A stretch of DNA of 50,227 nucleotides from Planotetraspora phitsanulokensis. GTDB taxonomy: Bacteria; Actinomycetota; Actinomycetes; Streptosporangiales; Streptosporangiaceae. The translations under genes were made by a program, and so were the position numbers. This document shows, piece after piece, positions 1 through 50,227 of the stretch (its first letter is position 1; each line of letters starts with the position of its first letter). The notes under the pieces were generated by a model. It saw nothing but the letters and a program-made list of their open reading frames with translations. It was not told the DNA's origin and made no database searches. Where the stretch lies: positions 1 to 50,227 of the forward strand of contig NZ_BOOP01000027.1 of assembly GCF_016863295.1 (NCBI RefSeq), given 5' to 3'.

Positions 1-196
1 TCGCGTTCATCCTGGGCTCTGCTCACGGGCTCCGGGGTTGTCGTTCCTTGCTCCCGTTCACGCCGCAGTCCAGGCACCGCCGCGCCCTCGCTCACCCCTC
101 CGCGTCTCAGCCCAGACACCCCCGCGTCCCCGCAGATCCGGCTCGCCACCGACTGAGTCGTCCCGAGCCCGTCCGAGCGGAGCGAGGACCATGAAT

Positions 197-237
197 ACGA
201 AAACGCCCGAAGTGGCGGACCACTCCGGGCGTTTCGT
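197..237 (-). terminator. rpoBC operon terminator
   Basis: Near-perfect hairpin just downstream of the rpoC stop: left arm 197-215, loop 216-219, right arm 220-237, with one mismatch and one slip. It has no long U-run, which is normal for actinomycete terminators. It would end the rpoB-rpoC transcript. Confidence 0.8.
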
Positions 238-258
238 GTGTGACGTACGAGCTAGGAC

Positions 259-4134
<3,876 letters not shown>

Positions 4135-4157
4135 TTTTGATCCCCTCAGCTTCTAGA

Positions 4158-7622
<3,465 letters not shown>

Positions 7623-7726
7623 CAGATGTCCTTCCGAGGGCTCGCGGACTGACTACACGCACGCCAGACGACCAGAGACTAAGCATTACTCAGAGAGACG
7701 GTCGTCAAAGGGCAGCGCAAAGGGGC

Positions 7727-7755
7727 AGTGTAGCCGATAGGCATACACCTGTCCA
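7727..7755 (-). promoter_or_regulatory. rpoB promoter
   Basis: Minus-strand -35 TGGACA (7755-7750), a 17-nt spacer and -10 TACACT (7732-7727). This is a good match to the principal sigma factor consensus and implies a 5' leader of about 100 nt before the TTG start at 7622. It is read from sequence only. Confidence 0.7.
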
Positions 7756-8046
7756 CTCCGCTCTCGCTCTGCGCTCCACGTTGGTGGCAGCATCACCCGT
7801 CTGAGCCGAAACGTCAAGCCCGAGAGCCCACATTTCGCCTAACTGACGGGCACCACGCTGGGTGTTTCCCATCCGGACGACAGACGAACATCATCGGAAC
7901 CAGTCCCTACCCGGGAGCCGGTCCAGGTAACGTTCCGTCACACGGACGGGCCAACGCTGACCATCGGTCTACGCCACCGTGCCGAACATCTGCCCGCGAT
8001 CGAAGCGCCCCAAACGCAACCTTTGCTAACAATTGAATAACCCGGG
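7756..8046. other. intergenic stretch between rpoB promoter and Mce-associated pair
   Basis: Together with the rpoB leader this is a 424-bp gene-free interval (7623-8046). I see no ORF with coding character. A short AT-rich patch at about 8018-8040 lies just past the stop of the Mce-associated gene, without a clear hairpin. Relatives may carry additional genes here (see findings). Confidence 0.5.
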
Positions 8047-8553
8047 TCATCGGGCGGGCGTGTCACCGAGCAGGGTGGACAGGTCCGCGACCCGCCAGCC
8101 GTCGCCGTCCGTCACCATCAGGAGCCGGGCCCTCCCCTGGCTGACCTGCTGCTCCGGCCCGTCGCCGCCCGGTTCGGAACTGCTCCGGGTCATGTTGACG
8201 AACAACACCACCCGGACCTCCTCAGGCGTGGCGGTCTCGACCCCGGCCGCCGCCACGACGGCCTGCTGCACGAGCCTGCGACGCCGGGCCTCCGCGGGAA
8301 GCGTTTCCGCCAGTTCGCGATAGCGCCGCACCAGCGTCCCCGTGGCCCGGCTCTGCGCCCTTTGAAGATCCTGATCGATCGTACGGTAGTCGTACGACAA
8401 CATGTCGGGGGCCAGCGCCCGGGCGGCGGCCAGGCCGGCCGCGGCGGATCTGTCGCCGTCCTGGATGCGCCGTAGGTCGAGCCCGGTCCGAACCGCCGTG
8501 ACGGCGAGGAAGAGCGCCGAGAGGGCGATCAGAGCGATCAGCAGGCGCCTCAT
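8047..8553 (-). CDS. Mce-associated membrane protein (second of pair)
   Basis: 168-residue single-pass protein of the Mce-associated (Mas) type: a short N-terminal membrane helix (about residues 4-22) followed by an extracytoplasmic domain with the SYDYRTIDQDLQRA stretch typical of these proteins and a SnoaL/NTF2-like beta-rich end. The start is the ATG at 8553, because it overlaps the stop of the upstream gene in an ATGA arrangement. An in-frame upstream start would run into that gene. Mas proteins normally stabilise Mce lipid-transport complexes at the envelope, but no mceA-F or yrbE gene is present in this window, so the partner is unknown. Confidence 0.75.
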   Translation of the reverse strand: MRRLLIALIALSALFLAVTAVRTGLDLRRIQDGDRSAAAGLAAARALAPDMLSYDYRTIDQDLQRAQSRATGTLVRRYRELAETLPAEARRRRLVQQAVVAAAGVETATPEEVRVVLFVNMTRSSSEPGGDGPEQQVSQGRARLLMVTDGDGWRVADLSTLLGDTPAR

Positions 8554-9047
8554 TGGACGAGCTCCGCCTTCGAGACCAGCCAGGCCCCGCCGGCCTTGGT
8601 GACCTCCATGCGCCATCGGTAGAAGCGCTCCTCGGGAGCGGCGTCCCTGCCGTCCTCCCAGTGGATCACCGCGTCGGCGACGATCAGCACTTCGGCCCTG
8701 CGATGGTCCGCGGCCATGGACGCCAGGCCGGTCGCCCTGAGCACGCCGGTCTGGACCACCTTGTTGTCGACCGTGGCCTTCTTGAGGGCCGCCTCGTTCC
8801 TGGCGTACTCCTCGCGCTCCTCGCCGGTCGACGTCGCGAGGATGCGCTTCATGTCGTCGTCGACGGTCCTGTGGTCGACGGACAGCAGACTGACCGCGTG
8901 AACGGCCGCCGCACGCGCCGCCGACCGGCGATCGTCCTGAGCGGCCCTGGCCGCGTCACGGGCCCCTCCTGCCCACACGACCGCCCCCGCCAGCGCGACG
9001 GTGACGAGCAGGAGGCAGACGACCAGCGCGCGCCGCACCAGGCCCAC
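8550..9047 (-). CDS. Mce-associated membrane protein (first of pair)
   Basis: 165-residue protein with an N-terminal membrane helix (about residues 7-26) and an extracytoplasmic domain containing SVDHRTVDDDMKRI, the same family signature as its downstream neighbour. The two look like diverged tandem paralogues and overlap by 4 bp, so they form one operon. The start is uncertain: GTG at 9047 or GTG at 9038. The second has the better spacing from a GGGGG run. A terminator lies between this gene and rplL, so it is probably expressed from its own promoter or by read-through. The role is inferred from family resemblance only. Confidence 0.72.
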   Translation of the reverse strand: MGLVRRALVVCLLLVTVALAGAVVWAGGARDAARAAQDDRRSAARAAAVHAVSLLSVDHRTVDDDMKRILATSTGEEREEYARNEAALKKATVDNKVVQTGVLRATGLASMAADHRRAEVLIVADAVIHWEDGRDAAPEERFYRWRMEVTKAGGAWLVSKAELVQ

Positions 9048-9156
9048 CCCCGATCATGCCGCCGGACGCCGGATCCCCTCCCGCAACATAGATCAGGCGG
9101 CCGTACCTGCCCATAGGGTGTTCGATCCCGGTACCGGATCGACCCCGGACATGCGA

Positions 9157-9196
9157 AAGGGCGGGCCCCACCCGGCACCTGGGTGGACCCGCCCTT
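9157..9196 (-). terminator. rplJL terminator
   Basis: Strong GC-rich hairpin (arms 9157-9173 and 9181-9196, loop 9174-9180, one mismatch) directly after the rplL stop. It would separate rplJ-rplL from the Mce-associated pair and rpoB. Confidence 0.75.
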
Positions 9197-9207
9197 CCGG
9201 CGAGGTG

Positions 9208-9600
9208 CTACTTGACCGTGACGGTGGCGCCGGCGCCCTCGAGGGCCGCCTTCGCCTTCTCGGCCTGCTCCTTGTTGACCTTGCCGTCGAAGACGGACTT
9301 GGGAGCGCCGTCGACGAGGTCCTTGGCCTCCTTGAGGCCCAGGCTGGTCAGAGCGCGGATCTCCTTGATGACCTGGATCTTCTTGTCGCCGGCGGCCTCG
9401 AGGACGACCTCGAACTCGTCCTGCTCCTCGGCCTCTTCGGCGGGAGCGGCAGCGCCGCCACCAGCGACAGCGGCGACCGCGACCGGGGCGGCGGCCTTGA
9501 CGTCGAAGGTGTCCTCGAAGAGCTTCACGAACTCGGAGAGCTCAAGGAGGGTCATCTCCTTGAAGGTGTCGAGCAGCTCGTCAGTGCTGAGCTTCGCCAT
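9208..9600 (-). CDS. rplL: 50S ribosomal protein L7/L12
   Basis: 130-residue stalk protein of the large ribosomal subunit, present as dimers bound to L10 and recruiting translation GTPases. The N-terminal dimerisation helix, the Ala/Glu-rich hinge (about residues 37-60) and the conserved C-terminal domain ending TVTVK are all visible. The start is ATG with a GGAGG site upstream. It lies 81 nt downstream of rplJ in the usual rplJ-rplL operon. Confidence 0.98.
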
Positions 9601-9681
9601 GATGGTGTTCCTCCAGTGGATCTAGCAAAACGTTGAAAAGGGACCGCGGTAGCGCGCTTCCCCCGCCCGCCTGCGCGGGAC

Positions 9682-10206
9682 CTACTCGCCGGCCTCTTCG
9701 CGCTTGGCGCGCAGAGCCTCGGCGAGTCGAGCCATGTTGGTGGGCAGCGCGGCGAAGGTGGCGGCAGCCTGGGACTGCTTGGCCTTCAGCGCACCGGCCA
9801 GCTTCGCGAGGAGCACCTCACGAGACTCGAGGTCGGCAAGCTTCGTGATCTCGGTGGGGCTCATCGACTTGCCGTCGACGACGCCACCCTTGATCACCAG
9901 GAGGGGGTTGGCCTTGGCGAAGTCACGCAGACCCTTGGCCGCCTCCACCACGTCGCCCTTGACGAACGCGATGGCGGTCGGGCCCTTGAGCAGGTCGTCC
10001 AGGGCGGTGATCCCGGCGCCGTTGGCCGCGATCTTGGTCAGCGTGTTCTTCGCCACGGCGAACTTCGCATGCCCACCGAGAGAAACGCGCAGCTCCTTGA
10101 GCTGAGCGACGGTGAGACCGCGGTATTCGGTCAGAACGGCGGCGCTGGAGCCTTCGAACTCGTTCTTGAGTTCGGCAACCGCACCGCTCTTGTCCGCCTT
10201 CGCCAT
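9682..10206 (-). CDS. rplJ: 50S ribosomal protein L10
   Basis: 174-residue stalk base protein that binds 23S rRNA and carries L7/L12 dimers. The N-terminus ([17 protein letters not shown]) and the [11 protein letters not shown] stretch are typical. The start is ATG behind a GGAAGGAGG ribosome binding site. The C-terminal segment after about residue 140 is the L12-binding helix. The preceding leader folds into alternative hairpins, consistent with autogenous control by L10. Confidence 0.98.
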
Positions 10207-10254
10207 GGGCCTCCTTCCAGATGTGCCGCCGGCGAAGGACTCCCCTCAAACGAA

Positions 10255-10307
10255 CAAGCCCCGGCGCAGGCGCACGGGGCTTGGAAGGACGATCTAATCG
10301 TCCCAAG
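10255..10307 (-). promoter_or_regulatory. L10 (rplJ) leader with alternative hairpins
   Basis: On the minus-strand RNA two stems compete. The upstream stem pairs 10307-10297 with 10293-10280 (GGACGAT/ATCGTCC core with a CTTG/CAAG extension). The downstream stem pairs 10283-10275 with 10263-10255 (CAAGCCCCG/CGGGGCTTG). They share bases 10280-10283, so they cannot both form fully. The position, 50-100 nt before rplJ, is where the ribosomal protein L10 leader element is known in bacteria. A moderately U-rich stretch follows the second stem, so it may act as an attenuator. Confidence 0.65.
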
Positions 10308-10405
10308 CTCTCTCCACACCTACGCGGGCCGTCCACTCACGTGGAACCTTCGGTCGCCGAGCTACGAAACAGCCCGGCGACGACCGGCGGTCTTTGGCAG
10401 GAGAC

Positions 10406-10419
10406 AGAATACGTGTCAA
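10406..10419 (-). promoter_or_regulatory. candidate rplJL promoter elements
   Basis: The minus strand contains TTGACA (10419-10414) and TATTCT (10411-10406) between the lipoprotein gene and the L10 leader. They are too close together to be a -35/-10 pair. TATTCT as a -10 would need a -35 near TTTGGC about 18 nt further upstream, while TTGACA would pair with a poor -10. I see promoter-like sequence but cannot fix the start site. Confidence 0.4.
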
Positions 10420-10435
10420 TCCCTAGGACGCCAAA

Positions 10436-11269
10436 TCAGCCGCCCAGAGGCACGTTCGTCGGCATCTCGGCGACCTGGCTCGCCGGCGGGGCCTTGATCG
10501 TGAGCTTCTCGTTGAACGACTTGAAGAGCATGGTCATGTCCATGGCCATGGTCTTGGCCTGCTCGGCCTTCACCGCCATCTTGCGGGGCAGACCCTCACC
10601 GTCGATCCAGACGTCGAACTTCATGTCCTTCATCCCGGTCATCTGGGTCTCGGCCTGCTTGCGCGCCTCGGCGGGCAGTTGCTTCAGCGCCTCGGACACC
10701 GGGTAGCTGCCCGCGAAGTGCGTGGTGTCGACGCCGCCGACCTTCTCGCTGCCGACCGACTTGATGTCCTTGGACGCGGTCAGCATCTTGATGTTGGTCC
10801 GCAGGTCCATCTGGTTGGCCTGACCAAGCAGCTGGTCCATGTCGAGACCCGCCTGGGCACCGGCCTTCGCGAGGTCGATCTTGACCCAGGCCTTGTCGCC
10901 GCCCATGAGGGCCTTGAGCATGTCCATCTTCATGTATGCGACGCGACCGTCGAGGATCATCCGCATGCCGCCGGGGATGTCCTGGCCCGCCGAGCTCATC
11001 TTGTCGAGCGTGAGGTCGAACGCGGCCGTCGGAGCCGTCTGAGCACGCATGGTGCCCTCGATGTTTCCGGTCTCGCCGTTGGGGCCGGTGATGTCCATGA
11101 CGATGTCCGCGGCGTAGGACGTGACCTTGTCGGTCTTCTGCGCCGTCTCCTGCAGGACCTCGGCCGCCGTGAGCTCGTGATTTTCCAGCGACGGGGTGGC
11201 CGTGGTCGAACCGCATCCCGCTGCCGTGATCGTGACCGCCACTCCGGCGGCCACCAGAAACCGGCGCAT
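10436..11269 (-). CDS. LppX/LprAFG-like lipoprotein
   Basis: 277-residue predicted lipoprotein. The signal peptide has a lipobox ending ITAAGC with the lipidated Cys at residue 19. The mature part has the alternating hydrophobic strands and Met-rich helices of the LppX/LprAFG fold, which in mycobacteria carries acylated lipids between membrane and cell envelope. It sits between rplA and rplJ and would be a membrane-anchored extracytoplasmic protein. Transport or binding of a lipid is inferred from the fold family, not shown by a specific residue. The pair of Mce-associated proteins nearby is also linked to lipid traffic, but no operon joins them. Confidence 0.75.
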   Translation of the reverse strand: MRRFLVAAGVAVTITAAGCGSTTATPSLENHELTAAEVLQETAQKTDKVTSYAADIVMDITGPNGETGNIEGTMRAQTAPTAAFDLTLDKMSSAGQDIPGGMRMILDGRVAYMKMDMLKALMGGDKAWVKIDLAKAGAQAGLDMDQLLGQANQMDLRTNIKMLTASKDIKSVGSEKVGGVDTTHFAGSYPVSEALKQLPAEARKQAETQMTGMKDMKFDVWIDGEGLPRKMAVKAEQAKTMAMDMTMLFKSFNEKLTIKAPPASQVAEMPTNVPLGG

Positions 11270-11432
11270 GCCTACATTCCCTTCGTTTCCCCCAACAAGT
11301 GCTCCCCGACCCTACGCGGCCGGAACCCCACGCGCGCAGATAAGGGGAAAAACGCCATCAGATATACACGATTCCTACACATTCCGAACGCGCACCCTGA
11401 CACAGAAAATACGAAAAATACATAAAAAGGGT

Positions 11433-11456
11433 CCATGCGTGTTAAGAACACCATGG
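11433..11456 (-). terminator. second terminator downstream of rplA, with U-run
   Basis: Inverted repeat CCATG-c-GTGTT (11433-11443), loop AAG, AACACCATGG (11447-11456), with one bulged base. On the minus strand it is followed within a few bases by five Ts (11428-11424), the layout of an intrinsic terminator. It backs up the larger hairpin at 11609-11642, or attenuates transcription entering the lipoprotein gene. Confidence 0.6.
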
Positions 11457-11608
11457 AAAGGGCGGGGAGTCGGGGACGACGGCGATGCCGCACCAGAAAA
11501 GGCCAGGTCACACGGCTCGTGCCGGATGGGTGCTGCATGACCATAGAAGGCCACGCATCGGGAAAGGCGACGTGTCGGCGCTCCCGGCGAACGCCTGTCC
11601 CATAAAGA

Positions 11609-11642
11609 GAGAAACCCCTGCCCATTCGGGCAGGGGTTTCTC
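11609..11642 (-). terminator. rplKA terminator
   Basis: Perfect 15-bp stem (11609-11623 with 11628-11642) and a 4-nt ATTC loop, 48 bp after the rplA stop. It is the strongest hairpin in this part of the window and would end the rplK-rplA transcript. Confidence 0.85.
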
Positions 11643-11690
11643 ACGAAATCCGATTCCGGGCCTGAGATCAGGCTCGGATCAGGCGGTACC

Positions 11691-12401
11691 TCAGGCCTCG
11701 GCCTCGGTCATCGCACGCGTGACGTTCGGGTCGACCGGGATGCCGGGGCCCATCGACGTCGTGAAGGTGACCTTCTTGAGGTAGCGGCCCTTGGCGGCCG
11801 ACGGCTTGAGACGCAGCACCTCGTCGAGGGCGGCGGCGTAGTTCTCCACGAGCTGACGCTCGTCGAAGGACGACTTGCCGATGATGAAGTGCAGGTTCGA
11901 GTGCCGGTCGACCCGGAACTCGATCTTGCCGCCCTTGATGTCGGTGACGGCCTTGGTGACGTTCGGGGTGACGGTCCCGGTCTTCGGGTTCGGCATGAGA
12001 CCACGCGGACCGAGCACACGGCCCAGACGGCCGACCTTGCCCATCAGGTCAGGGGTCGCGACGACGGCGTCGAAGTCGAGACGGCCCTTGACCACCTCGT
12101 CGATGAGCTCGTCTGAGCCCACGATGTCGGCGCCCGCGGCGCGGGCCTCCTCGGCACGGTCACCGGTCGCGAAGACCAGGACCCGGGCGGTCTTGCCGGT
12201 GCCGTGCGGGAGGTTGACCGTGCCACGGACCATCTGGTCCGCCTTACGCGGGTCGACACCCAGGCGCAGGGCGACCTCGACGGTGGCGTCGAACTTGGTG
12301 GTCGCGGTCTGCTTGGCCAGCCGGACGCCGTCCAGCGGGCTGTACAGGGCGTCGCGGTCGATCTGTGCGGCCGCGTTCTTGTAGCTCTTGCTGCGCTTCA
12401 C
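11691..12401 (-). CDS. rplA: 50S ribosomal protein L1
   Basis: 236-residue L1 protein of the large subunit, which forms the mobile L1 stalk and in many bacteria represses its own operon. The start is GTG at 12401 ([12 protein letters not shown]), chosen for the GAGGAG site about 8 nt upstream. The open frame extends 13 codons further without support. The conserved [18 protein letters not shown] stretch is intact. It is the second gene after rplK. Confidence 0.97.
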
Positions 12402-12465
12402 TTTCCGCTCCTCGTGGAGTTCGTGGTGCGGGCCGCGCATCGGGCCCTTCCACTGCGTTTGATCG

Positions 12466-12480
12466 CCTCGCTGCGCGAGG
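12466..12480. repeat. hairpin in rplK-rplA spacer
   Basis: Perfect 6-bp stem (CCTCGC/GCGAGG) with a 3-nt loop in the 206-bp spacer between rplK and rplA. The spacer is unusually long for this operon and rich in GAGCGAAGCGA-like sequence. An L1-binding or processing role is possible but is not shown by sequence alone. Confidence 0.4.
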
Positions 12481-12607
12481 CTGTTCGGGTCGCGGTTGAG
12501 GCGAGGACTTCCCTCGTCGCGCCTGGTCGCTTCGCTCCCGTGCGCTCCTCAGTCCAGTCTCTCGCCGCGACCCTCACGGGGTCACTACGCCGTGTCCGGC
12601 GACGCGA

Positions 12608-13039
12608 CTAGTCGGCGATCGTGATGCCCATCGACCGGGCGGTGCCGGCGATGATCTTCTCGGCCGCCTCGATGTCGTTGGCGTTGAGGTCCTGCATCTT
12701 CGTCTCAGCGATCTGACGCAGCTGGTCCTTGGTGAGCTTGCCCACCTTTTCCTTGTGCGGGACCGCGCTGCCCTTCTGCAGACCGGCGGCCTTCTTGATC
12801 AGCTCAGGCGCCGGGGGCGTCTTCGTGACGAAGGTGAAGCTGCGGTCTTCGAAGATGGTGATCTCGACGGGGATGATGTTGCCCCGCTGGGCCTCCGTCG
12901 CGGCGTTGTACTGCTTGACGAAGTCCATGATGTTGACGCCGTGCGGACCGAGCGCGGTACCGACCGGCGGCGCGGGCGTGGCCTGGCCAGCGGGAAGCTG
13001 GACCTTCACCAGGGCCGCGACTTTCTTCTTTGGAGGCAT
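12608..13039 (-). CDS. rplK: 50S ribosomal protein L11
   Basis: 143-residue L11, part of the GTPase-associated centre on 23S rRNA and the binding site context for thiopeptide antibiotics. The N-terminal proline-rich [17 protein letters not shown] loop and the C-terminal rRNA-binding domain are complete. The start is ATG with GAGAAGGA upstream. It is the first gene of rplK-rplA, separated from nusG by a hairpin. Confidence 0.98.
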
Positions 13040-13086
13040 CTGTCCTTCTCCGGGTCCTTTGTCCTACAAAACCCTCACACCGCGAC

Positions 13087-13112
13087 GAAAGCCGGTTCTG
13101 CGACCGGCTTTC
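13087..13112 (-). terminator. nusG-rplK intergenic hairpin
   Basis: Perfect 10-bp stem (13087-13096 with 13103-13112) and a 6-nt loop between the nusG stop and the rplK start. It could terminate secE-nusG or attenuate read-through into the L11 operon. Confidence 0.65.
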
Positions 13113-13155
13113 CCTTTGCGCGCGTGAGGACGACTAACGAGTCTATGCGACGTGC

Positions 13156-13926
13156 TCAGATCTTCGAGACCTGGTTGAACGACAGCTCGACCGGGGTCTC
13201 GCGACCGAAGATCGAAACGAGCACCTTCAGCTTCTGCGACTCGGCGCTGATCTCGCTGACCGTCGCCGGCAGCGTCGCGAAAGGACCGTCCATGACCGTG
13301 ACGGACTCGCCGACCTCGAAGTCGACCGTCGCGGCGGCGGCCTTGGACGTCGCCTTCTTGACTTCCTCGCTCGGCTCGGGCGCGAGCAGCTTGGCGACCT
13401 CGTCCAGGTTCAGCGGACTCGGCTTGTTCGACAGGCCCACGAAACCGGTGACACCGGGCGTGTTGCGGACGGCGGCCCACGACTCGTCGGTCAGGTCCAT
13501 CCGGACCAGCACGTAACCGGGAAGGACGCGCTCCTTGATCGGAGTCTTCTTGCCGCCCTTGAACTCGGTGATCGTGTGGGTCGGCACCTCGACCTGGAAG
13601 ATGAAGTCCTCCATGTTGAGGGACCCGGTGCGGCTCTCGATGTTCTGCTTCACGCGGTTCTCGTAACCGGCGTAGGAGTGAATGACGTACCACTCGCCGT
13701 ACTGGCCGCGGAGCTGGCGCTTGAACTCCTCGATCGGGTCGACGTCGGGCAGGATGTCGCCGTCTTCGTCGACCTCTGCCACGGCCTCGGTCGAGTCGGC
13801 TTCACCGTCAACACCGTCCGGGTCGGCGACGGCGTCGTCGACCTCTTCCACGGCTTCTACGGCCTCGTCCGGCTCGGACTCCCATTCGTCACGGGAGCCA
13901 TCGACCGGCAGCGGAGACTCGGACAC
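13156..13926 (-). CDS. nusG: Transcription termination/antitermination protein NusG
   Basis: 256-residue NusG. It binds RNA polymerase and affects pausing, termination and coupling to ribosomes. The first 70 or so residues are an acidic extension seen in actinobacterial NusG. The NGN domain begins at the [19 protein letters not shown] stretch, and the C-terminal KOW domain contains [19 protein letters not shown]. The start is GTG at 13926, supported by GGAAGAG upstream. The ORF could begin 14 codons earlier, but without a binding site. It lies downstream of secE in the conserved secE-nusG pair. Confidence 0.95.
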
Positions 13927-13981
13927 GGGACTCTTCCTTCTTCGATCGGTGAAATGACGTGCTGCCACGCCTCGGACTGGA

Positions 13982-14266
13982 TCAGGATCCGCCGAAGACC
14001 GCCAGCACCACCTTCCCCAGCAAGGAGTCGATCCCGAACACGATCCCGACCATGATCACAACAAAGACGAGAACCACGGTCGTGTAGCTGATCAGATCGT
14101 TACGCCGGGGCCAGATGACCTTGCGGAGCTCGGCGACGACCTGACGATAGAAAACAGCGGGAGAGGTGCGCTTGGCCTTCTTCTCACCGCTCGGCTTGCC
14201 TGGCTTTCCAGCGGTCTCGCCGCGGGTGTCGATCGCCACAGTCCTCACCTGATCCGTCGTGTCCAT
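13982..14266 (-). CDS. secE: Preprotein translocase subunit SecE
   Basis: 94-residue SecE of the SecYEG channel. It has a single C-terminal membrane helix (about residues 62-85) preceded by the conserved amphipathic [17 protein letters not shown] segment. The N-terminus is a lysine-rich extension. It lies between tRNA-Trp and nusG, the usual bacterial arrangement. Confidence 0.96.
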
Positions 14267-14315
14267 CGCATCTTGCGGCGCGCTTCAACGCCATTGGTGC
14301 GCGGACCGCACTCCG

Positions 14316-14388
14316 CAGGGCACGAGGGACTCGAACCCCCAACCGCCGGTTTTGGAGACCGGTGCGCTACCAATTGCGCTAGTGCCCT
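14316..14388 (-). tRNA. trnW: tRNA-Trp (anticodon CCA)
   Basis: 73-nt cloverleaf on the minus strand. The acceptor stem AGGGCAC pairs with GTGCCCT, the anticodon loop is CTCCAAA with anticodon CCA, the T loop is TTCGAGT, and the discriminator base is G73. The CCA tail is not encoded. Its place just upstream of secE-nusG is conserved in bacteria. Confidence 0.95.
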
Positions 14389-14581
14389 AAGCCGTGCACC
14401 ACAATACCCGAGAAACGCGTGAGTTCAGCCGTGCGTTCCCCGTCATGGTCCACTAGTCGGTGCAGTCTACGGGGGAAAGCCCCCTTCGTCGAACCACATT
14501 GGTCCACGCGGCTCAAAGGTATCGCGTGGAAGTGTCCGGATCCCGGATACCGAGGGGAAACCGCCGGGCGGGTCTGGAACG

Positions 14582-15796
14582 ATGGGGGCCATGACCCGAC
14601 CTCGCATCTCCGCGCGTATCTCCGCGATCTCCGAGTCCGCGACGCTCGCCGTGGACGCCCGGGCCAAGGCCATGAAGGCCGCCGGTCGCCCGGTCATCGG
14701 CTTCGGCGCCGGCGAGCCCGACTTCCCGACCCCCGACTACATCGTCGAGGCGGCCATCGAGGCGTCCAGGAACCCCCGGTTCCACAAGTACACGCCGGCC
14801 GGCGGTCTGCCCGAGCTCAAGCAGGCCATCGCGGACAAGACGCTGCGCGACAGCGGGTTCCAGGTCGACGCCTCCCAGGTCCTGGTCACCAACGGGGGCA
14901 AGCAGGCCGTCTATGAGGCGTTCGCCACACTGCTCGACCCGGGCGACGAGGTTCTGGTCATCGCCCCCTACTGGACGACCTACCCCGAGGCGATCAAGCT
15001 GGCGGGCGGCGTCCAGGTCGACGTGGTGACCGACGAGACCACCGGGTACCTCGCCTCCCTCGAGCAGCTCGAGGAGAAGCTGACCGACCGCACCAAGGTC
15101 CTGCTGTTCGTCTCGCCGTCCAACCCGACCGGCGCGGTCTACACCCCCGCCCAGGTGGAGGAGATCGGCCGCTGGGCGCTGGACAAGGGCCTGTGGGTCG
15201 TCACCGACGAGATCTACGAGCACCTCGTGTATGGCGACGCCGTCTTCTCCAGCATCGCCACCGCCGTGCCGGAGCTTCGCGAGCGGGTCGTGGTGCTGAA
15301 CGGCGTGGCCAAGACCTACGCGATGACGGGCTGGCGGGTGGGCTGGCTGGTCGGCCCGTCCGACGTCGTCAAGGCGGCGACCAACCTGCAGTCGCACGCG
15401 ACGTCGAACGTGGCGAACGTCTCGCAGGCCGCCGCGCTCGCCGCCGTCACCGGCGACCTGTCGGCCGTCGCCCGGATGCGTGAGGCGTTCGACCGCCGCC
15501 GTCAGACGATGGTCCGGATGCTCAACGAGATCCCCGGCGTCCTGTGCCCCGAGCCGCTGGGCGCGTTCTACGCCTACCCCTCGGTCAAGGCCCTGCTGGG
15601 CAGGGAACTGCGCGGCAGGCGCCCGCAGACGTCGGCCGAGCTCGCCGAGCTCATCCTCGAGGAGGCCGAGGTCGCCCTCGTCCCCGGCGAGGCGTTCGGC
15701 ACGCCCGGCTACTTCCGCCTGTCCTACGCGCTGGGCGACGACGACCTGGTCGAGGGGGTCAGCCGGGTCGCCAAGCTCCTCGGCGAGGCCCACTGA
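14582..15796 (+). CDS. Pyridoxal-phosphate aminotransferase (aspartate/aromatic type)
   Basis: 404-residue class I/II aminotransferase of fold type I, close to the actinobacterial enzymes annotated as aspartate aminotransferase. Landmarks are the substrate-binding [15 protein letters not shown] near the N-terminus, [10 protein letters not shown], the cofactor-contacting [10 protein letters not shown], the Schiff-base lysine in [15 protein letters not shown], and the arginine in GYFRLSYAL. Substrate could be aspartate, aromatic amino acids or prephenate, and sequence does not decide. The start may be ATG 14582 or ATG 14591. It is divergent from the secE side and is followed by a terminator. 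Confidence 0.9.
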
Positions 15797-15840
15797 TCAC
15801 CCGCTGATCACACGCTGATCGCACCGATCGATCACCATGG

Positions 15841-15867
15841 GAGGCCCGGGCACGGCGCCCGGGCCTC
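15841..15867 (+). terminator. terminator after aminotransferase
   Basis: 10-bp stem (GAGGCCCGGG/CCCGGGCCTC) with a 7-nt loop followed by TTCGCTGT, 45 bp after the aminotransferase stop. Confidence 0.75.
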
Positions 15868-16017
15868 TTCGCTGTCCGCGAGCCCTCGGCCCGAGGTTTC
15901 GGCCGGCCTCTTCGAAGCGCCCGGCTTCGTCTTCCTCGGTCATGAGCTCCCCTCTCGCTCGTCTACAACGCGTGAGGCGGGCATGAGCTTGAGAAGCGGA
16001 TACGGCAGGATGTGGAG

Positions 16018-17040
16018 ATGCCGCGCCCACTCGACAAGCTCCCCAAGGCTCACCTGCACCTGCACTTCACCGGCTCGATGCGGCATTCCACGCTCATCGA
16101 GCTCGCGCGCGAGCACGGCGTCCATCTGCCCGACGCCCTCGAGCAGGACTGGCCTCCCCGGCTTCGGGCGACCGACGAGCGGGGCTGGTTCCGGTTCCAG
16201 CGGCTCTACGACATAGCCCGGTCGGTGCTCAGGACGCCCGAGGACGTGTACCGGCTGCTGCGGGAGGCGGCCGAGGACGAGGTCGCCGAGGGCTCGCGCT
16301 GGCTGGAGATCCAGGTCGACCCGTCCGGATACGCCCACCGGTTCGGCGGGCTGACATCGACGCTGGAGCTCTTCCTCGACGCCGCCGACAGGGCGGCCGC
16401 GGCGTCGGACCTCGGCATCGCGGTGATCGTGGCGGCCAACCGCACGCGCCACCCCCTCGACGCCCGGACCCTCGCACGCCTGGCCTCGCAGTACGTCGGG
16501 AAGGGCGTGGTGGGCTTCGGGCTGTCCAACGACGAACGCCGCGGCCGCGCCAGGGACTTCGACGGCGCGTTCCGCATCGCCAAACGGGCGGGCCTGCTGG
16601 CCGTACCGCACGGAGGCGAGCTCCTGGGAGCGGCCAGCGTCGCCGAATGCGTCGACGATCTCGACGCGGACCGCGTCGGCCACGGCGTGCGAGCGGCGGA
16701 GTCGCCGCGCCTGATGGAACGGCTCGCCGACCGGCAGGTCGCCTGTGAGGTCTGCCCGCTGTCCAACGTGGGGCTCGGCGTCGCCGAGCGGCCGGAGGAC
16801 GTGCCCGTGCGCCGGCTGTTCGACGCCGGGGTCCCGATCGCCCTCGGCGCCGACGACCCGCTGCTGTTCGGAGCGCGGCTGATGCCGCAGTACGAGCTCG
16901 CCCGCGAGACGTACGGCTTCAGCGACGCGGAGGTCGCCGAGCTGGCCCGGCAGTCGATCCGGGCGTCGGCCGCCCCCGACTCGACGAAGAAGGAGCTGTC
17001 CGGCGAGATCGACGCGTGGCTCGCGGCTCCTCCGGAGTGA
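16018..17040 (+). CDS. add: Adenosine deaminase-like metal-dependent hydrolase
   Basis: 340-residue member of the adenosine deaminase superfamily (TIM-barrel amidohydrolase). Zinc ligands are in HLHLHFTGS near the N-terminus. The catalytic segment reads PHGGE in place of the common HAGE. DRVGHG, CPLSN and GADDP follow in the right order. It would deaminate adenosine or deoxyadenosine, though the subgroup with HFTGS and HGGE is less well characterised. The start is ATG 16018, 7 nt after AGGA; GTG 16012 is in frame but too close to the binding site. The aminotransferase-deaminase order is one I also associate with streptomycetes. Confidence 0.85.
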   Translation: MPRPLDKLPKAHLHLHFTGSMRHSTLIELAREHGVHLPDALEQDWPPRLRATDERGWFRFQRLYDIARSVLRTPEDVYRLLREAAEDEVAEGSRWLEIQVDPSGYAHRFGGLTSTLELFLDAADRAAAASDLGIAVIVAANRTRHPLDARTLARLASQYVGKGVVGFGLSNDERRGRARDFDGAFRIAKRAGLLAVPHGGELLGAASVAECVDDLDADRVGHGVRAAESPRLMERLADRQVACEVCPLSNVGLGVAERPEDVPVRRLFDAGVPIALGADDPLLFGARLMPQYELARETYGFSDAEVAELARQSIRASAAPDSTKKELSGEIDAWLAAPPE

Positions 17041-17073
17041 TGACCTGCCGCGGCGGGCGGGCCGCGGGAGAGG

Positions 17074-17838
17074 TCACCGGGTCGAGTTCGCGATCCGGAC
17101 GGCTTCTTCCCTGTTCGCGCCCTCCAGCCGGAGCCCGACGCCGCCGAGCTGCCAGATGAGCGTGGGACCCGCGACCCGGTCCTCGCTGGGCGGGCCGCCG
17201 TTCTTGGGCACGTAGGAGACCTCGTGCGGCTGCTGGATCCACCATCCCCGGATGGTCGGGACGTCCTCGGGCCAGGGCTCACCGAGATCCTTGCGGAACA
17301 CCACGTTCAGGGTCCCGTCGTACTCGTCGAGCCGGAGGCCCGGCCACAAAAGCGTCACCACCCGCCCGCCGTCGGCCACCCGCACGTCGGCCGGATCGCC
17401 CAGCGCGGACGGAACCGCGATGGGGAAGGCGACCGCGCGCCGCGCCTCGTCGAGCGTGACCCGCCTCTCCGAGGGAAGCGGGCTCGGCACACCGGTCGGC
17501 AGCGGCCCGGGCTCGCCGACCCTGATCTCCACCCCGGCGAATCTGAGGATCGACACGACCGCGGCCCGGCCCTGGGGCGTGGCCCCGATCAACACGGCGA
17601 GGAACACCATCACGGCGGCGACGGCCTTACGCGGTGAAAGCCGTAGCCGCGGAAGGAGGCCCGGCCGGCGCGAGAGGGCGCCCTTGGGCCTGGGAGCCTC
17701 CAGGCGGGCCCGTACGGCGCGGGCGGTGGCGTCGGGCGACGGGGTGGAAACGTGCAGCGTCTCGCCGAGCGCGCGGAGTTCGGCTTCCAGCTCGTCGAAA
17801 CGATCGTCCGCGCCCGGACGGTCATGGGAGGAGCTCAC
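17074..17838 (-). CDS. Membrane-anchored anti-sigma-like protein
   Basis: 254-residue protein encoded just after an ECF sigma factor and overlapping it by 17 bp, with an AGGAGG site inside the sigma gene. A cytoplasmic N-terminal part of about 70 residues is followed by one membrane helix (about residues 72-90) and an extracytoplasmic domain with WPGLRLDEYDGTLNVVF and other beta-rich stretches. I see no zinc-binding HxxxCxxC of the ZAS class, so it is a non-ZAS type partner. Sequestering the neighbouring sigma factor is inferred from operon structure and topology. Confidence 0.7.
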   Translation of the reverse strand: MSSSHDRPGADDRFDELEAELRALGETLHVSTPSPDATARAVRARLEAPRPKGALSRRPGLLPRLRLSPRKAVAAVMVFLAVLIGATPQGRAAVVSILRFAGVEIRVGEPGPLPTGVPSPLPSERRVTLDEARRAVAFPIAVPSALGDPADVRVADGGRVVTLLWPGLRLDEYDGTLNVVFRKDLGEPWPEDVPTIRGWWIQQPHEVSYVPKNGGPPSEDRVAGPTLIWQLGGVGLRLEGANREEAVRIANSTR

Positions 17839-18364
17839 GGTCCACCTCCTCTCGCAGGCGCCGCAGGCCGCGGGACGTCCGCGACTTCACCGTGCCCAGC
17901 CGTACTCCGAGGACTTCGGCGGTCTCCGCCTCGGACAGCTGTAAGAAATACCGGCAGACCACCGCCTCACGTTCCCGATCAGGCAGTCTCCGCACCGCGG
18001 CGAGGAGGCGGGCGCCCCCGTCTGCGGCGACCACGATGCCCTCCGGGCTCTCCGGCCCGTCCTGCTCCCGCTCCTGGCCGAGGCGGACCGTGAGATCGGC
18101 CCGGCGGCCGCGGGAACGGGTGAGATTGTGGGTCTCGTTCGCGACGATGCGCAGCAGCCACGGTTTGAAGGCGGCCTCACGCCGGAAACTCCCCAGATGG
18201 CGGAACGCCTTGACGAACGCCTCCTGGACGACGTCCTCGGCCTCGTCACCCGCGCCGAGCAGGGCCGACGTACGGTGTGCGGCCGCGCTGTACCGGGCGA
18301 CCAGCACCTCATAGGCGTCCAGGTCGCCGGCCAGGGCTCGTGTTATGGCCTCGTCGTCATCCAT
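17822..18364 (-). CDS. RNA polymerase ECF sigma factor
   Basis: 180-residue sigma-70 family protein of the extracytoplasmic-function group. Region 2 covers about residues 10-80 (GDEAEDVVQEAFVKAFRHL). Region 4 covers about residues 115-175, with the helix-turn-helix LSEAETAEVLGVRLGTVKSR. It would direct RNA polymerase to a small regulon, with its downstream partner as anti-sigma factor. The promoter region lies at 18365-18476, shared with the divergent methyltransferase. Confidence 0.92.
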   Translation of the reverse strand: MDDDEAITRALAGDLDAYEVLVARYSAAAHRTSALLGAGDEAEDVVQEAFVKAFRHLGSFRREAAFKPWLLRIVANETHNLTRSRGRRADLTVRLGQEREQDGPESPEGIVVAADGGARLLAAVRRLPDREREAVVCRYFLQLSEAETAEVLGVRLGTVKSRTSRGLRRLREEVDRELLP

Positions 18365-18476
18365 CGGTCAACGTTCGCGAAATGACGTTGAAGCCTAGTA
18401 CGACGAATCGAACTGTGGCTAATGGGAGGGCACTACACTTTCCAGAACCCCGTCAGACCGCGTAAACGAGGATCGA

Positions 18477-19208
18477 ATGTCTGGGTATGACCGTGTAGTC
18501 CAACCCGCCGCCGGAGACGAGGCACTGGAGAACCACCTGGGTGGGGACGAGGCCAAGAACTACCGGCAGTACGAGTTCGACATGGTCGCCCCCCATGTCG
18601 GACGGTCGATGCTGGAGATCGGCTCGGGCCTCGGTCACTTCGCCGAGCAGTTCCTCCCCCGGCTCGACCGGCTCGTCGTGAGCGACTTCGACCCCTACTG
18701 CGTCGAGCAGCTCGGGAAGCGGTTCGAGGGCCGCGACGACATCTCCGTCCTGCAGTTCGGCCTGCCGACCGAGATCCCGCTGAACGACCCGGTGGACACC
18801 GTCGTCATGATGAACGTCCTCGAGCACATCGAGGAGGACGTCGAGGCGCTCAGGTCGCTCGCCAAGGTCACCGCGCCCGGCGGCCGGATCATCATCTGGG
18901 TGCCCGGATACATGCAGCTTTATGGGGACTTCGACCGCAAGGTCGGCCATGTTCAGCGGTACACCCCCAAGACCCTAGCGGCGACGGTCGCGGGAGCCGG
19001 TCTCGAGGCCGAGGTCCTCAAGCCGATCAACTTCCTGGGCGGCATCGCCTGGTGGGCCGCCGTGCGCCGCGGCGGCGTGGGCTACCCGGACCCCCGGCTC
19101 GTCAAGATCTACGACCGGACCGTCGTGCCCGCCACACGTTTCATCGAGCGCCTGATCCGGCCCCCGTTCGGCCAGACCGTCTTCTGCGTCGCCCGCGTCC
19201 CCCAGTGA
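18477..19208 (+). CDS. SAM-dependent class I methyltransferase
   Basis: 243-residue methyltransferase. Motif I is MLEIGSGLGHFA (about residues 45-56), followed by the acidic VVSDFDPYC and a motif IV-like MMNVLEHIEED. The C-terminal part after residue 155 contains a hydrophobic segment (INFLGGIAWWAAV) that may associate with the membrane. The substrate is unknown. Related proteins often occur with glycosyltransferases, but none is adjacent. The start is ATG with GAGGAT upstream, and a possible -10 TACACT lies about 45 nt before it. Confidence 0.82.
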   Translation: MSGYDRVVQPAAGDEALENHLGGDEAKNYRQYEFDMVAPHVGRSMLEIGSGLGHFAEQFLPRLDRLVVSDFDPYCVEQLGKRFEGRDDISVLQFGLPTEIPLNDPVDTVVMMNVLEHIEEDVEALRSLAKVTAPGGRIIIWVPGYMQLYGDFDRKVGHVQRYTPKTLAATVAGAGLEAEVLKPINFLGGIAWWAAVRRGGVGYPDPRLVKIYDRTVVPATRFIERLIRPPFGQTVFCVARVPQ

Positions 19209-19300
19209 GCGTGCGGTAATCCGGCCTATACCAGAGCTGGCTACTCACGAGTAGTAACCAGGCGTAACGTCATAGTCATCAACAGCCTCCGGAGGCCGCG

Positions 19301-21175
19301 ATGACCGACTACGCCAAGGCACGGGAAGTCGCCGAGCAGGCCCGTGAGAAGGAGTGGACCAGGCCGAGCTTCGGAAAGCAGCTCTTCCTCGGGGACTTCA
19401 GGCTCGATCTCGTCCACCCGGCACCACGGCTGAGCGAGCAGGAGACCGAGAAGGGCGAGGACTTCCTCCGCGCGCTGCGGAGCCTCCTGCAGGACAAGGT
19501 CGACCCCGCGCTCATCGAACGGACCGCCGTCATCCCCGACGAGGTCGTCAAGGGCCTGGTCGCGCTCGGCGCGTTCGGGATGACGATCGACGAGGAGTAC
19601 GGCGGGCTCGGGCTGAGCCACACCTACTACACGCGGGCGTTGCAGCTGACCGCGTCGTACTCCCCCGCGCTCAGCGCGCTGCTGTCCGCCCACCAGTCCA
19701 TCGGCGTGCCCCAGCCGCTGCGGCTGTTCGGCACGCCCGAACAGAAGCAGCGGTTCCTGCCTCGATGCGCCCGGGGCGAGATCTCCGCGTTCCTGCTGAC
19801 GGAACCCGACGTGGGCTCCGACCCGGCCCGGCTCGCCACGACGGCGGTACGCGAGGGGGACTCCTACGTCATCGACGGCGTCAAGCTGTGGACGACCAAC
19901 GGGGTCGTGGCCGACCTGCTCGTCGTGATGGCCAGGACGGGCGCGAAGATCTCGGCCTTCGTGGTCGAGGCCGACTCTCCGGGCATCACCGTGGAGCGCC
20001 GCAACTCCTTCATGGGCCTGCGCGGCATCGAGAACGGCGTCACGCGGTTCCACCAGGTCCGCGTGCCCGCCGCCAACCTCATCGGCCGCGAGGGCCAGGG
20101 CCTGAAGATCGCACTGACCACGCTGAACACCGGCCGCCTCTCACTCCCGGCCACCTGCGCCGGCACCGCGAAGTGGGCGACGAAGATCGCCCGGGAGTGG
20201 GCGTCGGAACGCGTGCAGTGGGGCCGCCCCATCGGCGAGCACGAGGCGGTCGCGCAGAAGATCTCCTTCATCACCTGTACGGCCTACGCCCTCGAAGCGG
20301 TCGTCGAGCTGGCCGGCCGGCTGGCGGACGACGAGCGCAACGACATCCGCATCGAGGCCGCCCTCGCCAAGCTCTACGGCTCGGAGATGGCCTGGCAGGT
20401 CGCCGACGAGTTGGTGCAGATCAGGGGCGGCCGGGGCTACGAGACCGCCGAGTCGCTCCACGCCCGCGGCGAGCGCGGGGTCCCCGCCGAGCAGATGCTG
20501 CGCGACCTGCGGATCAACCGCATCTTCGAGGGCTCCACCGAGATCATGCACCTGCTGATAGCCAGGGAGGCCGTGGACGCCCACCTGTCGGTCGCGGGAG
20601 AGCTGATCGACCCGAAGGCCGATCTGCGGGCCAAGGGCCGGGCGGCCACCAAGGCGGGCGGCTTCTACGCCAAGTGGCTGCCGAGCCTGCTCGCCGGTCC
20701 GGGCCAGCTGCCGACGGCCTACTCCGAGTTCGGCGTGCTCGCCCACCACCTGCGCTACGTCGAACGCACCAGCCGCAAGCTGGCGCGGGCCACCTTCTAC
20801 GGCATGTCCCGCTGGCAGGGGAAGCTCGAGCACAAGCAGGGCTTCCTGTCCCGGATCGTCGACATAGGCGCCGAGCTGTTCGCGATGACCGCGGTGTGCA
20901 TCCGCGCGCAGGAGGACGGCGCCCACTTCGGCCGCCGGCCGTACGAGATCGCCGACACCTTCTGCGAGCAGGCGCGGCTGCGGGCCGACAGCCTGTTCGC
21001 CCGGCTGTGGGACAACTCCGACTCCCGGGACGTACGGCTGGCCAAGCGCGTCCTTGACGGGCGCTACGCGTTCGTGGAGGACGGCATCCTCGATCCCTCG
21101 CTCGAGGGTCCCTGGATCGCCCCTGCCCGGCCCGGACCCGCCGAGGTCCAGGACCTCCACCGGCACGTCCGCTGA
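19301..21175 (+). CDS. Acyl-CoA dehydrogenase, VLCAD-type with C-terminal extension
   Basis: 624-residue FAD-dependent acyl-CoA dehydrogenase for the first step of beta-oxidation. The dehydrogenase core covers about residues 50-430 (GAFGMTIDEEYGGLGLSH, LTEPDVGSDPARL, LHARGERGVPAEQMLRDLRINRIFEG). The segment FEGSTEI near residue 412 holds the usual catalytic glutamate. The remaining 190 residues form a helical extension, as in VLCAD/ACAD9-type enzymes, which typically favour long chains and membranes. The start is ATG with CCGGAGG upstream. It stands alone on its strand. Confidence 0.92.
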   Translation: MTDYAKAREVAEQAREKEWTRPSFGKQLFLGDFRLDLVHPAPRLSEQETEKGEDFLRALRSLLQDKVDPALIERTAVIPDEVVKGLVALGAFGMTIDEEYGGLGLSHTYYTRALQLTASYSPALSALLSAHQSIGVPQPLRLFGTPEQKQRFLPRCARGEISAFLLTEPDVGSDPARLATTAVREGDSYVIDGVKLWTTNGVVADLLVVMARTGAKISAFVVEADSPGITVERRNSFMGLRGIENGVTRFHQVRVPAANLIGREGQGLKIALTTLNTGRLSLPATCAGTAKWATKIAREWASERVQWGRPIGEHEAVAQKISFITCTAYALEAVVELAGRLADDERNDIRIEAALAKLYGSEMAWQVADELVQIRGGRGYETAESLHARGERGVPAEQMLRDLRINRIFEGSTEIMHLLIAREAVDAHLSVAGELIDPKADLRAKGRAATKAGGFYAKWLPSLLAGPGQLPTAYSEFGVLAHHLRYVERTSRKLARATFYGMSRWQGKLEHKQGFLSRIVDIGAELFAMTAVCIRAQEDGAHFGRRPYEIADTFCEQARLRADSLFARLWDNSDSRDVRLAKRVLDGRYAFVEDGILDPSLEGPWIAPARPGPAEVQDLHRHVR

Positions 21176-21242
21176 CGCCCCTGCGACCGCCTCGCGAGCT
21201 CGGGGCGGCCGCAGGGCGCGCATGGCCGTACGGAAAAACCAG

Positions 21243-21271
21243 TTGGTGGCGACCGGTGGGCTTGTTACGGT
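21243..21271 (+). promoter_or_regulatory. promoter spaced for a leaderless micro-ORF
   Basis: TTGGTG (21243-21248), a 17-nt spacer and TACGGT (21266-21271, matching TAnnnT). The -10 ends 7 nt before an ATG at 21279, the spacing expected when transcription begins on the start codon itself. Confidence 0.5.
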
Positions 21272-21278
21272 CTGACCC

Positions 21279-21305
21279 ATGTGGATTTCGCACCGCGACC
21301 GCTGA
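21279..21305 (+). CDS. candidate leaderless 8-residue leader peptide
   Basis: ATG to TGA ORF encoding MWISHRDR, with no ribosome binding site but a correctly spaced promoter for leaderless translation. Its stop codon opens a 9-bp inverted repeat (21303-21326), so a ribosome on the last codons would prevent that stem. This geometry is typical of regulatory leader peptides. I do not recognise the peptide. The single Trp, His and rare-looking codons do not point to one amino acid. Confidence 0.4.
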   Translation: MWISHRDR

Positions 21306-21326
21306 TCAGCCCGAGTCGGCTGATCA
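21303..21326 (+). repeat. inverted repeat at leader stop codon
   Basis: Perfect 9-bp arms TGATCAGCC (21303-21311) and GGCTGATCA (21318-21326) with a 6-nt spacer. It may form an RNA hairpin or serve as a DNA operator. Confidence 0.7.
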
Positions 21327-21360
21327 CGCGCGACTCAGCTCTCTGGCCCTGTCCTTCTTG

Positions 21361-21397
21361 ACGCGGCAGCTGAGTGAACGGCACCTCGGTGCCGCGT
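21361..21397 (+). promoter_or_regulatory. alternative hairpins before the 50-residue ORF
   Basis: Two mutually exclusive stems share bases 21390-21394: ACGCGGCA (21361-21368) with TGCCGCGT (21390-21397), or CGGCAC (21379-21384) with GTGCCG (21389-21394) around a CTCG loop. The ribosome binding site GAGGAG at 21409-21414 follows. The layout suggests a folded leader that could switch. Confidence 0.45.
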
Positions 21398-21421
21398 TCT
21401 CGACGTCCGAGGAGATCCCAC

Positions 21422-21574
21422 ATGCCTATCCGACCGTCCGGCAAGCAGGCCAAGAACCTGCCGAGCCCATCTCAGCCGCAGCGTGGCCGGCCGCCGGCGC
21501 CCGCTCGCGCGCTGCCGCCCCGGCAGCCCGTCCGCCCGATGCGGCAGCCGCGCCGGCTGCCGCGGTCGAAGTGA
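21422..21574 (+). CDS. small basic Pro/Arg-rich protein, unknown
   Basis: 50-residue ORF with a strong GAGGAG site 7 nt upstream, G/C-rich third positions and its own downstream terminator, so I take it as real. Composition is dominated by Pro, Arg and Gln with a few Lys and no acidic residue or Cys. There is no membrane helix. The end reads RPMRQPRRLPRSK. It could bind nucleic acid or be secreted by an unusual route. I do not recognise the family and assign no function. An in-frame upstream start at 21374 exists but lacks a binding site. Confidence 0.5.
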   Translation: MPIRPSGKQAKNLPSPSQPQRGRPPAPARALPPRQPVRPMRQPRRLPRSK

Positions 21575-21590
21575 TCCACCCGTGAAATGA

Positions 21591-21624
21591 GTGAAGGGCA
21601 CCCGCCGACCTGGGTGCCCTTCAC
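21591..21624. terminator. bidirectional terminator between small ORF and thiolase
   Basis: Perfect 13-bp stem (GTGAAGGGCACCC/GGGTGCCCTTCAC) with an 8-nt loop, between the convergent 50-residue ORF and thiolase gene. It can serve both. Confidence 0.85.
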
Positions 21625-21659
21625 GACTGGGACACGGCCACGCTACAGCCGTATGGAGA

Positions 21660-22805
21660 TCAGAGGCGCTCGATGATGGTGACGTTCGCCTGTCCGCCGC
21701 CCTCGCACATGGTCTGCAGGCCGTAACGGCCGCCGGTGCGCTCGAGCTCATGCAGAAGCTTGGTCATCAGGATCGCGCCGGTGCCGCCGAGCGGGTGCCC
21801 GAGGGCGATCGCGCCGCCGTTCGGGTTCGTCCGCGCGGGGTCCGCGCCGATCTCCTTGAGCCATGCGAGAGGCACCGGGGCGAACGCCTCGTTGATCTCG
21901 ATGACGTCGATCTCGTCGATGCTCAGCCCGGCCTTGCTCAGGGCCTTGCGGGTCGCCGGGATGGGCGCGGTGAGCATGTAGACGGGGTCGTCACCCGTGA
22001 GCGCCAACGTGACGATCCGGGCGCGCGGGGTCAGACCGTGGTCGCGGACCGCCTGCTCGGAGGCGATCAGCAGGGCGCCGGAGCCGTCCGAGATCTGCGA
22101 CGAGGTCGCCGCGGTGATCTTCCCGTCGGGACGGAGGGTCTTGAGCTCGGCCAACTTCTCCAGCGTCGAGTCCGGCCGGGGGCCCTCGTCGTCCTCGACC
22201 CCGTTGAGCGGCGCGATCTGCTCCTTGAAGTAGCCGTTCGCGACGGCCTTGGCGGCCCGCTGGTGGCTTTCGTAGGCGTACTGGTCCAGTTGCTCGCGGC
22301 TCAGGTCCCACTTGTCGGCCATCAACTCCGCGCCGCGGAACTGGCTGATCTCCTGCTTGCCGTAACGCTCGACCCACTTGTCGCCGAAGGGGAACGGCAT
22401 GCCCTTCTCCAGCGCCATCGTGATGCTCGCCCCCATCGGGACGATCGACATCGACTCGACGCCTGCGGCCACGACGAGGTCCTGCGTGCCGGACAGCACG
22501 CCCTGGGCCGCGAAGTGGATCGCCTGCTGTGAGGAGCCGCACTGCCTGTCGATGGTGACGCCGGCGACGTTCTCCGGGAGGCCGGCGCTCAGCCAGGCGT
22601 TGCGGGCGATGTCCATCGACTGCGGACCCACCTGCATGACGCAGCCCATGATCACGTCTTCAACCGCGGAGGGGTCGACGCCGGTGCGCTCGACGAGTGC
22701 CGAGAGCGTGTGCGCGGCCAGATCCGTGGGGTGGACGGTGGAGAGCCCGCCCTTCTTCTTGCCGACCGGGGTCCGGACCGCCCCGACGATGTACGCCTCT
22801 GCCAC
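21660..22805 (-). CDS. Acetyl-CoA C-acyltransferase (thiolase)
   Basis: 381-residue thiolase that cleaves 3-ketoacyl-CoA, or condenses acetyl-CoA in the reverse direction. The acyl-accepting Cys89 is in DRQCGSSQQA, the catalytic His is in GGAIALGHPLGGTGA, and the second Cys is in TMCEGGGQANV. The start is GTG with GGAGGG upstream. Steroid or fatty-acid specificity cannot be told from sequence. Two dyads upstream of it suggest control by a TetR-type regulator. Confidence 0.93.
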   Translation of the reverse strand: MAEAYIVGAVRTPVGKKKGGLSTVHPTDLAAHTLSALVERTGVDPSAVEDVIMGCVMQVGPQSMDIARNAWLSAGLPENVAGVTIDRQCGSSQQAIHFAAQGVLSGTQDLVVAAGVESMSIVPMGASITMALEKGMPFPFGDKWVERYGKQEISQFRGAELMADKWDLSREQLDQYAYESHQRAAKAVANGYFKEQIAPLNGVEDDEGPRPDSTLEKLAELKTLRPDGKITAATSSQISDGSGALLIASEQAVRDHGLTPRARIVTLALTGDDPVYMLTAPIPATRKALSKAGLSIDEIDVIEINEAFAPVPLAWLKEIGADPARTNPNGGAIALGHPLGGTGAILMTKLLHELERTGGRYGLQTMCEGGGQANVTIIERL

Positions 22806-22821
22806 AGTGCCCTCCAGAAGA

Positions 22822-22857
22822 AACCGAGCATTGTTCGGTTACTGAGAGGTTACCTCA
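22822..22857 (-). promoter_or_regulatory. candidate operators upstream of thiolase
   Basis: Two adjacent dyads cover the thiolase promoter region: AACCGA-N7-TCGGTT (22822-22840), and a near-palindrome GAGGTtACCTC (22846-22856) flanked by CTGA/TCAG-type bases. Their size suits a TetR-family lipid regulator, but no such gene is in the window. Confidence 0.45.
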
Positions 22858-22934
22858 GAACCATCATCGACGGGTGTCTGACTCCACCAGGTTTCGGTTG
22901 GATAAGCATGGTTTGGGCTGGCCGCGCACGTGAG

Positions 22935-24065
22935 TCACTGGTGAACGGCGTACCGCCCCGGAAGGACGTCCTCCGCCTCGACGAGCTGGAATCCGCCCTG
23001 GTCGGTGGCGATTCCCTGAAGGCGGTTCGCGAGGACGAGCGCCACGGCGGCCCGCTCGACCAGCGCCGTGTCGTCGACGTCATCCTCGGCGCTGTCGCCG
23101 GCCCTGTCGTCGGCGCTGTCGGCATCATCCTCGTCGTCGGCGCCGGCGCTGCTGTCGGCCTCGGCGGCAGCGATTCCGTCCGCGACGTCGTCGGCCGCGG
23201 CGGTGTCGTCCGCGTCGCCGCCGGTCTCGGCGTCCTGAGGCTCGGCGTCTCCGGTCTCGGCGGCGTCGGCCTGGGCAGTGGCCGTGACCTCGGATCCGGA
23301 TCCGGACTCGGTCGGGGCCTCGGCCTCGGCCACGCTCTCGGTTCCGGTGTCCGGCTCGGCCTCCCCGGCGTCCGCCGTCTCGTCACCGGACGACACCGGC
23401 GCCTGGGCGTCGACCGCGGACAGCCGCACGATCACGATCTCCGTCAGGTACGGCCAGTGCGCCTTGGCGGCGGGCGGGATCCTGTTGCTCTCCTCGATCG
23501 TGAGCATCATGTCGGCGCCCGCGTAGACGTCGGTCACCGCCCCGCCGTCCACCGTGACGTGGACGACGCCCTCGGACAGCTCACCGTCGGGCCACCTGTC
23601 GGCGTCCACCGAGTCGACCGGGCGGATCACCTCGCCGAGCAGCGCCACGACCTCCTCGGGAGACGGCGCGGCAGGCAGGTAGACGCGGACGGCGCGCAGG
23701 TCACTCCCGGCGAGGTCGGTCGGCTCCCCCCGGCACAGGGACCATCCGCCGAGGCGGTAGGCGACGCCCTCGGACAGGCTCTTGTCGAAATAGTCCATCG
23801 GCAGCGGGCCTTCGGCGGACAGGCGGCAGGCCCACAGCCGCTCCTCGCCCGTCACGCCGAGCTTGCCCAGGATCTCGCCGTCCAGCTCGGCCGCGGCGAG
23901 GATCCGCGATCCGCCCACCACGATGTCGTCACCGTCGAAACGTGCGTCCGGATCGGCCAGCTGGGCGATCGCCAGCAAGGTCTTGGGATCCGGCCGTTCG
24001 GGCAGCAGCGCCGTAGGTCCCGTACGCAACCGGCCCGGAAGCATCAGATTCGTCAACCAGCCCAC
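22935..24065 (-). CDS. hypothetical protein with long acidic low-complexity segment
   Basis: 376-residue protein of unknown function. Residues 1-215 look folded and contain conserved-looking Trp, Cys and Gly positions (ERLWACRLSAEGPLPMDYFDK, YRLGGWSLCRGEP). Residues about 220-340 are almost entirely Ala, Asp, Glu, Ser, Thr and Gly, strongly acidic and probably disordered. A short ordered tail follows (VERAAVALVLANRLQGIA to the end). No signal peptide or membrane helix is present, so it is likely cytoplasmic. The start is GTG with GAGGAGGG upstream. It is next to the sortase gene, on the same strand, with an 82-bp gap. Confidence 0.75.
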   Translation of the reverse strand: MGWLTNLMLPGRLRTGPTALLPERPDPKTLLAIAQLADPDARFDGDDIVVGGSRILAAAELDGEILGKLGVTGEERLWACRLSAEGPLPMDYFDKSLSEGVAYRLGGWSLCRGEPTDLAGSDLRAVRVYLPAAPSPEEVVALLGEVIRPVDSVDADRWPDGELSEGVVHVTVDGGAVTDVYAGADMMLTIEESNRIPPAAKAHWPYLTEIVIVRLSAVDAQAPVSSGDETADAGEAEPDTGTESVAEAEAPTESGSGSEVTATAQADAAETGDAEPQDAETGGDADDTAAADDVADGIAAAEADSSAGADDEDDADSADDRAGDSAEDDVDDTALVERAAVALVLANRLQGIATDQGGFQLVEAEDVLPGRYAVHQ

Positions 24066-24147
24066 AGGGCCCTCCTCGTGAAGATTCGAAGAGACGATAG
24101 CCCCCGGGAATCGTGTCCCACGGGCCCTTACCGGAACCGGCCAGCGC

Positions 24148-25038
24148 TCAGGACTTCCCCGCAGCAGGGCGCGTGCCGGTCATCAACGCATAAACGATGA
24201 TGTTATCCACGTAATGACCAGTCGTCTGGTTATATGTGCCGCCGCACGTGATGAGTCGCAACTCCGCGTCGTCCCTCGGCCCGTACACCCGGTCGGTGGG
24301 GAAGGTCTGCTTGTTCGCCTGCTCCACACCGCCCACCGTGAAGATCGCCGTGGTCCCGTCGAGACGGACCACCTCGATCTTGTCGCCGTTGCGGATCTCG
24401 TGGAGACGGGTGAAGACGGCCGACCGCGTGGTGGTGTCCTTGTGCCCGAGCATCACGGCGGGTCCGGCCTCCCCCGCGGTGGGACCTCCCCGGTACCAGC
24501 CCACGAGGTTGGAGTCGTTGATCGACGGCGTCTCGATGGCGCCGTGCTTGTCCGTGCCGACCGACTCGACGGGAGCGTTGACGCCCAGCCTCGGAATGAT
24601 CAGCCGCTTCGGCGTCGACGGCTGCATCGGCGGGACCGCGGGCTCGGCCGGGCGAGGCGGCGGCGCGGTCGCGTCCGCCTGGCTCAGCGGACCCGACCCC
24701 CCGGGCCCCACCGTCGGAGCCAGCGCCTGCACCTTGAGCGCGGACCGAGCCGGAGACTCGTACTCCTCGGGAGACCTCAGAATGAGCACGAGCCCGAAGA
24801 CGATGGTCACCACGCCTGCCACGGCGGCGAGGATGAGCGCCCCGCGCACGGCCGAACCGCCGCTCGACGCCCCGTCGGGCCCGGGCCAGGGATCCTGCGG
24901 GGGCAGGATGACGGGCTGGAAGAACTGCGGCGGCGGGCCGTAGACCGGGGTCGGACGATCGGCCGTCGACCACGAATCCGCCGAAGGCCCCGAGTGCTCT
25001 GCCGGGCTCCCCTGGGGCCCTTCCTGCGACCCGCTCAT
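24148..25038 (-). CDS. Sortase (class E/F type)
   Basis: 296-residue membrane-anchored transpeptidase. A Pro-rich cytoplasmic N-terminus of about 65 residues precedes one membrane helix (about 66-86), a Pro/Ala-rich linker and the sortase domain (about 145-285). Catalytic His199 is in MLGHKDT and the nucleophile Cys265 is in RLITCGG. The usual catalytic arginine that follows the cysteine on the last strand is not visible, as that strand reads GHYVDNIIVYA. It would attach surface proteins to the cell wall, and its likely client is the next gene upstream, 25066-25881, separated by 27 bp. Confidence 0.85.
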   Translation of the reverse strand: MSGSQEGPQGSPAEHSGPSADSWSTADRPTPVYGPPPQFFQPVILPPQDPWPGPDGASSGGSAVRGALILAAVAGVVTIVFGLVLILRSPEEYESPARSALKVQALAPTVGPGGSGPLSQADATAPPPRPAEPAVPPMQPSTPKRLIIPRLGVNAPVESVGTDKHGAIETPSINDSNLVGWYRGGPTAGEAGPAVMLGHKDTTTRSAVFTRLHEIRNGDKIEVVRLDGTTAIFTVGGVEQANKQTFPTDRVYGPRDDAELRLITCGGTYNQTTGHYVDNIIVYALMTGTRPAAGKS

Positions 25039-25065
25039 GATCCGCGTTTCCGCCGCCGTGTGCCG

Positions 25066-25881
25066 CTAGTGCCGTACGGCACGGCGGCGGGTGCGCAGCA
25101 TGAGCCCGCCGCCCGCGGCGGCCAGAACGAGAGCCGAGCCCGTGAGGATGAAGACGCGCCCGTCAGGCCCCGCGTCGGCGCCGCCGCCCGTGGCGGCTCC
25201 GCCTTCCGGCGTCTGGCTCACCTGGGCGGTGACCGTCTCGTAGACGGTCCGGGTCGTCCGCGGGCTGACCTTGATCGACAGGGACGCGGGGCTGGTGTTC
25301 GCCGCGGCGGTCGTCGACAGCGAGCAGTCGTACCAGGTCTCGGGCGTGCCGTCGGCCGGGCCCACCTTCAGGGTGAACGCGTCGGCCTTGACCCCGACCG
25401 TGCCGGTCGCGGTCGGCGTGATCACCGCCGTCAGCGTCGGCAACGGGACGGGGGATCCGCTCGGGATCCCCTGGTCCGGCGTGCCCGTGGCGGTCGCCTG
25501 GATCGTCTTCTTCGCGCTGGAGCCCGGCCCGGAGACCACGAGGTCTCCGACGATGACGATGCGGTCCGTGGTGGCGATCTCGGTGGGCGCCGTGATGATC
25601 TCGTCGGCGCCGGAAGGCTGCTGGTTCGTCCAGGTGAGCGTCACCGCCTCGGAGGGCGTGGCACTGGCCGGCCCGCTCAGCGCGGCGGTGAGATCGGGCG
25701 AGGCCGTCGCGGTCGCCGGGGCCGACGGAAGGCAGACATAGGCCACGGTCCTGGTGTCGGCGCTGGCGCCGATCGCGGACAGACCGCCGACGAGGACCAC
25801 GGCGCCGACCACTCCGGCCGCGGACGCCCCGATGACCGTTCGACGTCGTGCCTGTGATCTCCGCACTGACCCGTCTCCCAT
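25066..25881 (-). CDS. surface protein, candidate sortase substrate
   Basis: 271-residue secreted protein. A basic N-terminus and hydrophobic segment (about residues 15-40) form the signal peptide, followed by a Thr/Ser/Pro/Ala-rich domain with two cysteines (YVCLPS and WYDCSLS) that may form a disulfide. The C-terminus has PEGGAATGGG, a hydrophobic helix and RTRRR, the layout of a sortase sorting signal, but no LPXTG or LAXTG. The start is set at ATG 25881, which has GGAG 6 nt upstream; GTG 25902 and GTG 25866 are alternatives. It is the first gene of a pair with the sortase. Confidence 0.7.
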   Translation of the reverse strand: MGDGSVRRSQARRRTVIGASAAGVVGAVVLVGGLSAIGASADTRTVAYVCLPSAPATATASPDLTAALSGPASATPSEAVTLTWTNQQPSGADEIITAPTEIATTDRIVIVGDLVVSGPGSSAKKTIQATATGTPDQGIPSGSPVPLPTLTAVITPTATGTVGVKADAFTLKVGPADGTPETWYDCSLSTTAAANTSPASLSIKVSPRTTRTVYETVTAQVSQTPEGGAATGGGADAGPDGRVFILTGSALVLAAAGGGLMLRTRRRAVRH

Positions 25882-26074
25882 CCAGCGCTCCGACAGCCGC
25901 ACCGGGATTTCACCGTACGGTCATGACTCGGTAGAGATCCTATGTACTGCGCGTCCGAATCGCCGCCCCCCACGGCAAATCCGACCCGCATTTCCTCATG
26001 ATCAGGTCAATTCGGCCTCCGTGTCCGTGGAACCTTCGAGAGGGCCCGGGTGTATCAACACCGGAGGTGCTCAG

Positions 26075-26932
26075 ATGAGACGACTATTGGTGGCACTCGG
26101 CGCGCTGGCGATGGCCTTCGCCACAGCTCTTCCCGTTCACGCGGAGACCCGGGCGGGGGGCTGGGCGACGACCGAGCTCGATCCGCTTCCCGACAAGCTC
26201 GTGGCCAACAAGGCGTACACGATCGGATACTGGGTCCTCCAGCACGGGACCCATCCGTTCGACATCGCCGGGGAAGACCTCGGCTCGACCGGTCTGCGCC
26301 TGACCAGCACGTCGGGCGGAACGACTCTGAACTTCACCGGCACGCCTCTCCCCGAGCCGGCCCACTACGCGGTGACCATCAAGATTCCGGACGGTCAATG
26401 GCGGCTCCAGGGCATCCAGGGAATGTTCCTGCCGTACGAGATCGGAACTCTGGACGTCCCGGGCGGGCTGACCCCGGCCCCTCCGAAGGCTCCGATGAGC
26501 CTCGGGATCGGGATCGTGGACTACTGGGGAACGATCAAGCCTCCGGGCTTCCCCTGGGACGGCGAGGTCACCTCGTCGCAGCCGCCCGCTCCACCCGCCA
26601 CCGCCGCACCAGCGGCAGTCGCGCAGCCCGAACCCGCGGCCGCTCCGGCGGCACCCGCGTCTCCCAAGGCGACCGTGGCCACCGACGGCGACGACACCCC
26701 GCCGTACCTGCCGGTGGCCGTCACAGCCGTACTGGCCATCGGCGCGACGCTGCTCGCCCAGCGCCTGGTCCGGGCACGGGTACGGCCTGGCCACCCGGCG
26801 GACTCCGGCCCCCAGGACGGCGCGGCCTCGGATGACGACGACTTCTCGGACGGCGCGCGCATGCCTGACCGCGAGGACGAGCCGGGCTCGCCGAGCCGCG
26901 CCGAGGACGTGATCACCATCGGCAGGGAGTGA
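26075..26932 (+). CDS. secreted membrane-anchored protein, conserved, unknown
   Basis: 285-residue protein with a signal peptide (cleavage after PVHA, about residue 23). A beta-rich domain of about 140 residues follows, with the conserved GWATTELDPLP and IGYWVLQHGTHPF stretches and AHYAVTIKIP, resembling the YtkA/FixH-like fold. A Pro/Ala linker leads to a membrane helix (about residues 208-228) and a 55-residue acidic cytoplasmic tail. Homologues occur in streptomycetes, from memory, without assigned function. A copper or redox role is possible from fold resemblance only. The start is ATG with GGAGGTG upstream. It is divergent from the sortase pair. Confidence 0.75.
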   Translation: MRRLLVALGALAMAFATALPVHAETRAGGWATTELDPLPDKLVANKAYTIGYWVLQHGTHPFDIAGEDLGSTGLRLTSTSGGTTLNFTGTPLPEPAHYAVTIKIPDGQWRLQGIQGMFLPYEIGTLDVPGGLTPAPPKAPMSLGIGIVDYWGTIKPPGFPWDGEVTSSQPPAPPATAAPAAVAQPEPAAAPAAPASPKATVATDGDDTPPYLPVAVTAVLAIGATLLAQRLVRARVRPGHPADSGPQDGAASDDDDFSDGARMPDREDEPGSPSRAEDVITIGRE

Positions 26933-27008
26933 CGACGGGCAATCGACCCGCCGGTAACAGAATCGTATTCTGGTGACGGAATGACACCCCGAGCCGGAAG
27001 GCGTACCG

Positions 27009-28154
27009 ATGCGGCGAGACCTCTTCGACGAGGAGCACCTGCTCTTCCGCGAGACCGTTCGTGAGTTCCTGACGCGCGAAGTCGTCCCGCACCACGCCCA
27101 GTGGGAGAAGGACGGCATCGTCCCCCGCGAGGTCTGGAAGAAGGCGGGCGAGCTGGGGATGTTCGGCTTCTCCGTGCCCGAGGAGTTCGGCGGGGCCGGC
27201 ATCACCGACTTCCGCTACAACGCGGTCGTGCTGGAGGAGATCACCCGCATCGGCGCGACCGGCCTGGGCTTCTCTCTGCACAACGACGTCATGGCGCCCT
27301 ATTTCGTGGATCTGACGAATGACGAGCAGAAGCAGCGCTGGTTGCCCGGTTTCGCGTCAGGAGAGCTGATCACGGCCATCGCCATGACCGAGCCCGGGGC
27401 CGGAAGCGACCTGCAGGGCATCAGGACCACGGCCCTGCGCGAGGGCGACCACTACGTGGTGAACGGGCAGAAGACGTTCATCACGAACGGCATCAACTCC
27501 GACCTCGTGGTGGTCGTGGCCAAGACCGACCCGGCGGCGGGCGCGCGGGGCACCACGCTGCTCGTCGTCGAGCGTGGGATGGAGGGCTTCAGCAGGGGGC
27601 GGAACCTCGAGAAGATCGGCATGCACGCCCAGGACACCGCCGAGTTGTTCTTCGAGAACGTCCGCGTACCCGTCGCCAACCGGCTCGGCGACGAGGACGG
27701 CCAGGGCTTCGTCCAGCTGATGCACAACCTCCCGCAGGAGCGCCTGTCCATCGCGGTCGGCGGGGTGGCCGCCGCCGAGTCCGTCCTCGAGACGACCATC
27801 GAGTACTGCAGGAACCGCAAGGCCTTCGGCAAGAACATCGGCCAGTTCCAGAACACGAGGTTCCTGCTGGCCGAGCTGGCCACCGAGGTCGAGATCGCCC
27901 GCCACTACGTGGACAAGTGCATCGTCGCCCTGAACGCCGGAGAGCTCACCGCCGTGGACGCGGCCAAGGCGAAGTGGTGGACCACGGAACTGCAGACGAA
28001 GGTCATCGACCGCTGCCTCCAGTTGCACGGCGGCTACGGCTACATGCTGGAGTACCCGGTGGCCAAGGCATGGCTGGACAGCCGCGTCCAGACGATCTAC
28101 GGGGGCACGACGGAGATCATGAAGGAGATCATCGGCAGGTCGTTCGGCTTCTAG
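27009..28154 (+). CDS. Acyl-CoA dehydrogenase, LCAD/IVD type
   Basis: 381-residue FAD-dependent acyl-CoA dehydrogenase, a typical full-length enzyme. MTEPGAGSDLQGI contacts FAD and substrate, and RNRKAFGKNIGQFQNTRF is the conserved dehydrogenase stretch. The usual catalytic glutamate position reads YGGTTEI, with Gly in place of Glu. The alternative glutamate in NLPQERL is present, as in long-chain and isovaleryl-type enzymes, so it should be active. The start is ATG with GGAAGG upstream. It is monocistronic on the plus strand. Confidence 0.93.
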   Translation: MRRDLFDEEHLLFRETVREFLTREVVPHHAQWEKDGIVPREVWKKAGELGMFGFSVPEEFGGAGITDFRYNAVVLEEITRIGATGLGFSLHNDVMAPYFVDLTNDEQKQRWLPGFASGELITAIAMTEPGAGSDLQGIRTTALREGDHYVVNGQKTFITNGINSDLVVVVAKTDPAAGARGTTLLVVERGMEGFSRGRNLEKIGMHAQDTAELFFENVRVPVANRLGDEDGQGFVQLMHNLPQERLSIAVGGVAAAESVLETTIEYCRNRKAFGKNIGQFQNTRFLLAELATEVEIARHYVDKCIVALNAGELTAVDAAKAKWWTTELQTKVIDRCLQLHGGYGYMLEYPVAKAWLDSRVQTIYGGTTEIMKEIIGRSFGF

Positions 28155-28175
28155 ACCGGCCCGTACGGCTCCCGC

Positions 28176-28337
28176 TCAGCGGAACTGCTGGCCCCATATG
28201 GCCAGCATGACGAGCACGAAGACGATCATCACGCCCGCGTAGGCCACCTGGCTCAACCGGAAGAACTTCCGCACCTTGTTCAACAACCAGGCGAACAGGA
28301 ACGCCAGGAAGACCAGAAGGATGAGTCCGGAGTCCAT
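28176..28337 (-). CDS. small two-helix membrane protein
   Basis: 53-residue ORF, below common annotation thresholds. It starts MDSGLILLVF and ends IWGQQFR. Two hydrophobic helices (about residues 5-19 and 33-48) are joined by a basic loop with Asn, Lys and Arg. Third codon positions are mostly G/C and there is no overlap with neighbours. The ribosome binding site is weak. It lies between the convergent dehydrogenase gene and the hydrolase, on the hydrolase strand. I do not recognise the family. Confidence 0.6.
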   Translation of the reverse strand: MDSGLILLVFLAFLFAWLLNKVRKFFRLSQVAYAGVMIVFVLVMLAIWGQQFR

Positions 28338-28376
28338 GCCGATCAGTATGCGTCGGTTCCTCCGTCCGTGCGGACG

Positions 28377-29153
28377 CTAGTCGCGACTGCTATCGAGGAT
28401 GACGCGCGCCACGAGGGCGGGATCGTCGCTCATCGGCAGGTGACCGCACCCCGAGAGCAACACGACGCGCTCCTGCGCCCACCGCGCCGCCCGGACCGCC
28501 TGGCGGCGCGGCAGCAGACGGTCGTGCTCGCCCCAGGCGATGGTGATCGGCACCTTGGGCGGCGGAGGCGGCCCCATCCAGGCACACGCGTCGAGGGTGT
28601 CCTCGAAGCCCACGCATCCGCCCAGAGCCTCGACGGCCGCGCGTATCGCGTCGGCGGGGACCTTTGACGGCCTGGCCATCAGCAACCCCAGCGCGACCGT
28701 CCTGCCCGCCTTCGTGGAGGCCAGCGCGGCGGCGGCCTCACCCCGGGTCGCCGACGCCGAGGCGCGCAGCAGGCGCAGGGCCGTCCGCGCGTACAGGTGC
28801 TCGGTCCGCGACCAGAACCCGGCGGGAGACAGGGCGGCGGCCGTGCAGACCACCCCACGGGAGGCCATGTCCAACGCGATGTACCCGCCGAGCGAGTTGC
28901 CGGCGACGTGCGGGTCCTTCACCCCGAGCCAGGTCCAGAACTCCTCGACCGCCGTGCCGAGCGTCTCCGTGGTGTACGGCAGGCCCGGGGGCAACGGCGG
29001 CGACTCCCCGAAGCCGGGGAAGTCGACCGCGATCACGTCGTGCCGCTCCGCCAGCAACTCGAGAACCGGCTGCCATCCCTGCCGGTGATGCCCGAGGCCG
29101 TGGAGCAACACCAGCGGAGATCCGCTGCCGCGCCGGTCGTAGGCAAGCTCCAT
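28377..29153 (-). CDS. alpha/beta hydrolase
   Basis: 258-residue hydrolase with the alpha/beta fold. The oxyanion-hole HGLGHHRQGW follows the first strands, the nucleophile elbow is GNSLGG (Ser about residue 92), the acid is in AWGEHDRLLP and the catalytic His is in GCGHLPMSDDP. It is a small soluble enzyme of ester or peroxidase-like type with unknown substrate. The start is ATG 29153. Confidence 0.9.
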   Translation of the reverse strand: MELAYDRRGSGSPLVLLHGLGHHRQGWQPVLELLAERHDVIAVDFPGFGESPPLPPGLPYTTETLGTAVEEFWTWLGVKDPHVAGNSLGGYIALDMASRGVVCTAAALSPAGFWSRTEHLYARTALRLLRASASATRGEAAAALASTKAGRTVALGLLMARPSKVPADAIRAAVEALGGCVGFEDTLDACAWMGPPPPPKVPITIAWGEHDRLLPRRQAVRAARWAQERVVLLSGCGHLPMSDDPALVARVILDSSRD

Positions 29154-29320
29154 ACCTGCGAGTCAAGCACCGATGGCAGCGCGGAACCAGTAGGCGGACG
29201 CCGGGAAAGACATCCTGTACAGGCACGATGACCTGCGATGACGTAAACCCGCCCCGACTGGGCCCATCCGGAGTGACATGCTCCGCGCCCGGATCACGAG
29301 CCCAGGCGCCGCCGACCGGC

Positions 29321-31549
29321 TCAGCGGCCGCCGATGGGGATCTCGAACCAGACGGCCTTGCCCTCACGGGTGGGACGGGAGCCCCAGCGCTTGGCCAACT
29401 GGTCGACCAGGTAGAGACCACGCCCGCCCTCGTCGTTCTCCCCCGCGCTGCGGATACGGGGCAGGCGGAGATCCTGGTCGAAGACCTCGACCCAGATCGA
29501 GTCCCTGCCGCGGCGCAGGCGGAGAGTGAACTCCTTGTCCCCCGCGGCGATCTCCTCCTCGAAGCCCGGGACCTCCCAGGACTCGTCGAAGGGCAGCGGC
29601 GGCCCGTCCAGCACCAGTTCCCTGCGGGGGATGCTCGCGCTGGCGGCGTGGAGCACGACGTTGGTGACGACCTCGGACACGAGCAGGCAGGCGAGGTCGG
29701 CCCGCTCGTCCGGAACCTGCCAGTCGGCGAACGCCTCGGACGCCATCCGGCGTGCCTCGCTCACCATGATCGGCTGAGCGGGGAACGTGCGCTCCTCGAC
29801 CTCGAGCTCCATCGCGACCGACCGGACGACCAGGATCGCCATGTCGTCGTCGATCTCGCCGGGAACGGCCGAGGTTGCGGCCTCGGCTATCCGCTCGACG
29901 GGCTCACCGGAGAGCTTGGCGACCTTCTCGGACAGGATCCGCAGCGCCTCGTCATCGCTGAGCGAGGGGGTCTCGGAGCCCCGCATGGGCCGCCGGTCGA
30001 CGAGCCCGTCGGTGTAGAGCAGCAGCGTCGCGCCCGGCGGGAGCGTCCGCGTCTCCTCCTTGTAGACCAGGTCGGCGTGGACGCCCTTGGCGCGGACGCC
30101 GAGCGGCTGGCCGACCTCCGTGATGTCGAGCTCGGCGACGTTGCCGTCGACGATCAGCAGCGGTGGCGCGTGGCCGGCGTTGGCGAACGACAGCTGGCGC
30201 GACCACGCGTCGTACACGAGGTACTGGCAGGTCACGAGCGGAGGGTTGGTGATGTCGGCGCCGAAGTCGTCACGCTCGGGATGGGCGACGACCCTCGTCC
30301 ACTCGTCGAGCCGGGCGAGGATGTCCGCCGGCGGCTTGTCGTCCTGCGCGAACGCGCGCAACGCGGCCCGGAGCTGGCCCATGACCGCGGCGGCCTTGGC
30401 TCCCCTGCCCTCCACGTCGCCGATCACGATGCCGACGCGGCCGGCCGACAGCGGGATCACGTCGTACCAGTCGCCGCCGACCTGGGTCTGGATGCCCTGG
30501 CCGTGCGAGGCCAGCGGCGCCGCGGGGAAGTAGCGGACGGCGATCTCCAGCCCGTCCAGCGCGGGAAGCTCACGCGGCAGCAGATGCTTCTGGAACGACT
30601 CGGCCGTGTGCCGCTCCTCCTCGAACAGCAGCGCGTTGTCCACGGCCACCGCGACCCGGGTCGCGATCGCGCCCACAAAGTCGCGGTCGAAGGCGTCGTA
30701 GTGCGGCGAGCGCCGGTCGGTGAGGTTGGACAGGCCGAGGTACATGAGGCCGAGCGTCTCGCCGCGGGCGCACAGGGGCGCCACGATCGCGGAGGTCATC
30801 CCGACCTCGCCGCAGATCCGCGCCGCGCCCTCGCTGGGAGAGGGGTAACTGACCTGGGAGAAGTCCTCGACCAGGATGGTCTCCTGGCGCGTCTGCGCCG
30901 TCTCCGCGTAGTGGCCGGGCGGATACTTGATCTCCTCGCCGACCGGCTTCCACGTGCCGGCGGGCGGCGACCAGCCGTTGACGTGGGTGGAGACCTTGCG
31001 GATGAGCCGGTCGTTCTCCATCAGCTCGATGAAGCAGTGATCGGCGAACTGGGGGACCAGCATCTCGGCGACCCGGTTGAGCGTCTCCTCGACGTAGAGC
31101 GAGCCCGCGAGCCGCTCGCCGATACGTTCCAGCAGACCGAAACGGTCCTTCTCCCGCTCGTTGCTCCGCATCGCCTCACGCGCGGTGATCACGATCCCGG
31201 TGACGGATCCCGACCCGTGCCGCAGCGGCACGGCCTGCGCGCGTACGTAGATCATCGTGCCGTCGGCACGGACGACGTCGAAGGTCCCCTCCCAGACGCC
31301 GCCGCGCAGCACGTGCTTGGCGAGCTCTGCGGCGAGCGGGTGATCCTTCTTCATGATGCCGAGGGACAGAAGGGACTCCCGGCCGGAGGAGGCGCCGGGT
31401 GTGCCGAACAGCCGCTCGGCGAAGGGGTTCCAGTAGAGGACGTTGCTGAAACGGTCGGTGACCACCACCGCCATCTCCGCCTGGTCCAGGACGGAGGCCG
31501 CGGTCAGGTGGTCCGCGGTGTCCTGCGTGAGATCCCCCCAACGCTTCAT
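29321..31549 (-). CDS. PAS-GAF-PP2C phosphatase with C-terminal anti-sigma kinase domain
   Basis: 742-residue single-chain signalling protein. A PAS domain (about 15-125) and GAF domain (about 145-305) sense a signal. A SpoIIE/RsbU-type PP2C domain (about 330-545) has metal-binding Asp residues in GGDWYDV, IGDVEGRG and DDDMAI. A GHKL ATPase of the RsbW type (about 575-742) has SEVVTNVVLHA and GGRGLYLVDQLA. It would both dephosphorylate and phosphorylate STAS antagonists in a partner-switching pathway. A STAS protein is encoded at 41311-41655, not adjacent. No membrane helix is present. Confidence 0.9.
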   Translation of the reverse strand: MKRWGDLTQDTADHLTAASVLDQAEMAVVVTDRFSNVLYWNPFAERLFGTPGASSGRESLLSLGIMKKDHPLAAELAKHVLRGGVWEGTFDVVRADGTMIYVRAQAVPLRHGSGSVTGIVITAREAMRSNEREKDRFGLLERIGERLAGSLYVEETLNRVAEMLVPQFADHCFIELMENDRLIRKVSTHVNGWSPPAGTWKPVGEEIKYPPGHYAETAQTRQETILVEDFSQVSYPSPSEGAARICGEVGMTSAIVAPLCARGETLGLMYLGLSNLTDRRSPHYDAFDRDFVGAIATRVAVAVDNALLFEEERHTAESFQKHLLPRELPALDGLEIAVRYFPAAPLASHGQGIQTQVGGDWYDVIPLSAGRVGIVIGDVEGRGAKAAAVMGQLRAALRAFAQDDKPPADILARLDEWTRVVAHPERDDFGADITNPPLVTCQYLVYDAWSRQLSFANAGHAPPLLIVDGNVAELDITEVGQPLGVRAKGVHADLVYKEETRTLPPGATLLLYTDGLVDRRPMRGSETPSLSDDEALRILSEKVAKLSGEPVERIAEAATSAVPGEIDDDMAILVVRSVAMELEVEERTFPAQPIMVSEARRMASEAFADWQVPDERADLACLLVSEVVTNVVLHAASASIPRRELVLDGPPLPFDESWEVPGFEEEIAAGDKEFTLRLRRGRDSIWVEVFDQDLRLPRIRSAGENDEGGRGLYLVDQLAKRWGSRPTREGKAVWFEIPIGGR

Positions 31550-31671
31550 CCCAGCACCACCCTAGGGAGTGCGACGTCTGTCATGCCGGCCACGGGCGCT
31601 CCTGGGGGGGTGGGGTGTCGCGGGAGAGGAGGGGCTCCCGATGGGGATTCAACCAGTCTCGACTCTTTCCG

Positions 31672-32385
31672 TCATCGTCTGGTGACAAAAACATGCGACG
31701 CGACATCACGCGGAAGTTCCGCGGAAGTGCTGTCCGCATCGCAGTCCCCTGTCACCCGCACACCGTCGTCGCTAGCCGCGAGCGTCACCTCGCGTCCGGG
31801 TTGTATCCCAACTTGCTTGAGTTTAAGCATCAGGGCGGGATCGCTTTGCACTTGTTCGCTAATTCGGCGAACGACAACCGGAACCATCGCCGGACCTGCG
31901 AGATCTGCCATGGGAGACATGGCCTCATCCTTGGTCAAACCGGACTGTGCGGCGCCGAGTTCACCGAGTTCGCTGAGACCGGGGATGGGGTTGCCGTGCG
32001 GGCAGACGGTCGGATGATCGAGCAGTTGGAGGAGCCGGGTCTCGACAGACTCCGACATCACGTGCTCCCAGCGGCAGGCCTCGACGTGGACCTCTTCCCA
32101 CGGGAGCCCGATCACCTGGATCAGCAGGCACTCGGCCAGGCGGTGTTTGCGCATGACCCTGATGGCGAGTTTGCGGCCGAGATCGGTCAGGCTCAGGTGG
32201 CGGTCGCCCTCGACCTTGACCAGGCCGTCACGCTCCATCCGCGCGACCGTCTGGCTCACCGTGGGCCCGCTCTGCGTCAACCGTTCCGCGATACGCGCCC
32301 GCAGCGGGACGATTCCCTCTTCTTCCAACTCGAAGATCGTGCGGAGATACATCTCCGTCGTGTCGATCAGGCCATGTGCCGTCAC
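31672..32385 (-). CDS. DtxR/IdeR-family metal-dependent regulator
   Basis: 237-residue iron- or manganese-responsive repressor. The winged helix-turn-helix lies at about residues 5-70, with recognition helix TVSQTVARMERDGL. Metal ligands match DtxR with a +2 shift: Met12, Cys104, Glu107, His108 at the primary site and His81, Glu85, His100 at the ancillary site. Cys at the primary site favours iron (IdeR type) over manganese (MntR). A C-terminal SH3-like domain follows. The start is GTG with GGAGG upstream. It is divergent from udgX, with a 77-bp spacer. Confidence 0.92.
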   Translation of the reverse strand: MTAHGLIDTTEMYLRTIFELEEEGIVPLRARIAERLTQSGPTVSQTVARMERDGLVKVEGDRHLSLTDLGRKLAIRVMRKHRLAECLLIQVIGLPWEEVHVEACRWEHVMSESVETRLLQLLDHPTVCPHGNPIPGLSELGELGAAQSGLTKDEAMSPMADLAGPAMVPVVVRRISEQVQSDPALMLKLKQVGIQPGREVTLAASDDGVRVTGDCDADSTSAELPRDVASHVFVTRR

Positions 32386-32462
32386 GGTTCCTCCAGTTCT
32401 GTATCGATGCTACGACCTCCCGAGGCGTTCGCAGCCGACTGTGTCTGGGAAGCGATCCTAGG

Positions 32463-33110
32463 GTGACAAACATCGGAGCAGGACGATTCCTTCCGGCCCG
32501 GCTCAGCCTGCCGGCGCTGAGGGAGGCGGCTCGCTCCTGCGAGGGCTGTGATTTGTACAGGAACGCCACGCAGACGGTGTTCGGGGCGGGCATGACCCAC
32601 GCCACATACATGCTCGTGGGCGAACAGCCTGGTGATCAGGAGGACCGCCAGGGAGCGCCATTCGTCGGACCGGCGGGGCGCATCCTCGACAAGGGCCTCG
32701 CCGAAGCCGGGATCGATCGTGAATCCGTTTATGTGACGAATGCGGTCAAACATTTCAAGTTCGAGCTGCGGGGCAAGCGGAGGATCCATCAGAGACCGTC
32801 GGCTGCGGAGATCGACGCCTGCCGGCCGTGGCTCGATGCCGAGATGCGTCTCGTGGATCCGGTTGTGACGGTGGTCCTCGGCGCCACGGCGGCCCGCGCC
32901 CTGCTCGGGCCTGGATTCCGGGTCACCAGGGAGCGCGGCCGTCCCGTCCCTCGGCGCGAGGGCGCGTTCTACGTCGCCACCATCCATCCGTCGGCAATCC
33001 TCCGCGCCCCGGACCAGGACGAGGCCTACGAGGGCTTCCTTGAGGATCTCAAGGCCGCCGCGGCGCTCGGGCCGCCGACGCGGTCCCGTCCGCCCGATGG
33101 CTTGTCGTAA
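32463..33110 (+). CDS. udgX: Uracil-DNA glycosylase UdgX
   Basis: 215-residue Fe-S uracil-DNA glycosylase of the UdgX type. The diagnostic KRRIH insertion is present and, with the GTG start at 32463, its His is residue 109, the same number as the histidine in the M. smegmatis protein known to form a covalent bond with the abasic site. The catalytic motif is GEQPGDQEDRQGAPFVGPAG (about residues 53-72) and the second motif is HPSAIL. Visible cluster-type cysteines are Cys26, Cys29 and Cys120. The segment AVKHFKF has His where family 4 enzymes have Cys. An earlier in-frame start at 32376 is unlikely. It is divergent from the iron regulator. Confidence 0.93.
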   Translation: MTNIGAGRFLPARLSLPALREAARSCEGCDLYRNATQTVFGAGMTHATYMLVGEQPGDQEDRQGAPFVGPAGRILDKGLAEAGIDRESVYVTNAVKHFKFELRGKRRIHQRPSAAEIDACRPWLDAEMRLVDPVVTVVLGATAARALLGPGFRVTRERGRPVPRREGAFYVATIHPSAILRAPDQDEAYEGFLEDLKAAAALGPPTRSRPPDGLS

Positions 33111-33153
33111 CTGGGGACATACCGGGAAAATCATGTTTTGTGGCGGACACTCC

Positions 33154-33189
33154 CTCAAGGGGCCGATCGCTCTCAAGGGGCCAATCGCT
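33154..33189. repeat. 18-bp tandem duplication at end of pdxH
   Basis: Copies at 33154-33171 and 33172-33189 differ at one base. The second encodes the last pdxH codons and stop. The first lies just beyond it, so the gene's end was duplicated outward. Confidence 0.75.
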
Positions 33190-33832
33190 CGCGCAGCCAG
33201 ACTGCGTTCGGGCCGGTGCCCCCGTTGAGGCGGTAACGGATGCGGTCGTGCATGCGGTCGGTCTGCCCCTGCCAGAACTCGATCTCGGAGGGCAGCACCC
33301 GGTAACCGCCCCAGAAATCCGGGACCGGAGGATCGGTGGGCCAGCGTTCCGCGAGCTCGCGGTAGCGGGCGTCGAGCTCCTCGCGCGACCGGACGACGGC
33401 CGACTGCCGCGACGCCCACGCGCCGATGCGGGAGCCGTACGGGCGGCTGTTGAAATAGGCGGCGGTCTCCTCCCGCGAAAGCCGTACGGACCGGCCTTCG
33501 ACGCGCACCTGACGCCGGATCGGATGCCACGGGAACAGAAGGCAGGCACGCGGGTTCTCGGCCAGGTCCCGGCCCTTGCGGGACTCGTAGTTGGTGAAGA
33601 AGGTGAAGCCCCGCTCGTCGAACCCCTTGAGGAGGACCGTCCGCGCCGAGGGCCGGCCCCCCGACGAGGCGGTGGCGAGGATCATCGCGTTCGGCTCGGG
33701 AAGGCCTGCGGCGACGGCGTCCGCGAACCACAGAGTGAACTGCACGAGGGGATCGTCCGAGAGGTCGGCTTCGAGCAGCGGCTGGCCTTCGTAGCTACGC
33801 CGGAGACCGGGGAGTTGCGATGCGCTGTCCAC
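33173..33832 (-). CDS. pdxH: Pyridoxamine 5'-phosphate oxidase
   Basis: 219-residue FMN-dependent oxidase that makes pyridoxal 5'-phosphate. Typical stretches include SARTVLLKGFDERGFTFFTN, the FMN-binding RRQVRVEGRSVRLS and the C-terminal WLRERLAP. The start is GTG at 33832 by family alignment. Upstream TTCGAC-N17-CAATAT ends 6 nt before it, so the mRNA is probably leaderless. The open frame runs 79 codons further without support. It is divergent from citrate synthase, an arrangement I also recall in streptomycetes. Confidence 0.93.
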   Translation of the reverse strand: MDSASQLPGLRRSYEGQPLLEADLSDDPLVQFTLWFADAVAAGLPEPNAMILATASSGGRPSARTVLLKGFDERGFTFFTNYESRKGRDLAENPRACLLFPWHPIRRQVRVEGRSVRLSREETAAYFNSRPYGSRIGAWASRQSAVVRSREELDARYRELAERWPTDPPVPDFWGGYRVLPSEIEFWQGQTDRMHDRIRYRLNGGTGPNAVWLRERLAP

Positions 33833-34001
33833 GGAACGATATTGTTGCGCGCTTGGCTGGTGTCGAACGCAGCACCCCCTACCTGGGACAACGGCGTTTG
33901 AGAGGGACCGGGGGCAGACCAGTGACGCCCTGAGGGTTAAATTGACCCGCCGGTATCTCGACATCAAGGCTTTGGACTTCACAAGAGAGAGGCAGCCGAG
34001 A

Positions 34002-35108
34002 ATGTCCGACTTCAAACCCGGTCTCGAGGGCGTGGTGGCGTTCGAGACCGAGATCGCGGAACCGGACAAAGAAGGGGGCGCCCTGCGCTATCGGGGCGTC
34101 GACATCGAAGAGCTCGTCGGCCATGTCTCTTACGGACATGTCTGGGGCCTGCTCGTCGACAACGAATTCCAGCCGGGCCTCCCCCCGGCGGAGCCGTACC
34201 CCGTTCCCGTCCACTCGGGCGACATCCGTGTCGATGTGCAGAGCGCGCTGGCCATGCTCGCTCCCGCCTTCGGCTTCCGCCCGCTCCTCGACATCGACGA
34301 CGACCAGGCCCGCGACGATCTCGCCAGGGCCTCCGTCACCGCCCTTTCGTTCGTCGCCCAGTCCGCTCGCGGCCTGGGCCTTCCCATGGTCCCCCAGAAG
34401 CGCGTGGACGAGGCGGAGAGCATCGTCGAGCGGTTCATGGTCCGCTGGCGCGGCGAGCCCGACCCCAGGCACGTCAAGGCCATCGACGCCTACTGGACCT
34501 CGGCCGCCGAGCACGGGATGAACGCCTCGACGTTCACCGCGCGGGTGATCGCCTCCACCGGCGCCGACGTGGCCGCGGCGCTGTCGGGCGCTGTCGGCGC
34601 GATGTCCGGCCCGCTGCACGGCGGCGCTCCCGCCCGGGTGCTCCACATGATTGAAGGCGTCGAGCAGATGGGTGACGCCAAGCAGTACGTCCAGAGCCAG
34701 CTGGACAAGGGCGAGCGGCTCATGGGCTTCGGCCACCGGGTCTATCGCGCCGAGGACCCCCGCGCCCGGGTGCTCCGCCGTACCGCCAAGGAACTGAACG
34801 CGCCGCGCTACGAGGTGGCGGCCGCGCTGGAGACGGCCGCGCTGGAGGAGCTGCACGCTCGCAAGCCCGACCGGGTCCTGGCGACCAACGTCGAGTTCTG
34901 GGCGGCGATCATCCTCGACTTCGCCGAGGTTCCCTCGCACATGTTCACGTCCATGTTCACCTGCGCGCGCACGGCCGGCTGGGCCGCGCACATCCTCGAG
35001 CAGAAGCGCACGGGCAGGCTGGTCCGCCCCAGCGCCACCTACGTCGGACCGCCGCAGCGCTCGGTCCACGACGTCTCCGGCGCCGCCGACGTGGTCGGCA
35101 GGGTCTGA
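34002..35108 (+). CDS. citA: Citrate synthase (type 2)
   Basis: 368-residue citrate synthase joining acetyl-CoA and oxaloacetate. Catalytic histidines are in GPLHGGAPARV and MGFGHRVYRAEDPRA, and the arginine-rich end matches the Gram-positive-type enzyme. The start is ATG 34002 (MSDFKPGLEGV), with GAGAGG about 9 nt upstream; an earlier in-frame start has no binding site. The annotation could also be 2-methylcitrate synthase, which sequence alone cannot exclude. A strong terminator follows. Confidence 0.92.
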   Translation: MSDFKPGLEGVVAFETEIAEPDKEGGALRYRGVDIEELVGHVSYGHVWGLLVDNEFQPGLPPAEPYPVPVHSGDIRVDVQSALAMLAPAFGFRPLLDIDDDQARDDLARASVTALSFVAQSARGLGLPMVPQKRVDEAESIVERFMVRWRGEPDPRHVKAIDAYWTSAAEHGMNASTFTARVIASTGADVAAALSGAVGAMSGPLHGGAPARVLHMIEGVEQMGDAKQYVQSQLDKGERLMGFGHRVYRAEDPRARVLRRTAKELNAPRYEVAAALETAALEELHARKPDRVLATNVEFWAAIILDFAEVPSHMFTSMFTCARTAGWAAHILEQKRTGRLVRPSATYVGPPQRSVHDVSGAADVVGRV

Positions 35109-35133
35109 CCCAAGGCGCCTCCCCCGCATGACC

Positions 35134-35164
35134 GATGGCCCGCTCCTCACGAGCGGGCCATCGT
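35134..35164 (+). terminator. citA terminator
   Basis: Perfect 13-bp stem (35134-35146 with 35152-35164) and a 5-nt loop, 26 bp after the citrate synthase stop. It lies between citA and the convergent small gene. Confidence 0.85.
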
Positions 35165-35195
35165 CGTTCGGAGCCCATGTCAGCCGGCGCGTCGG

Positions 35196-35423
35196 TCAGG
35201 TGCGCGGAGCGGGCCGTAGACGAACGCCGTGGACGGCGTGGGGCTGTCCGTGCCACATCTCCCGTGTCGCGAGCGCCGCGTAGTAGACCCGCACCCTTCT
35301 GAGGTCCCTGATCTCGCCCGCGTGGTCGGCGACCACCTTGACGGCGCCCGCGATGACCTTCACCGCCCACGGCCCGCAGGACTCGCCCTCCAGCGCCCTG
35401 AGGAAGCCGAGGAACTCCGGCAT
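35196..35423 (-). CDS. small hypothetical protein
   Basis: 75-residue ORF from ATG 35423 (an open frame continues to 35543). Codons have strong G/C bias at third positions, and the sequence MPEFLGFLRALEGESCG with VYYAALATREMWHGQPHAV looks like a small globular helical protein. I do not recognise a family. The ribosome binding site is a weak GCGGGGCGG close to ATG. It is convergent with citA and divergent from serC. Confidence 0.5.
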   Translation of the reverse strand: MPEFLGFLRALEGESCGPWAVKVIAGAVKVVADHAGEIRDLRRVRVYYAALATREMWHGQPHAVHGVRLRPAPRT

Positions 35424-35600
35424 CCGCCCCGCGCAGTAATAGGACGTCGGGCCGCTCCTCGCAGGACGGAGACGCCTCTCTGGGAGCGGATCCGAGGGTG
35501 TGTCCCAGTGGAGAGGATCAGATTCGCATCCGGACCGCCGCATCGCCTATAGATCGCGTATTTCTCACATCGCGGACCCGTCGAACGACCGCGGGCCAGG

Positions 35601-35618
35601 CTAACTACCCTTGGTTAG
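35601..35618 (+). promoter_or_regulatory. serC promoter-proximal dyad
   Basis: CTAACTA (35601-35607) can pair with TGGTTAG (35612-35618) around a CCCT loop, ending right at the GTG start. It includes TACCCT (35606-35611), a possible -10 eight nt before GTG. No ribosome binding site is visible, so leaderless transcription is likely. Confidence 0.45.
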
Positions 35619-36731
<1,113 letters not shown>

Positions 36732-36814
36732 TTCCGCTCCCGTCCCGCCGTACGGCCCGGCTCAGGCCCCGCGGTACGGCCCTTCTGGGGCGTCCGCCTG
36801 GAATCACACGCGTG

Positions 36815-36839
36815 GGCCGCGCCTGAACGAGGCGCGGCC
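36815..36839. terminator. serC / CU044_5270 bidirectional terminator
   Basis: 10-bp stem GGCCGCGCCT/AGGCGCGGCC with a 5-nt loop between convergent serC and the anti-sigma-like gene. Confidence 0.75.
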
Positions 36840-36870
36840 TCGCGAACCGGATAGGAGTGCGGCCGGCCGT

Positions 36871-37959
36871 CTACCGCTTGGGAGCGGGCCGGGTGTCGGC
36901 TTCGAGGTAGACGGTGTAGGAGATGACCGACGGGATCGGCACGCCCAGTCTGCCCGCGCTCTCGGTGAGCGTCTCCTCGTCGTCGACGATGCGCCCGTCG
37001 GCCGGGTCGACGATCAGGGTCTTCCGGTTCGGAAGGCCGCCGTGGTCGCTGTCCAGGGAGAACGCCTTGCCGGTACGGCCGGCCCGGTCAGTGGTCGTGC
37101 CCTCGTACTGAAGGCCGGGAACCGTGGCCAGCACGCGCAGGACCGCGGCTCGCTCCGGAGCGCTGAGGACCCGCTCCCCGACCAGGTCGGTGATGGCGAC
37201 CAGTGTCTCGGCCGGTCCGTTGTCCGCCGGATGTCCCTGCTCGAGCCAGGTCTTCAGGGCCTCGGGGTCGGTCGGGGGCCGGTCTTTCCACATCCGGCTG
37301 TCGGCTCCGGCCGGTGTGTCGCTCACCTCGGGCCTGCCTGGCTTCGTGGACCAGCCCTGCTTCTTCCAGTGGTCGAGGGCCTTCGTCGTGGGGAATTCCG
37401 GTGCGCCGGCGCGCCTGACGGAGTGTGCGGAACCGTCGGGGGCGGTCCACGTCTCCCGTTCGGTGGGGACCACGGCGGAGGTGGTCTTGCCGTCCTTGAC
37501 GCTGCTGTTGAGGTACCAGCCCCGAGTCTTGAGGTGCTCGGTACCCGCGACGGCCGTGTCCGGCTGCCGGGCGGCGGTGTCGGCAAGCCCGTTCAGGATC
37601 TCGGGGGCGTCCTGGGCCGGAGCGTCCTGGACGTAGGTCAGCAACTTGGGCGTGGCCACGGCGGCGGCGGCGGGGGTGGGGGCGGGGCCGGTCCCGGGCA
37701 TCGCCAGGGTCACGCCGACGGTGAGCGCTCCGACCATCGCGACGGTTCCGGCCAGTGCCAGTCCCCGTCGGCGGAACCTCCGGGGCGGCCTCCCGCCTCC
37801 GGCCGGTTCGTTCGCGGTGGCGCTTTCCCCCGTCTGCAACAAGCTGGTCATCAGGTGTTCCTCACGCTGGTGTCCTCGGCCGGGCGGAAAGTCCCGTTCG
37901 GCGGGCACCGGCAACATCCGGCGCAGCGCCCGCAGGTCGTCGTCTGGACCTTGCGTCAT
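36871..37959 (-). CDS. CU044_5270-family protein, probable anti-sigma partner
   Basis: 362-residue protein of the actinobacterial CU044_5270 type. The cytoplasmic N-terminus (DDDLRALRRMLPVPAERDFP) is followed by one membrane helix (about residues 68-90) and an extracytoplasmic domain with ERETWTAPDGS and a C-terminal VISYTVYLEADTRPAPKR. It overlaps the upstream sigma gene by 4 bp (ATGA), so the two are translated together. Control of the sigma factor is inferred from this arrangement, which recurs in actinomycetes. Confidence 0.8.
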   Translation of the reverse strand: MTQGPDDDLRALRRMLPVPAERDFPPGRGHQREEHLMTSLLQTGESATANEPAGGGRPPRRFRRRGLALAGTVAMVGALTVGVTLAMPGTGPAPTPAAAAVATPKLLTYVQDAPAQDAPEILNGLADTAARQPDTAVAGTEHLKTRGWYLNSSVKDGKTTSAVVPTERETWTAPDGSAHSVRRAGAPEFPTTKALDHWKKQGWSTKPGRPEVSDTPAGADSRMWKDRPPTDPEALKTWLEQGHPADNGPAETLVAITDLVGERVLSAPERAAVLRVLATVPGLQYEGTTTDRAGRTGKAFSLDSDHGGLPNRKTLIVDPADGRIVDDEETLTESAGRLGVPIPSVISYTVYLEADTRPAPKR

Positions 37960-38585
37960 CGGTGCTTCCCTTCATCAGGCCGGACCGCACTGTCGCGGTC
38001 ACCTGTTAGCTGCCAGCCTGCGGGCGAGGGTTCCCTGTTCTGGCGAAGATTCTTCTCGGCGAACTTCTCCAGGCGGCGGCGAGCCCGTGACAGGCGGGAG
38101 CGGACCGTGCCGACAGGGACTCCCAGTGCCTGAGCAGCGGCGGCGTAGTCGAGCCCCGCCCACGCGCACAGAGCCAGCACGTCACGATCGGCCTGAGGCA
38201 GGCGCTCCAGGACCTGGTGTACAGCGGCGATCCTTTCCTGGTCCTCCAGGCGGCCCACCACCTCGTCGGCGAAGTCCGGCAGAAGCTCAGGGGCCGGCAT
38301 CCGCTCCATCAGCGCCCGGTGGCGGCGGGCCACCCGGCGACGCCGGTGCACCACGTTCGTGGCGATCCCCAGCAGCCAGGGCAACAGGCCCGAGCCCTCC
38401 GGCTCGACCTTCTCCCGTAAGCGCCACGCTTCCAGGAACACAAGTGAGGCGCAGTCCTCGGCCACCGACCAGTCGCCGGTGAGCCGGAAGCAGTGGTTGT
38501 ACACCGCCGTCCCGTGCTCCCTGAACAGGACTACGAAAGCGGCCTCGTCACCCGCCCGAACACGGGCACGGAACCCAGGATCCAT
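37956..38585 (-). CDS. RNA polymerase ECF sigma factor
   Basis: 209-residue ECF sigma factor from ATG 38585 (MDPGFRARVRAGDEAAF), the start that fits the family. Open frame continues to 38663 with other possible starts, none with a strong ribosome binding site. Region 2 contains GDWSVAEDCASLVFLEAWRLR. Region 4 contains the helix-turn-helix DYAAAAQALGVPVGTVRSRLS. A basic tail follows (about 30 residues). It is paired with the CU044_5270 gene. Confidence 0.9.
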   Translation of the reverse strand: MDPGFRARVRAGDEAAFVVLFREHGTAVYNHCFRLTGDWSVAEDCASLVFLEAWRLREKVEPEGSGLLPWLLGIATNVVHRRRRVARRHRALMERMPAPELLPDFADEVVGRLEDQERIAAVHQVLERLPQADRDVLALCAWAGLDYAAAAQALGVPVGTVRSRLSRARRRLEKFAEKNLRQNREPSPAGWQLTGDRDSAVRPDEGKHR

Positions 38586-38810
38586 ATCTAGTTCTGCCAA
38601 CCGCGCACCGCCGGTTCCTATGACATCGCTCACACCGGAGCTGTGCCTCATCGAGGACCCCACGGGCGATCACGCATCGATCGAGGGCGGCGGGGTGCGG
38701 GAGGACCACCTCGCACCGCTCCAGAAGACGTCCCACACTAACCCTGAGCAGGGACGGAACCGACAGGCTGGTGCGCTCCCCGCCCGGCCGTACGGCCAGG
38801 CGTGTCTCGG

Positions 38811-39434
38811 TCAGACGACGCCGCGGCGGCGGCGCAGGAACCAGGCGGCGACGATGCCTCCGATGAGGCCGAAGAGGTGGCCCTGCCAGGAGATGCCCGG
38901 CTGGTTCGGCAGAGCGCCCCACAGTATCGAGTAGTAGAGCACCGCGACGATCACGCCGAGGACGATGTCCAGGGCCCGGCGGTCGAACAGACCTCGCCCC
39001 ACCACATAACCGAAATACCCGAACACGAGGCCACTGGCCCCGACGGTCAGCGTGTTCGGCGGGCTGGTGAGCCACACACCCGCACCGCTGACCAGGATGA
39101 TCACGAGACTGGCGGTGAGGAACCGGCTGATCCCCCGGATCGCCGCGAGGAAGCCGAGGATGAGCAGCGGCACCGAGTTCGCCATCAGATGGGCGAAACC
39201 GGCGTGCAGGAACGGGGCGAAGAGGATCCCCGGCAGCCCGTCCGGGTCGTGCGCGATGATCCCGTAGTGGTCGAGCCGCCCGTTCTGGATGTAGTCGAGG
39301 ACCTCCAGGCCCCACATGACGGACAGCATCACGATCATCACGATCGCGCTGCCGAGCGCCCCGTTGAGAAGCCGCGCCGAACGGTCCTTCATCGACTCGC
39401 CGGACGGGGGAAAGCCGCTTCCGGAATCGCTCAT
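38811..39434 (-). CDS. Rhomboid family intramembrane serine protease
   Basis: 207-residue membrane protein with six or so helices. The catalytic Ser is in GASGLVFGYFGY and the catalytic His is in GHLFGLIGG. HAGFAHLMANSV matches the conserved N-terminal HxxxN element. It would cleave membrane proteins within the bilayer. The start is ATG 39434 with GGTGAAG upstream; an earlier in-frame start at 39461 is weaker. Confidence 0.92.
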   Translation of the reverse strand: MSDSGSGFPPSGESMKDRSARLLNGALGSAIVMIVMLSVMWGLEVLDYIQNGRLDHYGIIAHDPDGLPGILFAPFLHAGFAHLMANSVPLLILGFLAAIRGISRFLTASLVIILVSGAGVWLTSPPNTLTVGASGLVFGYFGYVVGRGLFDRRALDIVLGVIVAVLYYSILWGALPNQPGISWQGHLFGLIGGIVAAWFLRRRRGVV

Positions 39435-39475
39435 GGCTTCACCGTAATGAGTTCTGCGCACGAGTGGGGAAACTG

Positions 39476-39511
39476 CCCGGTCCCCGCCTGATCATTCACG
39501 CGGGGACCGGG
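39476..39511 (-). terminator. enoyl-CoA hydratase terminator
   Basis: Perfect 12-bp stem (CCCGGTCCCCGC/GCGGGGACCGGG) with a 12-nt loop, between the hydratase stop and the rhomboid start. Confidence 0.8.
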
Positions 39512-39520
39512 CGGTTTCGC

Positions 39521-40285
39521 CTATTCGCCCGTCCAGGCGGGGGGCCGCTTCTCGGCGAAGGCCGCGGCGCCCTCCATCGCGTCCTTGGAGCTGAAGACGG
39601 GGCTGATGATCGCGCCCTGCTTCTTGAACATCTCCTCGTTCGACCAGTCCGCCGACTCGACGATCACCCGCTTGGTCGCCGCCAGGGCGAGCGGCGCGTT
39701 GGCCGCGATCGTGGCGGCGAGCTCGCGTGCGCCGCTCAGCGCCTCGCCTTCCGGCGTGAGCCGGTTGACCAGCCCCAGCTCGTAGAGCCGGGACGCCGGA
39801 TAGTGGTCGCCCGTCAGGGCGATCTCCATGGCGACGTGGTACGGGATGCGGCGCGGGAGCCGCATGATCCCGCCGGCGCCCGCCACCAGCCCGCGCTTGG
39901 GCTCGGGCAGGCCGAACGTGGCCGCCTCGGAGGCGACGACGATGTCGCAGGCCAGGGCCAGCTCGAAACCGCCGGCGAGCGCGTAGCCCTCGACCGCGGC
40001 GATGACGGGCTTGCGCGGAGGCGCCTCGGTGAGGCCGCCGAAACCGCGTCCCTCGACGACGGGGAAGTCGCCGGTCAGGAACCCCTTGAGGTCCATGCCG
40101 GCGGAGAACGTGCCTCCGGCGCCCGTGAGGACGATGACGGCGACGTCCTTGCGCTCGTCCAGCTCGTCGACGGCCGACGCGATGCCGCGCGCCACGGCCC
40201 CGTTGACCGCGTTCCTGGCCTTCGGCCGGTTGATCGTGATGACGGCGACCCCGCCGTCGACCTCTAGCAGAACCTCGTCAGACAT
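39521..40285 (-). CDS. Enoyl-CoA hydratase/isomerase
   Basis: 254-residue crotonase-family enzyme. The oxyanion-hole segments are FSAGMDLKGF and ALAGGFELALACD. Both catalytic glutamates of true hydratases are present (GGFELA and GLPEPKRGL). It would hydrate 2-enoyl-CoA in beta-oxidation. The start is ATG 40285 with GGAGACG upstream. It lies downstream of the SDR gene across an 87-bp tandem repeat. Confidence 0.93.
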   Translation of the reverse strand: MSDEVLLEVDGGVAVITINRPKARNAVNGAVARGIASAVDELDERKDVAVIVLTGAGGTFSAGMDLKGFLTGDFPVVEGRGFGGLTEAPPRKPVIAAVEGYALAGGFELALACDIVVASEAATFGLPEPKRGLVAGAGGIMRLPRRIPYHVAMEIALTGDHYPASRLYELGLVNRLTPEGEALSGARELAATIAANAPLALAATKRVIVESADWSNEEMFKKQGAIISPVFSSKDAMEGAAAFAEKRPPAWTGE

Positions 40286-40306
40286 GACGTCTCCAGACTC
40301 GGGACT

Positions 40307-40478
40307 TACGGCGATCAGGCTGGTCTCCCGACGGCGCCCGGCCATCGGCGGGCATCCTCCGACGCACGGAGGAACCAGAAGGAATCAGCGAGCTACGGCG
40401 ATCACGCTGGTCCGCCGACGGCGCCCGGCCATCGGCGGGCATCCTCCGACGCACGGAGGAGCCGGAAGGAATCAGCGA
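40307..40478. repeat. 87-bp tandem direct repeat with internal hairpins
   Basis: Two copies (40307-40393 and 40394-40478) about 94% identical. Each holds TCCTCCG-ACGCA-CGGAGGA, a 7-bp hairpin. Copy 2 also forms CCGCCGA/TCGGCGG around a 13-nt loop. The 71-codon frame across it is the translated repeat, not a gene. It fills the spacer between the SDR and hydratase genes. Confidence 0.85.
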
Positions 40479-40497
40479 TGCGGCGAGCAACATGAAC

Positions 40498-41277
40498 CTA
40501 TTTGGGCTGGAAGCGGATGCCGCCGTCGAAGCGGATCACTTCGCCGTTCATGTAGTCGTTCTCGATCAGCGCGCGGACGAGGTGCCCGAACTCCGACGCC
40601 CGGCCGAGCCGCTTGGGGAAGGCCACCGGCCCGATGAGCTTGGCCTTGAACTCCTCGGCGTTCTTGTCGCCGATCTTGCCGTAGATCGGCGTGTCGATGA
40701 TGCCGGGGGCGATGGTCAGGACGCGGACGCCGATCGCCGCCAGGTCCCGGGCGGCGGGAAGGGTCATGCCGATGATGCCGCCCTTGGAGGCCGAGTACGC
40801 CACCTGGCCGGTCTGGCCCTCGATGCCCGCCACCGAGGCGGTGTTGACGACGACTCCGCGCGCGCCGTCGGCGTCGACGGGCTCGGTCTTCGCCATGGCG
40901 GCCGCGCCGATGCGCATGAGGTTGAAGGTGCCGATCAGGTTGACGTCGATCACCTTGCGGTAGGTGGCGAGGTCGTGAGGCGAGCCGTCCCGGTTGACGG
41001 TCCTGGAGGCCCAGCCGATGCCGGCGCTGCTGACCACCGCGCGCAGCGGCTTGCCCGTCGCCACCGCGGCGTCGACGGCGGCCTGCACCGAGGCCTCGTC
41101 CGCCACGTCGGTCTGGGCGAACACGCCGCCCAACTCGTCGGCGAGCGCCTTGCCGCGCTCCACGTTCAGGTCGGCGATGACGACGGTCGCGCCGAGGCCC
41201 GCCAGCTCGCGGGCCGTGGCCTCACCGAGGCCACTGGCGCCGCCCGAAATGATGACTGCTGCTCCGTTCAGGTCCAT
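40498..41277 (-). CDS. Short-chain dehydrogenase (3-hydroxyacyl-CoA dehydrogenase type)
   Basis: 259-residue SDR. The nucleotide-binding SGGASGLG is near the N-terminus, with ADLN for NAD preference. The catalytic Ser is in NTASVAG and YSASK holds Tyr and Lys. The sequence resembles HSD17B10-like 3-hydroxyacyl-CoA dehydrogenases, which with the neighbouring hydratase would make successive beta-oxidation steps. The specificity is inferred. Confidence 0.92.
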   Translation of the reverse strand: MDLNGAAVIISGGASGLGEATARELAGLGATVVIADLNVERGKALADELGGVFAQTDVADEASVQAAVDAAVATGKPLRAVVSSAGIGWASRTVNRDGSPHDLATYRKVIDVNLIGTFNLMRIGAAAMAKTEPVDADGARGVVVNTASVAGIEGQTGQVAYSASKGGIIGMTLPAARDLAAIGVRVLTIAPGIIDTPIYGKIGDKNAEEFKAKLIGPVAFPKRLGRASEFGHLVRALIENDYMNGEVIRFDGGIRFQPK

Positions 41278-41310
41278 AGCCGGACCTTAACGCGAGAACC
41301 GAATGAAGTT

Positions 41311-41655
41311 CTACTCGGGATGGCGCAAAATCGCGGTGTCGACGTCGGGGTAGACCTTGATGCGCCGGTCAAGACCGGTGGTGCGCAGGATGCGGGCCAC
41401 CGGCGCCTGCGGTGAGGCCAGGCAGACGCCGCCGCCCTCGCTCGAGGCCAGGCGCCAGGCCTCGATCAGCACGCTGAGCCCGCTCGAGTCCATGAACGAC
41501 AGGGCGGCGAGGTCGAGCACGAGCGTGGGCCCGTCCTGCTTGATCGCGTCACGGACCTCCTCGCGCAGGAACGGGGCCGTGAACAGATCGAGCTCGCCTT
41601 CCACCGCCACGACGACGGCGCCTGAGGCCGATCGGCGCGCGAGTCGCAGCTTCAT
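41311..41655 (-). CDS. STAS-domain anti-sigma factor antagonist
   Basis: 114-residue STAS protein, with the phosphorylation site in SFMDSSGLSVL (Ser57 or Ser58). It would bind an anti-sigma kinase in its unphosphorylated form. A phosphatase/kinase that could act on it is encoded at 29321-31549, 10 kb away. It is a single-gene unit upstream of the SDR gene on the same strand. Confidence 0.9.
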   Translation of the reverse strand: MKLRLARRSASGAVVVAVEGELDLFTAPFLREEVRDAIKQDGPTLVLDLAALSFMDSSGLSVLIEAWRLASSEGGGVCLASPQAPVARILRTTGLDRRIKVYPDVDTAILRHPE

Positions 41656-41693
41656 CGTTGAACCTCCTCCGCGAGGCCCACTTTACTTGCGCA

Positions 41694-42461
41694 TCACCGT
41701 GGGAGAGCAGACGGCGCGAAGCCGTACGGCAACTCGAGCCGATGGGCGGCCAGCAACTCGTCGTCGGCGAGCAGGGAGCGGGTGGCCCCGTCCGCGGCGA
41801 TCACCCCACGGGAGAGGATGAGGGAACGCTCGCACAGTTCCAGCGCGTACGGAAGGTCGTGCGTGACCATCAGGACCGTCACGTCCAGATTCCGCAGGAT
41901 CTCGGCGAGCTCGCGTCGCGAGGCGGGGTCCAGGTTCGACGACGGCTCGTCGAGCACGAGGATCTCCGGCTCCATCGCCAGCACGGTGGCCACCGCCACC
42001 CGGCGCCGCTGCCCGAACGACAGATGGTGCGGCGGCCGGTCCGCGACCTCCAGCATGCCGACCCGGTCCAGCGCGTCCCGCACCCTCCGGTCCAGTTCCT
42101 CGCCCCGCACGCCCAGGTTGGCCGGCCCGAAGGCGACGTCCTCGCGCACGGTCGGCATGAACAACTGGTCGTCGGGATCCTGGAACACCAGCCCGACCCG
42201 GCGGCGGATCTCCCGGAGCGTGTCGGACCGGACGGGGAGACCGGCCACCTCGACCGTCCCGTGACCGGCGGTGAGGATGCCGTTGAGATGCATGACCAGG
42301 GTGGTCTTGCCCGCGCCGTTCGGCCCGAGCAGCGCGACGCGCTCACCGCGCCTGATGGTCAGGTCGACGCCGAAGAGCGCCTGCGTCCCGTCCGGATACG
42401 CGTACGCGAGCCCGCTCACCTGGAGCGACACGACGGTTCCCGAGTCCCCCGCGGATGTCAT
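41694..42461 (-). CDS. cbiO: ECF transporter ATPase (nickel/cobalt, CbiO/NikO)
   Basis: 255-residue ATPase. Walker A is GPNGAGKTT, the signature is LSFGQRRRVAVA, and Walker B is ILVLDEPSSNLDP. The Q loop is FQDPDDQLFMPT, characteristic of ECF-type ATPases. The start is ATG 42461 with an ATGA overlap with cbiQ. It powers the metal uptake system formed with the next two genes. Confidence 0.93.
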   Translation of the reverse strand: MTSAGDSGTVVSLQVSGLAYAYPDGTQALFGVDLTIRRGERVALLGPNGAGKTTLVMHLNGILTAGHGTVEVAGLPVRSDTLREIRRRVGLVFQDPDDQLFMPTVREDVAFGPANLGVRGEELDRRVRDALDRVGMLEVADRPPHHLSFGQRRRVAVATVLAMEPEILVLDEPSSNLDPASRRELAEILRNLDVTVLMVTHDLPYALELCERSLILSRGVIAADGATRSLLADDELLAAHRLELPYGFAPSALPR

Positions 42462-43222
42462 GCCAGGCTCCGCGCGACCACGGCCGTCGTGAGGGCCAGC
42501 ACCGGCAGGACCGCGGCGACGGCCCACTGCCGTCGCGACGCCGGCAGATCATGGACGGCGGGCATCTGACCGGTGTAGCCCCGGCTCAACATGGCGAGGT
42601 GCACCCGCTCTCCCCTTTCGTACGATCGAATGAAAAGCGCGCCCGCCGACCTGGCCAGGACGGGCGCCTGACGGATGTCCCTGGCGACGAATCCCCGCGA
42701 CTCCCTCGCGATCCGCATCCGCCGCGCCTGGTCGAGGATCACGCTCAGGTAGCGGAGCATGAACGTGGCGATCTGCACGAGCAGCGACGGCAGGCGGAGC
42801 CGCTCCGCCCCGAGGAGCATCATGCGCGGTTCGGTGGTGGCCGCCAGCAGGATCGACGCGACCACCCCGAGCGTCGCCTTGGCCAGGATGTTCCAGGCCG
42901 CCCAGAGCCCCGGCAGGCTCAGGGACAGGCCCAGCACCTCGACCCGCTCCCCGAGGCCGATGAACGGGATCGCGACCGCGAACAACACGAACGGCACCTC
43001 GATGACCATGCGGCGCAGGACGAGGCCGAGGGGGACCCGCCCGGCCGCGGCGACAGCCGCCAGCAGCAGCGCGTCGACGGCGAACGCCCCCCAGGCCTCG
43101 CGCGGTGTGGCCACGACGGCCACCGCGAATCCCACCGCCGCGATCAGCTTGCACTGCGGGGGCAGGCGGTGGACCGGGGTGTCCCCCGGTAGGTAGAGGG
43201 CGTGATGATGGCCCGCGCTCAC
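42458..43222 (-). CDS. cbiQ: ECF transporter transmembrane component (CbiQ/NikQ)
   Basis: 254-residue T-component with about five membrane helices. The coupling ARESRGFVARD motif (about residues 160-170) and AMLSRGYTG late in the protein match ECF T-components. The start is GTG 43222, overlapping the stop of the upstream gene by GTGA. The open frame could start further upstream inside cbiM, but the overlap start fits. Confidence 0.9.
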   Translation of the reverse strand: MSAGHHHALYLPGDTPVHRLPPQCKLIAAVGFAVAVVATPREAWGAFAVDALLLAAVAAAGRVPLGLVLRRMVIEVPFVLFAVAIPFIGLGERVEVLGLSLSLPGLWAAWNILAKATLGVVASILLAATTEPRMMLLGAERLRLPSLLVQIATFMLRYLSVILDQARRMRIARESRGFVARDIRQAPVLARSAGALFIRSYERGERVHLAMLSRGYTGQMPAVHDLPASRRQWAVAAVLPVLALTTAVVARSLA

Positions 43223-44247
43223 GCGGCGGCCTCGTCCCGACGCCTCCGCCGCACCGTGAAGAAGATCGCACCGCCGGCGAGGACGGTGATCCCCACCCCC
43301 GCGATCCCGGCAAGCCCGCCGGAGAGCCGCTCGTTCTCGACACCGCTGACGCCGTATCCGGCCAGCGGCCCGTTCTCGAGGTCGTGGGGCTTCTCGTTGG
43401 CGTTGAACCCCTTGTCGGCCGCCACCTTGTTCAGGCCGTCGGGCGCGCTCGAGGCGTAGAACGACACGACACCGGCGAGCAACAGGGCGACGAGCCCTCC
43501 GCCGACCAGGACCGGCCGAATGCCGAGCTTCGGCGCGGGCGAGGGCGCGGGATTGTCGACCGGAATCTCGCCGTCGGCGGTGCGGAGCACCAGGGGCGCC
43601 CTCAGGCCGCGGGCGCCGTACACCAGGTCGGGCCGCACGGCCAGCACGCTGCTCACCGTCAGCGCGGTGATCAGCCCCTCGCCCAGTCCGATCAGCACGT
43701 GGACGCCGCCCATCGCGGCGGCCACGGACGACACCTCGATCGGCGCGGTGCCGCCGAGCCAGAACAGGACGGTGAACGCGAGCGCGGCCGCCGGCACGGA
43801 GACGAGCGCGGCCAGGAACGACCCCACGACCACGGCGGTACGGCTTCGCGGCGCGGTACGGCTCACCAGCCGGAAGACGGTCCAGCCCACGACGGCGGTG
43901 ACGATCGCCATCAGGGAGATGTTGACGCCGAGCGCCGTCAGGCCGCCGTCGGCGAAGAAGAAGCCCTGCACGAGCAGGACGACGGCCACACATAGGACGG
44001 CTGTCGCCGGACCGACGAGCACGGCGGCCAGCGCCCCTCCCAGTAGATGGCCGCTGGTGCCCGCCGCGACGGGGAAGTTGAGCATCTGCACGGCGAAGAT
44101 GAAGGCGGCCACGAGGCCCGCCATCGGAGCGGTGCGGTCGTCCAGTTCCCGCCTGGCCCGTCGCAGGCAGACCGCGACACCGGCGGCCGCGACCACGCCC
44201 GCTCCGGCGGACACGGGAACGTCGAAGAACCCGTCAGGGACATGCAT
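43219..44247 (-). CDS. cbiM: ECF nickel/cobalt substrate-binding protein, CbiM-CbiN fusion
   Basis: 342-residue fusion. The CbiM/NikM part (about residues 1-215) begins MHVPDGFF and has seven or so helices. The C-terminal part (about 245-335) contains APDGLNKVA of the PDGLE domain, the CbiN/NikN-like piece. In this family the Met1 amine and His2 bind the metal, so the ATG at 44247, not the TTG at 44253, must be the start. GGAGG lies 9 nt upstream of that ATG. Nickel is favoured over cobalt because of a Nur-like box over the promoter and the lack of any cobalamin riboswitch. Confidence 0.92.
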   Translation of the reverse strand: MHVPDGFFDVPVSAGAGVVAAAGVAVCLRRARRELDDRTAPMAGLVAAFIFAVQMLNFPVAAGTSGHLLGGALAAVLVGPATAVLCVAVVLLVQGFFFADGGLTALGVNISLMAIVTAVVGWTVFRLVSRTAPRSRTAVVVGSFLAALVSVPAAALAFTVLFWLGGTAPIEVSSVAAAMGGVHVLIGLGEGLITALTVSSVLAVRPDLVYGARGLRAPLVLRTADGEIPVDNPAPSPAPKLGIRPVLVGGGLVALLLAGVVSFYASSAPDGLNKVAADKGFNANEKPHDLENGPLAGYGVSGVENERLSGGLAGIAGVGITVLAGGAIFFTVRRRRRDEAAA

Positions 44248-44282
44248 GGACAAGCACCTCCGAAGTGGCGGAATACGCCCTC

Positions 44283-44321
44283 ACCTTAGAGGAGCATGTC
44301 GCAGTTGCAAACAACTGGCAA
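44283..44321 (-). promoter_or_regulatory. promoter of nickel/cobalt operon with Nur-like box
   Basis: TTGCAA (44310-44305), 16-nt spacer, TAAGGT (44288-44283). The box TTGCAA-N5-TGGCAA (44305-44321) overlaps the -35 and matches the Nur consensus tTGCaa-N5-ttGCAA in 11 of 12 positions. Repression by nickel-bound Nur is inferred. Confidence 0.6.
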
Positions 44322-46136
44322 TTAACTTGCGCCTAACTTACGCATCGCGGAACCCAGCAGGGTGAACGGCGTGGAAACGTGCACCGACGTGCTGAGGCGC
44401 CGGTTCACCGCGGTGGCGTACGGACGGACGGTCCATCTCATCAGCCCGGACCACCAGCGCATGGTCCCGTCGAGCTCCTCCGGCCTGTCGACCTTGACGG
44501 GGAAGCGGGTGAGCGGCCCGCCCACGTCGAGCTCGAGGTAGGCGTCCCACGTCCCGGCGGAGAAGCCTCCCGCGTCCGCGGCGAAGGTGTGCGAGCCGGT
44601 CGCTACGACGGGCTGGCGCCGCTCCCGGCCAGAGGCCCGTTCACGCCAGATCAGATGCCGTACGGCCACGGCGCCCGGCGTGGCGCCCACGTGCACCTGG
44701 CCTTCGACCCGCAGCCGCCTGCCGGTCCACTCGGCGCGTGCCAGCCGTACGGCGCCGGGGACCCGCAGGAGGTGGCCGCCGACGTCGAGCCCGAGGTAGC
44801 CCTGCGAACGCGTGAGGAAAGGCACCGCCACGACACCCGAGGAGAAGTGGGCGTCGGGCGCGACCAGGACAGGGTCGGCCCGAAGCCGGGCCAGCCTGCG
44901 GACCCCCTCGCACTCCACGGCCACGTGGACGTCCCATATGCCGGAGGTGAGCGAGGTCACCTCGATCGAGGCGCCGAACCGGTCGGCGATGCGAGCCACG
45001 GGGACGCTCCGCTCCCGCTGCGAGGTCCGCTCACGCAGGACGAGGCGCACCTCCCCGTCGAACCCCGCGAGCGAGACGCTCCCCGACACCCCCAGCCGGT
45101 CTCCGATCCAGGCCAGCTCCAGGAGCCGATGGCGCATCGACGCCGTCTCGACATGAGCCAGCCGCACGAGGCGGTCGTGGTCGTCCAACGACGCGGCGCG
45201 CAGCCGCTCGACGTCGCCGAACCGCGCGCGGACGCCGTCGGTCAGCCATTCCGCGCAGATGTCGGCGACCTCCATGACGATCTTCTCGCGCGCGGCATCG
45301 CACGCGGCCAGGAAGGGGGCGCCGAGTTGGGCGAACACGTCGAGCCGGAAGTGCCGCAGCAGCAGGTGGTCGCGGAGCGCGCCCGGGGGGATGTGCCTGG
45401 CCATCAGCTCGAGGGGCGTGCGGATCATCCGCAGCCAGGCGAGCGGGTCCCGGCCGGCCGCCTCGGCCATGGGGTGGCCGCCGCCCCGCCGGGGGGTCAG
45501 GTGATAGCAGTCGTGGCCGGCGACCACCGAGATGACGCCGGCGTGGCAGTACGCGTGGACGGTGAACGCCAGGTCCTCGCCGACGGTCAGGCTCTCGTCG
45601 AACTGGATTCCGTGCCGCTCGAGCGTCGCACGGCGGAACAGCTTGAAGCAGGAGAGGCTTTCGTAGGCGCCGTCGAGCAGGGTGACCATGGCAGCGTCGT
45701 CGCGGAAGGCGAACTCGGGCAGGCGGACGGGGTGGCCCGCCGACCGGCCTCGGCGAACGATCTTGCCGAGGACGATGTCCGAGGAGTTCGCGTCGGCCGC
45801 CGCGACCATCCGGCGCAGAGCGTCGGGCCCGAGGTGGTCTCCCCCGTCGCAGAAGAAGACGTACCGTCCCGTCGCCTCGGCCAGGGCTCGGTTGCGTAAG
45901 CGGGCGGGCACCGTCCGGCGATCCTGACGGATCACCTTGATCACTCCCGGGTGGTGCGCCGCATAGAGATCGAGGAGGTCCCGCGTGCCGTCGGACGAGC
46001 TGTCGTCCACGACGACGATCTGCTTGCCGACCCGCTGGACGAGCAGGGAGGTCAGGCAGCGGTCGAGGTGCGCGCGACAGTTGCGCGTGAGCACCAGCAC
46101 GCTGACATCGACCCTGTGGTCACTCTCCGTCTCCAT
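44322..46136 (-). CDS. GT2 glycosyltransferase with tandem C-terminal domains
   Basis: 604-residue protein. The GT-A domain (about residues 8-220) starts VDVSVLVLTRNCRAHLDRCL, with nucleotide-binding VVVDDSSSDGT and metal-site FFCDGGD. After a helical linker (about 220-345), two beta-rich repeats follow (about 345-440 and 455-565), each with a stretch like RLVLRERTSQRERSV and LIWRERASGRERRQ, resembling the C-terminal domains of teichoic-acid GlcNAc transferases (TarS/TarP). It is likely a cell-wall polymer glycosyltransferase. No signal peptide or membrane helix is seen. It ends beside the Nur-like box of the next operon. Confidence 0.82.
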   Translation of the reverse strand: METESDHRVDVSVLVLTRNCRAHLDRCLTSLLVQRVGKQIVVVDDSSSDGTRDLLDLYAAHHPGVIKVIRQDRRTVPARLRNRALAEATGRYVFFCDGGDHLGPDALRRMVAAADANSSDIVLGKIVRRGRSAGHPVRLPEFAFRDDAAMVTLLDGAYESLSCFKLFRRATLERHGIQFDESLTVGEDLAFTVHAYCHAGVISVVAGHDCYHLTPRRGGGHPMAEAAGRDPLAWLRMIRTPLELMARHIPPGALRDHLLLRHFRLDVFAQLGAPFLAACDAAREKIVMEVADICAEWLTDGVRARFGDVERLRAASLDDHDRLVRLAHVETASMRHRLLELAWIGDRLGVSGSVSLAGFDGEVRLVLRERTSQRERSVPVARIADRFGASIEVTSLTSGIWDVHVAVECEGVRRLARLRADPVLVAPDAHFSSGVVAVPFLTRSQGYLGLDVGGHLLRVPGAVRLARAEWTGRRLRVEGQVHVGATPGAVAVRHLIWRERASGRERRQPVVATGSHTFAADAGGFSAGTWDAYLELDVGGPLTRFPVKVDRPEELDGTMRWWSGLMRWTVRPYATAVNRRLSTSVHVSTPFTLLGSAMRKLGAS

Positions 46137-46260
46137 CGAAACCCATTATGTGACCATCGAGACCGTGCCCGAGCCGCTTCCCTCCGCCGGGCAGCGGAGC
46201 CCCCGTCGCATTGGACCAGGTTCGTACGGCTATCGCCCCGGCCGCGATCGGAAGGATGTG

Positions 46261-46695
46261 TCAGGCGGCGTCGCTGGAGCGCAGGAACAGACCCAGCTGC
46301 GCGTAGTGGACCAGCTCGTTGAAGTAGACGCGGTAGCTGACGATCATGCCGTCCTCGACCGTGCTGACGCTGCATCCTTGCAGGAGGATCCGGCGATGGG
46401 TCGGCTCGATGGTCTCGCCGTCGGGCGCCAGGAGCGGGCCGCGATGGGTGGCCGTCAACCGCCACTCGGTCACCGTGGTGTCCTCTTCCGTGACCTTGTT
46501 CTGCACCTTGTAGTGCATGTCCGGATACGCGGTGAGCAGGTAGCCGTAGTACGCGCGAATCTGGTCGTGACCCTCCGCCGTGCCCCCGACGTTGAAGTAG
46601 ACCGCCTCGGGATCGAAACACTTCACCACGGCGTCCAGGTCGTGGTCGTTCAGAGCGGCCAGAAGACGATCGGTTACCTCCCGTGCAACTGACAC
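46261..46695 (-). CDS. SnoaL-like/NTF2-fold protein
   Basis: 144-residue NTF2-fold protein (SnoaL-like). The typical N-terminus VTDRLLAALNDHDLDAVVKCF and the strand IVSYRVYFNELV are visible. Family members include cyclases and binding proteins, and the sequence does not settle a reaction. The start is GTG 46695, 5 nt after GGGGG; the TTG one codon earlier is too near. Confidence 0.82.
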   Translation of the reverse strand: MSVAREVTDRLLAALNDHDLDAVVKCFDPEAVYFNVGGTAEGHDQIRAYYGYLLTAYPDMHYKVQNKVTEEDTTVTEWRLTATHRGPLLAPDGETIEPTHRRILLQGCSVSTVEDGMIVSYRVYFNELVHYAQLGLFLRSSDAA

Positions 46696-46773
46696 CAAAA
46701 CCCCCTTTTCCGGTCAGTATCGGTCACGGTACCAAGGGCTCGGTCAAGCATCCTTCGATCGCCATCTCGCCGC

Positions 46774-46818
46774 GCCAGTCGTCCACGCACGCCGGCCGTC
46801 CACGCACGCCAGTCGTCC
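46774..46818. repeat. 17-bp tandem repeat, about 2.6 copies
   Basis: Units GCCAGTCGTCCACGCAC (46774-46790), a two-base variant (46791-46807) and a partial third (46808-46818), in the 216-bp spacer between the SnoaL-like gene and the ABC permease. No coding or regulatory role is visible. Confidence 0.7.
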
Positions 46819-46915
46819 GGCCGTGTCAGGCGTCCGGGCACGTCGAAGGGGGGCCATGAGCGGACCAGCTCGCGGCCGGATCCGCCCGGTGACCCCCCGG
46901 GATCGGCGTACGAGG

Positions 46916-48523
46916 TCAGGCGACGGGGACGTCCCGGCGCCTGAACGCGGCCAGGCCCAGCGCGAGGAGCGCGCCGGCGACCGCGACGAGCACCACCAGG
47001 GGCACCCCGGCCAGATCGCCACCGGGGATCTTCGGGATGTGCGTGAAGGGCGACACGTCGAGGACCGCCTGGCTCAGCTGCACGGCCGCGCCGATCAGCC
47101 CGAGGAAGAGGCAGACGCCGAGGCCGGCCCATCCCACGGCGGGCGCGAGGCGGGGCCGCAGGCCGTACAGCGCGGTCGTGAGCCCGGCCAGCACCCAGAT
47201 CGCGGGAAGCTGCACCAGCGCGGCGGCGAGGCCGCGGGGGATCTCACGGCCGGGGTCGCCCACGCTCACCCCGTAGACGAGGCCGGTGACCAGCCCCTCG
47301 ACCGCCATCGCCACCAGCGGCCCGAACAGCGCGAAGACGAGGTGGCTCAGCGCCCATGAGACGCGGCCGACGCTCGTGACCAGCACCGGCTCCGACCGCA
47401 GTCCCGCCTCCTCGGTCCGCATGCGCAGCGTGGCCTGGACGGCGTAGCCGGAGGCGATCAGGGCGGAGATGCCCATCGTGCCGACGATGACGACGTCGCT
47501 GAGCGCCGATTCTCCGCCCATGCGCTCGAAGATCTCCATCAGCTGCTGGTTGCCGGCGAGCATGTCCTGCGCGGACTTCGCGACCCCGCCGAACACGGCG
47601 CCCAGCACGGCGAACCCGGCGGTCCAGCCGATCAGGCTGCCGCGGTGCAGCCGCCACGCGAGGGCGAGCGGCGTCCGCAGGCCCGCCGAGGCCTCCGCGG
47701 GGCCGAGGCGCGGCGGAAGCAGGCCGGCCGCGACGTCACGACGGGCCTGCAGAGCGAACGCGACAGCGACGAGCAGAGCGATGAGCGCGACGGCCGGAGC
47801 GAGGACCCACCACTGCTCCTGTCCGAAGGCGCGCATCTGGCTCATCCAGCCGAGGGGAGACAGCCAGGACACCCACGAGGGGTCGGCCCCCTCGCCGGCG
47901 ACGTCGCCCACCGCTCTGAGCAGGAAGGCCGCGCCCGCCACCGTGACGCCGACGCCGCGAGCGGCTCCCGCGCCCTCGGTGAGCTGGGCGACGAGCGCCC
48001 CCACGGCGGCGAAGATCCCGCCGGTCGCCGCCCAGGCCAGTCCGGCGGCGAACGACCCGCCGGCCGGCAGCCCGAGACCCGTCAGGCCGAGCGCCAGCAG
48101 CACCGCGAGCACGAGGTTGGCGCAGATCGTCGCGATGAGGGCCGCGGCGAGACCGGCGTGCCTGCCCACCACGGCGGATCCGAGGAGCTCGCGGCGACCG
48201 GCCTCCTCCTCCACCCGCGTGTGCCTGATGACCACGAGCATGCTGATGATCCCGATGATCAGCATGCCGCTGCTGGCACGCCAGAACGTCACGCCGCCCA
48301 GGCTCGTGTCATAGATCCGGCCGTAGAGGACGATGAAGGTGGAGTTGCCGAGGTTCTCCCTCGCGTACTCGCCGACCGCGGCGGCCGTGGGGTACAGCTG
48401 CTTGATCGACGATCCGAGGAACATCGGCACGAGGGCCATCAGCACGACCCACAGAGGCATGAGGAACCGGTCGCGGCGCAGGATCAGCCGGACCAGGGCG
48501 CCGGTGCCCGCGAGGGTGTTCAC
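46916..48523 (-). CDS. ABC-2 type exporter permease
   Basis: 535-residue membrane protein with about twelve helices, made of two homologous halves. It resembles actinomycete permeases annotated as exporters of polyketide antibiotics. The start is GTG 48523, overlapping the ATPase stop by 4 bp. With the ATPase it forms a two-gene exporter of unknown substrate, probably a drug or lipid. Confidence 0.88.
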
Positions 48524-49440
48524 CGCGCCACCTCGGCCTTGACCTCGCCGTTCGTCTCGGTCTTGTAGTGCCGGAGGAACAGTTCCTCCAGCGTCGGCGG
48601 CCGGCTGACGAGGCCGCGCACCCCGGCGGCGGTGAGCTGCCGCAGCGCGGCGTCGAGCTGGGGCGTGTCCACCTCGAAGCGGACCTGGGTGCCGTCGACG
48701 TGCAGCTCGTGGACGCCGGCGAGGTCCGCCAGGCCGTCGGGCGGGCTCGCGAGCTCGGCGGTGATGGTGGTGCGGGTCAGGTGGCGGAGCTCGGTCAGCG
48801 TGCCGGTCTCGACGGTGCGGCCGTCGCGGACGATGCTCACCCGGTCGCACAGCGCCTCGACCTCGGAGAGGATGTGGCTCGACAGCAGGACGGTTCGCCC
48901 GTCGCGGGCCTGCTCCTCCGCGACGACCTGCCGGAACACCTCCTCCATGAGGGGGTCGAGTCCGGAGGTCGGCTCGTCGAGCAGCAGCAGTTCCACGTCG
49001 GACGCGAGGGCGGCGACCAGCCCGACCTTCTGCCTGTTGCCCTTGGAGTAGGCCCGGCCCTTCTTCTTCGGGTCGAGGTCGAAACGCTCGAGCAACTCGT
49101 TCTTGCGCTTGTTGTCCAGACCGCCCCGCAGACGGCCGAGGAGGTCGATCACCTCTCCTCCGGAGAGGTTGGGCCAGAGCGTGACGTCTCCGGGGACATA
49201 CGCGAGACGCCGGTGCAGCGAGGTGGCGTCGTTCCAGGGGTCGCCGTCGAACAGGCGGACCGTGCCCGCGTCGGCCTTCAGCAGGCCGAGAAGGACGCGG
49301 ATGGTGGTCGTCTTGCCCGCGCCGTTCGGACCCAGGAAGCCGTGAACCTCGCCGCGGCGGACCTCGAGGTCCAGGCCGTCGAGCGCACGGGTACTGCCGA
49401 AGTGTTTCCGCAGGCCCGAGGCGGTTATGATGTTTTCCAC
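48520..49440 (-). CDS. ABC transporter ATP-binding protein
   Basis: 306-residue ATPase. Walker A is [10 protein letters not shown], the signature is [11 protein letters not shown], Walker B is [13 protein letters not shown] and the switch is SSH. About 85 residues at the C-terminus form an extra domain common to drug-export ATPases. The start is GTG 49440, with a weak CTTCTGATG region upstream. It is divergent from a MarR-type regulator that probably controls it. Confidence 0.93.
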
Positions 49441-49460
49441 TCATCAGAAGCTACATTAGT

Positions 49461-49476
49461 TTCACAAAACTGTGAA
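49461..49476. promoter_or_regulatory. operator dyad between exporter and MarR gene
   Basis: Perfect 6-bp arms TTCACA (49461-49466) and TGTGAA (49471-49476) with an AAAC centre. The bases around it (AGT...ACT) partly extend the symmetry. It lies in the 101-bp divergent spacer, over or beside both promoters, the usual place for a MarR-type operator. Confidence 0.6.
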
Positions 49477-49541
49477 TACTGACCAGGGACTCGACGCGTA
49501 GAGAATGTGTGAAGATCGCAGCAGACCGGGAGGGAGCCGAG

Positions 49542-50081
49542 GTGACCGGACGACACCATGACGCCGAGGGCGGGCGCGACGAGGACGCGGTCCACGACTA
49601 CGTCGAGCAGATGGCCATGACCTTCGCCAGGTTCGGCTTTCCCCGGATGGCCGCCCGGGTGTTGTTCGCGCTGACGACCTCCGACGACGCGTCGATGACA
49701 GCGGGCGAGCTCGCGGAGCGGCTCGAGGTCAGCCCGGCCGCGGTCTCCGGTTCCGTGCGATATCTGATGCAGCTCAACATGCTGGTCCGCGAGCCCGTCC
49801 GCGGCTCCCGCAGGGACCGATACCGGCTACCGGACCACGCATGGTACGAGGTGACCGCCAGTAACGGGCAGATTTACGAGGAGATCGCGAAGCTCGCCCT
49901 CACCGGCGTGGACGCCCTCGGCGGTCCCGGCACGCCCGCGGGGAGCCGCGTCGTGGAGATGGCGGACTTCCTCCGTTTCCTGCAGGGCGAGATGGTCGCC
50001 ATCCTCGAGCGGTGGCGCCTGACGCGCCTCGGCGCGCCCGAGGACGCGTCGCCGGGTCCTGACCCCGCAGGCTCCGTCTGA
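49542..50081 (+). CDS. MarR/GbsR-type transcriptional regulator
   Basis: 179-residue regulator. The winged helix-turn-helix spans about residues 45-110 (TAGELAERLEVSPAAVSGSVRYLMQLNMLVREP), followed by a charged wing (RGSRRDRYRLP) and a helical C-terminal dimerisation part. The start is GTG 49542, behind a strong GGGAGGGAG site; an earlier GTG at 49509 lacks one. It is divergent from the ABC exporter, so it most likely represses or derepresses that exporter on binding a ligand. Confidence 0.85.
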   Translation: MTGRHHDAEGGRDEDAVHDYVEQMAMTFARFGFPRMAARVLFALTTSDDASMTAGELAERLEVSPAAVSGSVRYLMQLNMLVREPVRGSRRDRYRLPDHAWYEVTASNGQIYEEIAKLALTGVDALGGPGTPAGSRVVEMADFLRFLQGEMVAILERWRLTRLGAPEDASPGPDPAGSV

Positions 50082-50227
50082 CCCGCCGAGGCTTCCGCGA
50101 ACCACCGCCTTCCCACCCGACCCGGCGAGACTTCCGCGAGCCGTCGCCGTTCTGACAGAACGCCTCGACCGAGGCCGCGGAGAAAGGTCTCCCACCGAAC
50201 GCCCCAGCCGTACTCTTCCGTTCTAGC
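50082..50227. other. 3' flank after MarR gene
   Basis: 146 bp to the end of the window. It contains two imperfect copies of a GAGRCTTCCGCGARCC-like stretch (near 50089 and 50126). No ORF, terminator hairpin or other element is clear. Confidence 0.4.

Follow-up and report, generated by a model that had tools for sequence, protein, structure and literature searches.

A conserved leader ORF, hairpin array and small Pro/Arg-rich protein gene in Planotetraspora and related genera: a probable translational attenuator of the toiL kind under a WblC/WhiB7-like promoter

Attenuators based on an upstream open reading frame (uORF) whose own codons mask the next start site have rarely been described, and toiL of Escherichia coli topAI-yjhQP is one example. 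In the available portions of the report on this system, a sequence within the toiL uORF pairs with the following gene's ribosome-binding site, which ribosomes stalled on the uORF are proposed to release (PMC12121999). The DUF1127 attenuator of Sinorhizobium meliloti, as outlined in the available part of its report, contains a uORF that monitors translation and is induced by tetracycline (PMC12218461). In work on macrolide leaders of the ermDL type, short MRLR peptides stall with macrolides, the accessible sections of the study laying stress on an Arg/Lys-X-Arg/Lys motif (PMC8298421).

The locus compared with these systems here lies in a window of 50,227 nucleotides, the whole stretch of DNA analysed, which is one entire contig of the 9.17-Mb genome of Planotetraspora phitsanulokensis. 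A first-pass annotation had proposed at this place a compact transcription unit with the layout of translation-dependent attenuation. The compact unit is borne out, its parts being in place and conserved together as a block. The promoter ending 7 nt before an ATG, the perfect inverted repeat starting at the leader stop codon, and GAGGAG before a basic ORF of 50 residues were all found where they had been placed, and direct reading confirmed the 8-codon leader ORF. The features, in coordinates of the window, are as follows.

up to 21175, plus strand: ORF reading as an acyl-CoA dehydrogenase, the upstream neighbour, named by eye from its translation
21234-21239, plus strand: A-rich box AAAAAC, WblC/WhiB7-like, 3 bp 5' of the -35 element (comparison of 95 loci)
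21243-21271, plus strand: promoter TTGGTG-N17-TACGGT (TTGGTG 21243-21248, TACGGT 21266-21271), then 7 nt and the ATG at 21279
21279-21305, plus strand: leader ORF MWISHRDR including its stop codon, probably leaderless, its 5' part being the predicted left arm of P0
21279-21289, plus strand: left arm of P0, the predicted pairing between the leader and the small gene's start region; partner at about 21411-21423 in the minimum-energy structure of the window leader
21303-21326, plus strand: hairpin P1, starting at the leader stop codon, a perfect 9-bp inverted repeat (TGATCAGCC at 21303-21311, GGCTGATCA at 21318-21326)
21333-21375, plus strand: hairpin P2, ACUCAGCU...GCC.UGUC/GACG.GGC AGCUGAGU, with nearly invariant letters
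21379-21394, plus strand: hairpin P3, CGGCAC-CUCG-GUGCCG, with 85% of cells paired
21409-21423, plus strand: Shine-Dalgarno (SD) sequence GAGGAG (21409-21414) and start region, right arm of P0 in the modelled pairing
21422-21574, plus strand: Pro/Arg-rich protein of 50 residues, stop included (homologues compared at 95 loci)
21591-21624, no strand assigned: 13-bp inverted repeat between convergent genes, arms 21591-21603 and 21612-21624
21660-22805, minus strand: ORF reading as a thiolase, the downstream neighbour, named by eye from its translation

The reading that we favour, and consider reasonably probable, is a translational attenuator resembling toiL, with a leaderless uORF under a promoter of the WblC/WhiB7 type, in which ribosome stalling would release the gene. 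Judging from promoter geometry, transcription would begin at or beside the A of the leader ATG. An unhindered ribosome would read the leader of 4-9 codons and depart at once, after which the leader codons would form P0 by pairing with the small gene's SD and start codon, looping out P1-P3 and leaving the gene silent. P0 would be kept from forming if a ribosome were detained on the leader, as by a ribosome-targeting drug acting at its start codon or close by; the start region would then open and the Pro/Arg-rich protein would be made. In Streptomyces WblC responds to the same stress, so that promoter and leader may together act as an AND gate. We infer the transcription start, WblC binding, ribosome stalling and the direction of regulation from sequence features, and support for the mechanism is greatest in sister lineages and least in the clade of the window itself.

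As far as the available account of toiL extends, the two systems have in common a uORF pairing with the start signal of the next gene and a proposed release by stalling, which is modelled here (PMC12121999). toiL has an SD of its own, whereas the Planotetraspora leader is probably leaderless under a WblC-like promoter; unlike toiL, moreover, the present unit holds three hairpins inside the predicted loop, encodes an unrelated Pro/Arg-rich protein and is known from sequence alone. The whiB7/wblC attenuator of actinobacteria, in the parts of the two reports at hand, likewise has a uORF under a WblC-type promoter and a connection with translation stress (PMC7157823, PMC12121999). The DUF1127 attenuator is similar in that a uORF controls a small gene, but differs, according to the available part of its description, in acting by premature transcription termination dependent on C-rich codons (PMC12218461).

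A simple comparison of 60 genomes found the small protein in its own genome and in four of four congeners, with no match in the remaining 55. Comparison of DNA recovered the same spot in two further genera, and an exact 26-base pattern led to eight named records from Planotetraspora, Planomonospora, Planobispora and Streptosporangium. A first covariance model, built on seven leaders, matched 65 of 341 genomes of the family; a second, rebuilt from those 65 leaders, placed the unit in 95 of the 341 (14 of 68 genera), with one listed match per genome, while 246 lacked the RNA element at the threshold used. A protein profile matched 82 of the 341 genomes, 80 of them within the RNA-positive set, and at the remaining 15 of the 95 loci, where the protein fell below the profile threshold, the ORF was seen directly. 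The unit is conserved as one block comprising promoter layout, leader, hairpins and protein. Its presence in 95 of 341 genomes, with the promoter layout at every one of the 95 loci and a pattern unique in its own genome, marks it as real and beyond chance; the first-pass annotation had named a lack of conservation in close relatives as grounds for rejecting its proposal, and the opposite was found.

The surroundings of the unit are partly conserved. A thiolase lies convergent and downstream at 82 of the 95 loci, no more than 900 bases away at 77, and a dehydrogenase lies directly upstream (within 600 bases) at 33. At 13 loci the thiolase was not seen in the stretch examined, which in some cases was perhaps too short; if it is truly absent at a locus, the unit would have moved there as a block. 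An RNA search of 345 genomes of the class gave matches in 16, of which 14 belong to the family. One of the matches outside (E 0.001) precedes an unrelated pdxS-like ORF and was judged to be chance; the second (E 0.004) covers 36 model positions. Three weak matches to the first RNA model were seen in the window's own genome (L074, L075 and L076; E 0.07-4), and a plasmid search gave no match to the unit. A pattern search for ATGCGCYTTTAC leaders, which used a single -10 distance and hit 3 of 341 genomes, was excluded from the counting. Two rows of a 97-row alignment are weak antisense matches of loci already counted, and figures for 63 sequences are cited instead.

TTG, a spacer of 17 or 18 and a TANNNT element ending 6-7 nt before the leader start codon were found at all 95 loci. 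The published WblC layout in Streptomyces coelicolor, in the portion of the report available, comprises a GAAAWY box 3 bp before the -35, a TKGMNN -35 element, a spacer of 16-19 bp, TANNNT, and a start 7-8 bp after the -10 (PMC7157823); box place, spacer and -10 agree with this layout at 95 of 95 loci. In every case the hexamer that precedes the -35 by 3 bp carries A as its fourth letter and A/T at positions 3-5, and its positions 1-5 are 95% A/T vs 29% in the flanks. The exact GAAAWY sequence occurs at 14 of the 95 loci, at least five of its six letters at 29 and at least four at 88; in a comparison set of just four other promoter-like sites, one had at least four letters. Since the exact box is present at only 14 loci, the likeness of this putative WblC/WhiB7-type promoter rests on the place of the box and its A-richness. 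The pattern AAAAY-N3-TTG-N20/21-TANNNT-N6/7-ATG, which was fitted to the site, has a single match in the 9.17-Mb genome, at this locus, and its reversed control has none. A scan with the strict generic sigma-70 consensus, for which shuffles gave an expectation of 0, reported no promoter at the site. The same genome has nine WhiB-domain matches, and of the eight ORFs inspected one carries an AT-hook tail; the promoter of this WblC-like gene itself reads GAAAAT-AGG-TTGCCC. Read by eye, the region upstream of the AT-hook gene (L154; roughly the 530 bases leading up to the ORF start at 1459) contains a long uORF and a GC stem followed by a T-run. The Planotetraspora unit differs from this wblC leader in having neither the long uORF nor the T-run stem and in controlling another gene.

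The leader ORF occupies the same place at all 95 loci, has 4-9 codons and begins M/V-[WR]-[ILF]; the leaders of L097 and L100 start with GTG. The leader MWISHRDR has no SD-like sequence upstream, and because the ATG stands 6-7 nt after the -10 box at 95 of 95 loci, the ORF is probably leaderless. All leaders compared encode Trp (TGG) or Arg at the second position, as a leader sensing starvation for one of these amino acids might do; however, each leader has only one such codon, Trp and Arg interchange between lineages, and the rest of the peptide is variable (MWINS, MRLYL, MWILYGDR), which makes amino-acid control very improbable. The leaders of one lineage begin MRL, as do the short MRLR peptides that stall with macrolides, but MRLYL, MWINS and MRIFPY do not contain the Arg/Lys-X-Arg/Lys that the available sections of the ermDL work emphasize (PMC8298421), and macrolide stalling on MRL-type leaders is a lead only.

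The likely core of the unit, which the first-pass annotation did not mention, is that the leader codons are complementary to the SD and start region about 110 nt downstream, with different letters in different lineages. Four leader types can be distinguished. In MWINS leaders ACUCCU pairs with AGGAGU; in MRIFPY leaders UUUCCUUAC pairs with GUAAGGAGA; in MRLYL leaders CCUUUAC and GUAAUUC pair with GUAAAGG and GAGUUAC; and in the window leader AUGUGG and AUUUC pair with CCACAU and GAGAU. For MRIxxY and MRLYx the cognate duplex is clearly the strongest: combining a leader with the SD region of another group lowers its strength from -21.1 to -14.5 or less for MRIxxY and from -16.2 to -12.7 or less for MRLYx. 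MWI-short and MWI-long leaders pair equally well with each other's SD regions. Against shuffled leaders, duplexes reached p <= 0.05 in 31 of 62 cases, distributed as 10 of 10 MRIxxY, 19 of 29 MWI-short, 1 of 4 MRLYx and 1 of 19 MWI-long, the group of the window. Identical RNAs were merged in these tests, leaving 62 of 65 for duplexes and 92 of 95 for codon choice and full folds, and L099, whose gene start was mis-set by the model although its ORF is intact, was left out of all three. In full folds the fraction of SD bases paired to the leader, by group, was 0.66-0.98 for native vs 0.33-0.53 for shuffled leaders, with a single-sequence p <= 0.05 in 32 of 92. The pairing of leader and SD exceeds shuffled controls on average, and uORF-codon pairing with the SD, of the toiL kind, was found for three leader types.

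In one genus, represented by 34 sequences, 91% of P0 is paired, as against at most 65% when slid and 89.8% when shuffled. At the P0 pair to which the second stop-codon base belongs, 18 of these sequences have A-U, 10 have G-C, 3 have G-U and 3 another combination, and the covariation score of the set was reached by none of 500 shuffles; the number of P0 pairs with two-sided changes was not above that of shuffles (269 of 500). A codon choice in favour of P0 (p <= 0.05) was seen in 6 of 10 MRIxxY, 15 of 34 MR[LF] and 8 of 29 MWI-short leaders. Codons that are rare in six window genes (TTT in 0 of 53 Phe, CTT in 6 of 197 Leu, ATT in 2 of 92 Ile) are retained in leaders where P0 uses them. In the 19 sequences of the window clade, 97% of P0 cells are paired vs at most 62% when slid; these pairs have no two-sided change and no excess over shuffles, codon choice favours P0 in 0 of 19, and the energy of the native P0 is -15.8 vs -18.3 kcal/mol for synonymous versions. 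In the window clade P0 is thus a predicted pairing that stays intact across the sequences, with support from neither covariation nor codon choice.

These weaker results, together with the one-third to one-half of SD bases that shuffled leaders still pair, could be accommodated if P0 were chance pairing of GC-rich RNA and the WblC-type promoter acted alone, with no control by the leader. The lineage-specific anti-SD sequences, the exchange of A-U for G-C within P0 and the retention of the rare codons argue against such an account, which we regard as distinctly unlikely.

Modelling of a blocked leader is consistent with release of the small gene in the favoured, toiL-like mechanism. Across 62 leaders, mean modelled accessibility of the SD rises from 0.11 to 0.41 or 0.36 when the block is at the start or the stop codon, and that of the AUG from 0.63 to 0.81 or 0.88. 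In the free window RNA, 0.42 of the SD bases are predicted to be paired to the leader and 0.54 to lie in a local hairpin; upon blocking, the AUG would open from 0.41 to 0.98 or more, and the local hairpin would hold the SD mostly closed (0.04 to 0.12-0.28).

The most telling evidence for P0 is a natural deletion. Two genomes found by the protein profile only, G193 and G210 (the latter 63% complete), have no P2/P3 letters, yet a WblC-like promoter, an MRLYQ leader, P0 and the protein are all retained; these minimal forms lie at 444-532 of L158 (G193) and at 278-346 on the minus strand of L159 (G210). Folding gives z values of -3.4 and -3.5, a level equalled by 1 of 200 shuffles.

Of the central hairpins, P1 shows two-sided changes at each of the 9 pairs of its main helix among 63 distinct sequences, and sliding the pairing partners lowers the paired cells from 88.6% to 17-55%, in rows that were aligned to the covariance model itself and are hence biased towards it. 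The fold of the window leader is more stable than those of shuffles (z -4.2; -1.3, -1.6 and -2.5 in three relatives). The letters of P2 hardly change across genera, one pair going from G-C to A-U in 13 sequences, whereas P1 and the leader vary. Such near-invariance would be expected if P1-P3, and P2 above all, were the real sensor, as a riboswitch or a protein-binding site, perhaps for the small protein itself, with the leader secondary; the product is rich in Arg, a frequent property of RNA binders. However, the two genomes with minimal forms retain promoter, leader, P0 and protein in the absence of P2 and P3, P1 is lost or reduced and the left arm of P2 degenerate in part of one genus, and Rfam 15 gave no covariance-model match up to E 1 in 21200-21660. 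A sensor in the hairpins is therefore unlikely. Extra hairpin-like insertions within or between P1 and P2 were observed in leaders L049, L097, L100, L120, L126 and L129-L133.

The first-pass annotation had also pointed to two mutually exclusive stems at 21361-21397. The letters are complementary as claimed, ACGCGGCA (21361-21368) with TGCCGCGT (21390-21397) excluding the CGGCAC/GTGCCG stem (21379-21384/21389-21394), and GACGCGG and CCGCGTY remain complementary in nearly all leaders compared. A leader ribosome could in principle choose between these stems, with one stem, or Rho, halting transcription ahead of the small gene; according to the available portion of the topAI report, Rho has a secondary role there (PMC12121999). 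However, modelling of four states gave the 8-bp alternative stem, which is probably not the switch, a probability no higher than 0.05, both of its arms are nearly invariant and hence uninformative on covariation, and a scan of 21170-21660 found no T-run terminator on the plus strand between leader and small gene. Because of this last result classic transcription attenuation is unlikely, and we rate the exclusive-stem mechanism as very improbable. Control that depends on translation remains the likely part of what had been proposed, and the predicted long-range pairing of leader codons with the start region is the likelier switch. The 13-bp stem annotated as a terminator (21591-21603/21612-21624) exists, but no T-run follows it; the repeat is present in four aligned congeners, in one of which only the left arm falls inside the aligned stretch, and it is a possible terminator for both convergent genes.

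An intact homologue of the small ORF is found at 94 of the 95 loci. In L071 (minus strand, after 1501) the ORF is frame-shifted, with the C-terminal motif in another frame, which could be sequencing error or decay. The other 93 ORFs, L071 and L099 being omitted from the protein counts, have 37-118 residues (median 49) and consist of 23.5% Pro, 18.5% Arg, 7.9% Lys and 2.1% acidic residues with no Cys, and all 93 have a C-terminal PRRxP. Of 96 comparable, non-independent pairs, 95 had a pN lower than pS, indicating purifying selection on the small ORF. The family had not been recognised on first reading, and searches of Pfam and NCBIfam, with 3 proteins and then with 28, gave no match (0 of 28 members at E <= 0.1); PDB sequences likewise gave 0 matches at E <= 10. 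From composition and charge one may guess at a disordered protein that binds RNA or the ribosome. DUF1127 proteins are also Arg-rich. The PPRRIP tail may resemble proline-rich antimicrobial peptides, which bind in the ribosome exit tunnel. It is conceivable, though quite improbable, that the product is a home-made Pro/Arg-rich ribosome-binding peptide, presumably in the manner of the animal proline-rich peptides, made only upon stalling to protect, clear or park ribosomes. If true, bacteria would possess a novel class of ribosome factor whose production needs two keys, a WblC-type promoter and a leader that senses the ribosome directly.

The literature searched, outside subscription journals and supplements, does not name the unit or its parts in titles or abstract openings; so far as it shows, both the variant of uORF translational attenuation and the small protein family are best read as new. 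The 95 natural versions in 14 genera, with two stripped-down ones, may make the rules of such an attenuator readable. The small protein, not described in that literature, is probably synthesized by antibiotic-producing actinomycetes when their translation is stressed, and it may be relevant to intrinsic drug tolerance. Elsewhere in the window, an ORF of 180 residues at 17822-18364 on the minus strand appears by eye to be an ECF-type sigma factor, and a tRNA-Trp (CCA) at 14315-14388, also on the minus strand, is the sole RNA gene detected.
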